Under the pieces are notes generated by a model, which was not told where the DNA came from, made no database searches, and saw only the letters and a list, made by a program, of their open reading frames with translations. A stretch of 48,393 nucleotides of DNA from Alistipes sp. (lineage in GTDB: Bacteria > Bacteroidota > Bacteroidia > Bacteroidales > Rikenellaceae). The stretch lies in assembly GCA_017623115.1 (NCBI GenBank), contig JAGAPT010000005.1, positions 1 through 48,393 of the forward strand. Reading direction: 5' to 3'. The first letter of the stretch is position 1; each line of letters begins with the position of its first letter. A program made the translations under genes and the position numbers. This document shows positions 1 to 48,393 of the stretch, piece after piece.

Positions 1-1416
1 GATGTCGAACGTCACCTCAATCTGCGGCACGCCACGCGGTGCGGCCGGAATACCATCGAGGTGGAAGCGGCCAATCGACTTGTTGTCGCGAGCCAGCGGA
101 CGCTCGCCCTGGCATACGTTAATCTCTACCGAAGGCTGATTGTCGGCAGCCGTCGAGAAGACCTCCGACTTGCGGGTCGGGATGGTTGTGTTGGCATCGA
201 TGAGTTTCGTCATCACGCCACCCAACGTCTCGATACCGAGCGAGAGGGGCGTTACATCAAGCAACAGTACATCCTTCACTTCGCCCGTGAGGACACCACC
301 CTGAATAGCGGCACCTACGGCAACTACCTCGTCGGGGTTCACCGACTTGTTGGGAGCCTTGCCGAAGAAATCCTCGACAATCTTCTGGATGGCGGGGATA
401 CGGGTCGAACCACCGACCAGAATCACCTCGTTGATATCCGAAGCCGAGAGGCCGGCATCGCGCAGTGCGGTCTTGCACGGCTCGATGGTCTTGCGAATCA
501 AGTGGTCGCACAACTGCTCGAATTTGGCGCGTGTGAGCGACATCACGAGGTGCTGCGGAATGCCATTTACGGGCATAATGTAGGGGAGGTTAATCTCGGT
601 CGTGGTCGAGCTCGACAACTCGATTTTAGCCTTCTCGGCAGCCTCCTTCAGACGTTGCAGGGCCATCGGGTCCTGACGCAGGTCGATGCCGTGCTCGGCC
701 TTGAAGGCCTCGGCCATGTAGTCGATCAGCACGTGGTCGAAGTCGTCACCACCGAGGTGCGTATCGCCATTGGTCGATTTCACCTCGAATACGCCGTCAC
801 CCAACTCGAGAATCGAGATATCGAACGTACCACCACCGAGGTCGTATACGGCGATCTTCATGTCGTTATCCTTCTTATCCAGGCCATAAGCCAGAGCGGC
901 AGCCGTCGGCTCGTTGATGATGCGGCGCACCTTCAAACCGGCGATCTCACCGGCCTCCTTCGTGGCCTGACGCTGCGAGTCGGAGAAGTAGGCGGGTACG
1001 GTGATAACAGCCTCCGTAACCTCCTGGCCGAGATAATCCTCTGCCGTCTTCTTCATCTTCTGCAATATGATGGCCGAAATCTCCTGCGGCGTGTACTGAC
1101 GCCCGTCGATGTCTACACGCGGTGTGTTGTTGTCGCCACGAACGATGGTGTAGGGTGCGCGAGCGATGTCGTTGGCTACGTTGTCATAACGCTCGCCCAT
1201 GAAACGCTTAATCGAGAAGACCGTGCGCTTGGGGTTTGTGATCGCCTGACGCTTGGCGGGATCGCCCACCTTGCGCTCGCCGTTCTCGGTGAAGGCTACC
1301 ACCGAGGGGGTTGTGCGATGACCCTCCGAGTTGGGGATAACTACGGGCTCGTTGCCCTCCATCACTGCTACGCAGGAGTTTGTCGTACCTAAGTCGATAC
1401 CAATAATCTTTGCCAT
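1..1416 (-). CDS. dnaK: Molecular chaperone DnaK (Hsp70), C-terminal part outside window
   Basis: DnaK is the cytoplasmic ATP-dependent Hsp70 chaperone that works with DnaJ and GrpE. The reading frame starts at the ATG complementary to 1414-1416 and stays open to base 1, giving 472 codons of a protein that is usually about 630-640 residues, so roughly the last quarter is missing. The N-terminus reads [18 protein letters not shown], the phosphate-1 motif of the Hsp70 ATPase domain. The visible part covers the whole nucleotide-binding domain and the start of the substrate-binding domain, ending at [11 protein letters not shown], a conserved stretch. It is transcribed away from the AraC-type gene at 1715, with a 298-base region between them. 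No HrcA-type CIRCE repeat was seen upstream. Identification is secure. Confidence 0.97.
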
Positions 1417-1491
1417 AATCGAATATTATTTAATTTGTTTTTGTTTGCTTTTGTTCTGCCACTTTTCTGGGCGGTTACGCCCTAAACTGAA

Positions 1492-1523
1492 CAAACCTTG
1501 TACCAAAACCATTTTTCTGCCAA
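1492..1523 (-). promoter_or_regulatory. Candidate dnaK promoter
   Basis: Read on the minus strand, TTG (1523-1521) is followed by 21 bases and AAGGTTTG (1499-1492), one mismatch from the Bacteroidetes -7 consensus TAnnTTTG. It would start transcription about 70 bases upstream of the dnaK ATG. The rest of the 1417-1714 intergenic region shows no gene. Confidence 0.35.
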
Positions 1524-1652
1524 TTTGTCAGTCGGGCTGTACACTTTGGCATAAAAAGGCTTTTTGAGGTTGGTTTTTGTCGGCCGTTCTGGCGGTTTTG
1601 GCCGGCTGTAAGCGATTTTTACGGAGTGAAATCCGAGATTTGATGGCGGGAA

Positions 1653-1683
1653 TTTGGTTTTTCGGCAAATTTTCCTATTTTAG
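1653..1683 (+). promoter_or_regulatory. Candidate promoter of the AraC-type gene
   Basis: TTTG at 1653-1656, a 19-base spacer, and TATTTTAG at 1676-1683 (one mismatch to TAnnTTTG) lie 31 bases before the ATG at 1715. The spacing fits the primary sigma factor of Bacteroidetes. Confidence 0.4.
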
Positions 1684-1714
1684 CCCAAATAATTAACAGA
1701 TTGACAACCGGCCT

Positions 1715-2767
1715 ATGTTGGACGAACGACTTTTCTACTTTATCCACGGAGCAGTTACCCTCTACTTTCTCAAGGCGGGACTGTATCGCATTCGTCGCAA
1801 GGAGGCCTCGCGGTTGGAGCGGTTGTGTGGCTACGTCCTGCTCTATTGGGGATTTTTGGAGGTCAAGGATCTGCTCTTCTATGCAGCCCCCATCTTCCGT
1901 GAAAACTATCTGTCGAATCTGTTGATTCTGATTGACATGACAGCAGTGCCTGCGGGATGCTACTTCATCATCGAATTGCTCAATACGGGGTGGTATACCC
2001 TACGTCGTGCCTTGTGGCTGGCCTCGCCCTTCCTCTTCGCGGTGTTGTGCTATGCCGTGACGGGGACTGCGTGGATTGTCGATGCTACCTTTATCTTTGT
2101 GTGGTGCTATGCCGTAGGCTTTATTATATATATGGTATATGCTGTGCGTCGCTACAATCGCCTGCTGGCCGAGAACTACTCAAATGTCGAACGGGTGCAT
2201 GTGCGCTGGTTGTCGGGTGTGGCTGCGATGTTGGCCATCTGCTTGGCGGTATGGACCATCTCCTCTTACTACTCGTCGTGGGTGTCGGATAGTCTCTATC
2301 AGTTGACCCTGCTTACGATGTGGGTCGTGGCACTCTACTATGCCGACCGCCAGCAGGCACCGGAAATTGCTCCGTTGCCGAATGTCCCCAAAGCCCATGC
2401 CGATAGTGTGCTGGGCGATGTGCTGGAGCAGAAACTGCAACGCCTGATGACCGAGGAGCGGCTGTGGGTGAATCCGCACCTGACACTTTCGGATTTGGCG
2501 ATGCAGGTCGGTACGAACCGCACCTACCTCTCCAATTACCTCAATAACTCTTTGCAGACCACCTTCTACGATTACGTCAACGACTATCGCTTGCAGGCTG
2601 CGTTGCAACATCTGCACGATGCCGACTCGACCGCTACGATGGCCGAGATTGCCGAGCAGTGCGGGTTCAATTCGCTCTCGACCTTCCGCCGCGTTTTTGT
2701 GCGAGCCAAAGGGTGCTCATTCAACGAATATCGCGCTCAAATCGAGCGTAGCCAATCCTCCAAATAG
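1715..2767 (+). CDS. Membrane-anchored AraC-family transcriptional regulator
   Basis: This is a 350-residue protein with two parts. Residues 1 to about 215 are strongly hydrophobic and look like six or seven membrane segments. Residues 240-345 form an AraC-type double helix-turn-helix: the first helix pair lies around LTLSDLAMQVGTNRTYLSNY and the second around MAEIAEQCGFNSLSTFRRVF. The architecture suggests that a membrane sensor controls a DNA-binding domain held at the inner membrane. Such proteins are common in Bacteroidales, but their signals and targets are mostly unknown. The gene stands alone, divergent from dnaK, with a terminator at 2806-2830. The target is not predictable from the sequence; the unknown membrane protein gene at 2871 is the nearest downstream candidate. 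Confidence 0.88.
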   Translation: MLDERLFYFIHGAVTLYFLKAGLYRIRRKEASRLERLCGYVLLYWGFLEVKDLLFYAAPIFRENYLSNLLILIDMTAVPAGCYFIIELLNTGWYTLRRALWLASPFLFAVLCYAVTGTAWIVDATFIFVWCYAVGFIIYMVYAVRRYNRLLAENYSNVERVHVRWLSGVAAMLAICLAVWTISSYYSSWVSDSLYQLTLLTMWVVALYYADRQQAPEIAPLPNVPKAHADSVLGDVLEQKLQRLMTEERLWVNPHLTLSDLAMQVGTNRTYLSNYLNNSLQTTFYDYVNDYRLQAALQHLHDADSTATMAEIAEQCGFNSLSTFRRVFVRAKGCSFNEYRAQIERSQSSK

Positions 2768-2805
2768 GGGTTTTGATTGGTTGAAAGGCTCTTTTTGATG
2801 CAATG

Positions 2806-2834
2806 AAAGGCGACCCGAAGGGTCGTCTTTTAAT
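2806..2834 (+). terminator. Rho-independent terminator after the AraC-type gene
   Basis: An 11-bp stem (2806-2816 with 2820-2830, one G-U pair) with a three-base GAA loop is followed by TAATTTT. The T-rich 3' side doubles as the -7 element for the next gene. Confidence 0.7.
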
Positions 2835-2838
2835 TTTG
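2831..2838 (+). promoter_or_regulatory. -7 element upstream of the 2871 gene
   Basis: TAATTTTG is a perfect match to TAnnTTTG. It is 32 bases before the ATG and starts immediately after the preceding terminator stem. No TTG lies at the expected 19-21 base distance, because that stretch is the terminator stem. Confidence 0.45.
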
Positions 2839-2870
2839 TACCAACAATAATCTCAAAAACAGTGGTAAGC

Positions 2871-4043
2871 ATGAAACGATTTATTTTCCTAACGCTTGCG
2901 CTTCTTGTCAGCGTCGCAACGCTCTCGGCCAAGGAGGAGGAGAAACAGGAGAAACAGAAGACGCTCTCCGCGGAGGAGCGAACGGCCTTGATTCTCAAAA
3001 CGCTTAAGGAGCGCGACGTCGAGTTGGTGATCAACCCGTGGGGTGGTAAAGGTGCCGAGTGTAAGGAACTCACAAAGACGGCCAATGGCTATGTCGCCTA
3101 TACGGAGAACCCCAAGGTCTTCTTCGAGCGTGGATATACCTTCAAGCCCATTACCTTTATTGACGATTATCGCTATGTCTTCGAGGAGGAGGGAAAATAC
3201 TACGGCGTGAGCATGAGTGAGATACGGGTCAAGGATAGCGACGATGCTGAAGCGTTGGAGTTTATGATGCGCGGCAAGAGCAAACTGATGAGCTCGATGG
3301 CCGGTCGTTTCTATGGTACGACGGCCGCTTTGAAGATGATGCTCCTGGTGATGGGCATTGCTGCGGTGGTGGCGTTCCTCTATCTCTTCTGCGGTATAAA
3401 GACGATGCGTCCCCTCTTCTTGGCCGTGATACCGGCGGCGATTTTAGTCTTCTCGCTCATCGAAATCTATGGTTATGCCAAATTTGGCAGCCACATCTTC
3501 TGGTGGTGCGACTATGACCGCTACGGCTTCTTCGGGTCGCTTTGGCGTGTCATCCCCTTCGGTTTGATGGTCGCTGCACAGGTGGCCAGCATCCGACTCT
3601 ACGAGCGGGCGCTCTTCGAGGGGAACGACGATCCTACCGACGATGATCGGAAGATCAGCCTGAAACCCGCTGCATGGAGTTTGGCACTCTGTATTCCGGT
3701 ATTCATCATCTTGCTCCTCCTCGTAACAGCGTTAGGGCTTGGGAATACGATCCTGATGGATATCGCGGGCATCGGCGGTTTTCTCGGGACGCTCGGCGTG
3801 GGTCTCTACATCTCCTTCAAACGCAATGTGAAGTCCTTCGGTCGACTGACGGGGCTGTGGGTGACGATCTTCTCGATTGTCTATATCATCGGCTGCATCA
3901 TCTCGGCCATTGCGATGATTGTGCTTATCTTCAAGATTATCCTGCAGATTCTGATGGTTATGGCTGCCATCGTGATCTTTGCGATGATGGGATATCGCCG
4001 TCGTGTCTATCGCAACGGTCGTGTCTACGAAGAGGTCTATTAA
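2871..4043 (+). CDS. Unknown multi-pass membrane protein with signal peptide
   Basis: This is a 390-residue protein of unknown function. The ATG at 2871 is chosen over an in-frame GTG at 2862 because it opens a classic signal peptide (MKRFIFLTLALLVSVATLSA). Residues 22-145 are hydrophilic, begin with a Lys/Glu-rich stretch and would lie outside the cytoplasm. From about residue 150 there are six or seven hydrophobic segments, ending in a short basic tail (YRRRVYRNGRVYEEVY). No enzyme motif is visible. A small membrane protein gene follows after 31 bases, probably in the same transcript. Confidence 0.8.
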   Translation: MKRFIFLTLALLVSVATLSAKEEEKQEKQKTLSAEERTALILKTLKERDVELVINPWGGKGAECKELTKTANGYVAYTENPKVFFERGYTFKPITFIDDYRYVFEEEGKYYGVSMSEIRVKDSDDAEALEFMMRGKSKLMSSMAGRFYGTTAALKMMLLVMGIAAVVAFLYLFCGIKTMRPLFLAVIPAAILVFSLIEIYGYAKFGSHIFWWCDYDRYGFFGSLWRVIPFGLMVAAQVASIRLYERALFEGNDDPTDDDRKISLKPAAWSLALCIPVFIILLLLVTALGLGNTILMDIAGIGGFLGTLGVGLYISFKRNVKSFGRLTGLWVTIFSIVYIIGCIISAIAMIVLIFKIILQILMVMAAIVIFAMMGYRRRVYRNGRVYEEVY

Positions 4044-4074
4044 TGCATTTCTTTAACCCTTAAAATAACGTATT

Positions 4075-4311
4075 ATGAGCAACAAATTAGGTTTGATTGG
4101 AACATGGTGGCGCATCTGCGCTTCAGGCTTCGGTTTGGGTGTCGATGCAGCAAAGGCTGTCGGTATTGTGATTTTTATCCTCTCGATTTTCTTTGTTATC
4201 GGCATCGCTATCCTTTGGTGGATTATCAAGTTCTTCATCAACCGCAACAAGGAGCAGAAGGCCGCTGCACAGCAGGCTACGGAGCAACCGAACGATAAGG
4301 CTGAAAAATAG
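4075..4311 (+). CDS. Small unknown single-pass or hairpin membrane protein
   Basis: This is a 78-residue protein. Residues 5-25 are moderately hydrophobic with glycines, and residues 29-53 form a strong membrane helix (VGIVIFILSIFFVIGIAIL). The tail is charged and Lys/Gln/Ala-rich and likely cytoplasmic. It sits 31 bases after the larger membrane protein gene and ahead of a strong terminator, so the two are probably co-transcribed and may act together. No family was recognised. Confidence 0.75.
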   Translation: MSNKLGLIGTWWRICASGFGLGVDAAKAVGIVIFILSIFFVIGIAILWWIIKFFINRNKEQKAAAQQATEQPNDKAEK

Positions 4312-4362
4312 GTCTTGAAGAGCAGTTGTGGTGTGTGTGCACCACCACTGATGTTGAACAGA

Positions 4363-4411
4363 GAGGGCGCATCCCTTTGCCGTTGCAGGCAAGGCGATGC
4401 GCCCTCATTTT
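4363..4411 (+). terminator. Long hairpin terminator after the membrane protein pair
   Basis: GAGGGCGCATC (4363-4373) pairs perfectly with GATGCGCCCTC (4396-4406), and the inner sequence CCTTTGCC/GGCAAGG extends the pairing. ATTTT follows. A smaller hairpin, GTGGTG/CACCAC, precedes it around 4329-4346. Confidence 0.7.
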
Positions 4412-4427
4412 GGGGATGCGGGTAGGG

Positions 4428-5027
4428 TTATCGCTTCAGGCGCGACAAGGCGTTTTGCGCCTCGTAACGGTTGTTGAAGTTGGGTTGGATGACCCATTCA
4501 TTCTGCCGATTGATAATACCCCACTGACCACCTACGGGTTTGGCTACGGCAAAGCCATCGCTGTCGAATTCGCCTCCATCTTCATATTGCGGTGTGATGT
4601 GCCAGGCTCCGAAGTGGTTGAGATAGCCGTATAGCTCCGTTGCGGGGTCCTCCATCAGCCAGAGCTCGATGCCTGCCATGCGCCCTTTGCGAATCGATGC
4701 TGCCGCCTGATCGCACGACAAGGCCCAATCAAAGACGGGTTGCACAATCCATTGCCCCAACGGGTTGATGATCCCATAGCGACCTCCGGTTTTCACACGT
4801 GCCATGCCGTCGTGGAAGTTTTGTGCATCCTGATAGGTGGGGGCGATGACCCATAACCCATAATCGCTCAGGTAGCCATAGAGCCCCGTTGCAGGGTCTT
4901 CGGTGGCGGTCATGTGGCGGGTAACGGATTGCATCTGGTTGCCTACGGCAGGGTAGGCCGTATAGAGGAGTTGGGTACAGGAGACGATGAGCCAGCCGCT
5001 CACCAGGAGAAAAAGGATGCGTTTCAT
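4428..5027 (-). CDS. WG-repeat-containing lipoprotein
   Basis: This is a lipoprotein of about 199 residues. Three in-frame ATGs (5036, 5030, 5027) precede the signal peptide; the last is used here because it directly opens MKRILFLLVSGWLIVSC, with a lipobox cysteine. The mature protein contains WG/KWG-type repeats: LYGYLSDYGLWVIAPTYQDA, RYGIINPLGQWIVQPVFD, LYGYLNHFGAWHITPQYEDG and QWGIINRQNEWVIQPNFN. Two of the four are of a YGYL subtype, and the halves look internally duplicated (DPATGLYGYL and DPATELYGYL). Such repeats form beta-structured extracytoplasmic domains of unclear ligand. A well-formed promoter lies just upstream, so it is a single-gene unit. Confidence 0.85.
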   Translation of the reverse strand: MKRILFLLVSGWLIVSCTQLLYTAYPAVGNQMQSVTRHMTATEDPATGLYGYLSDYGLWVIAPTYQDAQNFHDGMARVKTGGRYGIINPLGQWIVQPVFDWALSCDQAAASIRKGRMAGIELWLMEDPATELYGYLNHFGAWHITPQYEDGGEFDSDGFAVAKPVGGQWGIINRQNEWVIQPNFNNRYEAQNALSRLKR

Positions 5028-5050
5028 CATACACAAAGTTGGTTTTCACT

Positions 5051-5082
5051 CAAAGGTATCTTCCTCCGAGGCGAAAACCAAA
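5051..5082 (-). promoter_or_regulatory. Promoter of the WG-repeat lipoprotein gene
   Basis: On the minus strand TTTG (5082-5079), a 20-base spacer and TACCTTTG (5058-5051) match the Bacteroidetes consensus perfectly. The predicted start lies about 15-20 bases before the ATG. Confidence 0.7.
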
Positions 5083-5111
5083 CCATGCCGTATATTTTAC
5101 CGTTTGAAAGG

Positions 5112-5708
5112 TTAAATGATGACCCCTGTCTCGTCAATGAGCTTGTTGACCTGTCGACGCAGTTTGCGCAATATCGGTACCCAGAAGAGGTTGAGTGCCA
5201 AGATGCCACCTACACCTATCCCCGTCATGATGCCGCTGCACACCTCGCTGAATTCACTGTGAGGGGCAAACCAATCGGCCAGCGAGCAGAGGAAAATCAG
5301 CATTAGGAAGATGCGTAGCAGGCGACACAGCGTGCGAACCGAGAAGGAGTAGATTTTATTCACGGTGCGCAGTTTGGCGTAGGTGTCATCCTTCATGTCG
5401 AAGGGCCCATCCGCTGCACGTCGTTGCAGGAACAACCAATCTTTGAACTCCCCAACGATGCGGATATTGCACTCGGTGAGGAAGTTGAAATAACTCTCTC
5501 GTACCTCGTCCGACTCGGTACGCTCGACGATGTCGAGCTTGTAGATGTATTCGCCCGGAGTGCCACGACGGAAGATGTAGCGACAAAAGCCTACCGCCGT
5601 GAGATTCCATCCCTCGCGTGCCATCTCGTTAATCCACTGCTCCTCACGTTCATAGTCGGCGATGGTGAAGAATCGCCATACTTTTCTGATTTCGCCCATC
5701 TGTTTCAT
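5112..5708 (-). CDS. DUF2812 domain membrane protein
   Basis: This is a 198-residue protein. The N-terminal half matches the DUF2812 pattern (WRFFTIADYEREEQWINEMA, then GWNLTAVGFCRYIFRRG and YIYKLD). The C-terminal part has two hydrophobic segments at about residues 128-147 and 158-178, followed by a basic tail. DUF2812 proteins are typically encoded next to PadR-type regulators, as here: the start lies 14 bases after the padR-like stop on the same strand. The likely role is a membrane-associated effector or sensor under PadR control. The biochemical function of the family is not established. Confidence 0.85.
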   Translation of the reverse strand: MKQMGEIRKVWRFFTIADYEREEQWINEMAREGWNLTAVGFCRYIFRRGTPGEYIYKLDIVERTESDEVRESYFNFLTECNIRIVGEFKDWLFLQRRAADGPFDMKDDTYAKLRTVNKIYSFSVRTLCRLLRIFLMLIFLCSLADWFAPHSEFSEVCSGIMTGIGVGGILALNLFWVPILRKLRRQVNKLIDETGVII

Positions 5709-5722
5709 CTCTGCTATCTTGT

Positions 5723-6031
5723 TTAGTGATTCAATATGCGATTCCCATTCTCGACCAACTCGTTGAGTCGAGCCAACTCCTGCTCCAGCACGCTGCGACC
5801 CGCCTGCGTGATGCGGTACTCCTTCTTGCGTCCCTCCTCGGGCAGTGGCTCAATCCATCCCTTCTCCTGCAGGGTGGCCAATGCGCCATAGAGCGTGCCT
5901 GCCGAGAGGGTCAAACGCCCTCGGCTGAGCAGGGCTGTCTGCTGCATGATGCCGTAGCCATGCTTCGGCTCGACAAGTGCCAGCAGGATGTAGAAGACCG
6001 CTTCGGTCAGCGCGTTGGTTGTGGTATACAT
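5723..6031 (-). CDS. PadR-family transcriptional regulator
   Basis: This is a 102-residue protein that is almost entirely the PadR winged-helix domain. HGYGIMQQTALLSRGRLTLS and AGTLYGALATLQEKGWIEP carry the recognition helix, and KKEYRITQAGRSVLEQELA forms the wing and dimerisation helix. PadR proteins are repressors that usually regulate their own operon. The downstream DUF2812 gene is in the same operon. A strong promoter with a palindrome at its start point lies upstream, as expected for autoregulation. Confidence 0.92.
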   Translation of the reverse strand: MYTTTNALTEAVFYILLALVEPKHGYGIMQQTALLSRGRLTLSAGTLYGALATLQEKGWIEPLPEEGRKKEYRITQAGRSVLEQELARLNELVENGNRILNH

Positions 6032-6074
6032 ACTATATGGTAGTGGCTCTACTTACACCGGTTGCCCTTTCATG

Positions 6075-6083
6075 CCCCCCCCC
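6075..6083. repeat. Nine-base C tract in the padR leader
   Basis: A run of nine cytosines lies between the predicted padR transcription start (near 6113) and its ATG. Length changes could alter leader structure. Confidence 0.5.
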
Positions 6084-6105
6084 ATCGCTATGTCGGAAGT
6101 CGTTA

Positions 6106-6120
6106 TATCGGCAACCGATA
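6106..6120. promoter_or_regulatory. Candidate PadR operator
   Basis: TATCGG (6106-6111), CAA, CCGATA (6115-6120) is a perfect palindrome centred on the predicted transcription start of the padR promoter. A repressor bound there would block initiation. The assignment to PadR rests on position only. Confidence 0.5.
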
Positions 6121-6151
6121 CAAAGGTAGGCATTGTCATTGACATATGCAA
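6121..6151 (-). promoter_or_regulatory. padR-DUF2812 promoter
   Basis: TTG (6151-6149), a 20-base spacer, and TACCTTTG (6128-6121) on the minus strand are a full match to the Bacteroidetes primary promoter. Confidence 0.75.
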
Positions 6152-6182
6152 TAGGGGAGGGTAGAAAAAAGCCATATACAGC

Positions 6183-6211
6183 AAAAAAACAGGCCGCCCG
6201 AAGGCGACCTG
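6183..6211 (-). terminator. Terminator after the small HTH-like gene
   Basis: A 9-bp stem (6190-6198 with 6203-6211, one G-U pair in the minus-strand RNA) with a TTCG tetraloop is followed on the minus strand by GTTTTTTT. Confidence 0.85.
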
Positions 6212-6235
6212 TGTACGTACTATTGCGACGAGCGG

Positions 6236-6478
6236 TTATTTCTGCTCGCTCAAGATGCGCATTGCGACATCAAGAATCGTGGTATCATCGAGCGTAACAA
6301 TGCCACCATCCGGTCCCGGCTCAAAGTGAACGCCTACGCACTCCTTCGAAGCGTGGCTGCCACCGAAATAGTTGCGAACGGTCTCCACGTCCAAACCCAA
6401 TTCATCTGCAATACGCTGCGAGCTACCGCTCGGAAGTCTGTCCTTGATACGGCGCAGTTCATTAAAAGTGATAATCAT
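6236..6478 (-). CDS. Small conserved HTH-like DNA-binding protein
   Basis: This is an 80-residue protein. Residues 3-40 resemble a helix-turn-helix: an N-terminal helix (FNELRRIKDRLP), then GSSQRIADELGLDVETVRNYF, where the second helix would contact DNA. The C-terminal half has the pattern VHFEPGPDGGIVTLDDTTIL. I recall close homologues in Bacteroidales genomes annotated only as DNA-binding protein; this was not searched here. It has its own promoter and terminator and no operon partner, which suits a small global or chromatin-type regulator. Confidence 0.8.
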   Translation of the reverse strand: MIITFNELRRIKDRLPSGSSQRIADELGLDVETVRNYFGGSHASKECVGVHFEPGPDGGIVTLDDTTILDVAMRILSEQK

Positions 6479-6515
6479 ATCCGTAGAAATTTGTTAGTTG
6501 ATAAAATTCACAAGA

Positions 6516-6547
6516 TAAAATTAAGACAATTTTTTGATTCTGCCAAA
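6516..6547 (-). promoter_or_regulatory. Promoter of the small HTH-like gene
   Basis: TTTG (6547-6544), a 20-base spacer and TAATTTTA (6523-6516, one mismatch to TAnnTTTG) lie on the minus strand about 38 bases before the ATG. Confidence 0.55.
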
Positions 6548-6634
6548 TTTCTTCCGTAAAAAAAGATAAAAAAGGTTGTTTTGCGCAGGAACACTCCCCT
6601 CTCGGCAATCGGGAGGGGTGGATGTCCTTCTCAC

Positions 6635-6666
6635 AAAAAAAAAGCAGTCGGCGGTAGGCCGACTGC
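6635..6666 (-). terminator. Terminator of the FKBP-like lipoprotein operon
   Basis: A perfect 9-bp stem GCAGTCGGC (6644-6652) and GCCGACTGC (6658-6666) is followed on the minus strand by nine Ts. It lies eight bases after the stop of the 6675 gene. Confidence 0.9.
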
Positions 6667-6674
6667 GCTAAAAG

Positions 6675-8402
6675 TTACTCTTTGGGTTCGATGTAGAACT
6701 CGAAAATCAGCGGACAATACGACGGAATCTCGGTTGTGGTCGAAATGGTCGTGGTTGTTGTGCCGGAGGTGCCGTAGTAGTTGTTGTAATATCCGCTGTA
6801 ATAGGGATCATAGTAACCGCCATAGCCGTAGCCTCCGTAGTACGAGTCGTAATAGTTGCCATAGTAGCCGCCATAACCGCCATAGCCTCCCATGCCGTAA
6901 CCACCATAGTAGCTATTATAATAGTTGTAATAGTTCAGGTAGTTCAGGTAGTCGTAGTAGCTCGACGAATAGCCCGATGAGCTGGTTGTGCTGCCGGTTT
7001 GCCCCGTAGCACCATAGGCGTGGGTCGAGGAGGTAATCAGCGCACCCCACTGGCCGTAGCGCATGTTGGGAATGGCGTAGTAGAAGGCATTGATGAGGCC
7101 ACCCTCCTCGGGCGTATAACTTAAAGCCGAGCCGGTGGAGGAAACCTCGCCGTAGATAATCTCCTTCACCTCGTCGATGTTCGTGTCGAAGATGAAACCG
7201 TCGAGGAAGCGACCAATGTACCAAATTTCGGCCGTTCCATCCAACTTCACCGAGTCGGCACCCTCCGCAATCAACTGCTCAAGACCTACATAGGGCTTAT
7301 CGCTGTGGAAACGCTCCTTGAGTTTGGCCGCAATTTGCTGGTTGATGGAGGCTACCGCACCCTCATTCGTGTAGGGCTCAACTCCGACGTGATAGGGACC
7401 GTAGGTCATCTCTCCATAGCGCGGGTAGTTCCCCTTCTTGATGGTTACCTTCTTGTTGAAGTCGAGGTCGTAGACCATCTCGTTGGCGTTGTTCGTCGGG
7501 TCGAAACGATGGTTTACGTAGAGCTGTGCCACCGAGTCGCAAGCACTTACCCAACGGGCGGCGGTGTGCAACGGGTGGGTCTCGGGGTAGGTGTAACTCT
7601 CGTCTTCGTTTTTCGTGGGCTCGGTCAGCTCGACACAGGCGATACCCTCAATCTCCGTAGCGTTATCCACCTCGTCGGTCTTATCGTCTTCGTCCTCCTT
7701 GATGAAGATTTGTGCACCTCCATTGGCATAACAGAAGGCGTCGATGTCAAGAGCTTCACGCTGCAAGGGATTCTTTACCGTGTCGCAGATGGTCAGCGTC
7801 GCAATCAGCGGCTTGCCGGCATCGAGCGTATATTGACCCTCGTAACCACCATCGCCCGAAAGGCCTCCTCCAACTACGCTCGACGGCATGTAGAGGGTTA
7901 CCTTGTCGCCTACACGCATCTTGTATTTGTTCTCGCTCAGGCCAAGGCGATCCTTGTTGTTCTGGTAGTAATCTGCGCCGAATACCTGCTCGCGACGCAT
8001 GGCCAGCCACGTGCCCTCCATGAGCGTGTAGTAGGCATCACCGCTATACATGTAGTAGGGTACGTAGTGCGTGTATTTGGTAAAGGTACCGGCCAACTCG
8101 GCCTCACGGGCGTTGCGCGTCAGGATGATGTTGCCGGCCAAGTCGCGTCCCGAGATATTAAAGCGAACCCAGCGAATCGTGTCGTTGAGAGGGGCGTCTT
8201 GCTGATTACCGGCCTCGAGAACATCGATGTAGAAGCGCGAATCCTCATCCTCGAAGACCTGGAGGTTATCGACCAACTCGGGGCGATTCTGCGACATCCA
8301 CGCCTCGAGCGCGAGATTCTCGAACTTCGAGTAGGGCTCGGTGGTCTCCTTAGCGCAGGCCACCAGCATCAACGCAGCGGCGATCGGTAAAAGGTGTTTC
8401 AT
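6675..8402 (-). CDS. FKBP-like lipoprotein with Tyr/Gly-rich insert
   Basis: This is a lipoprotein of about 575 residues, starting at the ATG that opens MKHLLPIAAALMLVAC (another ATG is three codons upstream). It appears to hold two FKBP-type folds. The first (about residues 60-215) has GRDLAGNIILTRN and GDKVTLYMPSSV. The second (about 385-575) has IWYIGRFLDGFIFDTN, then GGLINAFYYAIPNMRYGQW, AYGATG and finally IPSYCPLIFEFYIEP, the usual FKBP ending. Between AYGATG and IPSY, where FKBPs have a short flap loop, about 90 residues of Tyr/Gly/Asn/Ser with some 30 tyrosines are inserted, ending in a Thr tract. Peptidyl-prolyl isomerase activity is uncertain. It is probably periplasmic or surface-bound and in an operon with 8438. 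Confidence 0.85.
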   Translation of the reverse strand: MKHLLPIAAALMLVACAKETTEPYSKFENLALEAWMSQNRPELVDNLQVFEDEDSRFYIDVLEAGNQQDAPLNDTIRWVRFNISGRDLAGNIILTRNAREAELAGTFTKYTHYVPYYMYSGDAYYTLMEGTWLAMRREQVFGADYYQNNKDRLGLSENKYKMRVGDKVTLYMPSSVVGGGLSGDGGYEGQYTLDAGKPLIATLTICDTVKNPLQREALDIDAFCYANGGAQIFIKEDEDDKTDEVDNATEIEGIACVELTEPTKNEDESYTYPETHPLHTAARWVSACDSVAQLYVNHRFDPTNNANEMVYDLDFNKKVTIKKGNYPRYGEMTYGPYHVGVEPYTNEGAVASINQQIAAKLKERFHSDKPYVGLEQLIAEGADSVKLDGTAEIWYIGRFLDGFIFDTNIDEVKEIIYGEVSSTGSALSYTPEEGGLINAFYYAIPNMRYGQWGALITSSTHAYGATGQTGSTTSSSGYSSSYYDYLNYLNYYNYYNSYYGGYGMGGYGGYGGYYGNYYDSYYGGYGYGGYYDPYYSGYYNNYYGTSGTTTTTISTTTEIPSYCPLIFEFYIEPKE

Positions 8403-8437
8403 GAAGTGCATATCTCTTGTCTTATTTTAGCGGTGTG

Positions 8438-9061
8438 TTATTCGACCTTGTCGATGGTGAAGAAATAGGCGATAGGTTGCTCCTTCTCGATAAAATTGAG
8501 GTATTTATCGCCATAGGCCATGTTGTAGGTCATGAAGGCTTCGACACGGTCACGTTCGCGGCAACCAATCAGCGCGAGGCGCAATCCCTCGATAAGGGGT
8601 GCCGAGCCAAGGTCGATGACCAACGGCTCGAAACTCCATGCTCCGGGGGTCAGCCCGAGACCACCCTCCTCGATGGGGCGGTAGAAGAGTTCCTCATAGA
8701 GCGGGTTGTTTGAGTAGTAGGGTGCCGTGATGCGCGACCCGTCGGTCGTGATATTCGTGTAGTTGAAGAGGTAGGCACTGAAAGTGATGGTTACCTTCGA
8801 ACTTTCGGTTACCTCTGTGCGATTCGGGCGGCTGGGGTTGTAGTAGCCGTCGATGTAGCGATATACGGCATCGCCATGAATGGTGTAGAAGGCCTGCTCG
8901 ACCCCCTCTTCGACCTCTTCAGAGAAGACGAGGCGGGGATTGTGGGTCGATTCGAGGTATGAAATCATGCGCTCTTTTTGCTTGGAGAGCACATCCTCAT
9001 CCTCTTTCGAACAGGCGGCCGACAGCAACAGGAGGGCCGCTATGATGGTAGCAATTCGCAT
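8438..9061 (-). CDS. FKBP-like (DUF4827-type) lipoprotein
   Basis: This is a 207-residue lipoprotein with signal sequence MRIATIIAALLLLSAAC. The mature part shows a degenerate FKBP fold: SSKVTITFSAYLFNYT, then APLIEGLRLALIGCRERDRV, NMAYGDK and QPIAYFFTIDKV, which correspond to the last strands of FKBP domains. Key aromatic pocket residues are not obvious, so it may be a folding or binding protein, not an active isomerase. It precedes the larger FKBP-like gene by 35 bases. The tandem arrangement suggests the two act in the same envelope process. DUF4827 is recalled, not searched. Confidence 0.75.
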   Translation of the reverse strand: MRIATIIAALLLLSAACSKEDEDVLSKQKERMISYLESTHNPRLVFSEEVEEGVEQAFYTIHGDAVYRYIDGYYNPSRPNRTEVTESSKVTITFSAYLFNYTNITTDGSRITAPYYSNNPLYEELFYRPIEEGGLGLTPGAWSFEPLVIDLGSAPLIEGLRLALIGCRERDRVEAFMTYNMAYGDKYLNFIEKEQPIAYFFTIDKVE

Positions 9062-9083
9062 TGTTGTTGATACAGATAACGTG

Positions 9084-9091
9084 CAAAGTTA
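9084..9091 (-). promoter_or_regulatory. -7 element of the FKBP-like lipoprotein operon
   Basis: TAACTTTG on the minus strand matches TAnnTTTG exactly, 22 bases upstream of the 9061 ATG. The nearest upstream TTG is 24 bases away, so the -33 element is weak. Confidence 0.5.
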
Positions 9092-9177
9092 CGAAAAACA
9101 ATCTTGTTTTCCGCACAATGAACGCAAAAAAGCGTTGAAATAGTATCTGAAAGATGCTTTTTCGCCGAAAAGTAGCC

Positions 9178-9303
9178 CTATCCGCGGCGTGTGTAGTCAC
9201 GACGAGCGTTGGTCAAGCGTCGAATACGACGATGCTTGATGTACTGGATGGCGAGAATCAGTACAACAAAACAGATGATAACAAGCAGGGTGATACGTAG
9301 CAT
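9178..9303 (-). CDS. Predicted 41-residue membrane protein
   Basis: A short ORF codes for one strong transmembrane helix at residues 3-21 (ITLLVIICFVVLILAIQYI), followed by a very basic tail (KHRRIRRLTNARRDYTRRG), a normal inner-membrane small-protein layout with the tail in the cytoplasm. It starts 27 bases after the ruvA stop on the same strand and is probably co-transcribed with it. Function is unknown. Support comes from the hydrophobic and basic pattern and from the lack of other use for this stretch. Confidence 0.5.
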   Translation of the reverse strand: MLRITLLVIICFVVLILAIQYIKHRRIRRLTNARRDYTRRG

Positions 9304-9330
9304 AGTGATTGGATTGGGGCTTAAGGATGC

Positions 9331-9915
9331 TTATAATTGTTTCAAAGCCTGGCGGATAAGCTCCTCGACCGGAATCGAGGGCTGCTCTTTGAGGATGGCT
9401 CGCAGATTTTTCTCGGCAGCCTGCTTGGCAAAGCCCAGCATCTGCAACGCCTGCAACGCCTCGTCAAATTGCGCTGAAGAGGCATTGGCCACACCCATGT
9501 CGGGTGCTGCGCCAAGGTCGATGACCTTACCGGTCAACTCCACGATGATTTTCTGGGCTGTTTTCAGGCCGAGCCCCTTGACATTCTTCAAGAGTACGGC
9601 ATTGCCGGCCGCGATGATGCCCTGCACCTCCCGTGGCGAGTAGGTCGAGAGAATCATGCGGGCGGTGTTGCCTCCTACGCCTGAAACTCCGATGAGCAGA
9701 CGAAACAATTCGCGCTCTTCGCGTGAAGCAAACCCATAGAGTAATTGTGCATCTTCGCGTACGATGTAGTGTACCCACAACTTGGCCTCGTCGGCATGTT
9801 CGATGGCCGAGAAGGTTTCGAGCGAGATATGGAGGTAGTAACCCACACCTGCGGCGTCAATGACGGCGTAGGTAGGGGCAATTTCTGCTACTTTTCCTCG
9901 AATGTATTCGTACAT
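9331..9915 (-). CDS. ruvA: Holliday junction DNA helicase subunit RuvA
   Basis: RuvA binds Holliday junctions and loads the RuvB motor during recombinational repair. The start is placed at the ATG complementary to 9913-9915 (MYEYIRGKVAE), which gives 194 residues, the normal family size; the longer open frame upstream has no conserved sequence. Visible parts are the OB-fold N-terminus (IRGKVAEIAPTYAVIDAAGVGY), the two helix-hairpin-helix motifs (LLIGVSGVGGNTARMILS and LKNVKGLGLKTAQKIIVEL), and the C-terminal RuvB-binding domain (about 145-194). ruvB and ruvC are not in the window. Confidence 0.96.
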   Translation of the reverse strand: MYEYIRGKVAEIAPTYAVIDAAGVGYYLHISLETFSAIEHADEAKLWVHYIVREDAQLLYGFASREERELFRLLIGVSGVGGNTARMILSTYSPREVQGIIAAGNAVLLKNVKGLGLKTAQKIIVELTGKVIDLGAAPDMGVANASSAQFDEALQALQMLGFAKQAAEKNLRAILKEQPSIPVEELIRQALKQL

Positions 9916-9996
9916 AATAGGCTGTTTACTAATGGCTTGCCTTTGTTTGTTGGTGCTCTTTACCGCTTTTGTGTCTATTTTTTGGCTTTCGAAGGG

Positions 9997-10028
9997 CAAA
10001 AATAAAGAATTTTTCTTACCTTTGTCAA
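9997..10028 (-). promoter_or_regulatory. ruvA promoter
   Basis: TTG (10028-10026), a 21-base spacer, and TATTTTTG (10004-9997) on the minus strand match the consensus. The spacer contains the -7 element of the divergent OmpH-like gene. Confidence 0.55.
10017..10024 (+). promoter_or_regulatory. -7 element of the OmpH-like gene
   Basis: TACCTTTG is a perfect TAnnTTTG match 53 bases before the ATG at 10078. It overlaps the divergent ruvA promoter. No TTG is present at the normal -33 distance. Confidence 0.5.
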
Positions 10029-10077
10029 TCATTTGCAAACTTTTTACGAATCAATTTATAAAAAACGAATAGAAACG

Positions 10078-10653
10078 ATGAAAAAAATCTTTGTTTTCGC
10101 GCTGGCTGCGGCTTGCGCATTGACAGCCTGCACGACGAATAATGCAGCGCAGGATGAGAAGGCCGAGGGTGCTACGAATGCCATCGGAGGTTCGGATATT
10201 GCGTATGTACACGCCGAGCAGGTCATCGCCGAGTGCGAACTGATGAAGACCGAGGGTACGGTATTGGCCGAGAAGACCCGCAAGGCACAGGAGAGTTGGG
10301 CCAAGAAGGAGCGTTCGTTCCAGGCCGAGGTGGCTGCTCTGCAGGAGAAGTATGAGAAGGGTCTGATTACGACGCGTGACGCTCAGTCGAAGCAGGAGAG
10401 CATTCAGAAGCGCGCCGCTTCGTTCCAGTCGAATACCCAGAAGGAGGCTCAGACCCTCGATGAGGAGAATGTAGTCTTCACGAATCGTGTACAAGACTTG
10501 GTGATGCGTGCCGTGCGTGAGGTGAATGCCGATGGTCGCTACAAGCTCATCGTGAACTCGAACGCCCTGATGGATGCCGATACGACGCTCAACATCACGG
10601 CTGCCGTGCTGGCCAAGGCCAACGAACTCTACGCTGCAGAGAAGGCCGAGTAG
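10078..10653 (+). CDS. OmpH/Skp-family periplasmic chaperone-like lipoprotein
   Basis: This is a 191-residue protein starting at MKKIFVFALAAACALTAC, a lipoprotein signal. After a short Ala/Asn/Glu linker comes SDIAYVHAEQVIAECELM, the first strand and helix of the OmpH fold. A long charged coiled-coil segment follows (about residues 75-150, with KEAQTLDEENVVFTNRVQD). The last strand and helix are YKLIVNSNALMDADTTLNIT. Skp family members hold unfolded outer-membrane proteins. Being a lipoprotein distinguishes it from soluble Skp. It is a single-gene unit with a terminator at 10674-10704. Confidence 0.88.
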   Translation: MKKIFVFALAAACALTACTTNNAAQDEKAEGATNAIGGSDIAYVHAEQVIAECELMKTEGTVLAEKTRKAQESWAKKERSFQAEVAALQEKYEKGLITTRDAQSKQESIQKRAASFQSNTQKEAQTLDEENVVFTNRVQDLVMRAVREVNADGRYKLIVNSNALMDADTTLNITAAVLAKANELYAAEKAE

Positions 10654-10673
10654 GCGATCGGATAAAAATTTGT

Positions 10674-10704
10674 AACGCCGGTTTTTTAGAGCCGGCGTTT
10701 TTTT
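10674..10704 (+). terminator. Terminator after the OmpH-like gene
   Basis: AACGCCGG (10674-10681) pairs with CCGGCGTT (10692-10699) and T5 follows. It is just ahead of the cdaA start. Confidence 0.85.
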
Positions 10705-10732
10705 GCTGAGGAGTTTTCCAATCAATCGAATT

Positions 10733-11536
10733 ATGGATTTTGTTCCCTTTACGCTCATCGACCTGGTCGATATCGTGCTGGTGGCTACCATCATGTATTG
10801 GATTTATCGGGTAACACGCGGTACGAATGCCCCATACATCCTTTCGGGTATCATCGTGATTTACCTCTTGTGGGTCGTGGTGCGCACGCTCAACATGGAG
10901 CTCTTGTCCTCGATTCTAGGGCAGGTGATCTCGGTCGGTGTGATAGCACTGATTATCCTGTTCCAGCCCGAGTTGCGCCGCTTTCTGCAATTGATTGGTA
11001 TGCGCCAAAAGCATTTTAATTTCATCTCGCGCATCTTCTCCATCACCGAGGAGGATAAGCACCAAATCAATATCGCTCCGATTGTAACCGCTTGTCGGGA
11101 TATGGCCGCAACGAAGACCGGAGCTTTGATTGTCATCCGTCGTGAGAGTGATTTGCGCCTTATCGAGGAGGGTGGTATCGCCATTGATGCCAAGACTTCG
11201 GTGTCGTTGTTGAAGAATATCTTCTTCAAGAACGCCCCGTTGCACGACGGAGCGGTGATTGTGGATGGCGAGCGCATCGTGGCTGCCAAATGCATCCTGC
11301 CTGTGACCCAGAGTGAGGTGCCGAAGGATTATGGTACGCGCCACCGTGCGGCCATCGGCATGAGCGAAATCTCGGATGCAGTGATTGTCGTTGTTTCGGA
11401 GGAGACGGGCGGCATTGCCATCGCTCATGACGGACAATTGCGCCGCGATATTGAGCCGGCCCGTCTGCAGCAGACCTTGTCGCGCTATTTGGTGAAGGAG
11501 GAGACTCCCCGCAAGCGCAAGAAGGGGGCGGAGTAA
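10733..11536 (+). CDS. cdaA: Diadenylate cyclase CdaA (c-di-AMP synthase)
   Basis: CdaA makes cyclic di-AMP from two ATP. The ATG at 10733 gives 267 residues and is preferred to upstream frame extension because it starts the conserved membrane part. Residues 5-90 hold three transmembrane segments. Residues 100-250 form the DAC (DisA_N) domain with the catalytic motifs NAPLHDGAVIV and GTRHRAAIGMSE. The C-terminus is a basic tail (EETPRKRKKGAE). No CdaR or GlmM gene, the usual Firmicutes partners, lies beside it. It follows directly after the terminator of the OmpH-like gene. Confidence 0.95.
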   Translation: MDFVPFTLIDLVDIVLVATIMYWIYRVTRGTNAPYILSGIIVIYLLWVVVRTLNMELLSSILGQVISVGVIALIILFQPELRRFLQLIGMRQKHFNFISRIFSITEEDKHQINIAPIVTACRDMAATKTGALIVIRRESDLRLIEEGGIAIDAKTSVSLLKNIFFKNAPLHDGAVIVDGERIVAAKCILPVTQSEVPKDYGTRHRAAIGMSEISDAVIVVVSEETGGIAIAHDGQLRRDIEPARLQQTLSRYLVKEETPRKRKKGAE

Positions 11537-11556
11537 TCACCGTGAGATGCAAACGC

Positions 11557-11588
11557 AAAAAAAAGAGGCTGTGAGGCCTCTTTTTTTT
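11557..11588. terminator. Bidirectional terminator between cdaA and the HIRAN-like gene
   Basis: GAGGC/GCCTC with flanking A8 and T8 tracts forms a stem usable from both strands, serving the convergent genes at 11536 and 11634. Confidence 0.85.
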
Positions 11589-11633
11589 GTTGTTCGGTTG
11601 TCTGTCGGCTACCGCTTGCGCGGCGTGAGAGCC

Positions 11634-12317
11634 CTATTTACGCTGATATTCTTCCAACATCTTTTGCAGGGCGCCCGGCTCGTAGGTGTAAAACTTGTCG
11701 GTCGTGTTGTACGGTGCATTACGCTCGGTTACTGCTTCCGGCTCCACTTCCACGCAGACATGGGCATAAAAACCGATGGGCTCGCGGGTCGTGCAACCAA
11801 TACCGCGAATGCAGATGTAGCCATAGCAATGCACACGTCCACCTTGTTTCAGAATCAATGCGTGGACTAAAGACTCTCCACGACACAAGAATCCGAGATG
11901 AAGCCCATCCTCGCGATAGATGGCAACGGCATGCGGATCGTGCGGGTTGTCGGTTTGGGCCTCGGCATATCCCTCAAACTTACCGATGTCGCAAATGTCC
12001 AGCTCGCGGTAATACATGCCGACCATCTGCGTCTTTTCGTATCCGTGACGCGCCGAGAGTCCGATGCTCTTCAGTCCGACATAGTAGGCCTGCTCGCCTT
12101 CGCATTCGGGATAGGGCGGTTTTGCATATGGTTCGTAATGAGGTGTGTCGCTATCCTCGTCATCCTCGTCAAACTCGTCAAATTCATCCAACTCATCCAA
12201 CTCATCCAACTCGTCATCGAAGGTTGGTCGGGTGGGTGGGTGCTGCTGCTTCTCGTTTGCGGCTACTGCGCCAAACAACACGAAACAGAGAAGTCCGAGT
12301 ATAAATAGCCAAAACAT
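11634..12317 (-). CDS. Membrane-anchored HIRAN-like domain protein with acidic repeat
   Basis: This is a 227-residue protein. Residues 1-20 are a hydrophobic segment (FWLFILGLLCFVLFGAVAA). Residues 33-58 are an almost purely acidic repeat of LDE/FDE units. From about residue 100 the sequence fits a HIRAN domain: IGKFEGYAEAQTDNPHDPHA, then VAIYREDGLHLGFLCRGESL and ALI. HIRAN domains normally bind single-stranded or damaged DNA ends in helicases and nucleases, so a membrane-anchored stand-alone version is unusual. It lies 28 bases downstream of glgB on the same strand. The role is unknown. Confidence 0.7.
   Translation of the reverse strand: MFWLFILGLLCFVLFGAVAANEKQQHPPTRPTFDDELDELDELDEFDEFDEDDEDSDTPHYEPYAKPPYPECEGEQAYYVGLKSIGLSARHGYEKTQMVGMYYRELDICDIGKFEGYAEAQTDNPHDPHAVAIYREDGLHLGFLCRGESLVHALILKQGGRVHCYGYICIRGIGCTTREPIGFYAHVCVEVEPEAVTERNAPYNTTDKFYTYEPGALQKMLEEYQRK
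12139..12222 (-). repeat. Acidic coding minisatellite (3-residue units)
   Basis: Repeats of roughly 9 bases encode DEL-DEL-DEL-DEF-DEF-DED units in the HIRAN-like protein. Such in-frame repeats can expand or contract. Confidence 0.55.
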
Positions 12318-12344
12318 TGGTTGACTGGTTTGTGGTGTTATGTT

Positions 12345-14381
12345 TTACCGCTTGCGCAGATAGACCGTTGCCGTGCGGGCTACGTTGTAAATCTTCAGGC
12401 GAGGCCATAAGTTACCCTCCTCGTCTTTGACATTGAACGAGAAGTGTTCGCTGGTGAGGTCGGCCGTTTCGTGGCCTCCGAAGCGTTTCTCGTCGGTCGA
12501 GAGGATGGGCACATACTTGCCCGCCTTCTGTACCGGCAACTCGTAGTCGGGAATCGAAGCTGTGGGGTGCCAGTTGAAGACGAAGAGCAGGCGACCATGC
12601 GAGAAGACGATGGTCTTGTTCTGCTCGTCCATCTGCAGGTTCCATGCATAGCCATCTTCGAGCACCTTATATTTCTTGATGAGGCGAATCATGGCACGGT
12701 CGAACTCTCCGAGGAACGAATAGCGCAGGAATCCGTTGGTGGCGAGTGACCATTGACGACGAGCGTGGGCGTAACTCCAATCGTTGCCCTCGCGCGGGAA
12801 GTCAATCCACTCGGGGTGGCCAAATTCGTTGCCCATGAAATTCAGGTAAGCCTGACCACCTGTTGCGATGGTCATCAGGCGAATCATCTTGTGCAGAGCC
12901 ATGCCGCGCTCAATAATCAGATTCTCCGATGCGCGGTTCATGTCGGAGTACATCTCCTTGTCCATCAGGCGGAAGGCGATGGTCTTGTCACCCACCAGCG
13001 CCTGGTCGTGCGACTCGGCGTAGGCAACCGTCTTGACGGCCGGCAGACGGTTTGTGAGGACCGACCACATCTCCCAGATGTTCCAATCCTCATCGGGGAT
13101 ATCTTTCAGGAGTTTAATCCAAAAATCGGGGATGGCCATGCCGAGGCGATAGTCAAATCCGATGCCTCCCTCCTCCGAGGGGATGCACATGCCGGGCATA
13201 CCGCTCACATCCTCGGCGATGGTTACAGCCCCCGGGTGGAGGTCGTGAATCAGCCGGTTGGCGAGTGTGAGGTAGCAGATGGCATCGGTGTTGACCCCTT
13301 CGTCGAAGAACTTCTCACGGGTATCGAAATCGATGTATCCGTGGTGGTGGTAGAGCATCGAGGTGACGCCATCGAAGCGGAATCCGTCGAAGTGATACTC
13401 TTCGAGCCAATATTTGATGTTCGAGAGAAGGAAGTGCTGCACCTCGCGCTTGCCGTAGTCGAAGATTTTCGAATCCCAGTAGGGTTGGTCGCCCGCTTCC
13501 CCTGCCTTCGAATAGTGGTGATCCGAACCATCGAGTTCGTTGATACCCTCGTTGAGGTTCTTCACGTAGTGGGCATGCACGAGGTCCATGATGACGGCAA
13601 TCCCCATCTCATGGGCACGACGAATCAACTCTTTGAGCTCCTCGGGGGTACCGCAACGTGACGAGGGGGCAAAGAAATTCGATACATGGTAGCCGAACGA
13701 GCCGTAGTAGGGGTGCTCGGCGACGGCCATCAACTGTACCGCGTTGTAGCCGTTGCGTTTGATGATGGGCAGAATCTTCTTCGTGAATTCGCGATAGGTG
13801 CCCACGCCCGCCTTCTCTTGCGCCATGCCGACATGTGCCTCGTAGATGAGCAGTGGCCCATTTGTGCGAATATCAAAGGCATCGCCCTGCCAGTCGAAGG
13901 CTTCCGTCGGCCACCAAAATTGAGCAGCAAAATCCTTCGAATCCTCGTTTTGTACGACGCGTGTGGCATAGGCCGGAATGCGGTCATGCCATCCGTTTTC
14001 GCCATGGACATGGATTTTGTAGAGCGAGCCGTGTGTCAGGCGGTCGCGGTACATGGCAGCCGGCAGGAAGAGACTCCACACGCCATGCGCATCGCGCTTC
14101 AGGCGTAACTCGGTGCGTTGCCAATTGTTGAAGTCGCCAAAGAGGTAGACGTCGTGCGCTGCGGGCAACCACTCACGGAACCACCAGCCGTCGAGCACCT
14201 CGTCCCACTGCCACCCGAAATAGCGGTAGCCGTTGGCATAGTCCGTGATCGAACCGCCGGACGATTCGATCTCCTCCATCTTTCCCATATAGCGGTCATA
14301 GCGGGCTTCCAGTTCTCCTTCGACCGGTTCGAGCCATTCGTCGGCAGCGACGATGGGTAATCTTTGTCTGCTTTTTTCCAT
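12345..14381 (-). CDS. glgB: 1,4-alpha-glucan branching enzyme (GH13, eukaryote-like type)
   Basis: The enzyme forms alpha-1,6 branches in glycogen. It has 678 residues. The N-terminal CBM48-like domain (WWFREWLPAAHDVYLFGDFN) is followed by the GH13 barrel. Catalytic motifs are HFDGFRFDGVTSMLYHHHG (nucleophile Asp near residue 332), TIAEDVSGMPG (acid/base Glu near 389) and YAESHDQALVGDKT (near 457). Size and motifs resemble plant/animal branching enzymes rather than the E. coli type, a pattern also known in Bacteroidetes. No other glycogen genes lie next to it. It is divergent from the POT transporter gene. Confidence 0.95.
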   Translation of the reverse strand: MEKSRQRLPIVAADEWLEPVEGELEARYDRYMGKMEEIESSGGSITDYANGYRYFGWQWDEVLDGWWFREWLPAAHDVYLFGDFNNWQRTELRLKRDAHGVWSLFLPAAMYRDRLTHGSLYKIHVHGENGWHDRIPAYATRVVQNEDSKDFAAQFWWPTEAFDWQGDAFDIRTNGPLLIYEAHVGMAQEKAGVGTYREFTKKILPIIKRNGYNAVQLMAVAEHPYYGSFGYHVSNFFAPSSRCGTPEELKELIRRAHEMGIAVIMDLVHAHYVKNLNEGINELDGSDHHYSKAGEAGDQPYWDSKIFDYGKREVQHFLLSNIKYWLEEYHFDGFRFDGVTSMLYHHHGYIDFDTREKFFDEGVNTDAICYLTLANRLIHDLHPGAVTIAEDVSGMPGMCIPSEEGGIGFDYRLGMAIPDFWIKLLKDIPDEDWNIWEMWSVLTNRLPAVKTVAYAESHDQALVGDKTIAFRLMDKEMYSDMNRASENLIIERGMALHKMIRLMTIATGGQAYLNFMGNEFGHPEWIDFPREGNDWSYAHARRQWSLATNGFLRYSFLGEFDRAMIRLIKKYKVLEDGYAWNLQMDEQNKTIVFSHGRLLFVFNWHPTASIPDYELPVQKAGKYVPILSTDEKRFGGHETADLTSEHFSFNVKDEEGNLWPRLKIYNVARTATVYLRKR

Positions 14382-14400
14382 GTGAGACTTCGTTTAATAT

Positions 14401-14431
14401 ACAAATATAAAAAAAATTTCGTTATATTTGT
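14401..14431. promoter_or_regulatory. Face-to-face divergent -7 elements of glgB and the POT transporter
   Basis: ACAAATATAA (14401-14410) and TTATATTTGT (14422-14431) are a perfect 10-bp inverted repeat. Each arm contains a perfect -7 element (TATATTTG) facing its own gene: 14409-14402 for glgB on the minus strand and 14423-14430 for the transporter on the plus strand. No clear -33 elements were found. Confidence 0.5.
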
Positions 14432-14474
14432 CCGCGTTGAATGAAATTCATAAACTCAATAAAAATTAAACATT

Positions 14475-15968
14475 ATGCTAAAACAACCCAAAGGTTTGAT
14501 TGCGGCCGCATTGGCTAACACCGGTGAACGCTTCGGCTTCTACACGATGATGGCTATTTTGACCCTCTTCCTGATGTCGAAGTTCGGCATCGACAGCGAG
14601 GCGGCCGGCCGTATTTATTCGTTCTTCTACACCTCGATCTACATCTTGGCGTTGGCCGGAGGTTTCATTGCCGACCGTCTGCGCAACTACAAGGGTACGA
14701 TTATCGCAGGTTTGTTGGTGATGACCATCGGTTATGTGTTGCTGATGATTCCTTCGATTACCTCGAAGACGATTATCGTGGGTGCGCTGATGGTGATTGC
14801 TTTTGGTAATGGTCTGTTTAAGGGTAATTTGCAGGCACTCGTAGGTCAGCTTTATGACAACGAGACCTATGCCAAGTTGCGCGATACGGGCTTCCAAATT
14901 TTCTACATGTTCATCAACATCGGTGCCATGGTTGCACCGTTTGCTGCTGTCGGTGTTCGTAACTGGTGGCTTAAATCGCAGGGCTTCCTCTACAACTCAG
15001 ACCTTTCGGCTCTTTGCCACTCGTTCAACAATGGCACGATGTCGGAGGAGGTGATAAATGGTCGCTTCACGGAGCTGGCTGCGCAGGTGAGCATGAATGG
15101 TGCTCCGGCCGATTTGGCTGTTTTTGCCCAGGAGTATCTCAACGCCTTCAATACGGGTTTCCACTACGCGTTTGGTGTGGCTATCGTGGCGATGTTGTTC
15201 TCGCTCGTGATGTTCATGAGCAACAAGAAGAACCTGCCCGATCCGCAGGGTGCCGGTAAGAAGGAGGTTTCGAAAGCCGAGATTCAGCAGGATGCCAAGG
15301 AGATTAAGCAGCGTCTGTATGCGCTGTTTGCCGTCTTTGCCATCGTGATTTTCTTCTGGTTCTCGTTCCACCAGAATGGTTTGACGCTGACGCTCTTTGC
15401 GCAGGATTACACCCGTCTGGAGATCTTCGGCATGCCGATTTCGGCTGAGATTTTCCAGTCGGCCAACCCGATTTGCGTGGTGGTGCTGACGCCGATTGTG
15501 ATTGCTATTTTCGCTGCTTTGCGTGCTCGTGGTAAGGAGCCCTCGACCCCGATGAAGATTGCTATCGGTATGGGTATTGCCGCTGCGGCTTACGTGCTGA
15601 TGGTCTTCGGTTCGCTGGGTCTGCCGACACGTGCCGAGGTGGAGGCTATGGGTGGTCTGGACATCGCACAGCGTGTTACGCCTTGGTTGCTGGCGGCTAC
15701 CTACCTCATTCTGACCATCGCCGAGCTCTTCATCTCGCCGCTGGGTCTGTCGTTCGTGTCGAAGGTCGCTCCGCAGAAGTTGCAGGGTCTGATGCAGGGT
15801 TGCTGGCTGGGTGCTACGGCACTCGGTAACGGTCTTTTGTTCCTCGGCCCGATTCTCTACAACTCGATTTCGATTTCGGCCACATGGACCGTCTTCGTCG
15901 TTGTGTGCGGTATCTCGATGGTGGCGATGCTGGCTATGGTGAAGTGGTTGGAGAAGGTAACGCAGTAG
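14475..15968 (+). CDS. POT/PTR-family proton-dependent peptide transporter
   Basis: This is a 497-residue inner-membrane protein with about 12-14 hydrophobic segments. The signature GERFGFYTMMAILTLFL corresponds to the ExxER-F motif on helix 1 that couples proton and peptide binding. FGNGLFKGNLQALVGQLYD and FYMFINIGAMVAPF follow the family pattern. A hydrophilic loop at about residues 170-230 and a cytoplasmic loop (about 255-280) interrupt the helices. The protein would import di- or tripeptides with protons. It stands alone and ends in a strong terminator. Confidence 0.93.
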   Translation: MLKQPKGLIAAALANTGERFGFYTMMAILTLFLMSKFGIDSEAAGRIYSFFYTSIYILALAGGFIADRLRNYKGTIIAGLLVMTIGYVLLMIPSITSKTIIVGALMVIAFGNGLFKGNLQALVGQLYDNETYAKLRDTGFQIFYMFINIGAMVAPFAAVGVRNWWLKSQGFLYNSDLSALCHSFNNGTMSEEVINGRFTELAAQVSMNGAPADLAVFAQEYLNAFNTGFHYAFGVAIVAMLFSLVMFMSNKKNLPDPQGAGKKEVSKAEIQQDAKEIKQRLYALFAVFAIVIFFWFSFHQNGLTLTLFAQDYTRLEIFGMPISAEIFQSANPICVVVLTPIVIAIFAALRARGKEPSTPMKIAIGMGIAAAAYVLMVFGSLGLPTRAEVEAMGGLDIAQRVTPWLLAATYLILTIAELFISPLGLSFVSKVAPQKLQGLMQGCWLGATALGNGLLFLGPILYNSISISATWTVFVVVCGISMVAMLAMVKWLEKVTQ

Positions 15969-15989
15969 TTGCCTATTACCTTATAAATG

Positions 15990-16025
15990 AAAGGAGCCGC
16001 ACGATTTCGTGCGGCTCCTTTTTGT
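15990..16025. terminator. Bidirectional terminator between the POT gene and the sugar cassette
   Basis: The near-perfect hairpin AAAGGAGCCGCACG (15990-16003) / CGTGCGGCTCCTTT (16008-16021), loop ATTT, is followed by T on the plus strand and, on the minus strand, by an A/T-rich tail. It serves two convergent genes. Confidence 0.9.
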
Positions 16026-16040
16026 GTTGCATAGAGGTGC

Positions 16041-17192
16041 TTATTTCTTTGCACCTTTGAGCCAAAGGGCACAACCGGTCAGGTAGACAATCGTACCGGT
16101 CAGCACGATGAGCGAGCCGGCTTGGTTGCCAATCAGGTCGGTCATGATACCCATGGCGGGCGGAATCACGGCACCACCGAAGACACCCATAATCATCAGA
16201 CCCGAAATTTCGTTCTCCTTTTCGGGACGAGCCTTGAGGGCTGCCGAGTAGATAATCGGGAAGATACTCGAGCAGAAGAATCCAATCAGACCCACAAGTG
16301 CCAATACGGCCGATGTAGCCTGCAGGAAGAAGAGCAGACCGATGGTAATCAGGGCTGCAAAGATGTTGAGGCGGAAGTAGAGACGTTCGCTAATCTTCAT
16401 CAGCATAAACGAACCAATCAGCGCACCAATCGTGCGACATACGAAATAGACACTCGAACCATAACCGGCCTCCTCAACACTCATGCCGGCACGCTCGATG
16501 AGCAGCTTCGGAGCCACCGTGTTGGTACCTACATCGACACCCACCACGAAGAAGATACCGAAGAAGAGAATCAGAATGCGCTTATCCTTCAGCAGGCCGA
16601 GAATCTCGCCCATCGACGACGATTTGGTCGCCGGAGCATCCTCCTTGATGGGGGTGCAGAGCAACCAGAAGGCCGACAGGAGGGTGATGGCGGCATAAAT
16701 CGGGAAGAGATACTGCCAGTTGCCGAGTGTCTTGGCGGCAAAAGCGGCGATGAAGGGACCTGCAAACGACGATACGGCCTTCACGACCTGTCCCGTGGTG
16801 AGCGAACTGGCGTAGGTTTCGCCCTTCACAACATTCGAGAGCAGCGGCATGAGCGATACCTGCAACATCGTGTTACCGATACCGAGCAGCACGAAGGCCA
16901 CCATGCAGGTTACGAAATCGTAGTGGAAGAAGGGAATCAGCATACCGATGATTGTCACCACGTTGCTCAACTGTACCATCTGCTTGCGACCGATGCGGTT
17001 CATGAGCATGGCAAACGGCAGCGAGAGGAGCAGGAACCAGATGAAGACCATCGAGGGAATCAAGCCAGCCAACGACTCGCTCAAGTCGAAATCGCTCTTG
17101 ACGTAGCTGGTCGAGATACCTACCACGTCGCAGAAGCCCATCACAAAGAATCCGAAGAGGACGGGCATCAGTTTGGAAATAGAGTTGTTCAT
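16041..17192 (-). CDS. MFS sugar transporter (FHS/FucP-like)
   Basis: This is a 383-residue, 12-segment major facilitator. FGFFVMGFCDVVGISTSYVK on helix 1 and MNRIGRKQMVQLSN, the MFS loop 2-3 motif, are recognisable. The overall pattern is that of the fucose/glucose/galactose:H+ symporter group. It is the last gene of an operon with a ROK kinase and phosphomannose isomerase, so the substrate is likely mannose or a related hexose. That is an inference from context. Confidence 0.85.
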   Translation of the reverse strand: MNNSISKLMPVLFGFFVMGFCDVVGISTSYVKSDFDLSESLAGLIPSMVFIWFLLLSLPFAMLMNRIGRKQMVQLSNVVTIIGMLIPFFHYDFVTCMVAFVLLGIGNTMLQVSLMPLLSNVVKGETYASSLTTGQVVKAVSSFAGPFIAAFAAKTLGNWQYLFPIYAAITLLSAFWLLCTPIKEDAPATKSSSMGEILGLLKDKRILILFFGIFFVVGVDVGTNTVAPKLLIERAGMSVEEAGYGSSVYFVCRTIGALIGSFMLMKISERLYFRLNIFAALITIGLLFFLQATSAVLALVGLIGFFCSSIFPIIYSAALKARPEKENEISGLMIMGVFGGAVIPPAMGIMTDLIGNQAGSLIVLTGTIVYLTGCALWLKGAKK

Positions 17193-17219
17193 AGTATAAC
17201 TGTTTGGTTTGTAATTGCG

Positions 17220-18182
17220 CTAAATAGAGGCAGTGAGGAACTTCAGTCTCCCCTCGGGATGTACCGTCAAGTGCTCGTGGCGGGCAGCCACCAAGACCGT
17301 CTCGCCCTGACGAATCGACATCGTGTGGCCATCCTCGGTCGAGAGCCGGCCGGCACCTTCGAGTGCGATGACCACGACAAACGAGTCAAGCGGTGCAACC
17401 GGCAGGTCGATATCCTTGGTCAGCTCATAGAGCGAGGTGGTAAAGTAGTCGCACTGCACCAACTCACACCCCTCGTTGGGGGTAGCGGTGTAGCGGGTGC
17501 AATAGTCGTCGTAGAGGCGATAGTCGATAGCCTCCCGAGCCTCGTCAATGTGCAGTTCACGTGGCTTGCCGTCGAGACCCATGCGTCCATAGTCGTAGAC
17601 ACGATAGGTTACATCCGACGTCTGCTGAATCTCGGCCAGAAGCGTACCGGCACCGATGGCGTGTACACGTCCGGCCGGCAGGAAGAAGCAGTCTCCGGCT
17701 TTCACGGCATGACGAGCCAGCACCTCCGTGATGCGATTCTCGTGAATCAGCGCGGTGTACTCCTCTGGGGTTATTTGGCGAGAGAAACCCGAGATAAGTG
17801 AAGCATCCTGCTCGGCATCGAGGATGTACCACATCTCAGTCTTACCCTTCTTGCCGTGGCGAGCCATCGAAAGCGCATCGTCAGGGTGTACCTGAATCGA
17901 GAGGTTGTCGCGAGCATCGATGAATTTGATGAGCAACGGAAACTCCTCGCCAAAGCGTTCCAGGTTCTTCTTCCCGACCAACGCAGCACCTTCGCAAGCG
18001 ACCAATTCGGGCAGGGCACAACCGATATGGTCTCCCTCCGTCACCACCGATTCGCTTCCTTTGACACCCGAGAGTTCCCAACTCTCGCCGACATGTGTAA
18101 GGCCGTTTTCGACCCCTTTGAACGAGGCGATGCGCTCACCGCCCCAGACGGTCGTTTTATAGATGGGCTGAAACTTATACAT
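17220..18182 (-). CDS. manA: Mannose-6-phosphate isomerase, class I
   Basis: This enzyme interconverts mannose-6-phosphate and fructose-6-phosphate with a bound zinc. It has 320 residues, the usual size for the short class I type. Zinc ligand regions are visible: NLSIQVHPDDALSM (Gln and His), KTEMWYILD (Glu) and FLPAGRVHAIGAG (His). The N-terminus (FQPIYKTTVWGGERIASFKG) is typical. It starts three bases after the ROK kinase stop, so the two are translationally close, and the MFS gene follows after 27 bases. Confidence 0.95.
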   Translation of the reverse strand: MYKFQPIYKTTVWGGERIASFKGVENGLTHVGESWELSGVKGSESVVTEGDHIGCALPELVACEGAALVGKKNLERFGEEFPLLIKFIDARDNLSIQVHPDDALSMARHGKKGKTEMWYILDAEQDASLISGFSRQITPEEYTALIHENRITEVLARHAVKAGDCFFLPAGRVHAIGAGTLLAEIQQTSDVTYRVYDYGRMGLDGKPRELHIDEAREAIDYRLYDDYCTRYTATPNEGCELVQCDYFTTSLYELTKDIDLPVAPLDSFVVVIALEGAGRLSTEDGHTMSIRQGETVLVAARHEHLTVHPEGRLKFLTASI

Positions 18183-18185
18183 AGG

Positions 18186-19286
18186 CTATTTTTCGTCAAG
18201 CATCGAGAGGGCAAATGCGTAGGCTCCGAGTGCAATGGCACGGCTTGCGCCAAGTTTCGAGATGAGGATACCGATGCGTTTCTCGGGGTCGTAGTTCACC
18301 GTGCGCTCCGAGCCGTAGACCTTCAACGGGCGGGCAGCACCTTTGGCGAAGCGGGCAAATTCAGCCTCGTTGTCGAGGTCGTAGACCTCCATCTGGACAC
18401 GGCGCACCTCCTCACCCGAGAGGGTGCTGAGTTTCGAACGCATGGCTTCGAAGAGGCTCGGCAGGATATACTTCGATGCTGCGGCCACACCGCCACCGAT
18501 GACAATCGGGCCATCGACAAATGTTACGGCCGTAGCCATCGCATAGCCGGCCGTGGCACCCATCTCGGCAAAGGCCTTTCGAGCAGCCTCCTGGTCGCCC
18601 TCGCGGTTCCCTTCAGCAATGTCGAACAGATCTTTGGGCTCCAGACCATGATTCGGATTGCCGGTCAGCTCGCCATAGACCCGTTTTACGGCACGAATCG
18701 AAACGCCCTCCTCGACGATGACACCCGGCTTAGAGTGGTGCTCGAGACAGAAGGTCTCGACACACGAGTTATCGCCACGATTCAGACGGCCATCAATGAC
18801 GATACCCACACCGAATCCCGTGCCGAAGGTGTAGCCGACCAGGTTGCGGTAGCGTTTCTCGCTACCGGCAGCCGCCAACTGCTCGTTGAGCATCGGCAGT
18901 GCACCGCCCAGAGCCTCGCCATAGGCAAACAGGTCGCCATCGTTGTTGATGTAGACCGGAATCCCGAAACGCTCCTCGAGGAAAGGCCCCAGTGCCACAC
19001 CCTCGCGGAACGAGGGGAAGTTCGGCAGCCAACCTCCGATGATACCATTGCGGTAGTCGGCCGGGCCCGGGAAGGCGAAACTGATGGCGACGGGTTTCTC
19101 GTCGAGTTGCGCCATGATGCGCTCAAAACCCTCGACCATGGCCCCCAGGCAACGATCCAGATTATCTGATTGTGAAGGAAGCGTGATGGGATCAACGATG
19201 GGGCGATTGCCCTGCATCGCACCAAACACGAAATTTGTACCACCGGCATCGAGTGTGATGACGATGCGTTTGTCCTGGCTATACAT
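18186..19286 (-). CDS. ROK-family sugar kinase (probable mannokinase/hexokinase)
   Basis: This is a 366-residue ROK kinase. The phosphate-1 motif is ITLDAGGTNFVFGAM. The sugar-binding and catalytic part has NNDGDLFAYGEALGG (catalytic Asp). VGYTFGTGFGVGIVIDGRLN and PIVIGGGVAAASKYI complete the ATP-binding fold. The classic ROK zinc cysteine cluster (CxCGxxGC) is not evident, as in some Bacteroidetes ROK kinases. Being the first gene of the kinase-ManA-MFS operon, it most likely phosphorylates mannose after import. Glucose or fructose are alternatives. Confidence 0.9.
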   Translation of the reverse strand: MYSQDKRIVITLDAGGTNFVFGAMQGNRPIVDPITLPSQSDNLDRCLGAMVEGFERIMAQLDEKPVAISFAFPGPADYRNGIIGGWLPNFPSFREGVALGPFLEERFGIPVYINNDGDLFAYGEALGGALPMLNEQLAAAGSEKRYRNLVGYTFGTGFGVGIVIDGRLNRGDNSCVETFCLEHHSKPGVIVEEGVSIRAVKRVYGELTGNPNHGLEPKDLFDIAEGNREGDQEAARKAFAEMGATAGYAMATAVTFVDGPIVIGGGVAAASKYILPSLFEAMRSKLSTLSGEEVRRVQMEVYDLDNEAEFARFAKGAARPLKVYGSERTVNYDPEKRIGILISKLGASRAIALGAYAFALSMLDEK

Positions 19287-19341
19287 AGTGTAAAAAGCGG
19301 TATAAATGAGTAATTATTTGTGCTATCTTGTTATGAGGGTT

Positions 19342-19349
19342 GGGGGGGG
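19342..19349. repeat. Eight-base G tract upstream of the ROK operon
   Basis: A run of eight guanines lies 56 bases before the kinase ATG in the 19287-19521 intergenic region. No clear promoter was seen there. Confidence 0.4.
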
Positions 19350-19442
19350 CTGCTGCTCGCTTTGCAAAAAGCTCCTATCCCGTTGCAATTTCGCAATTTT
19401 TTCGCGAATCTGCAAACAAAATCGAGCTGAATTTACCGATAG

Positions 19443-19495
19443 AAAAAACCGATTGACAGCTGTTTGGTAGATACAAAATCCATCTGTCAATCGGT
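19443..19495 (-). terminator. Terminator of the PUL enzyme operon, large loop
   Basis: ACCGATTGACAG (19448-19459) pairs perfectly with CTGTCAATCGGT (19484-19495) across a 24-base loop. The minus-strand RNA then runs into T6. It lies 27 bases after the GH88 stop. Confidence 0.75.
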
Positions 19496-19521
19496 ATTCG
19501 TGTTGGTTTGCAGTGGTTATG

Positions 19522-20709
19522 TTACGCTTGACGCAACTGCTTTAGGCGCAGCAACGCTTCGATGTAATAGTAATCGGCATAGACGATGGCATAGTCAATC
19601 TCCGAGCCGGCCGGATGGTGGCCGGTCGAGTGGATGAGGAATGCCGGACAGGCATCGCCACCACGATAGGAGGCGTCGAGCGATTGCAACATCTGCTCGG
19701 CCGATTTCAAGTATGCAGCCCCCTGTTCTCCGTCAACATATCCTGACAGTTCGATGAGTGCCGATGCCACCACGGCAGCTGCCGATGCATCACGCGGGGC
19801 CGCAGGAATCTTCGGATCGTTGAAATCCCAGTAGGGGACGAGATCCTCGGGTAGTTGCTTGAGGTAAATATCCGCTGCTTTGCAGGCCATCTCGCGATAG
19901 CGTTCATCCTTCGTAAAGCGATAACACATCGTGTAGCCATAGATGGCCCACGCCTGGCCGCGCGCCCACATCGAGTCGTCGGCGTAGCCTTGGTGGGTAC
20001 ATCCGCGCATAAACGCGCCTGTTTCGGCATTGTAGACCGCTACGTGGTAAGAACTGCCATCGGGGCGGAAGTGGTATTCCATGGTCGTATCGGCGTGCAT
20101 GCGGGCAATCTCGGCATAGCGTGGATTGCCACTTGCCTCCGAGGCCCAGAAGAGCGTCTCGAGGTTAATCATATTGTCCATGATGGTGTTGTGGCCGCCG
20201 AAATTCTCCACCTCGCGTGGCCACGACAACAAGGTCCCGACCTGTGGGTTGAAGAGCTCGATGATACGGTCGGCAATCGCCAGAATCACCTCTTTGTATT
20301 GCGGATTCTGGGTCAGACGATAGCCGTTTCCGTAGCTGTTGAAGATGATAAACCCCAGGTCATGGTCATAGGCGGGCATATCTTTTAGGAAGCCTAACAC
20401 TTCGGTGTAGCCCTCGGCGGCCTGGCGGAACTGCTCGTCGCCCGTATGCTCGTAGGTATACCACAAGATGCCCGGCCAGAACCCTTCGGTCCAGAGTTCC
20501 TTCGATACGGGGCGCAAACTCCATTGATGCTCGTCGGGGGCGATATTGCGCGGTGAAAGCATGTAATCAAGAGGCTGCAACTCCTCCAAGGCTCGTTCGG
20601 TTTGAGCGGCACAATAGTCGAGCGCCTGCTCGCTGAAACTACTTGGTGACGAGCACCCTGCAAAGCCGATGCAGAGGCTTGCCACTACCCATTTGAATGC
20701 GTTTTTCAT
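19522..20709 (-). CDS. GH88 unsaturated glucuronyl/galacturonyl hydrolase, lipoprotein
   Basis: GH88 enzymes hydrate the unsaturated uronic acid left at the non-reducing end by polysaccharide lyases. This 395-residue protein begins with a lipoprotein signal (SLCIGFAGCSS). The alpha/alpha barrel shows HNTIMDNMINLETLFWASE (catalytic Asp near residue 178) and THQGYADDSMWARGQAWAIY (second Asp near 244). PRDASAAAVVASALIEL follows the family pattern near the C-terminus. It is the last gene of the enzyme operon. Its presence implies lyase-made oligosaccharides, matching the two lyase-like genes in the locus. Confidence 0.93.
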   Translation of the reverse strand: MKNAFKWVVASLCIGFAGCSSPSSFSEQALDYCAAQTERALEELQPLDYMLSPRNIAPDEHQWSLRPVSKELWTEGFWPGILWYTYEHTGDEQFRQAAEGYTEVLGFLKDMPAYDHDLGFIIFNSYGNGYRLTQNPQYKEVILAIADRIIELFNPQVGTLLSWPREVENFGGHNTIMDNMINLETLFWASEASGNPRYAEIARMHADTTMEYHFRPDGSSYHVAVYNAETGAFMRGCTHQGYADDSMWARGQAWAIYGYTMCYRFTKDERYREMACKAADIYLKQLPEDLVPYWDFNDPKIPAAPRDASAAAVVASALIELSGYVDGEQGAAYLKSAEQMLQSLDASYRGGDACPAFLIHSTGHHPAGSEIDYAIVYADYYYIEALLRLKQLRQA

Positions 20710-20729
20710 CTATGCTCAATCGTTTTTTA

Positions 20730-22382
20730 TTAGTCGTTCTTCGTGATGCGGAACCAATCGACATCGATCCATCCACGGTCTACCCGGCCTCCGTTATTCA
20801 GGCAGCAAAGACCCACTTTGGCCCCAATCCATTTGCCCACACGCGCCTTGAAGGGGTGCTTGATGGCCTTGAAATGCTTCCCATCCAGGCTATATGCAAA
20901 GTGGCAAATACCTCCCTGCTCCACCTTGACACGGAACCATACGTCGGTCGTGTAGAGTGGAATGGCTCCACTTGCGTGGCGGGTGAGCGACGTGCGCTCC
21001 AATTCGATACGCTGCTCGGGAGCGTTGCGGTCGGCATTGTGGCAGGTTACCAATTCGATGACCGCCTCGTTTCCTTGGCGCGTAATAGCCAGACGGGCAT
21101 AGTCGTAGCCCATGACCAGCAGGTTGCCGCTATCGCCTTGCCCCTTCGATGCAAAACGCATCTTGGTGGTTGCCGTAAAGGCTTCGGCGGGGAATTTCTG
21201 CAACAGCAGGTTCGGCAGACTCCAGAGATTGACAAACTTTTCACGCGAGGCGTAGAGGCGCAGGAAGCCGTAGCCACTCGAGAACGAGAACCAATCTTCG
21301 GGATTGGCATGCCACTGCCATTGCAACCCTAATGTGCGTGTCTCAAATTCGTCGCTCTCCTGCGGTGTGCAGGGTTTGCTGACCCCTCCGATAGGGAGTC
21401 GGCTGTTCAGAACGGGTGTTCCGCAGCCGTCTCCGTCGGAATCCTCTCCGATGACACACCAATCATTGTCTAACCACTTCATCGGATTGAGGTGTATGAT
21501 GCGCCCATAGGTGCCTTTATCTTGGAAATGGAGGAACCATGACTCTCCTTGAGGGGTCTCGATCCATGCTCCTTGATGCGGACCGTTTACCGGACTGTCG
21601 TTTTGCGCCATGACGATGCGCGCCTCATAGGGCCCGTAGATATCCTTCGAGCGAAGCACAACCTGCCAGCCGGTGGCGACACCGCCGGCCGGTGCAAAGA
21701 TGTAGTACCAACCGTTACGCTTGTAGAGCTTAGCTCCCTCGATGGTGTGATTGATGCCATCGTTGCCATCGAAAATCATCACCTCTTTCGAGATGCAGGC
21801 CGTACCCTCTTGATTCAGTTCGACGAGCGAGATGATGCTGTTCAAGCCCGAACGACTGCCGGCCCAGGCATGCGCCAGATAGAGTCGCCCATCATCGTCC
21901 CACAGTGGCGAGGGGTCAATCAGACCCTTGCCGGCCTTGACCAATACGGGCTTCTCCCACTTGCCGCGCGGATGCTGGGTCTTAACCATATAGATACCGA
22001 AATCGGGGTCGCCCCAATAGATGTAGTACCATCCGTCGTGGTATTTGATGCAGGGAGCCCACACGCCACGGCCGTGTTGTGGTTGGCGGAAGAAATCCGT
22101 AGGAACGAGCTCCTCGAGTGCATATCCGGCCAAACTCCAATTCACCAAATCCTTCGAGTGGAGAATCGGCAGACCGGGAATGCAGTTAAACGATGAGGCG
22201 GTCATCCAATAGTCATCACCTACCCGTACCACATCGGGATCCGAATAGTCAGCATGCAACACCGGATTGCGGAAGGTGCCGTTGCCTTGGTCGGCACACC
22301 ACACCTCCGAGCAATAGGGTTGTGCACCCAGCGGCAGCGTCATCCATAACGCTCCGAGCAGATAAATCAAATGGCGTATCAT
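20730..22382 (-). CDS. GH43 family glycosidase with C-terminal beta-sandwich
   Basis: The start is placed at the ATG complementary to 22380-22382, opening MIRHLIYLLGALWMTLPLGA, a signal peptide; 550 residues follow. The five-bladed propeller carries the GH43 triad: base Asp in LHADYSDPDVVRVGDDYWM (near 47), the pKa-modulating Asp in GLIDPSPLWDDDG (near 157) and the acid Glu in HTIEGAKLYKRNG (near 214). Residues from about 340 form a second beta-sandwich domain like that of beta-xylosidase/arabinofuranosidase GH43 enzymes. Likely activities are alpha-L-arabinofuranosidase or beta-xylosidase; subfamily 12 is a guess. The next gene (GH88) starts 20 bases downstream. Confidence 0.9.
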   Translation of the reverse strand: MIRHLIYLLGALWMTLPLGAQPYCSEVWCADQGNGTFRNPVLHADYSDPDVVRVGDDYWMTASSFNCIPGLPILHSKDLVNWSLAGYALEELVPTDFFRQPQHGRGVWAPCIKYHDGWYYIYWGDPDFGIYMVKTQHPRGKWEKPVLVKAGKGLIDPSPLWDDDGRLYLAHAWAGSRSGLNSIISLVELNQEGTACISKEVMIFDGNDGINHTIEGAKLYKRNGWYYIFAPAGGVATGWQVVLRSKDIYGPYEARIVMAQNDSPVNGPHQGAWIETPQGESWFLHFQDKGTYGRIIHLNPMKWLDNDWCVIGEDSDGDGCGTPVLNSRLPIGGVSKPCTPQESDEFETRTLGLQWQWHANPEDWFSFSSGYGFLRLYASREKFVNLWSLPNLLLQKFPAEAFTATTKMRFASKGQGDSGNLLVMGYDYARLAITRQGNEAVIELVTCHNADRNAPEQRIELERTSLTRHASGAIPLYTTDVWFRVKVEQGGICHFAYSLDGKHFKAIKHPFKARVGKWIGAKVGLCCLNNGGRVDRGWIDVDWFRITKND

Positions 22383-22455
22383 AGCGTAAACTCGTTCTCT
22401 TTTTTTATTGTATACGAATAACTCGGTAAAAATACTCAAATAAAGGTGAGAAATC

Positions 22456-25137
22456 CTATTCGGAAATCGGTTGCCATGCTCCGGCCGGCATGCGATACCG
22501 CTTTTTGCCGATATAAATCGTTACGGGAGCCTCGGCCGTGTAGTGCCATACGCCATTGCGTCGGGCTACGGCTGCGGTGGTCGGCTCGTTGCTTTCGATG
22601 CGTACCTCGCCGCTATGCAGGGAGGTGCCTTCGGCCATGAAGAGCTCCTCGCCGCTCACGACGGCCAGGCGTGCCGTGCAACGAATCGCCTCACCCTGCA
22701 TGGTGCGTGGAGCATCGGCCGAGAAGATGTAGTCGATGCGCCCGTTTTGCTTCGCTACCTTGACGATGACCGTGCCATCCTGCGGTGTGGGAAGCCACTC
22801 GACAGCCTTGACTTGCGATCCGGCCTGATCATAGGGCTCGAATACGGCCGCAAAGGGACGATTCCATGCCTCGCCATATTGACGGGCAATGAAGGTCTGG
22901 CAGGGGCTGTTCTTTACGTCATAGGGCATCGGAGTGCGGGTCATGGCGTCGATGTGGGGCGAGTAGGCTGTAAAGAGCCGACGCTCCTTCTCTCCGCGCA
23001 TCCAAAGTTGCATGCCGCAGGTGGTGTTGTCGGGTTGTTGCATCACGAAACGCCCCGTTACATCTTGCTCACTCTTCACCGAATGTTTGTTCCAGAGGTA
23101 GGAGTAGGCGTAGAGATGTCCACCGGCAAAGGCCAACTCTTCGGTCGGCTCGGTCGGCAGGTCGAGCGTGAATTGTTGGCCGATGTTGTGGTAGAAATAG
23201 TCGTGGGTCTTATCCTCTCCGTTGCGACGGCGCGAACGGAAGACATCCACATAGTATCCGGCCTCGGGGTCGGTGTTGATGATCAGCAGTTGGCGACGCT
23301 GATCCGACTGCGTTTCGGGTTCGATGAACGAGATGTCGCCATAGAGTACACCATCGTAGAGCCCCTCTCGCTGCTCGGGTTGCGGATAGCAACTCTCCAG
23401 ACGGAAGGCATGTTGCGACATCATCACCGGATAGGAGGAGCATCCATCGACACAAACGGTGTTGTGTGCCGGGAATTGCGAGTAGAACTCGGCGTAATCG
23501 AGCGTTGTGTACCCCTTTCCACGACCCAAATCCACGCCCATGACATATCCTTTGCCGTAGAGCTCCATCGAGATGCCGTTGGCGTGCATGTGGTTCCCCT
23601 TCGAGCCATTGACACTGAACATCAGGCTGCGCTTGGGATCCATGCCCGAGCGAGCCGTAAACCAGCTGACCCCCTCGGAGTAGAAGGTCGGGGTGACAAA
23701 CTGCTCGATGCTCCCGGCCGGAATCGTCTGGTCGAGTTGCAGGGGTTGCGCCGAGGTGAAGGTCGATACTTGCGGTTGCAGGCGCATGCGGCTGTCGAGG
23801 GCCTCGCCGGCTTGTGGATTGAAATAGCGATAGAGAGCCGTAAATCGCTCCTCCTCTTGTCGTTTGCCGTAGCGTTGCGCATTGGCTACGAGGTTGGCAA
23901 AGATGTCGGAACGCAGTGGGCTGTAGTGTGTGTCGCCCCAGCCGACAATCAGCCCATTCGGGAAGAGATATTGCGGTGCATTGGCGATGCCTTGTGCCAG
24001 AATGGGGTAGTGAGCCACCAGGTCGATGCCGAGTACATGGTCGATGAGGCGTACGAACGAGCTGAATTGCGACAACACCATGGTTGCATAACCCGGGCAC
24101 TCTTCCCAAAGACCGGTCGTGGGGTCGAAGCCGAACTCGATGAGTCGGCCGATGGACCATTGGCGAATCGACGACTCGTTGAGGATGTGGTTCAGGTAGT
24201 ATGCGCGACCGCGACCATCCGCATAGTGATCGTTGTCATTCAGCACAAGGCCCAACCGCAGAATGAATTGCGCCTGAATGAGGTTCCAGTTGTTGTGGGG
24301 AACACCTCCGGCAATAATCACATCGGCCCATTTCCGCAGCGCATCTTCGTAGATGGCAATTTTCTCGGGCTTGGCCTTCACGAGCCAATCGTGCAGAAAA
24401 TCGTAGCATCCGCAGACGGCATCGACGCTGTTTTCGTGAATCACCTCAAACGAGGTCAGACCGACGAGCGTCTGCTGCTGTCCGTGATTCAGATCGAGCG
24501 GAATCTCGCGATAGTAGAGTCCCGTAACATAGGTATCGAAGAGGTCGGTAGCGAAACGGGCATAACGCTCGTCGCCGTTGAGCCAATAGAGGAAGGCGGC
24601 ATCACGAGCCAGGCTCATGATTTCACGGTTGATCGAGCCACATACGTCGCCCGTCTTGCGAGGATCGGCCCACTCCCATTCGCCACTCTTCTTGTTCTTC
24701 AGCCAAAGACCCAACGAATCCTGGAAGGGGACTACCTCCTCCAATTTGGGACGCTCATAGTCGTTGTGTCCGCTACGGTTGGCCGGATAGCGCACAGTCG
24801 GCACAGGCGCACGACCGGCGACATGCGAGAGTTGCTCGCCATCGATGAAGATTTCGTTGGCATGGCTGTGCCAATACATCTGCAGACGGCCGACCATCCA
24901 TTCGGGCTCGCTCATGTGGCGCACGGCATGGGGCTCGATGCGGTCGATGATACCCTGCATGGCAGCTCGGCCGGCCTCGGTTGCGGTCAGCTGCTCGACA
25001 GCCTGACGACAAGCCTCGCCATCCACCATACGCGGATAGGCACTTTTGAGCGTCGGGATAGGTATCGTAACCTCTTCGGCAAGGGTCGTGTGGGTGATAC
25101 CCACGAGGAGCAACAGGGAGAAAATGGTTCTTCGCAT
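22456..25137 (-). CDS. Heparinase II/III-like polysaccharide lyase
   Basis: This is an 893-residue secreted protein with signal MRRTIFSLLLLVGITHTTLA. The N-terminal half is an alpha/alpha toroid with GVPHNNWNLIQAQFILRLG (near 284) and GLWEECPGYATMVLSQF (near 345), where a conserved Asn-His and Tyr would take part in beta-elimination. The central heparinase II/III domain has GSKGNHMHANGISMELYGKG (near 515) and FPAHNTVCVDG (near 559). The C-terminal 300 residues are beta-sandwich. The PL family could not be assigned. It would cut a uronic-acid-containing chain and supply GH88. It starts three bases after the GH127 stop. Confidence 0.85.
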   Translation of the reverse strand: MRRTIFSLLLLVGITHTTLAEEVTIPIPTLKSAYPRMVDGEACRQAVEQLTATEAGRAAMQGIIDRIEPHAVRHMSEPEWMVGRLQMYWHSHANEIFIDGEQLSHVAGRAPVPTVRYPANRSGHNDYERPKLEEVVPFQDSLGLWLKNKKSGEWEWADPRKTGDVCGSINREIMSLARDAAFLYWLNGDERYARFATDLFDTYVTGLYYREIPLDLNHGQQQTLVGLTSFEVIHENSVDAVCGCYDFLHDWLVKAKPEKIAIYEDALRKWADVIIAGGVPHNNWNLIQAQFILRLGLVLNDNDHYADGRGRAYYLNHILNESSIRQWSIGRLIEFGFDPTTGLWEECPGYATMVLSQFSSFVRLIDHVLGIDLVAHYPILAQGIANAPQYLFPNGLIVGWGDTHYSPLRSDIFANLVANAQRYGKRQEEERFTALYRYFNPQAGEALDSRMRLQPQVSTFTSAQPLQLDQTIPAGSIEQFVTPTFYSEGVSWFTARSGMDPKRSLMFSVNGSKGNHMHANGISMELYGKGYVMGVDLGRGKGYTTLDYAEFYSQFPAHNTVCVDGCSSYPVMMSQHAFRLESCYPQPEQREGLYDGVLYGDISFIEPETQSDQRRQLLIINTDPEAGYYVDVFRSRRRNGEDKTHDYFYHNIGQQFTLDLPTEPTEELAFAGGHLYAYSYLWNKHSVKSEQDVTGRFVMQQPDNTTCGMQLWMRGEKERRLFTAYSPHIDAMTRTPMPYDVKNSPCQTFIARQYGEAWNRPFAAVFEPYDQAGSQVKAVEWLPTPQDGTVIVKVAKQNGRIDYIFSADAPRTMQGEAIRCTARLAVVSGEELFMAEGTSLHSGEVRIESNEPTTAAVARRNGVWHYTAEAPVTIYIGKKRYRMPAGAWQPISE

Positions 25138-25140
25138 AGT

Positions 25141-27075
25141 TTATTTGGTGTTTGCTGGTTTTAGGTGCCAATAGACGATGTAACGCTCACGATGGATGTC
25201 GTAGAGCGGCTCGAGGATGCGCCCGTCAGTTGTGCGGAAACGCAGCTGCTCGCCCTCACGAACGATGGTCGCCTCGGGATGGAGGGCGTCAACGGTCAGA
25301 TCATCGTTGAGCGTGGCAGGCACATGGTAGTCGTAGGTGTAGTAGTCGTTGTGTTTCGTCGGGTCGGAGTAGGGAGCCGGAGCCTCCATGCCCTCTGTGC
25401 CACAGCGAGCCGCCAAGACAATCGGTCCATAGCAGATGGCGGCCCGATTTGGATTGTCGGGAGTCGCTTCTACACGCAGCGACATCGGATACCGCACCTC
25501 GATGCAGTCGCCGGTGTGCCATGTGTGGGTTACAGCGATGTAGGAGCCGGCCTCTTGGCGCACCGGGAAGCGACGACCATTGATGCGAACCTCGGGCTTG
25601 CCGCTCCACGCCGGATAGCGCAGGCGAATGGTGGCTCGGGTCGGTTGTCGGGTCTCAAGTGTGAGTTTCACCTGCTCCGAGTGGGGGAAATTGCTCTCCA
25701 GGCGTACACGCATCTGTTGCTGCTCCCAATGCAGTTCCGAAGGGATAAACAGATTGACAAAGAGGTTGTCGCCTTGGTGGTAGTAGATACCTTCTCCATA
25801 TTTGGCATGGCTCTCGAAACTGCTACCTACACAGCACCAGAAGGAGTGCTCGGGGGTACTATATACTTTGTGCGAGCCCGACATCAAGGGCAGGAAGTAG
25901 CTAATCATACCCGTAGCGGGGTCCTGACCACCGAGAATGTGGTTGTAGAGTGCCCGCTCGTAGTAGTCGGCCACACGTACATCGGCATGCCAGGCAAAGA
26001 GGTGACGCGCCAATTTGAGCATGTTGTAGGTGCAGCAGGTCTCGCCCGTGACGCCACTCAGGTGCTCCGAGAGGTGTTGCGGGTCGAAGAAGTGCTCCTT
26101 GTCGCTGAGCGAGCCGGGGGCATAGGTGTGCTCATCGAGCATCGCCTCAAAGAAGAACCGCGACAAGGCGGCAGCCTCCTCCTCACCGGTTAACTCATAG
26201 CGGCGTGCCTCGGCCAATACTTTGGGAATGAACGTGTTCGTATGCTTCGTTCCGAAGGTCGTACGATCGTTTTGCTTCAGCGGGTCGATGACGGCATTGT
26301 GGTAGAAGAAGGTGGCCAGGAAGCGGAATTGCTCGTTGCCCGTGATGGCATAGAGATTCCACCAACTCTCGGGAATGCCGCCAAACTCGTTGCGAAGCAT
26401 GCGTGCGCGGGTCGGCTCGTCAATGCCTTTCAATTTGTTGTAGGCCCATTGTCCCATCTTCGTGACGACCTCCAACGCCTTGTTGTTATCGGCATAGAGG
26501 TATTGGTCAATCAGTCCGGAGACAATTTTATGGAGCGTGTACCAAGGCACCCACACCCGCTCGCCTCGGATGTTGCGGTTGACGAGCTCCTCGGGGAAGG
26601 CGCTCAGGTAGCCACTGCCATACACCCGTTGTACGGCGGCCAACCCATTGACCAGACTATCTCCCTTTTGGCGGAAATACTCCTCGCCCGTAGCACTATA
26701 CATCAGTGCCGTAGCCGAGAGCATATGTCCGGTCGTATGACCGCGGATGTCGCAGTCGAGCGACTCCCAACCCCCCAGCTTCTTGACAGCCGTATAGCCC
26801 CCTTCATGGGCTGCATAGATACCCGATGTGTTGCGGAAACTATGCAACAGACGGTCGACCGAGAGCGAACGCATCCATGCCGCATCGCGCTGCAGGTTCT
26901 CGGTGAAGCGGCTCGGCAAGAGCCGTACATCGCTCGGCGAGAAGGGCTCGGCAGCCAGTTCGATGCAGTGCTTGTGGCTATATTTCGGGGTGTGCAATCC
27001 GGGATAGGCCGATTGTGCCAGGATACCTGCAGGCAGCAGGGTGCAAACAACCAAGAGAAATAGATTTCTGGACAT
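25141..27075 (-). CDS. GH127-type (DUF1680) beta-L-arabinofuranosidase
   Basis: This is a 644-residue protein with signal MSRNLFLLVVCTLLPAGILA. The alpha/alpha barrel includes GHTTGHMLSATALMY and VPWYTLHKIVSGLIDQY. The zinc/nucleophile site of this family (one Glu and three Cys) is visible as GETCCTYNMLKLARH (near 345) and FWCCVGSSFESHAKYGEGI (near 415), very close to the positions in the characterised HypBA1. It would remove beta-L-arabinofuranose caps. Related families (GH146 and others) share this fold, so family membership is likely but not certain. It sits between the GH28-like and heparinase-like genes. Confidence 0.9.
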   Translation of the reverse strand: MSRNLFLLVVCTLLPAGILAQSAYPGLHTPKYSHKHCIELAAEPFSPSDVRLLPSRFTENLQRDAAWMRSLSVDRLLHSFRNTSGIYAAHEGGYTAVKKLGGWESLDCDIRGHTTGHMLSATALMYSATGEEYFRQKGDSLVNGLAAVQRVYGSGYLSAFPEELVNRNIRGERVWVPWYTLHKIVSGLIDQYLYADNNKALEVVTKMGQWAYNKLKGIDEPTRARMLRNEFGGIPESWWNLYAITGNEQFRFLATFFYHNAVIDPLKQNDRTTFGTKHTNTFIPKVLAEARRYELTGEEEAAALSRFFFEAMLDEHTYAPGSLSDKEHFFDPQHLSEHLSGVTGETCCTYNMLKLARHLFAWHADVRVADYYERALYNHILGGQDPATGMISYFLPLMSGSHKVYSTPEHSFWCCVGSSFESHAKYGEGIYYHQGDNLFVNLFIPSELHWEQQQMRVRLESNFPHSEQVKLTLETRQPTRATIRLRYPAWSGKPEVRINGRRFPVRQEAGSYIAVTHTWHTGDCIEVRYPMSLRVEATPDNPNRAAICYGPIVLAARCGTEGMEAPAPYSDPTKHNDYYTYDYHVPATLNDDLTVDALHPEATIVREGEQLRFRTTDGRILEPLYDIHRERYIVYWHLKPANTK

Positions 27076-27094
27076 GTTAAGTCGCCAATATCAA

Positions 27095-28498
27095 TTAATT
27101 AAAGGTGATATTTTCGATAAATTCATTGGTCTCTACGTGCTCCAACGAGCGGAAGGGTTCGCCGTCGATGACCACATCCTCGAAGTGGATGTTGCGAATC
27201 ATGTGCTCTGTATTATAGCCCATAATCATCGGAGTTCGGGGTCCTTTGACTGAACGAATGTTGCGGAACGTGACATCTTCGATACCGCGACCCGGTGCGG
27301 TGTTGTATTTCTCGCTATAGGTGATTTCGAGACGGAATACTTGTCCCTCTTGAATACGCTCGATGCGGATATTCTCGAAGAGCACATCGCGAATCATATT
27401 CAGATCGCCACAACAGATGCAGAGGCAACCCTGGCATTTGCGATCATCTTCATCATGCTCCAAAATGTCGATATTGTGGAACTTCAGCCCCTCCAATGTG
27501 TTGCCGATTCCGTCGGCCGTATAGCCGTGAATACCGATGTTAATCGGGTGGGCAATGTCGGCCCACAGCACCGAGTTGCGTACCTCGACATTACGCACAT
27601 CACCACGATACTCCCAACGAGGACCATAGACCGCGATGCAGTCGTCCGAATTGCGCATGAAGACCCCTTCGACCAAGACATCCGAGCAGCTCATGATGTC
27701 GATGCCATCGCTCCAGCCTTGGTAGCTGAACGAACGGAGGTTGCGCACGGTGATTTGCTCACTCTGACCACCAAAAACGGTGTAGTGGCGCGGATTGACG
27801 ACGATGATATCCTCCACCGTCACCCCTTTCGAGAAGGTAATCTGAATACCGCGTGGCGGAGTTACCAACATACCACGACCTCCGATGCGTACATTCTCTA
27901 CATGGTCGCAGATGAGCGTACCCTTCACGACAGCTCCCGGTGCCAGATAGACATATGTATTCGAGGGGATACGGAAACCGCGCTCCCCCTCGGCCGGTGT
28001 ATGGACACCCTCGCCAAAGTAGCGAACCCCGGGGGTGTCGGCTGTGGGGACATCCTCCCCCTCGGGAGCATTGGTAAAGAGCTGCAGGTTGCGCAGACGA
28101 TCGCCGTCGAACTCAATGGAGAGGTCTTGCGGCTCGGTCATGCGGAACGTCAGTCGATTCCCTTCCAGGTTGTATTTCACGCCCAAGGCCTGCGGACGAA
28201 TCTCTGCCGTGTGGGCGATGCCGTTGTTCTTGCATACCTCGACTTCGACCTCACCCTCGAAGTCGAAGTGTACCATCGAGGTCTCAACCGGAGCATCCAT
28301 GTCGACCATGGCCTTGTATTCGTAGAGGTCTTGCCATTCACCGCCGATTTCACGAACACGTACCGTGAAGTCGTCGTTGTGCATCCCGTAGTAGATTCCT
28401 TTCGGTACGGGGTGGATGATGATGCGTGTAGGAACAGGCTCCGGGGTGGCGCATCCGGCCAGCCACAGTAGGCTCAAGGTGTAGAGTAGGCGTTTCAT
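27095..28498 (-). CDS. GH28-like right-handed beta-helix lipoprotein
   Basis: This is a 467-residue protein with lipoprotein signal MKRLLYTLSLLWLAGCA. After an N-terminal beta-sandwich (to about 130), a parallel beta-helix follows with many short repeats such as VENVRIGGRGML, ITVRNLRSFSYQ and VLFENIRIERI. The active-site region resembles polygalacturonases but is altered: SDGIDIMSC (near 264) instead of NTDG, NSDDCIAVYG (near 284) retained, IGIHGY (near 322) in place of GHG and RLEITYS (near 389) in place of RIK. It probably acts on an unusual linkage, if it is an enzyme at all. It precedes GH127 by 19 bases. Confidence 0.75.
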   Translation of the reverse strand: MKRLLYTLSLLWLAGCATPEPVPTRIIIHPVPKGIYYGMHNDDFTVRVREIGGEWQDLYEYKAMVDMDAPVETSMVHFDFEGEVEVEVCKNNGIAHTAEIRPQALGVKYNLEGNRLTFRMTEPQDLSIEFDGDRLRNLQLFTNAPEGEDVPTADTPGVRYFGEGVHTPAEGERGFRIPSNTYVYLAPGAVVKGTLICDHVENVRIGGRGMLVTPPRGIQITFSKGVTVEDIIVVNPRHYTVFGGQSEQITVRNLRSFSYQGWSDGIDIMSCSDVLVEGVFMRNSDDCIAVYGPRWEYRGDVRNVEVRNSVLWADIAHPINIGIHGYTADGIGNTLEGLKFHNIDILEHDEDDRKCQGCLCICCGDLNMIRDVLFENIRIERIQEGQVFRLEITYSEKYNTAPGRGIEDVTFRNIRSVKGPRTPMIMGYNTEHMIRNIHFEDVVIDGEPFRSLEHVETNEFIENITFN

Positions 28499-28504
28499 GG
28501 CAGA

Positions 28505-30427
28505 TTAGTGTTTTTTAGGTTTTAAGGTTTTGTATTGTTTCAAATCCTCCTTGGTGGCCGGCAACAGATGCAGGGCTGCACCACCACGGGGTTGCAGATC
28601 GAATGTGAGTGGCGTACCACGACGCACCAGGTGACGCTCGCAGCGAACATGCGTCGGCGAGTCGAATGCGGGGTCGTCGGTGTAACTACGCAATACAAAG
28701 GTCGTATCCTCGGGCAGGAAATCGCTCGAAAGGGTAATCGTAGAGCCCTCGTCGTTGCCCAGAATGCCGACAAACCACTCTTCGCCTGCACGACGTGCGA
28801 TGGCGATGTGCTTGCCCATCGAGTCGTCGAGGACGCGCGTCTCGTCCCATACCACCGGTACGTTGTCGAAGAATTCCAACTCCTCTACCTGGCGAACACG
28901 TGCCGGGGTGTCGTACCAATAGAGCGTCTGCAGCGGCGAGAAGAAGACGACGGGGAGTGCCAACTGATGGGCATGGGTGTTTTTCAGACGCGGGTCGAAG
29001 TAGCAGACCGTGTAGTCGCCGGCTCCACACAACATGCGTGTGAAGGGGAGCAGCGTGTTATGTGTGGCCGAGGGAAACTCCTCGTTACCACGAATACCCT
29101 CCTGTGTGAGCAGGTTGGGGTAGGTGCGCGAATAGCCCGTCGGGCGATATTCGTCGTGGATGTTGACCATCAGATGGTGCTTTGCTGCGAGGCGTACCAA
29201 CCGATGTACCCACTCGGCCCAATGCTGCGAGGTGAAGTGTACGAAGCCAAACTTCAAACCGGCAATGCCCCACTTTTCGTAGATGGGGAAGAGACGCTCG
29301 GCATCGACCTGCAGGGCGTGCTGGTTGATGTAGAGCCAGATGCCGATGCCCTTTTCACGACCATAGGCTACGACACGCGGCATGTCAATTTCGGGAATCA
29401 CCTTCGAGGCATCCTGCCCGAAGTCGTCGGCCGGCCCGTACCATTTCCAGTCGAAGAGCAGATATTGCATGTTGTGGGCGGCACAGAAGTCGATGACGGC
29501 CAGGGCGTTTTCGGTCGTCATGCGGGTTTCGCGCATGATTTTACCCACCCGAATCCAACTTTCATCGGCAATGGCCGAAGGGGCATTCAAATGGAGGAAG
29601 ATGTCGTTGTTCTCGAGGAGTTTCCCGGCCGACTCGGCAGCCATAATCACGCGCCACGGCATCGTGTAGGGGGTTACCAGGTCGGTGCCATTGTCGTTGA
29701 GCTCGGTGATGAGCGCACCGGGCTTCGCGGGCGACAGATGGAGTTTCCCGCGCGGGAAATCCACCACTGCAGCCTCGCCAATGGCTGCCCAGCGACCATC
29801 GGGCAACTCGAGGGTCAGCGGACGCTCGGCCGACTGCTCCCACCCCTCGAGGGCAACACGCGTATAGGGGGCTTGTGCCCATGCGGCATGCCAGGCCATG
29901 GTGCCTGTGGGGAGTGCGAACTCACTCTGCTCGGCCTTCAAGCGGTGGTAGAACGCATCGGGGTGTTTGGGCAGGTGGTAGCGGAAGGCGATACCCTCGT
30001 TGTAGGCACGGAACTCGATGTCGAGCCGATAGGCCGAAGCATCGGGACGTGCGAAGTGGAGCACAACGCCACGATAGGCCTCCTGCACGATGGAACGCTC
30101 GCCATAGGCATTGCGCCAGGTGGTATCCTGCTCGATGCAGTCGTGATTCGTGTAGCGCAGGGCGTCGAACCAACGGGCATGGCGCGAGTAGTCGCGTGCC
30201 AATGCCTGCTCCCAGACGAGGTTGTCCATCTCGAGGTCGAGTTGCGAGGGGAGAATGACGGCCTTCCCGTCGAAACGGGTGGTGTAGTGCACCTGCAACC
30301 GGTTTTCGATAGTCGTAATGGTGATTTCGGCCTCGTGTCGTCCGTTGGGCGAGGTGATGGCGATGGTCTGGGCTGCGAGTTGCTGCACTCCCAGGAGCCA
30401 CATGGCAAGGAGTAGTAGTTGTTTCAT
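28505..30427 (-). CDS. GH97 family glycosidase
   Basis: This is a secreted protein of about 640 residues. The ATG at 30427 opens MKQLLLLAMWLLGVQQLAAQ; another ATG lies four codons upstream. The N-terminal beta-sandwich (to about 270) and the catalytic barrel follow the GH97 layout, with QYLLFDWKWYGPADDFGQD, IGIWLYINQHALQ, HDEYRPTGYSRTYPNLLTQE and GIRGNEEFPSATHNTLLPFT (calcium-site and catalytic Glu). GLKFGFVHFTSQ (near 394) has Gly where retaining members have the Asp nucleophile in KxDF. That suggests an inverting or divergent member. It is the first gene of the enzyme operon, seven bases ahead of the GH28-like gene. Confidence 0.88.
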   Translation of the reverse strand: MKQLLLLAMWLLGVQQLAAQTIAITSPNGRHEAEITITTIENRLQVHYTTRFDGKAVILPSQLDLEMDNLVWEQALARDYSRHARWFDALRYTNHDCIEQDTTWRNAYGERSIVQEAYRGVVLHFARPDASAYRLDIEFRAYNEGIAFRYHLPKHPDAFYHRLKAEQSEFALPTGTMAWHAAWAQAPYTRVALEGWEQSAERPLTLELPDGRWAAIGEAAVVDFPRGKLHLSPAKPGALITELNDNGTDLVTPYTMPWRVIMAAESAGKLLENNDIFLHLNAPSAIADESWIRVGKIMRETRMTTENALAVIDFCAAHNMQYLLFDWKWYGPADDFGQDASKVIPEIDMPRVVAYGREKGIGIWLYINQHALQVDAERLFPIYEKWGIAGLKFGFVHFTSQHWAEWVHRLVRLAAKHHLMVNIHDEYRPTGYSRTYPNLLTQEGIRGNEEFPSATHNTLLPFTRMLCGAGDYTVCYFDPRLKNTHAHQLALPVVFFSPLQTLYWYDTPARVRQVEELEFFDNVPVVWDETRVLDDSMGKHIAIARRAGEEWFVGILGNDEGSTITLSSDFLPEDTTFVLRSYTDDPAFDSPTHVRCERHLVRRGTPLTFDLQPRGGAALHLLPATKEDLKQYKTLKPKKH

Positions 30428-30510
30428 TCCGTTTAGCATTTAATACCTTAAATATATACGCTCAAGAGCCTGGAAATACTCAAAACGGAGGTGCTTTTTT
30501 TCGCAAGCAG

Positions 30511-30616
30511 TGGGGGAGTTTTGGGAGTTTTGGGAATTTTGGGAATTTTGCGAGTACTCCCAATTTCCCCAATTTCCCCAGCTTCCTTAGTTTCCCCAGT
30601 TCTCCCAATCCTCCCA
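30511..30616. repeat. Mirrored 9-base minisatellite with G-quadruplex potential
   Basis: The plus strand has about four 9-base units of the form TTTTGGGAR (30519-30554) followed by seven of the form TTTCCCCAR (30555-30616). The two halves are partly complementary and can fold into a long imperfect hairpin. GGGGG, GGG, GGG and GGG separated by six-base loops at 30512-30543 fit a G-quadruplex on the plus strand, and the second half is G-rich on the minus strand. It sits in the 246-base gap between the GH97 start and the 30674 gene; a candidate minus-strand promoter (TATATTTA at 30456-30449) precedes GH97. Confidence 0.8.
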
Positions 30617-30617
30617 T

Positions 30618-30650
30618 AAAAAAAGCCTGCCCGACCAAGCGGTCGAGCAG
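30618..30650 (-). terminator. Terminator of the susCD operon
   Basis: CTGCTCGACC and GGTCGGGCAG (30650-30641 with 30636-30627) form a 10-bp stem with one G-U pair, loop GCTT, and a T7 run on the minus strand. It separates the transport block from the enzyme block. Confidence 0.9.
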
Positions 30651-30673
30651 ACAGTGAGAACAAGTGATAATGC

Positions 30674-32359
30674 TTATTTGTTCTTGGTGGGGTCGTTTGC
30701 CATAAAGGCACTCACCTCATCTATCGAGGTAAAGAAGCCCATCCAGTAGAACTTACATGTGGGAGGCACAAAGATACAATTACCATCCGTATCAAAATCT
30801 GCGTCAGAGAAGGTACGCTTATTGTCGGGGAGTTTGAATGTTACGCGCAAGTTTTGCTTTCCCATTGTACTCAAGAAGGTGCTGGCACCAAAATTACTCA
30901 TGATGTCAAATACCAAAACCTCGGTCTCCCCATCCGCACACAATTTACCATAGGAGATGTGTCCAATGTTGTTTTTGTATACTCCGTCACGATATCCATT
31001 GTCTTTACAGTCTCTATTGCCCCATTTTCCCTTCTCGGTGTCGAGCTGGACACTTCCCTTGTTATTCCAGTAGGTGGTGTTTTGCGAATTTTTGAGGGCA
31101 TTTGTTTTGACTGCAAGATAGCGATAGTTACCGGCGTCAAATGGCACTTTATAGGTGTTACCTGTAGTAAAGTCGCCACGATAATGAATGGTGGCTCCAT
31201 TGGAGATGGCACCTGTATTGTTTGCGTATGCTACTTCCAGATAATCATCGTGTTGCGTGCATGTATTCTTCGCACCTAATACCTTGTCATCAGTACTTCC
31301 TGTCCATGTGGATCCGGTAGCATAGCCTGTTGTGCCATAATTCTTGGCTTCGTGTGCTTTGCCGAAGAACATAACATAGCGATTCGCATCGAGATTTGCC
31401 AATGTCAAATCTGTGGTAGGCATAGTAGTAATACCATTCACCTCATAAGATTTGCTTGTTACACGGCGCATATAACGGTAACCGAAGCAACGTCCGTTGT
31501 ACCAATTTAACTCATTTCTTCCGGCAATGTAGTTCCCGTTGTATGTGTTTGTACCCAAGGTGGTTGCACTTTCTGGGGTCGTGCTGGATTGAAACTCTAC
31601 GCAGATGTATTTTGCCTCACTTGGTGCTACCATGATGTAGAATTTCTTGGCTTCGCTCGTGAGTTGTTCATCAATGAAGTGAAGTTCATAGTCCGAAGAT
31701 GTTTTGCCTGCACCATTCGGTTGGAGAACCGTATCTGTGTAGTAGAGGCAAATTTTTTGAAGTTTAATATCACCCGTAACCGGAATCTCCAATACTGCGG
31801 CATTGGTGTCAGCCGTAAAAGTGAAGTGTTCTGCATCGGTTGCTACAGTGCCTGTCATGGCTACCGGAATCGAATTGGTATGCCACTCATCATCTTTATT
31901 GGCATTGTTATTTACCAAGTCATCCATTTTGCCGACAGCCTCATGTACAAACTGATATTTGTCAATGTTCAGCGTACCATAGGTGCTGTTTGTTTCCGCA
32001 ATATCCCAATAGTTGCGTTTGTCGGTATCATAGGCCCAAGCGGGATAGCAAGCCTTCAGCGTACCGGTCGGCATCTCGCCGGCAAAGTATACCTTGCCGT
32101 TCTCGGTGCGATCGACAGCAACCGTTGCGGCCGTACCCTCCTCATTCACGAAGAGTACCAAATCGCCCTTGTCGAGCCATACACCGATTTTACCCTCGGT
32201 CTCAACCTCACCCAGATGGGCACGACCCATCGGTGCGATGTCGGCGGTCAACTCACGATAGACCAATTTCCCCTCGTTGGCGGGGGTTACATTCGTTTCA
32301 TCTTTTGCGCAGGAGCAGAACAACGCTGCCACTACGGCTGCAAACATCATCTTTTTCAT
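30674..32359 (-). CDS. Fimbrillin-like surface lipoprotein with DUF4979-like C-terminus
   Basis: This is a 561-residue lipoprotein (MKKMMFAAVVAALFCSC). The start is at 32359; the longer open frame upstream runs through a separate small gene. The N-terminal part (to about 250) resembles fimbrillin/Mfa-like beta-sandwiches (KIGVWLDKGDLVLFVNEEG, then HFTFTADTNAAVLEIPVTGD). The last 200 residues share a layout with the C-terminus of the 34028 protein: DAGNYRYLAVKT, EVLVFDIM and FYWMGFFTSIDEVSAFMAND. Its lower G+C and many Asn/Thr codons differ from its neighbours. A glycan-binding surface role like SusE/F is likely. Confidence 0.75.
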   Translation of the reverse strand: MKKMMFAAVVAALFCSCAKDETNVTPANEGKLVYRELTADIAPMGRAHLGEVETEGKIGVWLDKGDLVLFVNEEGTAATVAVDRTENGKVYFAGEMPTGTLKACYPAWAYDTDKRNYWDIAETNSTYGTLNIDKYQFVHEAVGKMDDLVNNNANKDDEWHTNSIPVAMTGTVATDAEHFTFTADTNAAVLEIPVTGDIKLQKICLYYTDTVLQPNGAGKTSSDYELHFIDEQLTSEAKKFYIMVAPSEAKYICVEFQSSTTPESATTLGTNTYNGNYIAGRNELNWYNGRCFGYRYMRRVTSKSYEVNGITTMPTTDLTLANLDANRYVMFFGKAHEAKNYGTTGYATGSTWTGSTDDKVLGAKNTCTQHDDYLEVAYANNTGAISNGATIHYRGDFTTGNTYKVPFDAGNYRYLAVKTNALKNSQNTTYWNNKGSVQLDTEKGKWGNRDCKDNGYRDGVYKNNIGHISYGKLCADGETEVLVFDIMSNFGASTFLSTMGKQNLRVTFKLPDNKRTFSDADFDTDGNCIFVPPTCKFYWMGFFTSIDEVSAFMANDPTKNK

Positions 32360-32385
32360 TGTGTTCTCTTTTTTTGCGTTGTTAA

Positions 32386-32520
32386 TTACTCCCAGCCGTC
32401 GCCACCATAATCGTTGTTGTCGACCTCTACCGTCGGGTCTGAAACGGCAAAACCGCACTCTACCCGCATCTCTATCTGCTCCATCTCGGGAGCCTGATAG
32501 GCTGTTTTTGTGGTTTTCAT
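32386..32520 (-). CDS. 44-residue small protein within the susCD operon
   Basis: A short ORF encodes MKTTKTAYQAPEMEQIEMRV, then ECGFAVSDPTVEVDNNDYGG and a final DGWE. It has no signal peptide or membrane helix. The basic start, the Pro-Glu centre and the acidic Gly/Asp tail resemble small proteins often seen upstream of Bacteroidales surface lipoprotein genes. It lies 26 bases before the fimbrillin-like lipoprotein start, which supports it as a real gene. Function unknown. Confidence 0.6.
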   Translation of the reverse strand: MKTTKTAYQAPEMEQIEMRVECGFAVSDPTVEVDNNDYGGDGWE

Positions 32521-32632
32521 AATTGTTATAAATGATTGGTTTAAGGTGTTTCTTCTTTTTACGGCTTGTCGGCAGAGGACTTTGAGCCCCCTGCCGACTT
32601 GCTGTCGGTATTCACTTTTTTTAACCTAACTG

Positions 32633-34009
32633 TTAGCGCGTGTAAAGCATCGTGCCCCAGCCAATCTGGTCGTAGGCCGAACTATTGCCTCCATAGCGCG
32701 AGTCTCCCGCACCACCATCACCGGTCAGCGTGCCATTCGTGTAGCGCAGCTGCTCGGCGAAGAGCTTCGAGTAGTAGCAGGCCTGATCACCCAAGCCCTT
32801 TACCTTGGCGTAGTGGTTGTAGATGAGATCCCATCCCGGACGAATCGTGCCACGACCTTCATCGTTGGTTACTGCTGTGTGGATAGCACCATGGCTCTTG
32901 TTCTTGCAGATGCAGTCGATGCAATATTTGTACTCAAAGAAGGGCATCGTCGTCGTCAGATAGGTGCCATTGGGCTTGGCATTCCATTTGGCGGTGTACT
33001 CGCACATGGCTAAAATCTTGTTGTTCTCGGCACCCCAGAAGTCGATACCTAGGTTCCAGGCCATCTGGCACATCTCGGCACAAATCGAGATGACGAGTGT
33101 GGCGTGACCCTGGTCACGACCCGACTCCATGCTCTGGGCCAACATGCCGGTGGTCAGCTTGTCGGGATCCTCGACGGGCGCATAGGGAATCATGTTGTTG
33201 ATGGCACCACTACCCTCACCCTCGCGGAAGTTCTTGTAAGCCAGTGTGATGATTTCGGGGTCTTTCACAAGGTGACCGATGCCCAGCAACGAAGCCATGT
33301 TGGCCAACTGCCAGTTCGGCCAGCAGTGCAGGGCGCAGTCATTCGTGCCACCCGGATTGAGCGTGAAGGTACGATTGTGGGGATACCACACCTTCAGCAT
33401 CCACTCTTTGAAGTCGTTCTTGTCGGTATCTGCCCAGCCCGACCAATCCATCAGCATGTTGGCTGCGTTGGAGAAGGTGTAGCCCTGGAATCCGGTCAAG
33501 AGGTAGAAGTTGCGGTCGTTGGCCGTAATCTTCTCGCAGGTGCGAGCCCATGCGTTCAGGATGTTCATCGAGGCGGTAGCATATTGCTCATCACCCGAGA
33601 TACGATAGCGTAAAGCCAACTGGAAGGCTGCCGCAGCATCCTCCATACAAGGCCCGCCATTCTCCTTGTCAACACCCGTTCCGGTGGCATCACCTCGTAC
33701 GACAATCTTCGACGGACGGGGCTGATGTGTTGGTTGAGCGAATTTGCTCTTACAGAAGTGCAACCACGAGGCGTAGACCGGATCGTTGGCATCGGCCGTA
33801 GCAATAGCAGCCTTCACACGGTCGATATCGGCCTGTGCAATCAGAGCGCAGGGGTTGTTGAAGTTGTACTCGGTAGGGTAGTCGAAGGGCTCCTCGGGCA
33901 CTTCGGGTATCGTCAAATCGACCGTACCATCCTCCAAATAGTCGGTGCAGGCGGTCGACAGTTGCAGCGTGAAAGCTGCAACCGTCAACAACAGAATTAT
34001 CTTTTTCAT
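32633..34009 (-). CDS. Alginate-lyase-superfamily lipoprotein (putative polysaccharide lyase)
   Basis: This is a 458-residue lipoprotein (MKKIILLLTVAAFTLQLSTAC; a further ATG is two codons upstream). The rest is one alpha/alpha toroid of the alginate lyase type: ALIAQADIDRVKAAIATAD at the start, then LALRYRISGDEQYATASMNI, WPNWQLANMASLLGIGHL (near 233), SMESGRDQGHATLVI (near 298) and SHGAIHTAVTNDEGRG. Conserved Asn, His and Tyr in these motifs fit a beta-elimination site. PL38 or a neighbour is possible, not shown. Being in the susCD operon and membrane-anchored, it likely makes the first cut at the cell surface. Confidence 0.8.
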   Translation of the reverse strand: MKKIILLLTVAAFTLQLSTACTDYLEDGTVDLTIPEVPEEPFDYPTEYNFNNPCALIAQADIDRVKAAIATADANDPVYASWLHFCKSKFAQPTHQPRPSKIVVRGDATGTGVDKENGGPCMEDAAAAFQLALRYRISGDEQYATASMNILNAWARTCEKITANDRNFYLLTGFQGYTFSNAANMLMDWSGWADTDKNDFKEWMLKVWYPHNRTFTLNPGGTNDCALHCWPNWQLANMASLLGIGHLVKDPEIITLAYKNFREGEGSGAINNMIPYAPVEDPDKLTTGMLAQSMESGRDQGHATLVISICAEMCQMAWNLGIDFWGAENNKILAMCEYTAKWNAKPNGTYLTTTMPFFEYKYCIDCICKNKSHGAIHTAVTNDEGRGTIRPGWDLIYNHYAKVKGLGDQACYYSKLFAEQLRYTNGTLTGDGGAGDSRYGGNSSAYDQIGWGTMLYTR

Positions 34010-34027
34010 TGTCATATCCGTTTAAGA

Positions 34028-35671
34028 TTATTTGGTTTTCTCGTAGGTGTGACCATACTTTGCACAGTCGTCGTTCATCTTGGCAATCAACTCGTCCATG
34101 TTGCGGAAAGTCTCCACCCAGAAGGCGCGGTAGGTTACCGGAGCCGTCAGTGTGCGCATATCGGCATATTTCACCTGGAAGGTGCCAAAGAATACGGTTT
34201 CATTCGTCGGCAGGAGCGTGGCTGCACCCTTGGCCGGATAATTCACCGTCATGTCATAAACAAAGACATCCGAGTTGTCCGAGAAGTGGTAACGGTGGTC
34301 GAATTTATCCGAGCCATTGCCGAACTCTCCGGCCCAGTTTCTACCATCGCTGATAGCATCCGATGAGGTGTCGAACTTGAAGGCGCGGAATGTTACCTGA
34401 TCGGGGTAGAGTTTCTGTACATCGTCCATGCGGAGTGCCAAAATCGGGTAGTTGCCGGCGTGGATACCAATCTTGCGACCGCCCGAAAGCGTGTGTGATA
34501 CGCTCGAGAAGTCAGCACGCTGGTTCGTGGCATTCTGCGTACGCGTCGTAACCTCCAAATAAACCTCGCCCTTGTCGGTGATTTTCACCTCCGACTTCGC
34601 ACCGGCATTTCTACAACTCGGGTTGACATTCCATGTCAACCAGTTCGGATTGAGGAAGTACTCACGTACCAAGCCCTCGGGGATGTTCAACTTGAACGAA
34701 GCCTCACGAGCAAAGCCCACCTGGTCGGCCGGAATATCACCCTCCTTACAGATGGCGGTGATGGTTACCGAGCCGTAGCCGTTGAAGGTGATCTGACCAC
34801 CCTCGACCGTAGCCACCGACGGGTCGCTCGACTTCCACTCGATGAGCGACTTGGTACTCAATGCGGGATAGGTCTCGAACTCTACGGTGAACCAACGCTG
34901 CAGAATCGGGAAGCAGTAATCCTCGGCCGGAGCATTCAGCAGTTTGATACCCACGGGATCAACTACCTGGTCGATGTAGATGTGGTGTGTAGCCGATACG
35001 GGGTTCTCGGGGTCGAGAGCCGTAGCCACGATGTCCACGAAGCCGCGCGTAATGCCCGTTACAAGGCCCGTAATCTGGTCAACGGTAGCAATAGCCTCAT
35101 CGGCCGACGACCATTTTACGGTCTTATAGGTCGTGTCGTCGGGCTCGATGGCGGCTGTGAGCTGCATCGTCTCACCCATGTAGCAGGCGGGCGTGTCGCC
35201 ATGAATGGGGTCGATCATGGTGGCGTTGTCCGTGATGGTGATGGCCGTGGCGGGCACCAACTCGTCGCTTACCACGATTTTCAGCGTGGCGCGGGCTACC
35301 AGGTTCGGCGTATCGGGAGCCAGTGTAACGATGGCACTACCGGCACCGACGGCCGTGATGGTGCCATCCTCGGCAATCGAGATGACCTCGGGGTTATTCG
35401 TCGTCCACGAAACAGTCGGGAAGGTAACCTCCGACGGGTCGGGCGTGGTCGTGAAGTCGAAACGAACGGTCTCACCCTTGAGCATCGGGTAGGCTGTGGT
35501 TTCGGTGTAGTCGGTATAGATTTTATTCTGCTGCTCGATGGTCAGGTTGAAGTCGACAGCCTCCATCAGAATTGCCTCGTCGAGTTGCGCCGGCGTATAC
35601 TCATCCTCGCAGGCGGTCAGCACCAGAAGCATCGGGAGTGCCAAAAGCAGCTGTTTCCAATATCTTTTCAT
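34028..35671 (-). CDS. Surface glycan-binding lipoprotein with bacterial Ig-like domains
   Basis: This is a 547-residue lipoprotein (MKRYWKQLLLALPMLLVLTAC). Three bacterial Ig-like (Big_2-type) domains are visible, for example PTVSWTTNNPEVISIAEDGT, TVKWSSADEAIATVDQITGL and SLIEWKSSDPSVATVEGGQI. The C-terminal 200 residues form a separate domain with IHAGNYPILALRM, DVFVYDMTVNYP and VETFRNMDELIAKMNDD, probably carbohydrate binding (DUF4979-like). Its position right after susD is typical of SusE-type surface glycan-binding proteins. Confidence 0.85.
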   Translation of the reverse strand: MKRYWKQLLLALPMLLVLTACEDEYTPAQLDEAILMEAVDFNLTIEQQNKIYTDYTETTAYPMLKGETVRFDFTTTPDPSEVTFPTVSWTTNNPEVISIAEDGTITAVGAGSAIVTLAPDTPNLVARATLKIVVSDELVPATAITITDNATMIDPIHGDTPACYMGETMQLTAAIEPDDTTYKTVKWSSADEAIATVDQITGLVTGITRGFVDIVATALDPENPVSATHHIYIDQVVDPVGIKLLNAPAEDYCFPILQRWFTVEFETYPALSTKSLIEWKSSDPSVATVEGGQITFNGYGSVTITAICKEGDIPADQVGFAREASFKLNIPEGLVREYFLNPNWLTWNVNPSCRNAGAKSEVKITDKGEVYLEVTTRTQNATNQRADFSSVSHTLSGGRKIGIHAGNYPILALRMDDVQKLYPDQVTFRAFKFDTSSDAISDGRNWAGEFGNGSDKFDHRYHFSDNSDVFVYDMTVNYPAKGAATLLPTNETVFFGTFQVKYADMRTLTAPVTYRAFWVETFRNMDELIAKMNDDCAKYGHTYEKTK

Positions 35672-35705
35672 AATCATTTCTCTTTATTTCGGTTGATGCA
35701 TTCGG

Positions 35706-37454
35706 TTACTCCCAGCCCGGGTTCTGACCCAGATTCGGGTTCAACTGACGCTGGTCGGTCGGCAGCGGGAACAGGTAGTGCTTCTGTTGCCATTGGCGAC
35801 CCGTGAAGAGGCGTACACGACCCTCCTCATTGAGCGGCAGCGTCATGCCTTGACCTTCGTACCACGTGCCCGTTACCTGGACACCCACGATATCCATCGG
35901 CATCTCCACCTCGGCCGTCTTCCAACGCTTCAAGTCATCCAAACGGAAGCCCTCCATGACGAGCTCTACGCTGCGCTCGGCACGAATCTCCTCGCGCATC
36001 GAGAGGCCGTTAGCCGAGCAGAGCGAGTTCGAGAGTTTCGTCATCTTTGGGTTCGAGCGGGCGCGTACCTCGTTGAGCGAATAGTTGAGCTCGGCATCCG
36101 TGATGGCGTCGTTCTCCTCGAACTTGGCCTCGGCATAGTTGAGCAAAACCTCGGCGTAGCGAATTACGGGGAAGTCCATGCTCTCCTGTGTGTCATCTAC
36201 CTGACGCTCGGTGCACCATTTGTAGTTGGCGTAACCCAGGCCATTCTTGTTGGGTTCGCAGGTGCGTGCATGGGTCAGGTCCTCATCGTTCCACGTTGTA
36301 CGCGAGTAGGGAACCTTCGTGCTGCTGTTGATACCATCGTTGTCCCAATATTTCTGACCCACCATCATCATCGTACCATTCATACGATTGTCGCGGTTGT
36401 CAAACTCCGAAGTAGCCGTAGCACGACCCTTGAACAGGGGCGACTTGTCAATCGGAAGACCATCCTGGCAACGATACATGTCAGCCAATTTTGCCGTAAT
36501 CATGTTGTCGCCGTGGTTGAGCATACCATGCGTGAGGTTGCAACCTACATATTTGAGCGGCGAGTTGTGGCGATTGGTCAGGATATACTCCGTATTGGCA
36601 CTCTTCTGCAAACCGGCAGGGTTGCAAGCCACATCCTCGAGCAGGAACATATAGCGATAGCTGTCGCGGTCACCCAGCTGGTCGTTACGGAAGAGCTGGT
36701 AGTTGCCTGCCTTGATGACCTCGTCGGCAGCCTTCCAAGCCTCCTGGAAGAGGGCTTTCGAGTCAGCGGTGTTCTCGCCATTACCTACATGGAACTTCTG
36801 CCACGAACCCTCGTAGAGAGCCACGCGCGAAAGCATTGCCCAAGCAGCCGGCTTGGCTACGCGACCCTCTTCAGTCGGTGTGTCGGGCAGGTATTTAGTA
36901 GCCTCTTTCAGATCGGCGATGATAGCCTTCACCACCTTCAGGCGGTCGTCGCGCTCCGACGTCAACTCACCGGCACCTACATCCAACGGACGCTGTACCA
37001 GGATGCAATCGCCATAGAGCTGTACGAGCTCGAAGTGGAAATAGGCGCGGAAGAAGTAGGCCTCACCCACGGGCTGTGCCATCATCGAACGGCTGTCTTC
37101 GGCCTGTACGTTGGCCAGTAGCAGGTTCGTGCGATAGATGCGGTTATAGAGGTCGGTGTAGTTGCCATCCGACGCGGGAATCTGGTTCGTACCATTGCTA
37201 TATACGTTGATGGTCGAGCCGGAGATGAGGTCCGAACGACGGTCGCTGTGCGGGCCATCCCACACGGTGGTTCGATAATTTCCACCGTTGAAGTCACGCA
37301 GACCTCCATAGAACTGATTGGCGAAGAGTTGGACATTGTTTGCGTTGCCCCACACATTCGCATCGGAAATCTGGTCCTGCGGGTCGAGGTCGAGACACGA
37401 CACCGAGCCAACGGCTACGGCCAGAACAGTTGCAAATTTTATGATTGATTTCAT
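35706..37454 (-). CDS. susD: SusD/RagB-family outer-membrane nutrient-binding lipoprotein
   Basis: This is a 582-residue SusD homologue. The lipoprotein signal is MKSIIKFATVLAVAVGSVSC, followed by LDLDPQDQISDANVWGNANN, the usual start. TPR-like helices include VGEAYFFRAYFHFELVQLYG and AKPAAWAMLSRVALYEGSW. The C-terminal family signature region has IRYAEVLLNYAEAKFEENDA, then EIRAERSVELVMEGFRLDDL and the ending LNPNLGQNPGWE. It acts as the lid of the SusC transporter. It starts 15 bases after the susC stop. Confidence 0.97.
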   Translation of the reverse strand: MKSIIKFATVLAVAVGSVSCLDLDPQDQISDANVWGNANNVQLFANQFYGGLRDFNGGNYRTTVWDGPHSDRRSDLISGSTINVYSNGTNQIPASDGNYTDLYNRIYRTNLLLANVQAEDSRSMMAQPVGEAYFFRAYFHFELVQLYGDCILVQRPLDVGAGELTSERDDRLKVVKAIIADLKEATKYLPDTPTEEGRVAKPAAWAMLSRVALYEGSWQKFHVGNGENTADSKALFQEAWKAADEVIKAGNYQLFRNDQLGDRDSYRYMFLLEDVACNPAGLQKSANTEYILTNRHNSPLKYVGCNLTHGMLNHGDNMITAKLADMYRCQDGLPIDKSPLFKGRATATSEFDNRDNRMNGTMMMVGQKYWDNDGINSSTKVPYSRTTWNDEDLTHARTCEPNKNGLGYANYKWCTERQVDDTQESMDFPVIRYAEVLLNYAEAKFEENDAITDAELNYSLNEVRARSNPKMTKLSNSLCSANGLSMREEIRAERSVELVMEGFRLDDLKRWKTAEVEMPMDIVGVQVTGTWYEGQGMTLPLNEEGRVRLFTGRQWQQKHYLFPLPTDQRQLNPNLGQNPGWE

Positions 37455-37469
37455 GGTCGTATTCAGGGT

Positions 37470-40400
37470 TTAGAAGGTTAAGTTAGCACCAAACGTAAAG
37501 GTACGAACGAACGGATAGCGGGCGGTCGACGAGGGGCTACTCTTAGCCTCGGGATCCCAGCCGTCGAGAATGTTCGAGTGCTCCCAGAGGTCCGCACCGG
37601 TGAAGTAGATGCGGCAACCCGAAATCGACTTAGTCTTGGCGAACCACTTCTCGGGCATCGTGTAACCAATCGAGAGGTTCTTCAGACGGATGTACGATGC
37701 ATCCGAAGCCGAGTAGGACGAAGCCTGATAGTTGTAGTTGTTGATGTTGCCGTCGTTCGTGAGCGGGTTGTAGTGGCCTCCCGGATTCTCGGGGCTCCAT
37801 ACGTTGCCAATCGACTGGTTGGTCGTGTTGGTGTAGTTGGCACGCATCGGCACCGTCCAGTTGTTGATGCCGTTCCACATTGTACGGTTGCCGGCACCCT
37901 GGAAGACAATCGAGACGTCGATACCCTTCCACGAGAAGCCAGCCGTCAGCGAGTACTGAATTTCGGGGTTGTCCGAGCCAAGATATACATAATCCTCAGC
38001 ATCGAGCTTGCCGTCGCCATTGGCATCGCAGTACATATTGTCACCCACGCGCAGGTTCGACGGAATGCCGATGCCGTTGTTCTCGTAGAACTTCGTCATG
38101 TAGGCATCGAGCATCTCCTGGTTCTCGATTTTACCGGCATAGCGCAAACCGAAGAGCGAGTTGAGCGGATAGCCCTCGCGTGTGCTGGTATAGCCGCTCG
38201 ACTTGGTTACCGTACCACCGTACTTCTTCAGCTCGCTACGAGCGAAGGTGAAGGTACCACCAACGAAGTAGCTGAAATCCTTGCCAATCTTGTCACGCCA
38301 GGTCAGCTGACCCTCATAACCCCAGGCCTCAAATTTACCGGCATTCATATCCGGAGCCGTGATACCCAGCACACCGGGATAAACCACCGGAGCCAACATG
38401 TTGTCGTTCTTCTTCATGAAGGCCTCGACCGTACCGCTCAGTCGATTGCCGAACAGGCCGAAGTCCAAACCGATGTTGTAGTTCTTGATACGCTCCCACG
38501 AACGCGAAGTCGAGGCGAGCTTGCCAATCGAAAGGTACGATGCCTGTGCGTTACCCAGCATGGCACCGGCCTGTGCGTTGAGGTCGAAGAGCGATACACC
38601 GTCGTAGTTCGTGATACCACCCTGGTTACCTACCTCACCATACGATACACGCAACTTCAACTCGTCGACCCATTCCGAGTCACGCAGGAAGGCCTCCTCC
38701 GAGATACGCCAACCGAGCGAACCTCCCCAGAAGAAGGCCCAGCGGTTTTCGGGAAGGAACTTCGACGAACCGTCGTAACGCATGTTGAACTCTACCAGAT
38801 AGCGCGACATGTAGTCGTAGTTGGCACGACCCATCATCGAGAGAATCGAGTGCTGGTACTTATCCGTGTTGCGCAGCTCCACCGTGCCCGAGCCATTGAT
38901 GTTTTCGAAGTCGGGCTGGATGTTGGCCGCCTCGGCACCATACTGCATAAAGTCTTTGAACTCATACTGACCACCGAGCATCACCTTAACATTGTGGCCG
39001 TCACCAAAGGTGTGGTGGCCGGTCAGGTAACCCGTGAAGGTGTAGAAATCGGTGCGAGCCGTCGTCTTTTTGTAATAAGTATCCTCGGCAACGGGTTCCG
39101 TGCGCACCTTCGTATTGCCGGCGTAGTTGTAGTAGTCAATCGACTTCGAGTTCGTGTCACGAATCGCATAGGAGTTGCTGTAACCCATATTCAGACTCAT
39201 GTCGAGCCACTTCGTCAGATTGGCATTGAAGGTCTCGCTGATGGTTACACCCGTAACCGAGAGTTTGTTGTCGCCTCCATACTCGGCCTTGGCAGCAGGC
39301 GAACCCCACGTACCCCAAGCATAGGGGAGACCATTTTGGGTCATAAGCGGCAGACCCGGCATCGGCATGTTGATGGTCAGAATCGAACCAATCTGCGTGG
39401 GAGCTACCTGCTCCTGACGGTTGTAGCCGATTACCGACTCCAACTGCAGCCAATCGGTGATTTTGAACGAGTTGTTGATGCGGAAGTTGTAACGCTGGTT
39501 GTTGTTCTCACCATACTGAATGTTACTGCCATCGTAGAGATAACCGAGCGATACGCGGTAGTTAATCTTGTCCGAACCACCCGTGACGCTCACGTCGTGT
39601 GTGGTCGAATAGGCGGTATCAAAGAGCGAACCGAGCCAATTTACCGAATCATCGAATACAAAGTCGGCAACATCCGTAAAACCGGCCGTACCGAAGGGGT
39701 TGGGCGAGTTCTGCAGGTCGATGTAGGAGCCTTTGTAGGTCTTGGCCAGCTGTGCATAGGTAATCCAGTTGTCCGAGGTCTTGCCATCGTTTGCCAGAGC
39801 GGCGAGTACCGAATCGGCCCACTCGTTGATGTTCATCAACTCGGGCATCAGACCCACCTTCTTGATCGAGAATGAACCCGAATACTCGACACGAGCCTGA
39901 CCCTCGGCACCCTTCTTCGTGGTGATGAGCACAACACCACCGGCAGCACGCGAACCATAGATGGCTGCGGCACCGTCCTTCAGGAAGCTCATTGAGGCGA
40001 TATCCTGCGGGTTGAGGTTACGCATCTCATTTGTGCTGTCGAGGGCAATACCGTCGACGATGATGAGCGGGGCAGCCGTATTACGCGATACGCTACCGCG
40101 CAGATTCATGCTCCAGCTCTCGTCGCCCGGAGCACTCGACGAACGGGTGATGATGACGCCTGGGACCTGTCCCTGCATGGCTTGCAGGGGGCTTGACAAT
40201 GAGCCCTTCTCCTTGAGCATCTCGTCGCCTACTACGGCGATGGCACCCGTCAGGGTCTCCTTCTTCTGGACGCCATAACCGACTACAACGACATCGTCGA
40301 TGGCCGTGGCATCCTCTTGAAGGGTAATGGTCATGTTCGCCGTCAAGGCCGCCTTGACGGGGGTGCAACCGATATAAGATACCGTAATTGGTGTCCCGGT

Positions 40401-40610
40401 TGCTTCGGCGAGCGAAAATTCGCCATTCAAATCGGTCGTTACGCCTCGTGTTGTGCCGTCAACAATCACCGATGCTCCGATGACCGGTTGACCAAACGAG
40501 TCGATAACACGACCTTTCACAGGTGTCTGTGCAAAACCGACACTGCACCAAACGATGGCTGCGAGCAGCATCGTGAAGCGCATGAACTTTTTGAGTCCGT
40601 TTTGATACAT
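37470..40610 (-). CDS. susC: SusC/RagA-family TonB-dependent outer-membrane transporter
   Basis: This is a 1046-residue TonB-dependent receptor. After the signal peptide (to about residue 27), a carboxypeptidase-regulatory-like beta-sandwich follows (VKGRVIDSFGQPVIGASVIV and GVTTDLNGEFSLAEATG). The TonB-box region and SusC signature are AIDDVVVVGYGVQKKE. The plug domain has LRNLNPQDIASMSFLKDGAA-like spacing with DGAAAIYGSRAAGGVVLITT. The rest is a 22-strand barrel ending in FTFGANLTF. It imports large oligosaccharides released at the surface. No STN (FecA-type) domain is seen, although a sigma factor is encoded just upstream. Confidence 0.97.
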   Translation of the reverse strand: MYQNGLKKFMRFTMLLAAIVWCSVGFAQTPVKGRVIDSFGQPVIGASVIVDGTTRGVTTDLNGEFSLAEATGTPITVSYIGCTPVKAALTANMTITLQEDATAIDDVVVVGYGVQKKETLTGAIAVVGDEMLKEKGSLSSPLQAMQGQVPGVIITRSSSAPGDESWSMNLRGSVSRNTAAPLIIVDGIALDSTNEMRNLNPQDIASMSFLKDGAAAIYGSRAAGGVVLITTKKGAEGQARVEYSGSFSIKKVGLMPELMNINEWADSVLAALANDGKTSDNWITYAQLAKTYKGSYIDLQNSPNPFGTAGFTDVADFVFDDSVNWLGSLFDTAYSTTHDVSVTGGSDKINYRVSLGYLYDGSNIQYGENNNQRYNFRINNSFKITDWLQLESVIGYNRQEQVAPTQIGSILTINMPMPGLPLMTQNGLPYAWGTWGSPAAKAEYGGDNKLSVTGVTISETFNANLTKWLDMSLNMGYSNSYAIRDTNSKSIDYYNYAGNTKVRTEPVAEDTYYKKTTARTDFYTFTGYLTGHHTFGDGHNVKVMLGGQYEFKDFMQYGAEAANIQPDFENINGSGTVELRNTDKYQHSILSMMGRANYDYMSRYLVEFNMRYDGSSKFLPENRWAFFWGGSLGWRISEEAFLRDSEWVDELKLRVSYGEVGNQGGITNYDGVSLFDLNAQAGAMLGNAQASYLSIGKLASTSRSWERIKNYNIGLDFGLFGNRLSGTVEAFMKKNDNMLAPVVYPGVLGITAPDMNAGKFEAWGYEGQLTWRDKIGKDFSYFVGGTFTFARSELKKYGGTVTKSSGYTSTREGYPLNSLFGLRYAGKIENQEMLDAYMTKFYENNGIGIPSNLRVGDNMYCDANGDGKLDAEDYVYLGSDNPEIQYSLTAGFSWKGIDVSIVFQGAGNRTMWNGINNWTVPMRANYTNTTNQSIGNVWSPENPGGHYNPLTNDGNINNYNYQASSYSASDASYIRLKNLSIGYTMPEKWFAKTKSISGCRIYFTGADLWEHSNILDGWDPEAKSSPSSTARYPFVRTFTFGANLTF

Positions 40611-40658
40611 AAAGGTTTGTTGTTAAATGAATAAATAGGTTAATTGTAGAAAATCCGA

Positions 40659-41192
40659 TTATAGGGCACATCGCAAGGCTTCGCGCAGGTCGATGCGAGC
40701 CGAGAAGATGTGGTTTTCAATGGTGCGACGGCTCAAACCGAGGCGAGTGGCGATTTCGTCGACAGTTTGAGATTCATGCATATATAATTGGTATATCTGC
40801 GCCTTTTTGCGAGGCATGCGGGCTATGCTCGCATGTTCAAGCGTTTCGAGTTCATTGAAGATGATCTGCTCTTCGGTGTTGTGGGTGCAGCGAGGGGCAT
40901 GGGTTGAGAAATAGGCCATAGCACGACGAGACCGAATATGACGACGCAGGTAGTCGATTACCAGGTTTCGGGCAATCGAGTAGGCAAAAGTGACCAATGT
41001 GACGGGAGTAAGCAGCGTTGAGTGCTCACACAGACGCAAGAATACCTCCTCAGTGATATCCTCCGCTTCGGCCTCATAGCCGATGTGGCGCATGATATAT
41101 CCTTGTATCTGCGCTCTGCGTTCCAGGTAGAGTGTAGCGACAAGGTCTCGTTGCGAGGTTTTCCCCGCAATCATCGGTTGGAGGTTTGTCAT
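40659..41192 (-). CDS. ECF-type RNA polymerase sigma-70 factor
   Basis: This is a 177-residue sigma factor. The start is placed at ATG 41192 (MTNLQPMIAG); the open frame upstream lacks homology. Region 2 is visible at about 30-100 (GYEAEAEDITEEVFLRLCEH, then FAYSIARNLVIDYLRRHIRS) and region 4 at 125-172 (QTVDEIATRLGLSRRTIENH). It starts the susC operon: susC follows 48 bases downstream. No FecR-type anti-sigma gene is present, and SusC lacks an STN domain, so how it is controlled is not evident. It is divergent from the HTCS gene. Confidence 0.93.
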   Translation of the reverse strand: MTNLQPMIAGKTSQRDLVATLYLERRAQIQGYIMRHIGYEAEAEDITEEVFLRLCEHSTLLTPVTLVTFAYSIARNLVIDYLRRHIRSRRAMAYFSTHAPRCTHNTEEQIIFNELETLEHASIARMPRKKAQIYQLYMHESQTVDEIATRLGLSRRTIENHIFSARIDLREALRCAL

Positions 41193-41235
41193 GAGTTGTG
41201 TTTGGTTGGTAATGCAAAGTTCGGCAAAATTTTGT

Positions 41236-41244
41236 GGGGGGGGG
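41236..41244. repeat. Nine-base G tract upstream of the ECF sigma gene
   Basis: A run of nine guanines (cytosines on the coding strand) lies 13 bases upstream of a weak -7 element GAACTTTG (41222-41215), so in the spacer between -33 and -7. Changes in length would alter promoter spacing. Confidence 0.45.
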
Positions 41245-41254
41245 TAGTTGTTTC

Positions 41255-41335
41255 GTAACAAAATAGGCGTTGTTTTGCTCGAAGGTTTTATGCGATTTTG
41301 CGTAAGCGGGGATGATAGGTAGTAGGTTTTGTTAC
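41255..41335. promoter_or_regulatory. Inverted repeat between the HTCS and sigma genes
   Basis: GTAACAAAA (41255-41263) and TTTTGTTAC (41327-41335) are perfect 9-base inverted copies 63 bases apart in the divergent promoter region. They could be sites for the HTCS or another regulator. Confidence 0.4.
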
Positions 41336-41427
41336 AAGATGACCCCATGCGCTCATTTTAAGGAAAAAGGTGGTCGAAATGGATGGAAAGAGTGCTCTTG
41401 GGATGAGGTTTTTTGCCGAAAAAAAGT

Positions 41428-41435
41428 TATATTTG
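41428..41435 (+). promoter_or_regulatory. -7 element of the HTCS gene
   Basis: TATATTTG is a perfect TAnnTTTG match, ending 14 bases before the ATG at 41450, so the leader would be very short. The nearest TTG elements are 12 and 27 bases upstream, not at the normal spacing. Confidence 0.5.
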
Positions 41436-41449
41436 TGCATCAAAGAACT

Positions 41450-44400
41450 ATGCTCATGCGAAAAATCCTTTTTACGCTTCTTGCTCTATTGCCGCTCTCG
41501 GTGGTCGCTGCATCGACGGATGCCTACCTGTTTCGAATGCTCGATACGAACGATGGTTTGCCCGATAACAATGTCCGTAACATGGTGATGTTACCCGATG
41601 GACTGATGGCCATCCAGACCTCCTCGATGCTCAACCTCTATGATGGAGCTTCGTGTCAGAGTTATCGCTACGACCCGAACATCATTCCCTTTAACGAGTA
41701 TAGTGGTTTGAGTAACCTGTACTACGATGTCGATGAGCAATTGCTGTGGTGTACAAGCCGAGACCATGTGTGGACCTTTGACCTGCGGCGGCGCACCTTT
41801 CAATACGATGTCAATGAGCATTTGCGGCATTTTGCCTTGTCGGCTGATGTGGTGGGCTTTTATCTGGATGCCAAGGGGGATTATTGGGTGACGACCGACG
41901 ATCATGCGCTTTGGCGATGCAATCGTCAAAAAGGTGTAGCCGAGCGTATTGACCTGTTATCCGGCATGGAGGCTCCATTGGCCTTTGCACAACACGATGA
42001 CAGTCTGTGGATGTTGTCGCGCAACGGATTGCTCGCCTGCTACGATGTAGCCATCGGCACCTTCCGTCAGATGGTGCCTTACGAAGGCTCGATGTCGGCC
42101 GAGGGGGTGAGCCGTATGGATATGACGATTACCTCGGGTGGAAATCTTTGGGTGATGTTCGACCGTGAATTGCTCTACTATGAGGTGACCAAGAATCGAA
42201 TGTTGCCTGTTGAAGGCATGCAACTGCAGAAAGGGGATCTTTTCACGACGATCGCCCTCGATGCGCAGGATAATCTCTGGGTAGGCTCGGCTCGCTCGGG
42301 TGTGCGTATTGTCGATGCCAAGACCTTGGAATCGCATCAATTGCCCTATTTACAACAGACCAACGGCAAGCGTATCTACCACCATACGGATATTTCGAAA
42401 ATCTATGTCGATAAGCGCAATGGCGTTTGGGTAGCAACGCTCTCCGAGGGCTTGCTCTATTACCATAAGGATATTGTTCATCTGCGCACGATTCATCAAA
42501 AGACGTTGCGGGGCGGACAGATGCCCGACGAGAGCGTTAAATGTATGGTCGAAGATGCCGACGGTACGATACTGGTCGGTACGATACATGGCCTGCTGCG
42601 TTACGATCCGAAACAGGCCACGATGAGCGTACCCTGGCCGGCCTTGAGTGAGGAGCTGTGCATCAGCCTTTATCGCGACAGCCACGACCGCATTTGGCTC
42701 GGTACTTTTTACAATGGTGCTTTCTGCATCGACCGAGGTAAGATTCGCCACTATGTGTGGCCCGAACGCTCGACGGTTGAGAACTCCTATCACGACGCAA
42801 CGCCCAACTACAACTGTGTGCGCGCCATCTACGAGGATACGAAGGGCGATTTTTGGATTTCAGTCTATGGCGGTGTCGGTCGATTCGATACCGAACGAGG
42901 TGAGATTACATTGCTTGCCAAAGAACACCCCGATCTGGGCCGCTTTATGACCATCCGTGATATCTATGAGGCGGAGCAGGGATTCTTGCTCTTTGCCGGT
43001 GATCGTGGTACGTTTGGTTATGAGCCGGAGCGAGGCGAGGTGCTGATGAATACCCAACATGTCGGCTCGATGATGTTGAGCAATCAGATTGTGGAGGATA
43101 GTCATCGTCGCTTGTGGGTGGCAACATCGGAGGGCCTGGCGGTGGTAAATCCTGCAATAGGTACGCGAACGATGGTCGGTGCTGCCGATGGCTTCCCGAC
43201 CGGTCACGTGATGAGTCTGGCCATCGACCCATTGGGCGATGTGTGGGCTGCCACGTTCAGCCACCTGCTACGCATCAAGCCACTGGAGACGGAGCGAGGC
43301 CTCGACTTTTCGGTAGCGGTCTATGGGCCTGCGGATGGGGTGGAGGCGGGAGCCTTCTTCCAACGCTCGGTGTTGCTCCACTCGAACGGCAACATCTATT
43401 TCGGAGGTGCTCACGGCATCAGCGAGGTGATACCGACCCGTATGTACTCCGACCATCATGATGTCCAACCACGTATCTCGTCGCTCTATATTTCGGGTAC
43501 GCGCATCGATGTGGGCAAGGAGTTCAATGGTCGTGTTTTGTTGCCGGTCGAGTTGTCGCAGGCCGAGCCTATCGATTTGCGCCACGATGAGTCGTTCCTC
43601 ACCTTCGAATTCTCGAACCTGAACTACGCCAACCCCTCGCATACGACCTATCGTTATAAATTGGAGAATTTCGATAAGGAGTGGCGAGAGATTCACTCCC
43701 ATCGCCTCGGACGGGCCACCTATACCTACCTCGAGCCGGGCGATTATACGTTCCGGGTCGTGGCGGCCGATAACGATATTGATTGGAGCGAACATGCTGC
43801 CGAATTTCACTTTACGGTGCATCCGCCCTTCTATCGCACGACGGTGGCGTTGATTTTCTACGCCGTGTCGTTGCTCTCGGTGGTTGTGGTGGGGTTGTTC
43901 TACCTGTCGCGTCGTGCACAACGTCGATTCAAATATCGCCAATTGCTCGAGAAACAGCGTCAGCGCGAGCACCTCGACCAGATGAAACTTCGCTTCTATA
44001 CCAATATCTCGCATGAACTGCGCACGCCTCTTTCGCTCATTCTCTTGCCACTCGAGGGGTTGCGTCGTGAATTGGCCGATTCGCCCCATGCCGCTAAACT
44101 CGATACGATGCACCACAATGCTACCCAACTGCTCTCGTTGGTGAACCATCTGCTCGATTTCCGTAAATTGGAGATGGGGGGTGAGCGTTTGTTGCTCGTG
44201 CAGGGCAATTGGGCCGAGTTTGTCGAGAACCAGCTCATTCCGTTCCGTGATGCAACACAGAATGCCGGCATCCGATTGATATTCGAGAATGACATGGAGC
44301 ATCCGGTGATGGTCTTCGATAAGGCCAAGATGGCTCGCATCGTGAATAATATCCTCTCGAATGCCATCAAATTTACGGCCGCCAATGGGATGATCAGTGT

Positions 44401-45538
44401 GCGCGTGTCGCAACGGGTGGTGGATGGTGTCGGCATGGCGCTGTTGGAGATAACCGATACGGGAATGGGTATTCCGGCTCGTGATCTGCCACATATCTTC
44501 GACCGTTTCTACCAGAGCGAGAAGGGTGCCGGCGGCACAGGCTCGGGCATCGGACTGAATTTGGTCAAGCAGTATGTTGAGATGATGGGCGGTGAGGTAA
44601 CCGTCGAGTCGAAGGAGGGTGAAGGGACGCTCTTTGTGGTGCGTGTGCCGATGAATCTGTCCACTTCGTCGACTCCGGAGTCGATGCTTGCACAGGGGGA
44701 GGCGGAGGCCGAACCGGAGCCTGTGCAGCCTGCTCCGAGTGCCGAGGATATGCGTCCGACGGTGATGGTGGTCGACGATAACGATGATTTCCGTCAATAC
44801 CTGGCCCAGGAGCTGTCACGCAACTATCGGGTGGTGGTGGCTGCTAATGGCGAGGAGTGTTTGGCGAAGATTGCCACGGCCGAACCCGGCGTACTGGTGT
44901 GTGATGTGATGATGCCCGAAATGGATGGTTTTGAGGTAACCCGTCGCCTGCGTAGCAACATCGAGACCTCGCATATCCCGATTATCCTGCTCTCGGCACG
45001 CACGTCGGATGATGTGCGTCTGGAGGGCTACGAGACAGGTGCCGATGCCTATATCACCAAGCCCTTTAAGATGGATTTGCTGGAGGCTCGTATCCGCAAC
45101 CTGATTGATGAGCGGCAGCGTCGTATCTCGAACTTCTCGCAGAGTGCCGATGCCACTCCGACCCAGCTTATCGTGACGACCATCGACCAAAAACTCATGC
45201 AGCGCATCATGGAGAGTATCGAGCGGAATATGGATAATTCGGAGTATTCGGTCGAATCGCTCTCGGCCGATGCCGGCATGCACCGCATGAATCTCTATCG
45301 CAAACTGCAATCGCTGGTCGGTATGCCCCCGTCGGAGTTTATTCGTACGATGCGCCTGAAGCGTGCTGCGCAGTTGCTGCGTGAGGACCCGAAATTGACG
45401 GTCGGCGAGGTTTCGGATCGGGTCGGTTTCAATACGCCCAAATATTTCACCCGCTACTTCCGTGAGCTGTTCGGTTGTACGCCATCGCAGTATCGCAGCC
45501 GTTTCGATGGCGAGGAGATACCCAAGGAGGCCGAGTAG
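41450..45538 (+). CDS. Hybrid two-component system regulator (HTCS)
   Basis: This is a sensor-regulator of about 1362 residues in one chain. Signal/anchor MRKILFTLLALLPLSVVAAS is followed by a periplasmic sensor of two-component beta-propeller repeats (about 25-700, for example NLWVGSARSGVRIVD and RIWLGTFYNGAFCID) and a Y_Y_Y domain (YRYKLENFDKEWREI near 745). A transmembrane helix lies near 795-820. The cytoplasmic part has a histidine kinase (ISHELRTPLSL, His near 854), an ATPase domain (NNILSNAIKFTA, DTGMGIPA), a receiver (CDVMMPEMDGFE, Asp near 1155) and an AraC-type HTH (about 1250-1350). It senses an oligosaccharide and activates the PUL. GH3 follows downstream. Confidence 0.97.
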   Translation: MLMRKILFTLLALLPLSVVAASTDAYLFRMLDTNDGLPDNNVRNMVMLPDGLMAIQTSSMLNLYDGASCQSYRYDPNIIPFNEYSGLSNLYYDVDEQLLWCTSRDHVWTFDLRRRTFQYDVNEHLRHFALSADVVGFYLDAKGDYWVTTDDHALWRCNRQKGVAERIDLLSGMEAPLAFAQHDDSLWMLSRNGLLACYDVAIGTFRQMVPYEGSMSAEGVSRMDMTITSGGNLWVMFDRELLYYEVTKNRMLPVEGMQLQKGDLFTTIALDAQDNLWVGSARSGVRIVDAKTLESHQLPYLQQTNGKRIYHHTDISKIYVDKRNGVWVATLSEGLLYYHKDIVHLRTIHQKTLRGGQMPDESVKCMVEDADGTILVGTIHGLLRYDPKQATMSVPWPALSEELCISLYRDSHDRIWLGTFYNGAFCIDRGKIRHYVWPERSTVENSYHDATPNYNCVRAIYEDTKGDFWISVYGGVGRFDTERGEITLLAKEHPDLGRFMTIRDIYEAEQGFLLFAGDRGTFGYEPERGEVLMNTQHVGSMMLSNQIVEDSHRRLWVATSEGLAVVNPAIGTRTMVGAADGFPTGHVMSLAIDPLGDVWAATFSHLLRIKPLETERGLDFSVAVYGPADGVEAGAFFQRSVLLHSNGNIYFGGAHGISEVIPTRMYSDHHDVQPRISSLYISGTRIDVGKEFNGRVLLPVELSQAEPIDLRHDESFLTFEFSNLNYANPSHTTYRYKLENFDKEWREIHSHRLGRATYTYLEPGDYTFRVVAADNDIDWSEHAAEFHFTVHPPFYRTTVALIFYAVSLLSVVVVGLFYLSRRAQRRFKYRQLLEKQRQREHLDQMKLRFYTNISHELRTPLSLILLPLEGLRRELADSPHAAKLDTMHHNATQLLSLVNHLLDFRKLEMGGERLLLVQGNWAEFVENQLIPFRDATQNAGIRLIFENDMEHPVMVFDKAKMARIVNNILSNAIKFTAANGMISVRVSQRVVDGVGMALLEITDTGMGIPARDLPHIFDRFYQSEKGAGGTGSGIGLNLVKQYVEMMGGEVTVESKEGEGTLFVVRVPMNLSTSSTPESMLAQGEAEAEPEPVQPAPSAEDMRPTVMVVDDNDDFRQYLAQELSRNYRVVVAANGEECLAKIATAEPGVLVCDVMMPEMDGFEVTRRLRSNIETSHIPIILLSARTSDDVRLEGYETGADAYITKPFKMDLLEARIRNLIDERQRRISNFSQSADATPTQLIVTTIDQKLMQRIMESIERNMDNSEYSVESLSADAGMHRMNLYRKLQSLVGMPPSEFIRTMRLKRAAQLLREDPKLTVGEVSDRVGFNTPKYFTRYFRELFGCTPSQYRSRFDGEEIPKEAE

Positions 45539-45594
45539 GTAAAATTTCGCTGTCGTTCGTAGTAAATAGAGAGTTGAGAACAAACACCAAAAGT

Positions 45595-47967
45595 ATGAAA
45601 CGATGGATGAAAAGGGCTCGTGTCGGGCTCGTATGGAGTGTGCTGATGGGCGCATGTTTCGACGTGATGGGGCAGGGAATCTATCATGACGGATGGATTG
45701 ATTTTAATAAAAATGGCCGTATGGACATCTATGAAGATGCTTCGGCCGAGACGGATGCCCGTATTGAGGACCTCCTGGCGCAGATGACCCTCGAGGAGAA
45801 GAGTTGCCAGATGGCAACACTCTATGGCTCGGGGCGCGTGCTGAAAGATGTCCTCCCACATGAGGGGTGGCATCAGGAGATTTGGAAAGACGGCATCGGA
45901 AATATCGATGAGGAGCACAACGGCCTGGGGCGTTTTGGTGCAGCGTATGCTTTTCCCTATCGCACCCATGTCGATGCGAAGCACACCATTCAACGCTGGT
46001 TTGTCGAGCAGACCCGACTGGGTATCCCCGTAGATTTCACCAATGAGGGTATTCGTGGCTTGTGTCACGAACAAGCCACCTATTTCCCGGCACAGTGTGG
46101 TCAGGGTGCAACGTGGAATCGTCGGCTGATCGCCCGTATCGGAGAGGTGGAGGCTCGCGAAGCCGTAGCCTTGGGCTACACGAACATCTATTCGCCGATT
46201 TTGGATATTGCACAGGACCCTCGCTGGGGGCGGTGTGTCGAGTGCTATGGCGAAGACCCCTATCTGGTTGGTACGTTGGGTAAGGAGATGATTGGTGCAC
46301 TGCAGCGTCATCGGTTGGTCGCAACGCCCAAGCATTTTGCCGTATATAGCGTGCCGGTTGGAGGGCGTGATGGCAAGACGCGCACCGACCCGCATGTGGC
46401 ACCCCGCGAGATGCGTACCCTCTACATCGAGCCCTTCCGCATGGCGTTTCAGGAGGCCGGTGCGCTGGGTGTCATGAGTTCCTACAATGACTATGATGGC
46501 GAGCCCATTACGGGTAGCCACCGTTTCTTGACCGAGATTTTGCGTCAGGAGTGGGGCTTCCGCGGCTATGTCGTGTCGGATAGCGAGGCGGTGGAGTTCA
46601 TCTCGACGAAACACGCCGTAGAACCCTCCTACGAGCAGGGCGTAGCCCGAGCCGTGAATGCCGGATTGAATATTCGTACCCACTTTACCCCGCCCGAGGA
46701 TTATATCCTGCCGTTGCGACGTGCCGTGGAGCAGGGGCTGATTTCGGAGGCTACCATCAACGACCGCGTGCGGGATATTCTGCGCGTGAAATTCTGGTTG
46801 GGGCTCTTCGATAATCCCTATCGGGGTGATGGTGCCGAGGCAGAGCGCATCGTGCATTGTGCGGAGCATCAGGCGGTGGCACTTGAGGCTGCACGCCAAT
46901 CGCTGGTGTTGTTGAAAAATGAAGGTGGGTTCCTGCCCCTCTCAAAGCAGGTGCGCTCGGTAGCCGTCATTGGCCCCAATGCGGATGAATATCGCCAGTT
47001 GGTGTGCCGTTATGGCCCGTCGAATGCCGCCTTTAAGAGTGTGTATGCCGGCATTCGTGACCTGCTGCCCCAAGCAAAGGTCTATTATAGCAAGGGATGT
47101 GAGATTATCGACCCTCACTTCCCCGAGAGCGAGTTGATGGATTTCCCGCCGACGAAGGAGGAGCAACGGATGTTGCAGGAGGCGGTGGCGACAGCGCGTA
47201 AAGCCGATGTTGTGGTGCTGGTGCTGGGTGGTAACGAGTTGACCGTGCGTGAGGATCGTTCGCGCACGAGCCTCGATTTGCCCGGTCGACAGCAGGAACT
47301 CCTCGAGGCAATAGAGGCGACGGGAAAGCCGATTGCACTGGTGATGATTGATGGACGTGCCGCGTCGATTAACTATGCCGCCGCCCGTATTCCGGCTATC
47401 CTGCATGGCTGGTTCCCGGGTGAGTTCTGCGGACAGGCAGTGGCCGAGGCACTCTTTGGTGATTATAATCCGGGAGGACGCCTGGCGGTAACCTTCCCCA
47501 AGTCGGTGGGACAGATACCCTTTGCATTCCCCTTCAAGCCGGGCTCGGACGAGAGCTCGACAACGGCTGTATATGGAGCCCTCTATCCCTTTGGACATGG
47601 GTTGAGCTATACCCGCTTTGCCTATAGCGACCTCCGCATTACCCCCGACCGGATAGGCCCGCAGGGAACGGTAACGGTGCGTTGCAAGGTGAAAAATGTA
47701 GGGGCACGTCAAGGCGATGAGGTGGTACAGCTCTACCTGCGTGATGAGGTGAGTAGCGTGACGACCTATGTGAAGGTGTTGCGTGGTTTTGACCGCATTT
47801 CGCTGGCTCCGGGTGAGGAGCAGGAGGTAACCTTCACGCTGACCCCGCAACATTTGGGCTTGTGGGATAAGCAGATGCAGTTCTGTGTCGAGCCGGGACG
47901 TTGCCGCGTGATGGTGGGAGCCTCCTCGACCGATATCCGTCTGGAGGGGGCCTTTGAGGTGAAGTAA
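45595..47967 (+). CDS. GH3 family beta-glycosidase
   Basis: The start is placed at the ATG at 45595 (MKRWMKRARVGLVWSVLMGA, signal peptide), giving 790 residues; the longer open frame overlaps the end of the HTCS gene. The (alpha/beta)8 domain has IYSPILDIAQDPRWGRCVEC, GEDPYLVGTLGKEMI and GYVVSDSEAVEFISTKH with the nucleophile Asp near 328. The second domain has RQSLVLLKNEGGFLPLSK and the last is a fibronectin-III-like domain (GPQGTVTVRCKVKNVGARQG). Typical activities are beta-glucosidase or beta-xylosidase. It follows the HTCS gene by 56 bases and belongs to the same PUL. Confidence 0.94.
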   Translation: MKRWMKRARVGLVWSVLMGACFDVMGQGIYHDGWIDFNKNGRMDIYEDASAETDARIEDLLAQMTLEEKSCQMATLYGSGRVLKDVLPHEGWHQEIWKDGIGNIDEEHNGLGRFGAAYAFPYRTHVDAKHTIQRWFVEQTRLGIPVDFTNEGIRGLCHEQATYFPAQCGQGATWNRRLIARIGEVEAREAVALGYTNIYSPILDIAQDPRWGRCVECYGEDPYLVGTLGKEMIGALQRHRLVATPKHFAVYSVPVGGRDGKTRTDPHVAPREMRTLYIEPFRMAFQEAGALGVMSSYNDYDGEPITGSHRFLTEILRQEWGFRGYVVSDSEAVEFISTKHAVEPSYEQGVARAVNAGLNIRTHFTPPEDYILPLRRAVEQGLISEATINDRVRDILRVKFWLGLFDNPYRGDGAEAERIVHCAEHQAVALEAARQSLVLLKNEGGFLPLSKQVRSVAVIGPNADEYRQLVCRYGPSNAAFKSVYAGIRDLLPQAKVYYSKGCEIIDPHFPESELMDFPPTKEEQRMLQEAVATARKADVVVLVLGGNELTVREDRSRTSLDLPGRQQELLEAIEATGKPIALVMIDGRAASINYAAARIPAILHGWFPGEFCGQAVAEALFGDYNPGGRLAVTFPKSVGQIPFAFPFKPGSDESSTTAVYGALYPFGHGLSYTRFAYSDLRITPDRIGPQGTVTVRCKVKNVGARQGDEVVQLYLRDEVSSVTTYVKVLRGFDRISLAPGEEQEVTFTLTPQHLGLWDKQMQFCVEPGRCRVMVGASSTDIRLEGAFEVK

Positions 47968-47985
47968 TAGTGTTTAGTACTAAAA

Positions 47986-48016
47986 GAAAAAGGAGCAAGG
48001 TTGTTGCTCCTTTTTC
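47986..48016 (+). terminator. Terminator after the GH3 gene
   Basis: GAAAAAGGAGCAA (47986-47998) pairs with TTGCTCCTTTTTC (48004-48016) around a five-base loop; T-rich on both strands. Confidence 0.9.
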
Positions 48017-48040
48017 TTTATTGCGTGTTGTGCAGGGAAT

Positions 48041-48069
48041 AAAAAAAGCGACAACCGAAATGTTGTCGC
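48041..48069 (-). terminator. Terminator, module 1
   Basis: GCGACAAC and GTTGTCGC (48048-48055 with 48062-48069) form an 8-bp stem; T7 follows on the minus strand. Confidence 0.9.
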
Positions 48070-48071
48070 CT

Positions 48072-48099
48072 TGGTGGAGAATACCGGGGTCGAACCGGT
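48072..48099 (-). other. tRNA 3'-end fragment, module 1
   Basis: On the minus strand ACCGG-TTCGACC-CCGGT is a perfect T arm (5-bp stem, 7-base loop with the TTC start), followed by ATTCTCC, discriminator A and CCA. There is no GGAGAAT 5' acceptor strand, D arm or anticodon arm upstream, so this is a fragment, not an intact gene. Confidence 0.75.
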
Positions 48100-48198
48100 G
48101 CGCAATGTGGATTGCGCACACAAGATATAGACAAACCCTCCAAACCTCCCTTTGAAAAGGGAGACTTATCGGTCACCGGTTCGTGTTGAGCAGGAGAC

Positions 48199-48227
48199 AA
48201 AAAAAGCGACAACCGAAATGTTGTCGC
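48199..48227 (-). terminator. Terminator, module 2
   Basis: This is identical to the module 1 terminator: stem 48206-48213 with 48220-48227, then T7 on the minus strand. Confidence 0.9.
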
Positions 48228-48229
48228 CT

Positions 48230-48257
48230 TGGTGGAGAATACCGGGGTCGAACCGGT
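48230..48257 (-). other. tRNA 3'-end fragment, module 2
   Basis: This is identical over 28 bases to the module 1 fragment, again with an encoded CCA and no 5' half. The sequence just upstream, GTGCGC-TT-GCGCAC, could be a remnant of a long variable arm. Confidence 0.75.
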
Positions 48258-48348
48258 GCGCAAGCGCACTTCAACTATAGACAAACCCTCCAAACCTCCC
48301 TTTGAAAAGGGAGGCTTATCGGTCACCGGTTCGTGTTGAGCAGGAGAC

Positions 48349-48377
48349 AAAAAAAGCGACAACCGAAATGTTGTCGC
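48349..48377 (-). terminator. Terminator, module 3
   Basis: This is the third identical stem (48356-48363 with 48370-48377) and T7 run. Confidence 0.9.
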
Positions 48378-48379
48378 CT

Positions 48380-48393
48380 TGGTGGAGAATACC
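48380..48393 (-). tRNA. tRNA 3' end running off the window (intact gene or third fragment)
   Basis: The minus strand shows GGTATTCTCCACCA, the same acceptor end and CCA. The window stops inside the T stem, so it cannot be told whether an intact tRNA gene (expected 5' end GGAGAAT) lies beyond. The isoacceptor is unknown. Confidence 0.4.

What the first reader, a model, noticed from the sequence alone, without database searches (positions are those of the whole stretch)
48041..48393. Tandem array of tRNA 3' ends, each with its own terminator and a G-rich palindrome
Three modules of 150-158 bases repeat a 28-base tRNA 3' end (perfect T arm, acceptor strand, CCA) plus an identical terminator, without the 5' tRNA half. 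Between them lie a palindrome (CTCCCTTT/AAAGGGAG) with TTTGGAGGG tail, resembling dispersed repeats of Bacteroidetes, and a variable hairpin. Possible explanations are leftover attachment-site copies from elements that integrate in a tRNA 3' end, a self-amplifying repeat using the tRNA end, or a family of short structured RNAs with tRNA-like ends. No described system with this layout is known to me.
Basis: partly seen in the sequence, partly recalled or inferred. Interest (0 to 1): 0.75.

Follow-up and report, generated by a model that had tools for sequence, protein, structure and literature searches.

The report
Stacked tRNA-end-restoring palindromic insertion cassettes
Short gene-free pieces of DNA appear to have slipped, one behind another, into the end of a tRNA gene in a gut bacterium, each carrying a spare copy of that gene's tail plus a stretch complementary to the insertion point, and the same pattern recurs in other tRNA and protein genes of its relatives, with the enzyme that would move them unknown.

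Summary
At the end of MAG contig G000:C47, two full modules and a cut third (158 and 150 bp apart) repeat a tRNA-Ala(GGC) 3' end from the T-loop onward, each with a terminator. In a relative (L085, Alistipes sp. RGIG3003) the intact tRNA-Ala stands directly in front of such an array. Each module follows a layout also found at tRNA-Thr and -Leu and inside the 3' coding ends of RNase Y, a Der-like GTPase and a TonB-type receptor: A | B - spacer/terminator - A' - G-rich palindrome E - hairpin or short linker - B. B restores the interrupted gene's end. A' is an inverted copy of the target around the junction and mostly changes with it between species. I read these as small ORF-less mobile cassettes whose A' marks, and perhaps guides to, the insertion point, as guide sequences do in IS200/IS605 and REP elements. 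Y1 transposase (1 of 101 genomes) and reverse transcriptase (1 of 12) are nearly absent; islands with tyrosine recombinases in the same tRNAs have breakpoints 22 nt or more further upstream. The moving enzyme is unknown, and mobility itself is inferred. Replication template switching at hairpins is the main rival. tRNA-like RNAs and assembly artefact are disfavoured.

The parts
48041..48070 (-). terminator of the distal module
   Evidence: identical to the other two copies
48072..48094 (-). B: tRNA-Ala 3' end from T-loop to acceptor (distal, displaced copy)
   Evidence: matches the 3' end of intact tRNA-Ala in L085 apart from the CCA base
48098..48119 (-). variable hairpin h abutting the tRNA copy
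   Evidence: RNAfold of a 32-nt stretch around it, -13.5 kcal/mol
48126..48163 (-). G-rich palindrome E
   Evidence: dispersed in the genus
48171..48183 (-). A': inverted copy of tRNA variable loop/T-stem/T-loop start (CGAACCGGTGACC)
   Evidence: complement of GGTCACCGGTTCG in the intact gene of the relative (L041/L085); the window's own intact gene is off the contig
48184..48198 (-). spacer between terminator and A'
48199..48228 (-). terminator of the middle module
48230..48252 (-). B: tRNA-Ala 3' end, middle copy
48256..48269 (-). variable hairpin h, middle module
   Evidence: RNAfold of a 24-nt stretch around it, -6.6 kcal/mol
48276..48313 (-). G-rich palindrome E, middle module
48321..48333 (-). 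A', second copy
48334..48348 (-). spacer
48349..48378 (-). terminator of the module cut by the contig end
48380..48393 (-). stub of the third tRNA 3' end; the intact tRNA-Ala is expected beyond the contig end
   Evidence: tRNA-Ala(GGC) patterns not found in the MAG

Best explanation
The array is a stack of small (about 150 bp) ORF-less insertion cassettes lodged in the T-loop of a tRNA-Ala(GGC) gene. SHOWN: each module reads [B - terminator/spacer - A' - palindrome E - hairpin h]; in relatives such modules sit between target halves A and B, so the gene has its 3' end from the module while another copy of the end lies downstream; A' is an inverted copy of the target around the A|B junction; E is a palindrome dispersed in Rikenellaceae; the same layout occurs in several tRNA and protein genes. 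INFERRED: the cassettes are mobile in trans. In single-stranded DNA A' pairs with A and brings E and the cut site together, h or the linker marks the other cut, and joining A to B and h to B inserts the cassette, as guide sequences do in IS200/IS605. Tandem units come from repeated insertion at the regenerated A|B site or from recombination between B copies. The enzyme is unknown; no Pfam-recognised Y1 transposase or reverse transcriptase was found in G000.
For: Intact tRNA-Ala then array in L085. T-loop breakpoint in all 30 further copies found: 12 of 45 distinct tRNA-Ala(GGC) and 14 of 52 distinct tRNA-Thr(CGT) loci among those held; identity 5' of the T-loop 0-7 nt. Direct repeat across E in 48 of 109 usable distinct E copies. 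Inverted copy of nearby sequence beside E: score 11 or more on 19 of 85 sides against 1 of 85 in a reversed-not-complemented control. A' follows A between orthologues: RNase Y GACGTATCC (L087), GACTTATCC (L054, L064, L094), GACGTACCC (L108); receptor gene L023, L016, L122; tRNA-Thr L011, L178. Breaks in the protein genes lie inside coding sequence and B supplies the last codons. IS200/IS605 precedent: PMC6006769 (passages), PMC5934647 (abstract).
Against: No enzyme found: PF01797 in 1 of 101 genomes, PF00078 in 1 of 12. 61 of 109 usable E copies have no direct repeat; 28 of 46 contexts have no significant inverted flank, and of the 18 sides printed with score 11 or more, 7 are spaced 25 nt or less, i.e. 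local hairpins that an ordinary terminator could give and that the control does not remove. A' reached p<0.05 in 20 of 48 direct-repeat cases and p<0.01 in 6 (null partly contaminated by orthologues). E stands in either orientation relative to A'. No strand bias by GC skew (7 of 21 positive, p=0.19). No clean before/after strain pair. Covariation could come from inverted-repeat conversion. A' mismatches A at the junction in L146, L151, L152, L181, L187, L193, L196, L232 and elsewhere in L015 and L231. Some T-loop inserts lack E. One search did not score the window's A' as significant (7.0, p=0.116), its intact A being off the contig.
Confidence: 0.48

Rival explanations
1. No transposition of cassettes: E palindromes (inserted or inherited) stall replication, and fold-back template switching plus slippage makes the inverted copy A', the hairpin h and the tandem B copies in place.
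For: A' and h look like snap-back products; in L028, L022 and L034 the terminator hairpin is extended into the tRNA end. E is a hairpin with a G-rich tail of quadruplex-like pattern (103 of 112 cores against 29 of 2240 random windows; largely by construction, since copies were picked by a G-rich consensus). No enzyme found. Part of the inverted-copy signal is local hairpins.
Against: Does not by itself explain why A', h and the second B all meet at one junction, why that junction is the T-loop in 26 tRNA loci of two tRNA types and with different inserts, or why terminators of successive tRNA ends differ (L011, L029).
Confidence: 0.32
2. Remnants of attachment sites: elements with tyrosine recombinases integrate in tRNA T-loops and leave att copies behind.
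For: Islands occur in these same tRNA genes: integrases confirmed by Pfam beside tRNA-Thr in G000 and G020; beside tRNA-Ala in G053 and G099 judged by eye. A T-arm is a plausible recombinase core (recalled).
Against: Far-end tRNA copies match for 22 nt (G053), 28 nt (G000) and 52 nt, the whole 5' part (G020), upstream of the T-loop; a detached copy in G099, 183 kb away on the other strand and so not a plain island end, matches for 26 nt. Cassette copies match 0-7 nt. The same E and layout sit in tRNA-Leu, RNase Y, Der-like and receptor genes.
Confidence: 0.12
3. A family of short structured RNAs with tRNA-like 3' ends.
For: Each module has its own terminator and hairpins.
Against: No Rfam family reaches its gathering score over 47950-48393. 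In 18 of 30 copies at most 2 nt of the tRNA's 5' T-stem strand are kept. Same layout in protein genes.
Confidence: 0.04
4. Assembly artefact.
For: The array reaches a contig end in G000, G088, G100 and G079.
Against: Arrays are bridged inside contigs of other genomes and projects (L011, L159, L087).
Confidence: 0.02

Closest known systems
REP sequences / TnpA-REP (RAYT) systems
   Same: Short dispersed palindromes near gene ends, no ORF, thought to move in trans; a guide motif 5' of the hairpin foot (PMC6006769, passages)
   Different: Y1 transposase found in 1 of 101 genus genomes; here A' is about 9-17 nt and target-specific instead of a fixed tetranucleotide; the module carries a gene 3' end
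IS200/IS605 insertion sequences
   Same: Target recognised by base pairing with the element's DNA; target choice can be reprogrammed and lengthened to 12/17 nt by design (PMC5934647, abstract)
   Different: No transposase gene, far smaller, long left arm that restores the gene, E in either orientation, and pairing here is seen only as sequence complementarity
tRNA-targeted integrative elements (tyrosine recombinases)
   Same: Restore the interrupted tRNA 3' end from the element
   Different: Islands in the same tRNAs have breakpoints further upstream; modules are about 150 bp and also sit in unrelated genes
Rickettsia palindromic elements
   Same: Palindromes found inside genes (recalled; only a search listing seen)
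   Different: Not described (from recall) as carrying a duplicated gene end or a target-complementary arm

Membership tests
REP/RAYT | Y1 HUH transposase (PF01797) in the genome | tested here: not met
   1 of 101 genus genomes, not G000
REP/RAYT | short dispersed palindrome | tested here: met
   112 distinct E copies in the loci held, 92 with a perfect 7-nt arm complement within 70 nt upstream
REP/RAYT | GTAG/CGTC-type tag at the foot | not tested
   no formal scan made; such a tag is not evident in the copies listed
IS200/IS605 | guide complementary to the flanking target | tested here: inconclusive
   target-complementary arm A' present in many but not all cases; longer than in the known family and not shown to guide anything
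IS200/IS605 | TnpA Y1 transposase | tested here: not met
Tyrosine-recombinase att remnant | same breakpoint as integrated islands in the same tRNA | tested here: not met
   three islands: 22, 28 and 52 nt of tRNA identity 5' of the T-loop against 0-7 nt in 30 cassette copies; few islands examined
Retroelement | reverse transcriptase in the host | tested here: not met
   PF00078 in 1 of 12 genomes, not G000; an enzyme from elsewhere could have acted earlier
tRNA-like RNA | conserved T-arm and acceptor end | tested here: not met
   at most 2 nt of the 5' T-stem strand kept in 18 of 30 copies
Integron cassette | attC site and IntI | not tested
   no IntI or attC search made

The most novel reading that the evidence does not exclude
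A new class of programmable homing element: tiny gene-free DNA cassettes that find their insertion point through a 9-17 nt arm complementary to the target, insert inside housekeeping genes and tRNAs, and rebuild the interrupted gene from a carried 3' end, moved by an enzyme not yet known.
Probability: 0.25. Interest if true: 0.88.

Novelty: new variant of a known kind. Interest (0 to 1): 0.62.

Why it matters
If A' guides insertion, this is a natural DNA-guided insertion system that keeps the target gene whole, with pairing longer than the tetranucleotide of IS608, which was lengthened by design (PMC5934647, abstract). Even if it is only replication-born, it shows repeated partial gene duplication at precise points inside tRNA and housekeeping genes of gut bacteria, may explain why tRNA-Ala(GGC) is missing from this MAG, and offers a testable model of how palindromic repeats spread without a recognised transposase.

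Tried and rejected
RAYT/IS200 transposase as driver: PF01797 in 1 of 101 genomes. Reverse transcription: PF00078 in 1 of 12. A transposase gene beside E: clustering 905 predicted ORFs from the 67 named loci gave 12 clusters shared by four or more loci, mostly neighbours of RNase Y or receptor-type genes, none transposase-like by eye; not scanned with Pfam. Viral or plasmid carriage: no exact E in IMG/VR, no match of the array in PLSDB; the GenBank phage collection was not searched. Known RNA family: none at gathering score over 47950-48393. Replication strand bias: none. Array beside the same GH3 gene: only G000 among the 81 genomes (its own plus relatives), a set without G088. Outgroup control: 12 of 149 order genomes have the tRNA-Ala pattern; 9 loci could be scored, 8 without a downstream copy (one of them, L253, with only 156 nt to look at) and 1, L258, with a different tandem array; 3 were not scorable by my T-loop pattern. 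The first regex for E was wrong (6 copies) and was replaced. Literature: the listings showed no paper on this layout by title or abstract start; that is absence in those searches of this library only. Bacteroidetes are named among hosts of CGTC repeats and of some TnpA-REP subclasses (PMC3733652, PMC6006769, passages).

Full report
WHAT IS THERE. On the minus strand the window ends with two complete modules and a stub. Each module reads: tRNA-Ala 3' end from the T-loop (B), terminator, 15-nt spacer, CGAACCGGTGACC (A'), palindrome with G-rich tail (E), variable hairpin (h), then the next B. The contig stops there. Two tRNA-Ala(GGC) patterns, each with up to 2 mismatches, find nothing in the 99% complete MAG, as expected if the gene lies just beyond. 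In the relative G088 (Alistipes sp. RGIG3003, JAFSBY010000025, L085) the intact tRNA-Ala(GGC) stands immediately before a homologous array, and contig JAFSBY010000026 (L067) ends in what looks like its far side. Outside the array neither of these loci matches the window by blastn, and the gene beside the array in L067 is not the GH3 gene of the window.

SAME LAYOUT, OTHER TARGETS. E is dispersed: 71 of 101 genus genomes match the array DNA, mostly by E, and all 67 stretches with an exact E pattern in the collection of 84,980 species are titled Alistipes, Tidjanibacter or Rikenellaceae. Around E the layout A | B - s - A' - E - h - B recurs at tRNA-Thr (L011, L115), tRNA-Ala with other palindromes (L020, L146, L151, L152, L155, L159, L196), tRNA-Leu (L028), RNase Y (L042, L054, L087, L094, L108; Pfam run for L108 only), a Der-like GTPase (L039, L070, L113; name recalled from sequence) and a TonB-type receptor (L023, L016, L122; name recalled). 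In the protein genes the break lies inside the coding sequence and B supplies the last codons and the stop. In the protein genes h is often a short linker rather than a hairpin. In the cases read by eye E faces the same way as the gene in the T-loop cassettes of tRNA-Ala and tRNA-Thr, and the opposite way in the protein genes and tRNA-Leu.

NUMBERS. Of 112 distinct E copies in the loci held, 3 were too near a contig end; 48 of the other 109 have a direct repeat across E and 61 do not. Grouped into 46 contexts, 18 have a significant inverted copy of nearby sequence beside E (p 0.02 or less against both other loci and shuffles); by score (11 or more) 19 of 85 sides against 1 of 85 for the reversed-not-complemented control. 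Of the 18 such sides printed, 11 are spaced 38 nt or more and 7 are local hairpins of 25 nt or less, which a terminator could give. Of distinct tRNA loci held, 12 of 45 Ala(GGC) and 14 of 52 Thr(CGT) have at least one further copy downstream, 30 copies in all; identity to the tRNA ends 0-7 nt 5' of the T-loop in every one, at most 2 nt in 18 and 6-7 nt in 11. This count includes inserts without E. The loci held are not a random sample: some were fetched because they match E, and not every Thr place was fetched.

A' TRACKS A. Side by side, A' complements A over about 9-17 nt across the junction. In RNase Y three synonymous haplotypes of A are matched by three haplotypes of A', with one lasting mismatch outside the changing bases. 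Receptor genes (L023, L016, L122) and tRNA-Thr (L011, L178) do likewise; L015 and L231 fit less well. In several lineages A' mismatches A for 3-7 nt right at the junction while both sides still pair (L146, L151, L152, L181, L187, L193, L196, L232). In L009 (G100) A' fits a neighbour lineage's T-stem one base better than its own. Any model must meet these facts.

HOW IT MIGHT WORK. The topology resembles IS200/IS605 left ends: target | left arm - guide - hairpin, where the guide pairs with the target flank (PMC6006769 passages; PMC5934647 abstract). Here the left arm is B plus terminator, so insertion leaves the gene whole, and the putative guide is longer. This is inference; no enzyme, intermediate or before/after pair was seen. 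Y1 and RT families are nearly absent. The main rival is fold-back template switching at hairpins.

WHAT IT PROBABLY IS NOT. Integrase islands occupy the same tRNAs (Pfam for the integrases beside tRNA-Thr in G000 and G020; beside tRNA-Ala in G053 by eye). Their far-end tRNA copies match the tRNA for 22 nt (G053), 28 nt (G000) and 52 nt (G020) upstream of the T-loop, so they differ from the cassettes. A copy in G099 (26 nt) lies 183 kb away on the other strand and is no plain island end. No Rfam family reaches its gathering score over the array, and the T-arm is often not preserved. Contigs of other projects bridge arrays.

VERDICT. Real and, to my knowledge and in the searches made, undescribed in this form: a new variant of non-autonomous palindromic repeats, with the possibility of a new guided insertion mechanism.

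Noticed in passing
L258 (G124, another family of the order), from about position 1475: After an intact tRNA-Ala(GGC), a tandem array of tRNA-derived modules that keep D-arm and T-arm sequence but have another 5' end and anticodon arm.
   Followed up: partly
L148, L160, L164, L182, L221, L222: A second class of insert at the tRNA T-loop without E: a different structured core, with a hairpin abutting or close to the T-loop in most of them.
   Followed up: partly
L165, L166, L219, L228: A third kind of insert at the tRNA-Thr T-loop, G+C-rich, with a similar breakpoint.
   Followed up: no
L010, L059, L125, L126, L128: E inside a longer repeat whose right end resembles a promoter upstream of different genes, one of them rnpB-like (promoter and rnpB recalled).
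   Followed up: no
L029 and L004: A second palindrome family (CCCCTTTCAGGGG with a GGGGGTGTAAATATA tail in L029) beside tRNA-Gly.
   Followed up: no
L235 (G000:C9:48800-66600): A 16-kb integrase-bearing island between tRNA-Thr and a partial tRNA-Thr copy that is itself followed by A' and E.
   Followed up: partly
L013, L040, L052, L106: E copies near 5S rRNA-like sequence or short fragments of it (5S recalled).
   Followed up: no
E copies in G000 and G088: E with GGGTTTGTC rather than GGGATTGTC is common in G000 and G088, also at RNase Y of G088 (L108), hinting at spread or conversion within a genome.
   Followed up: no
window 45475-47967: Ordinary glycoside hydrolase family 3 gene next to the array.
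   Followed up: yes
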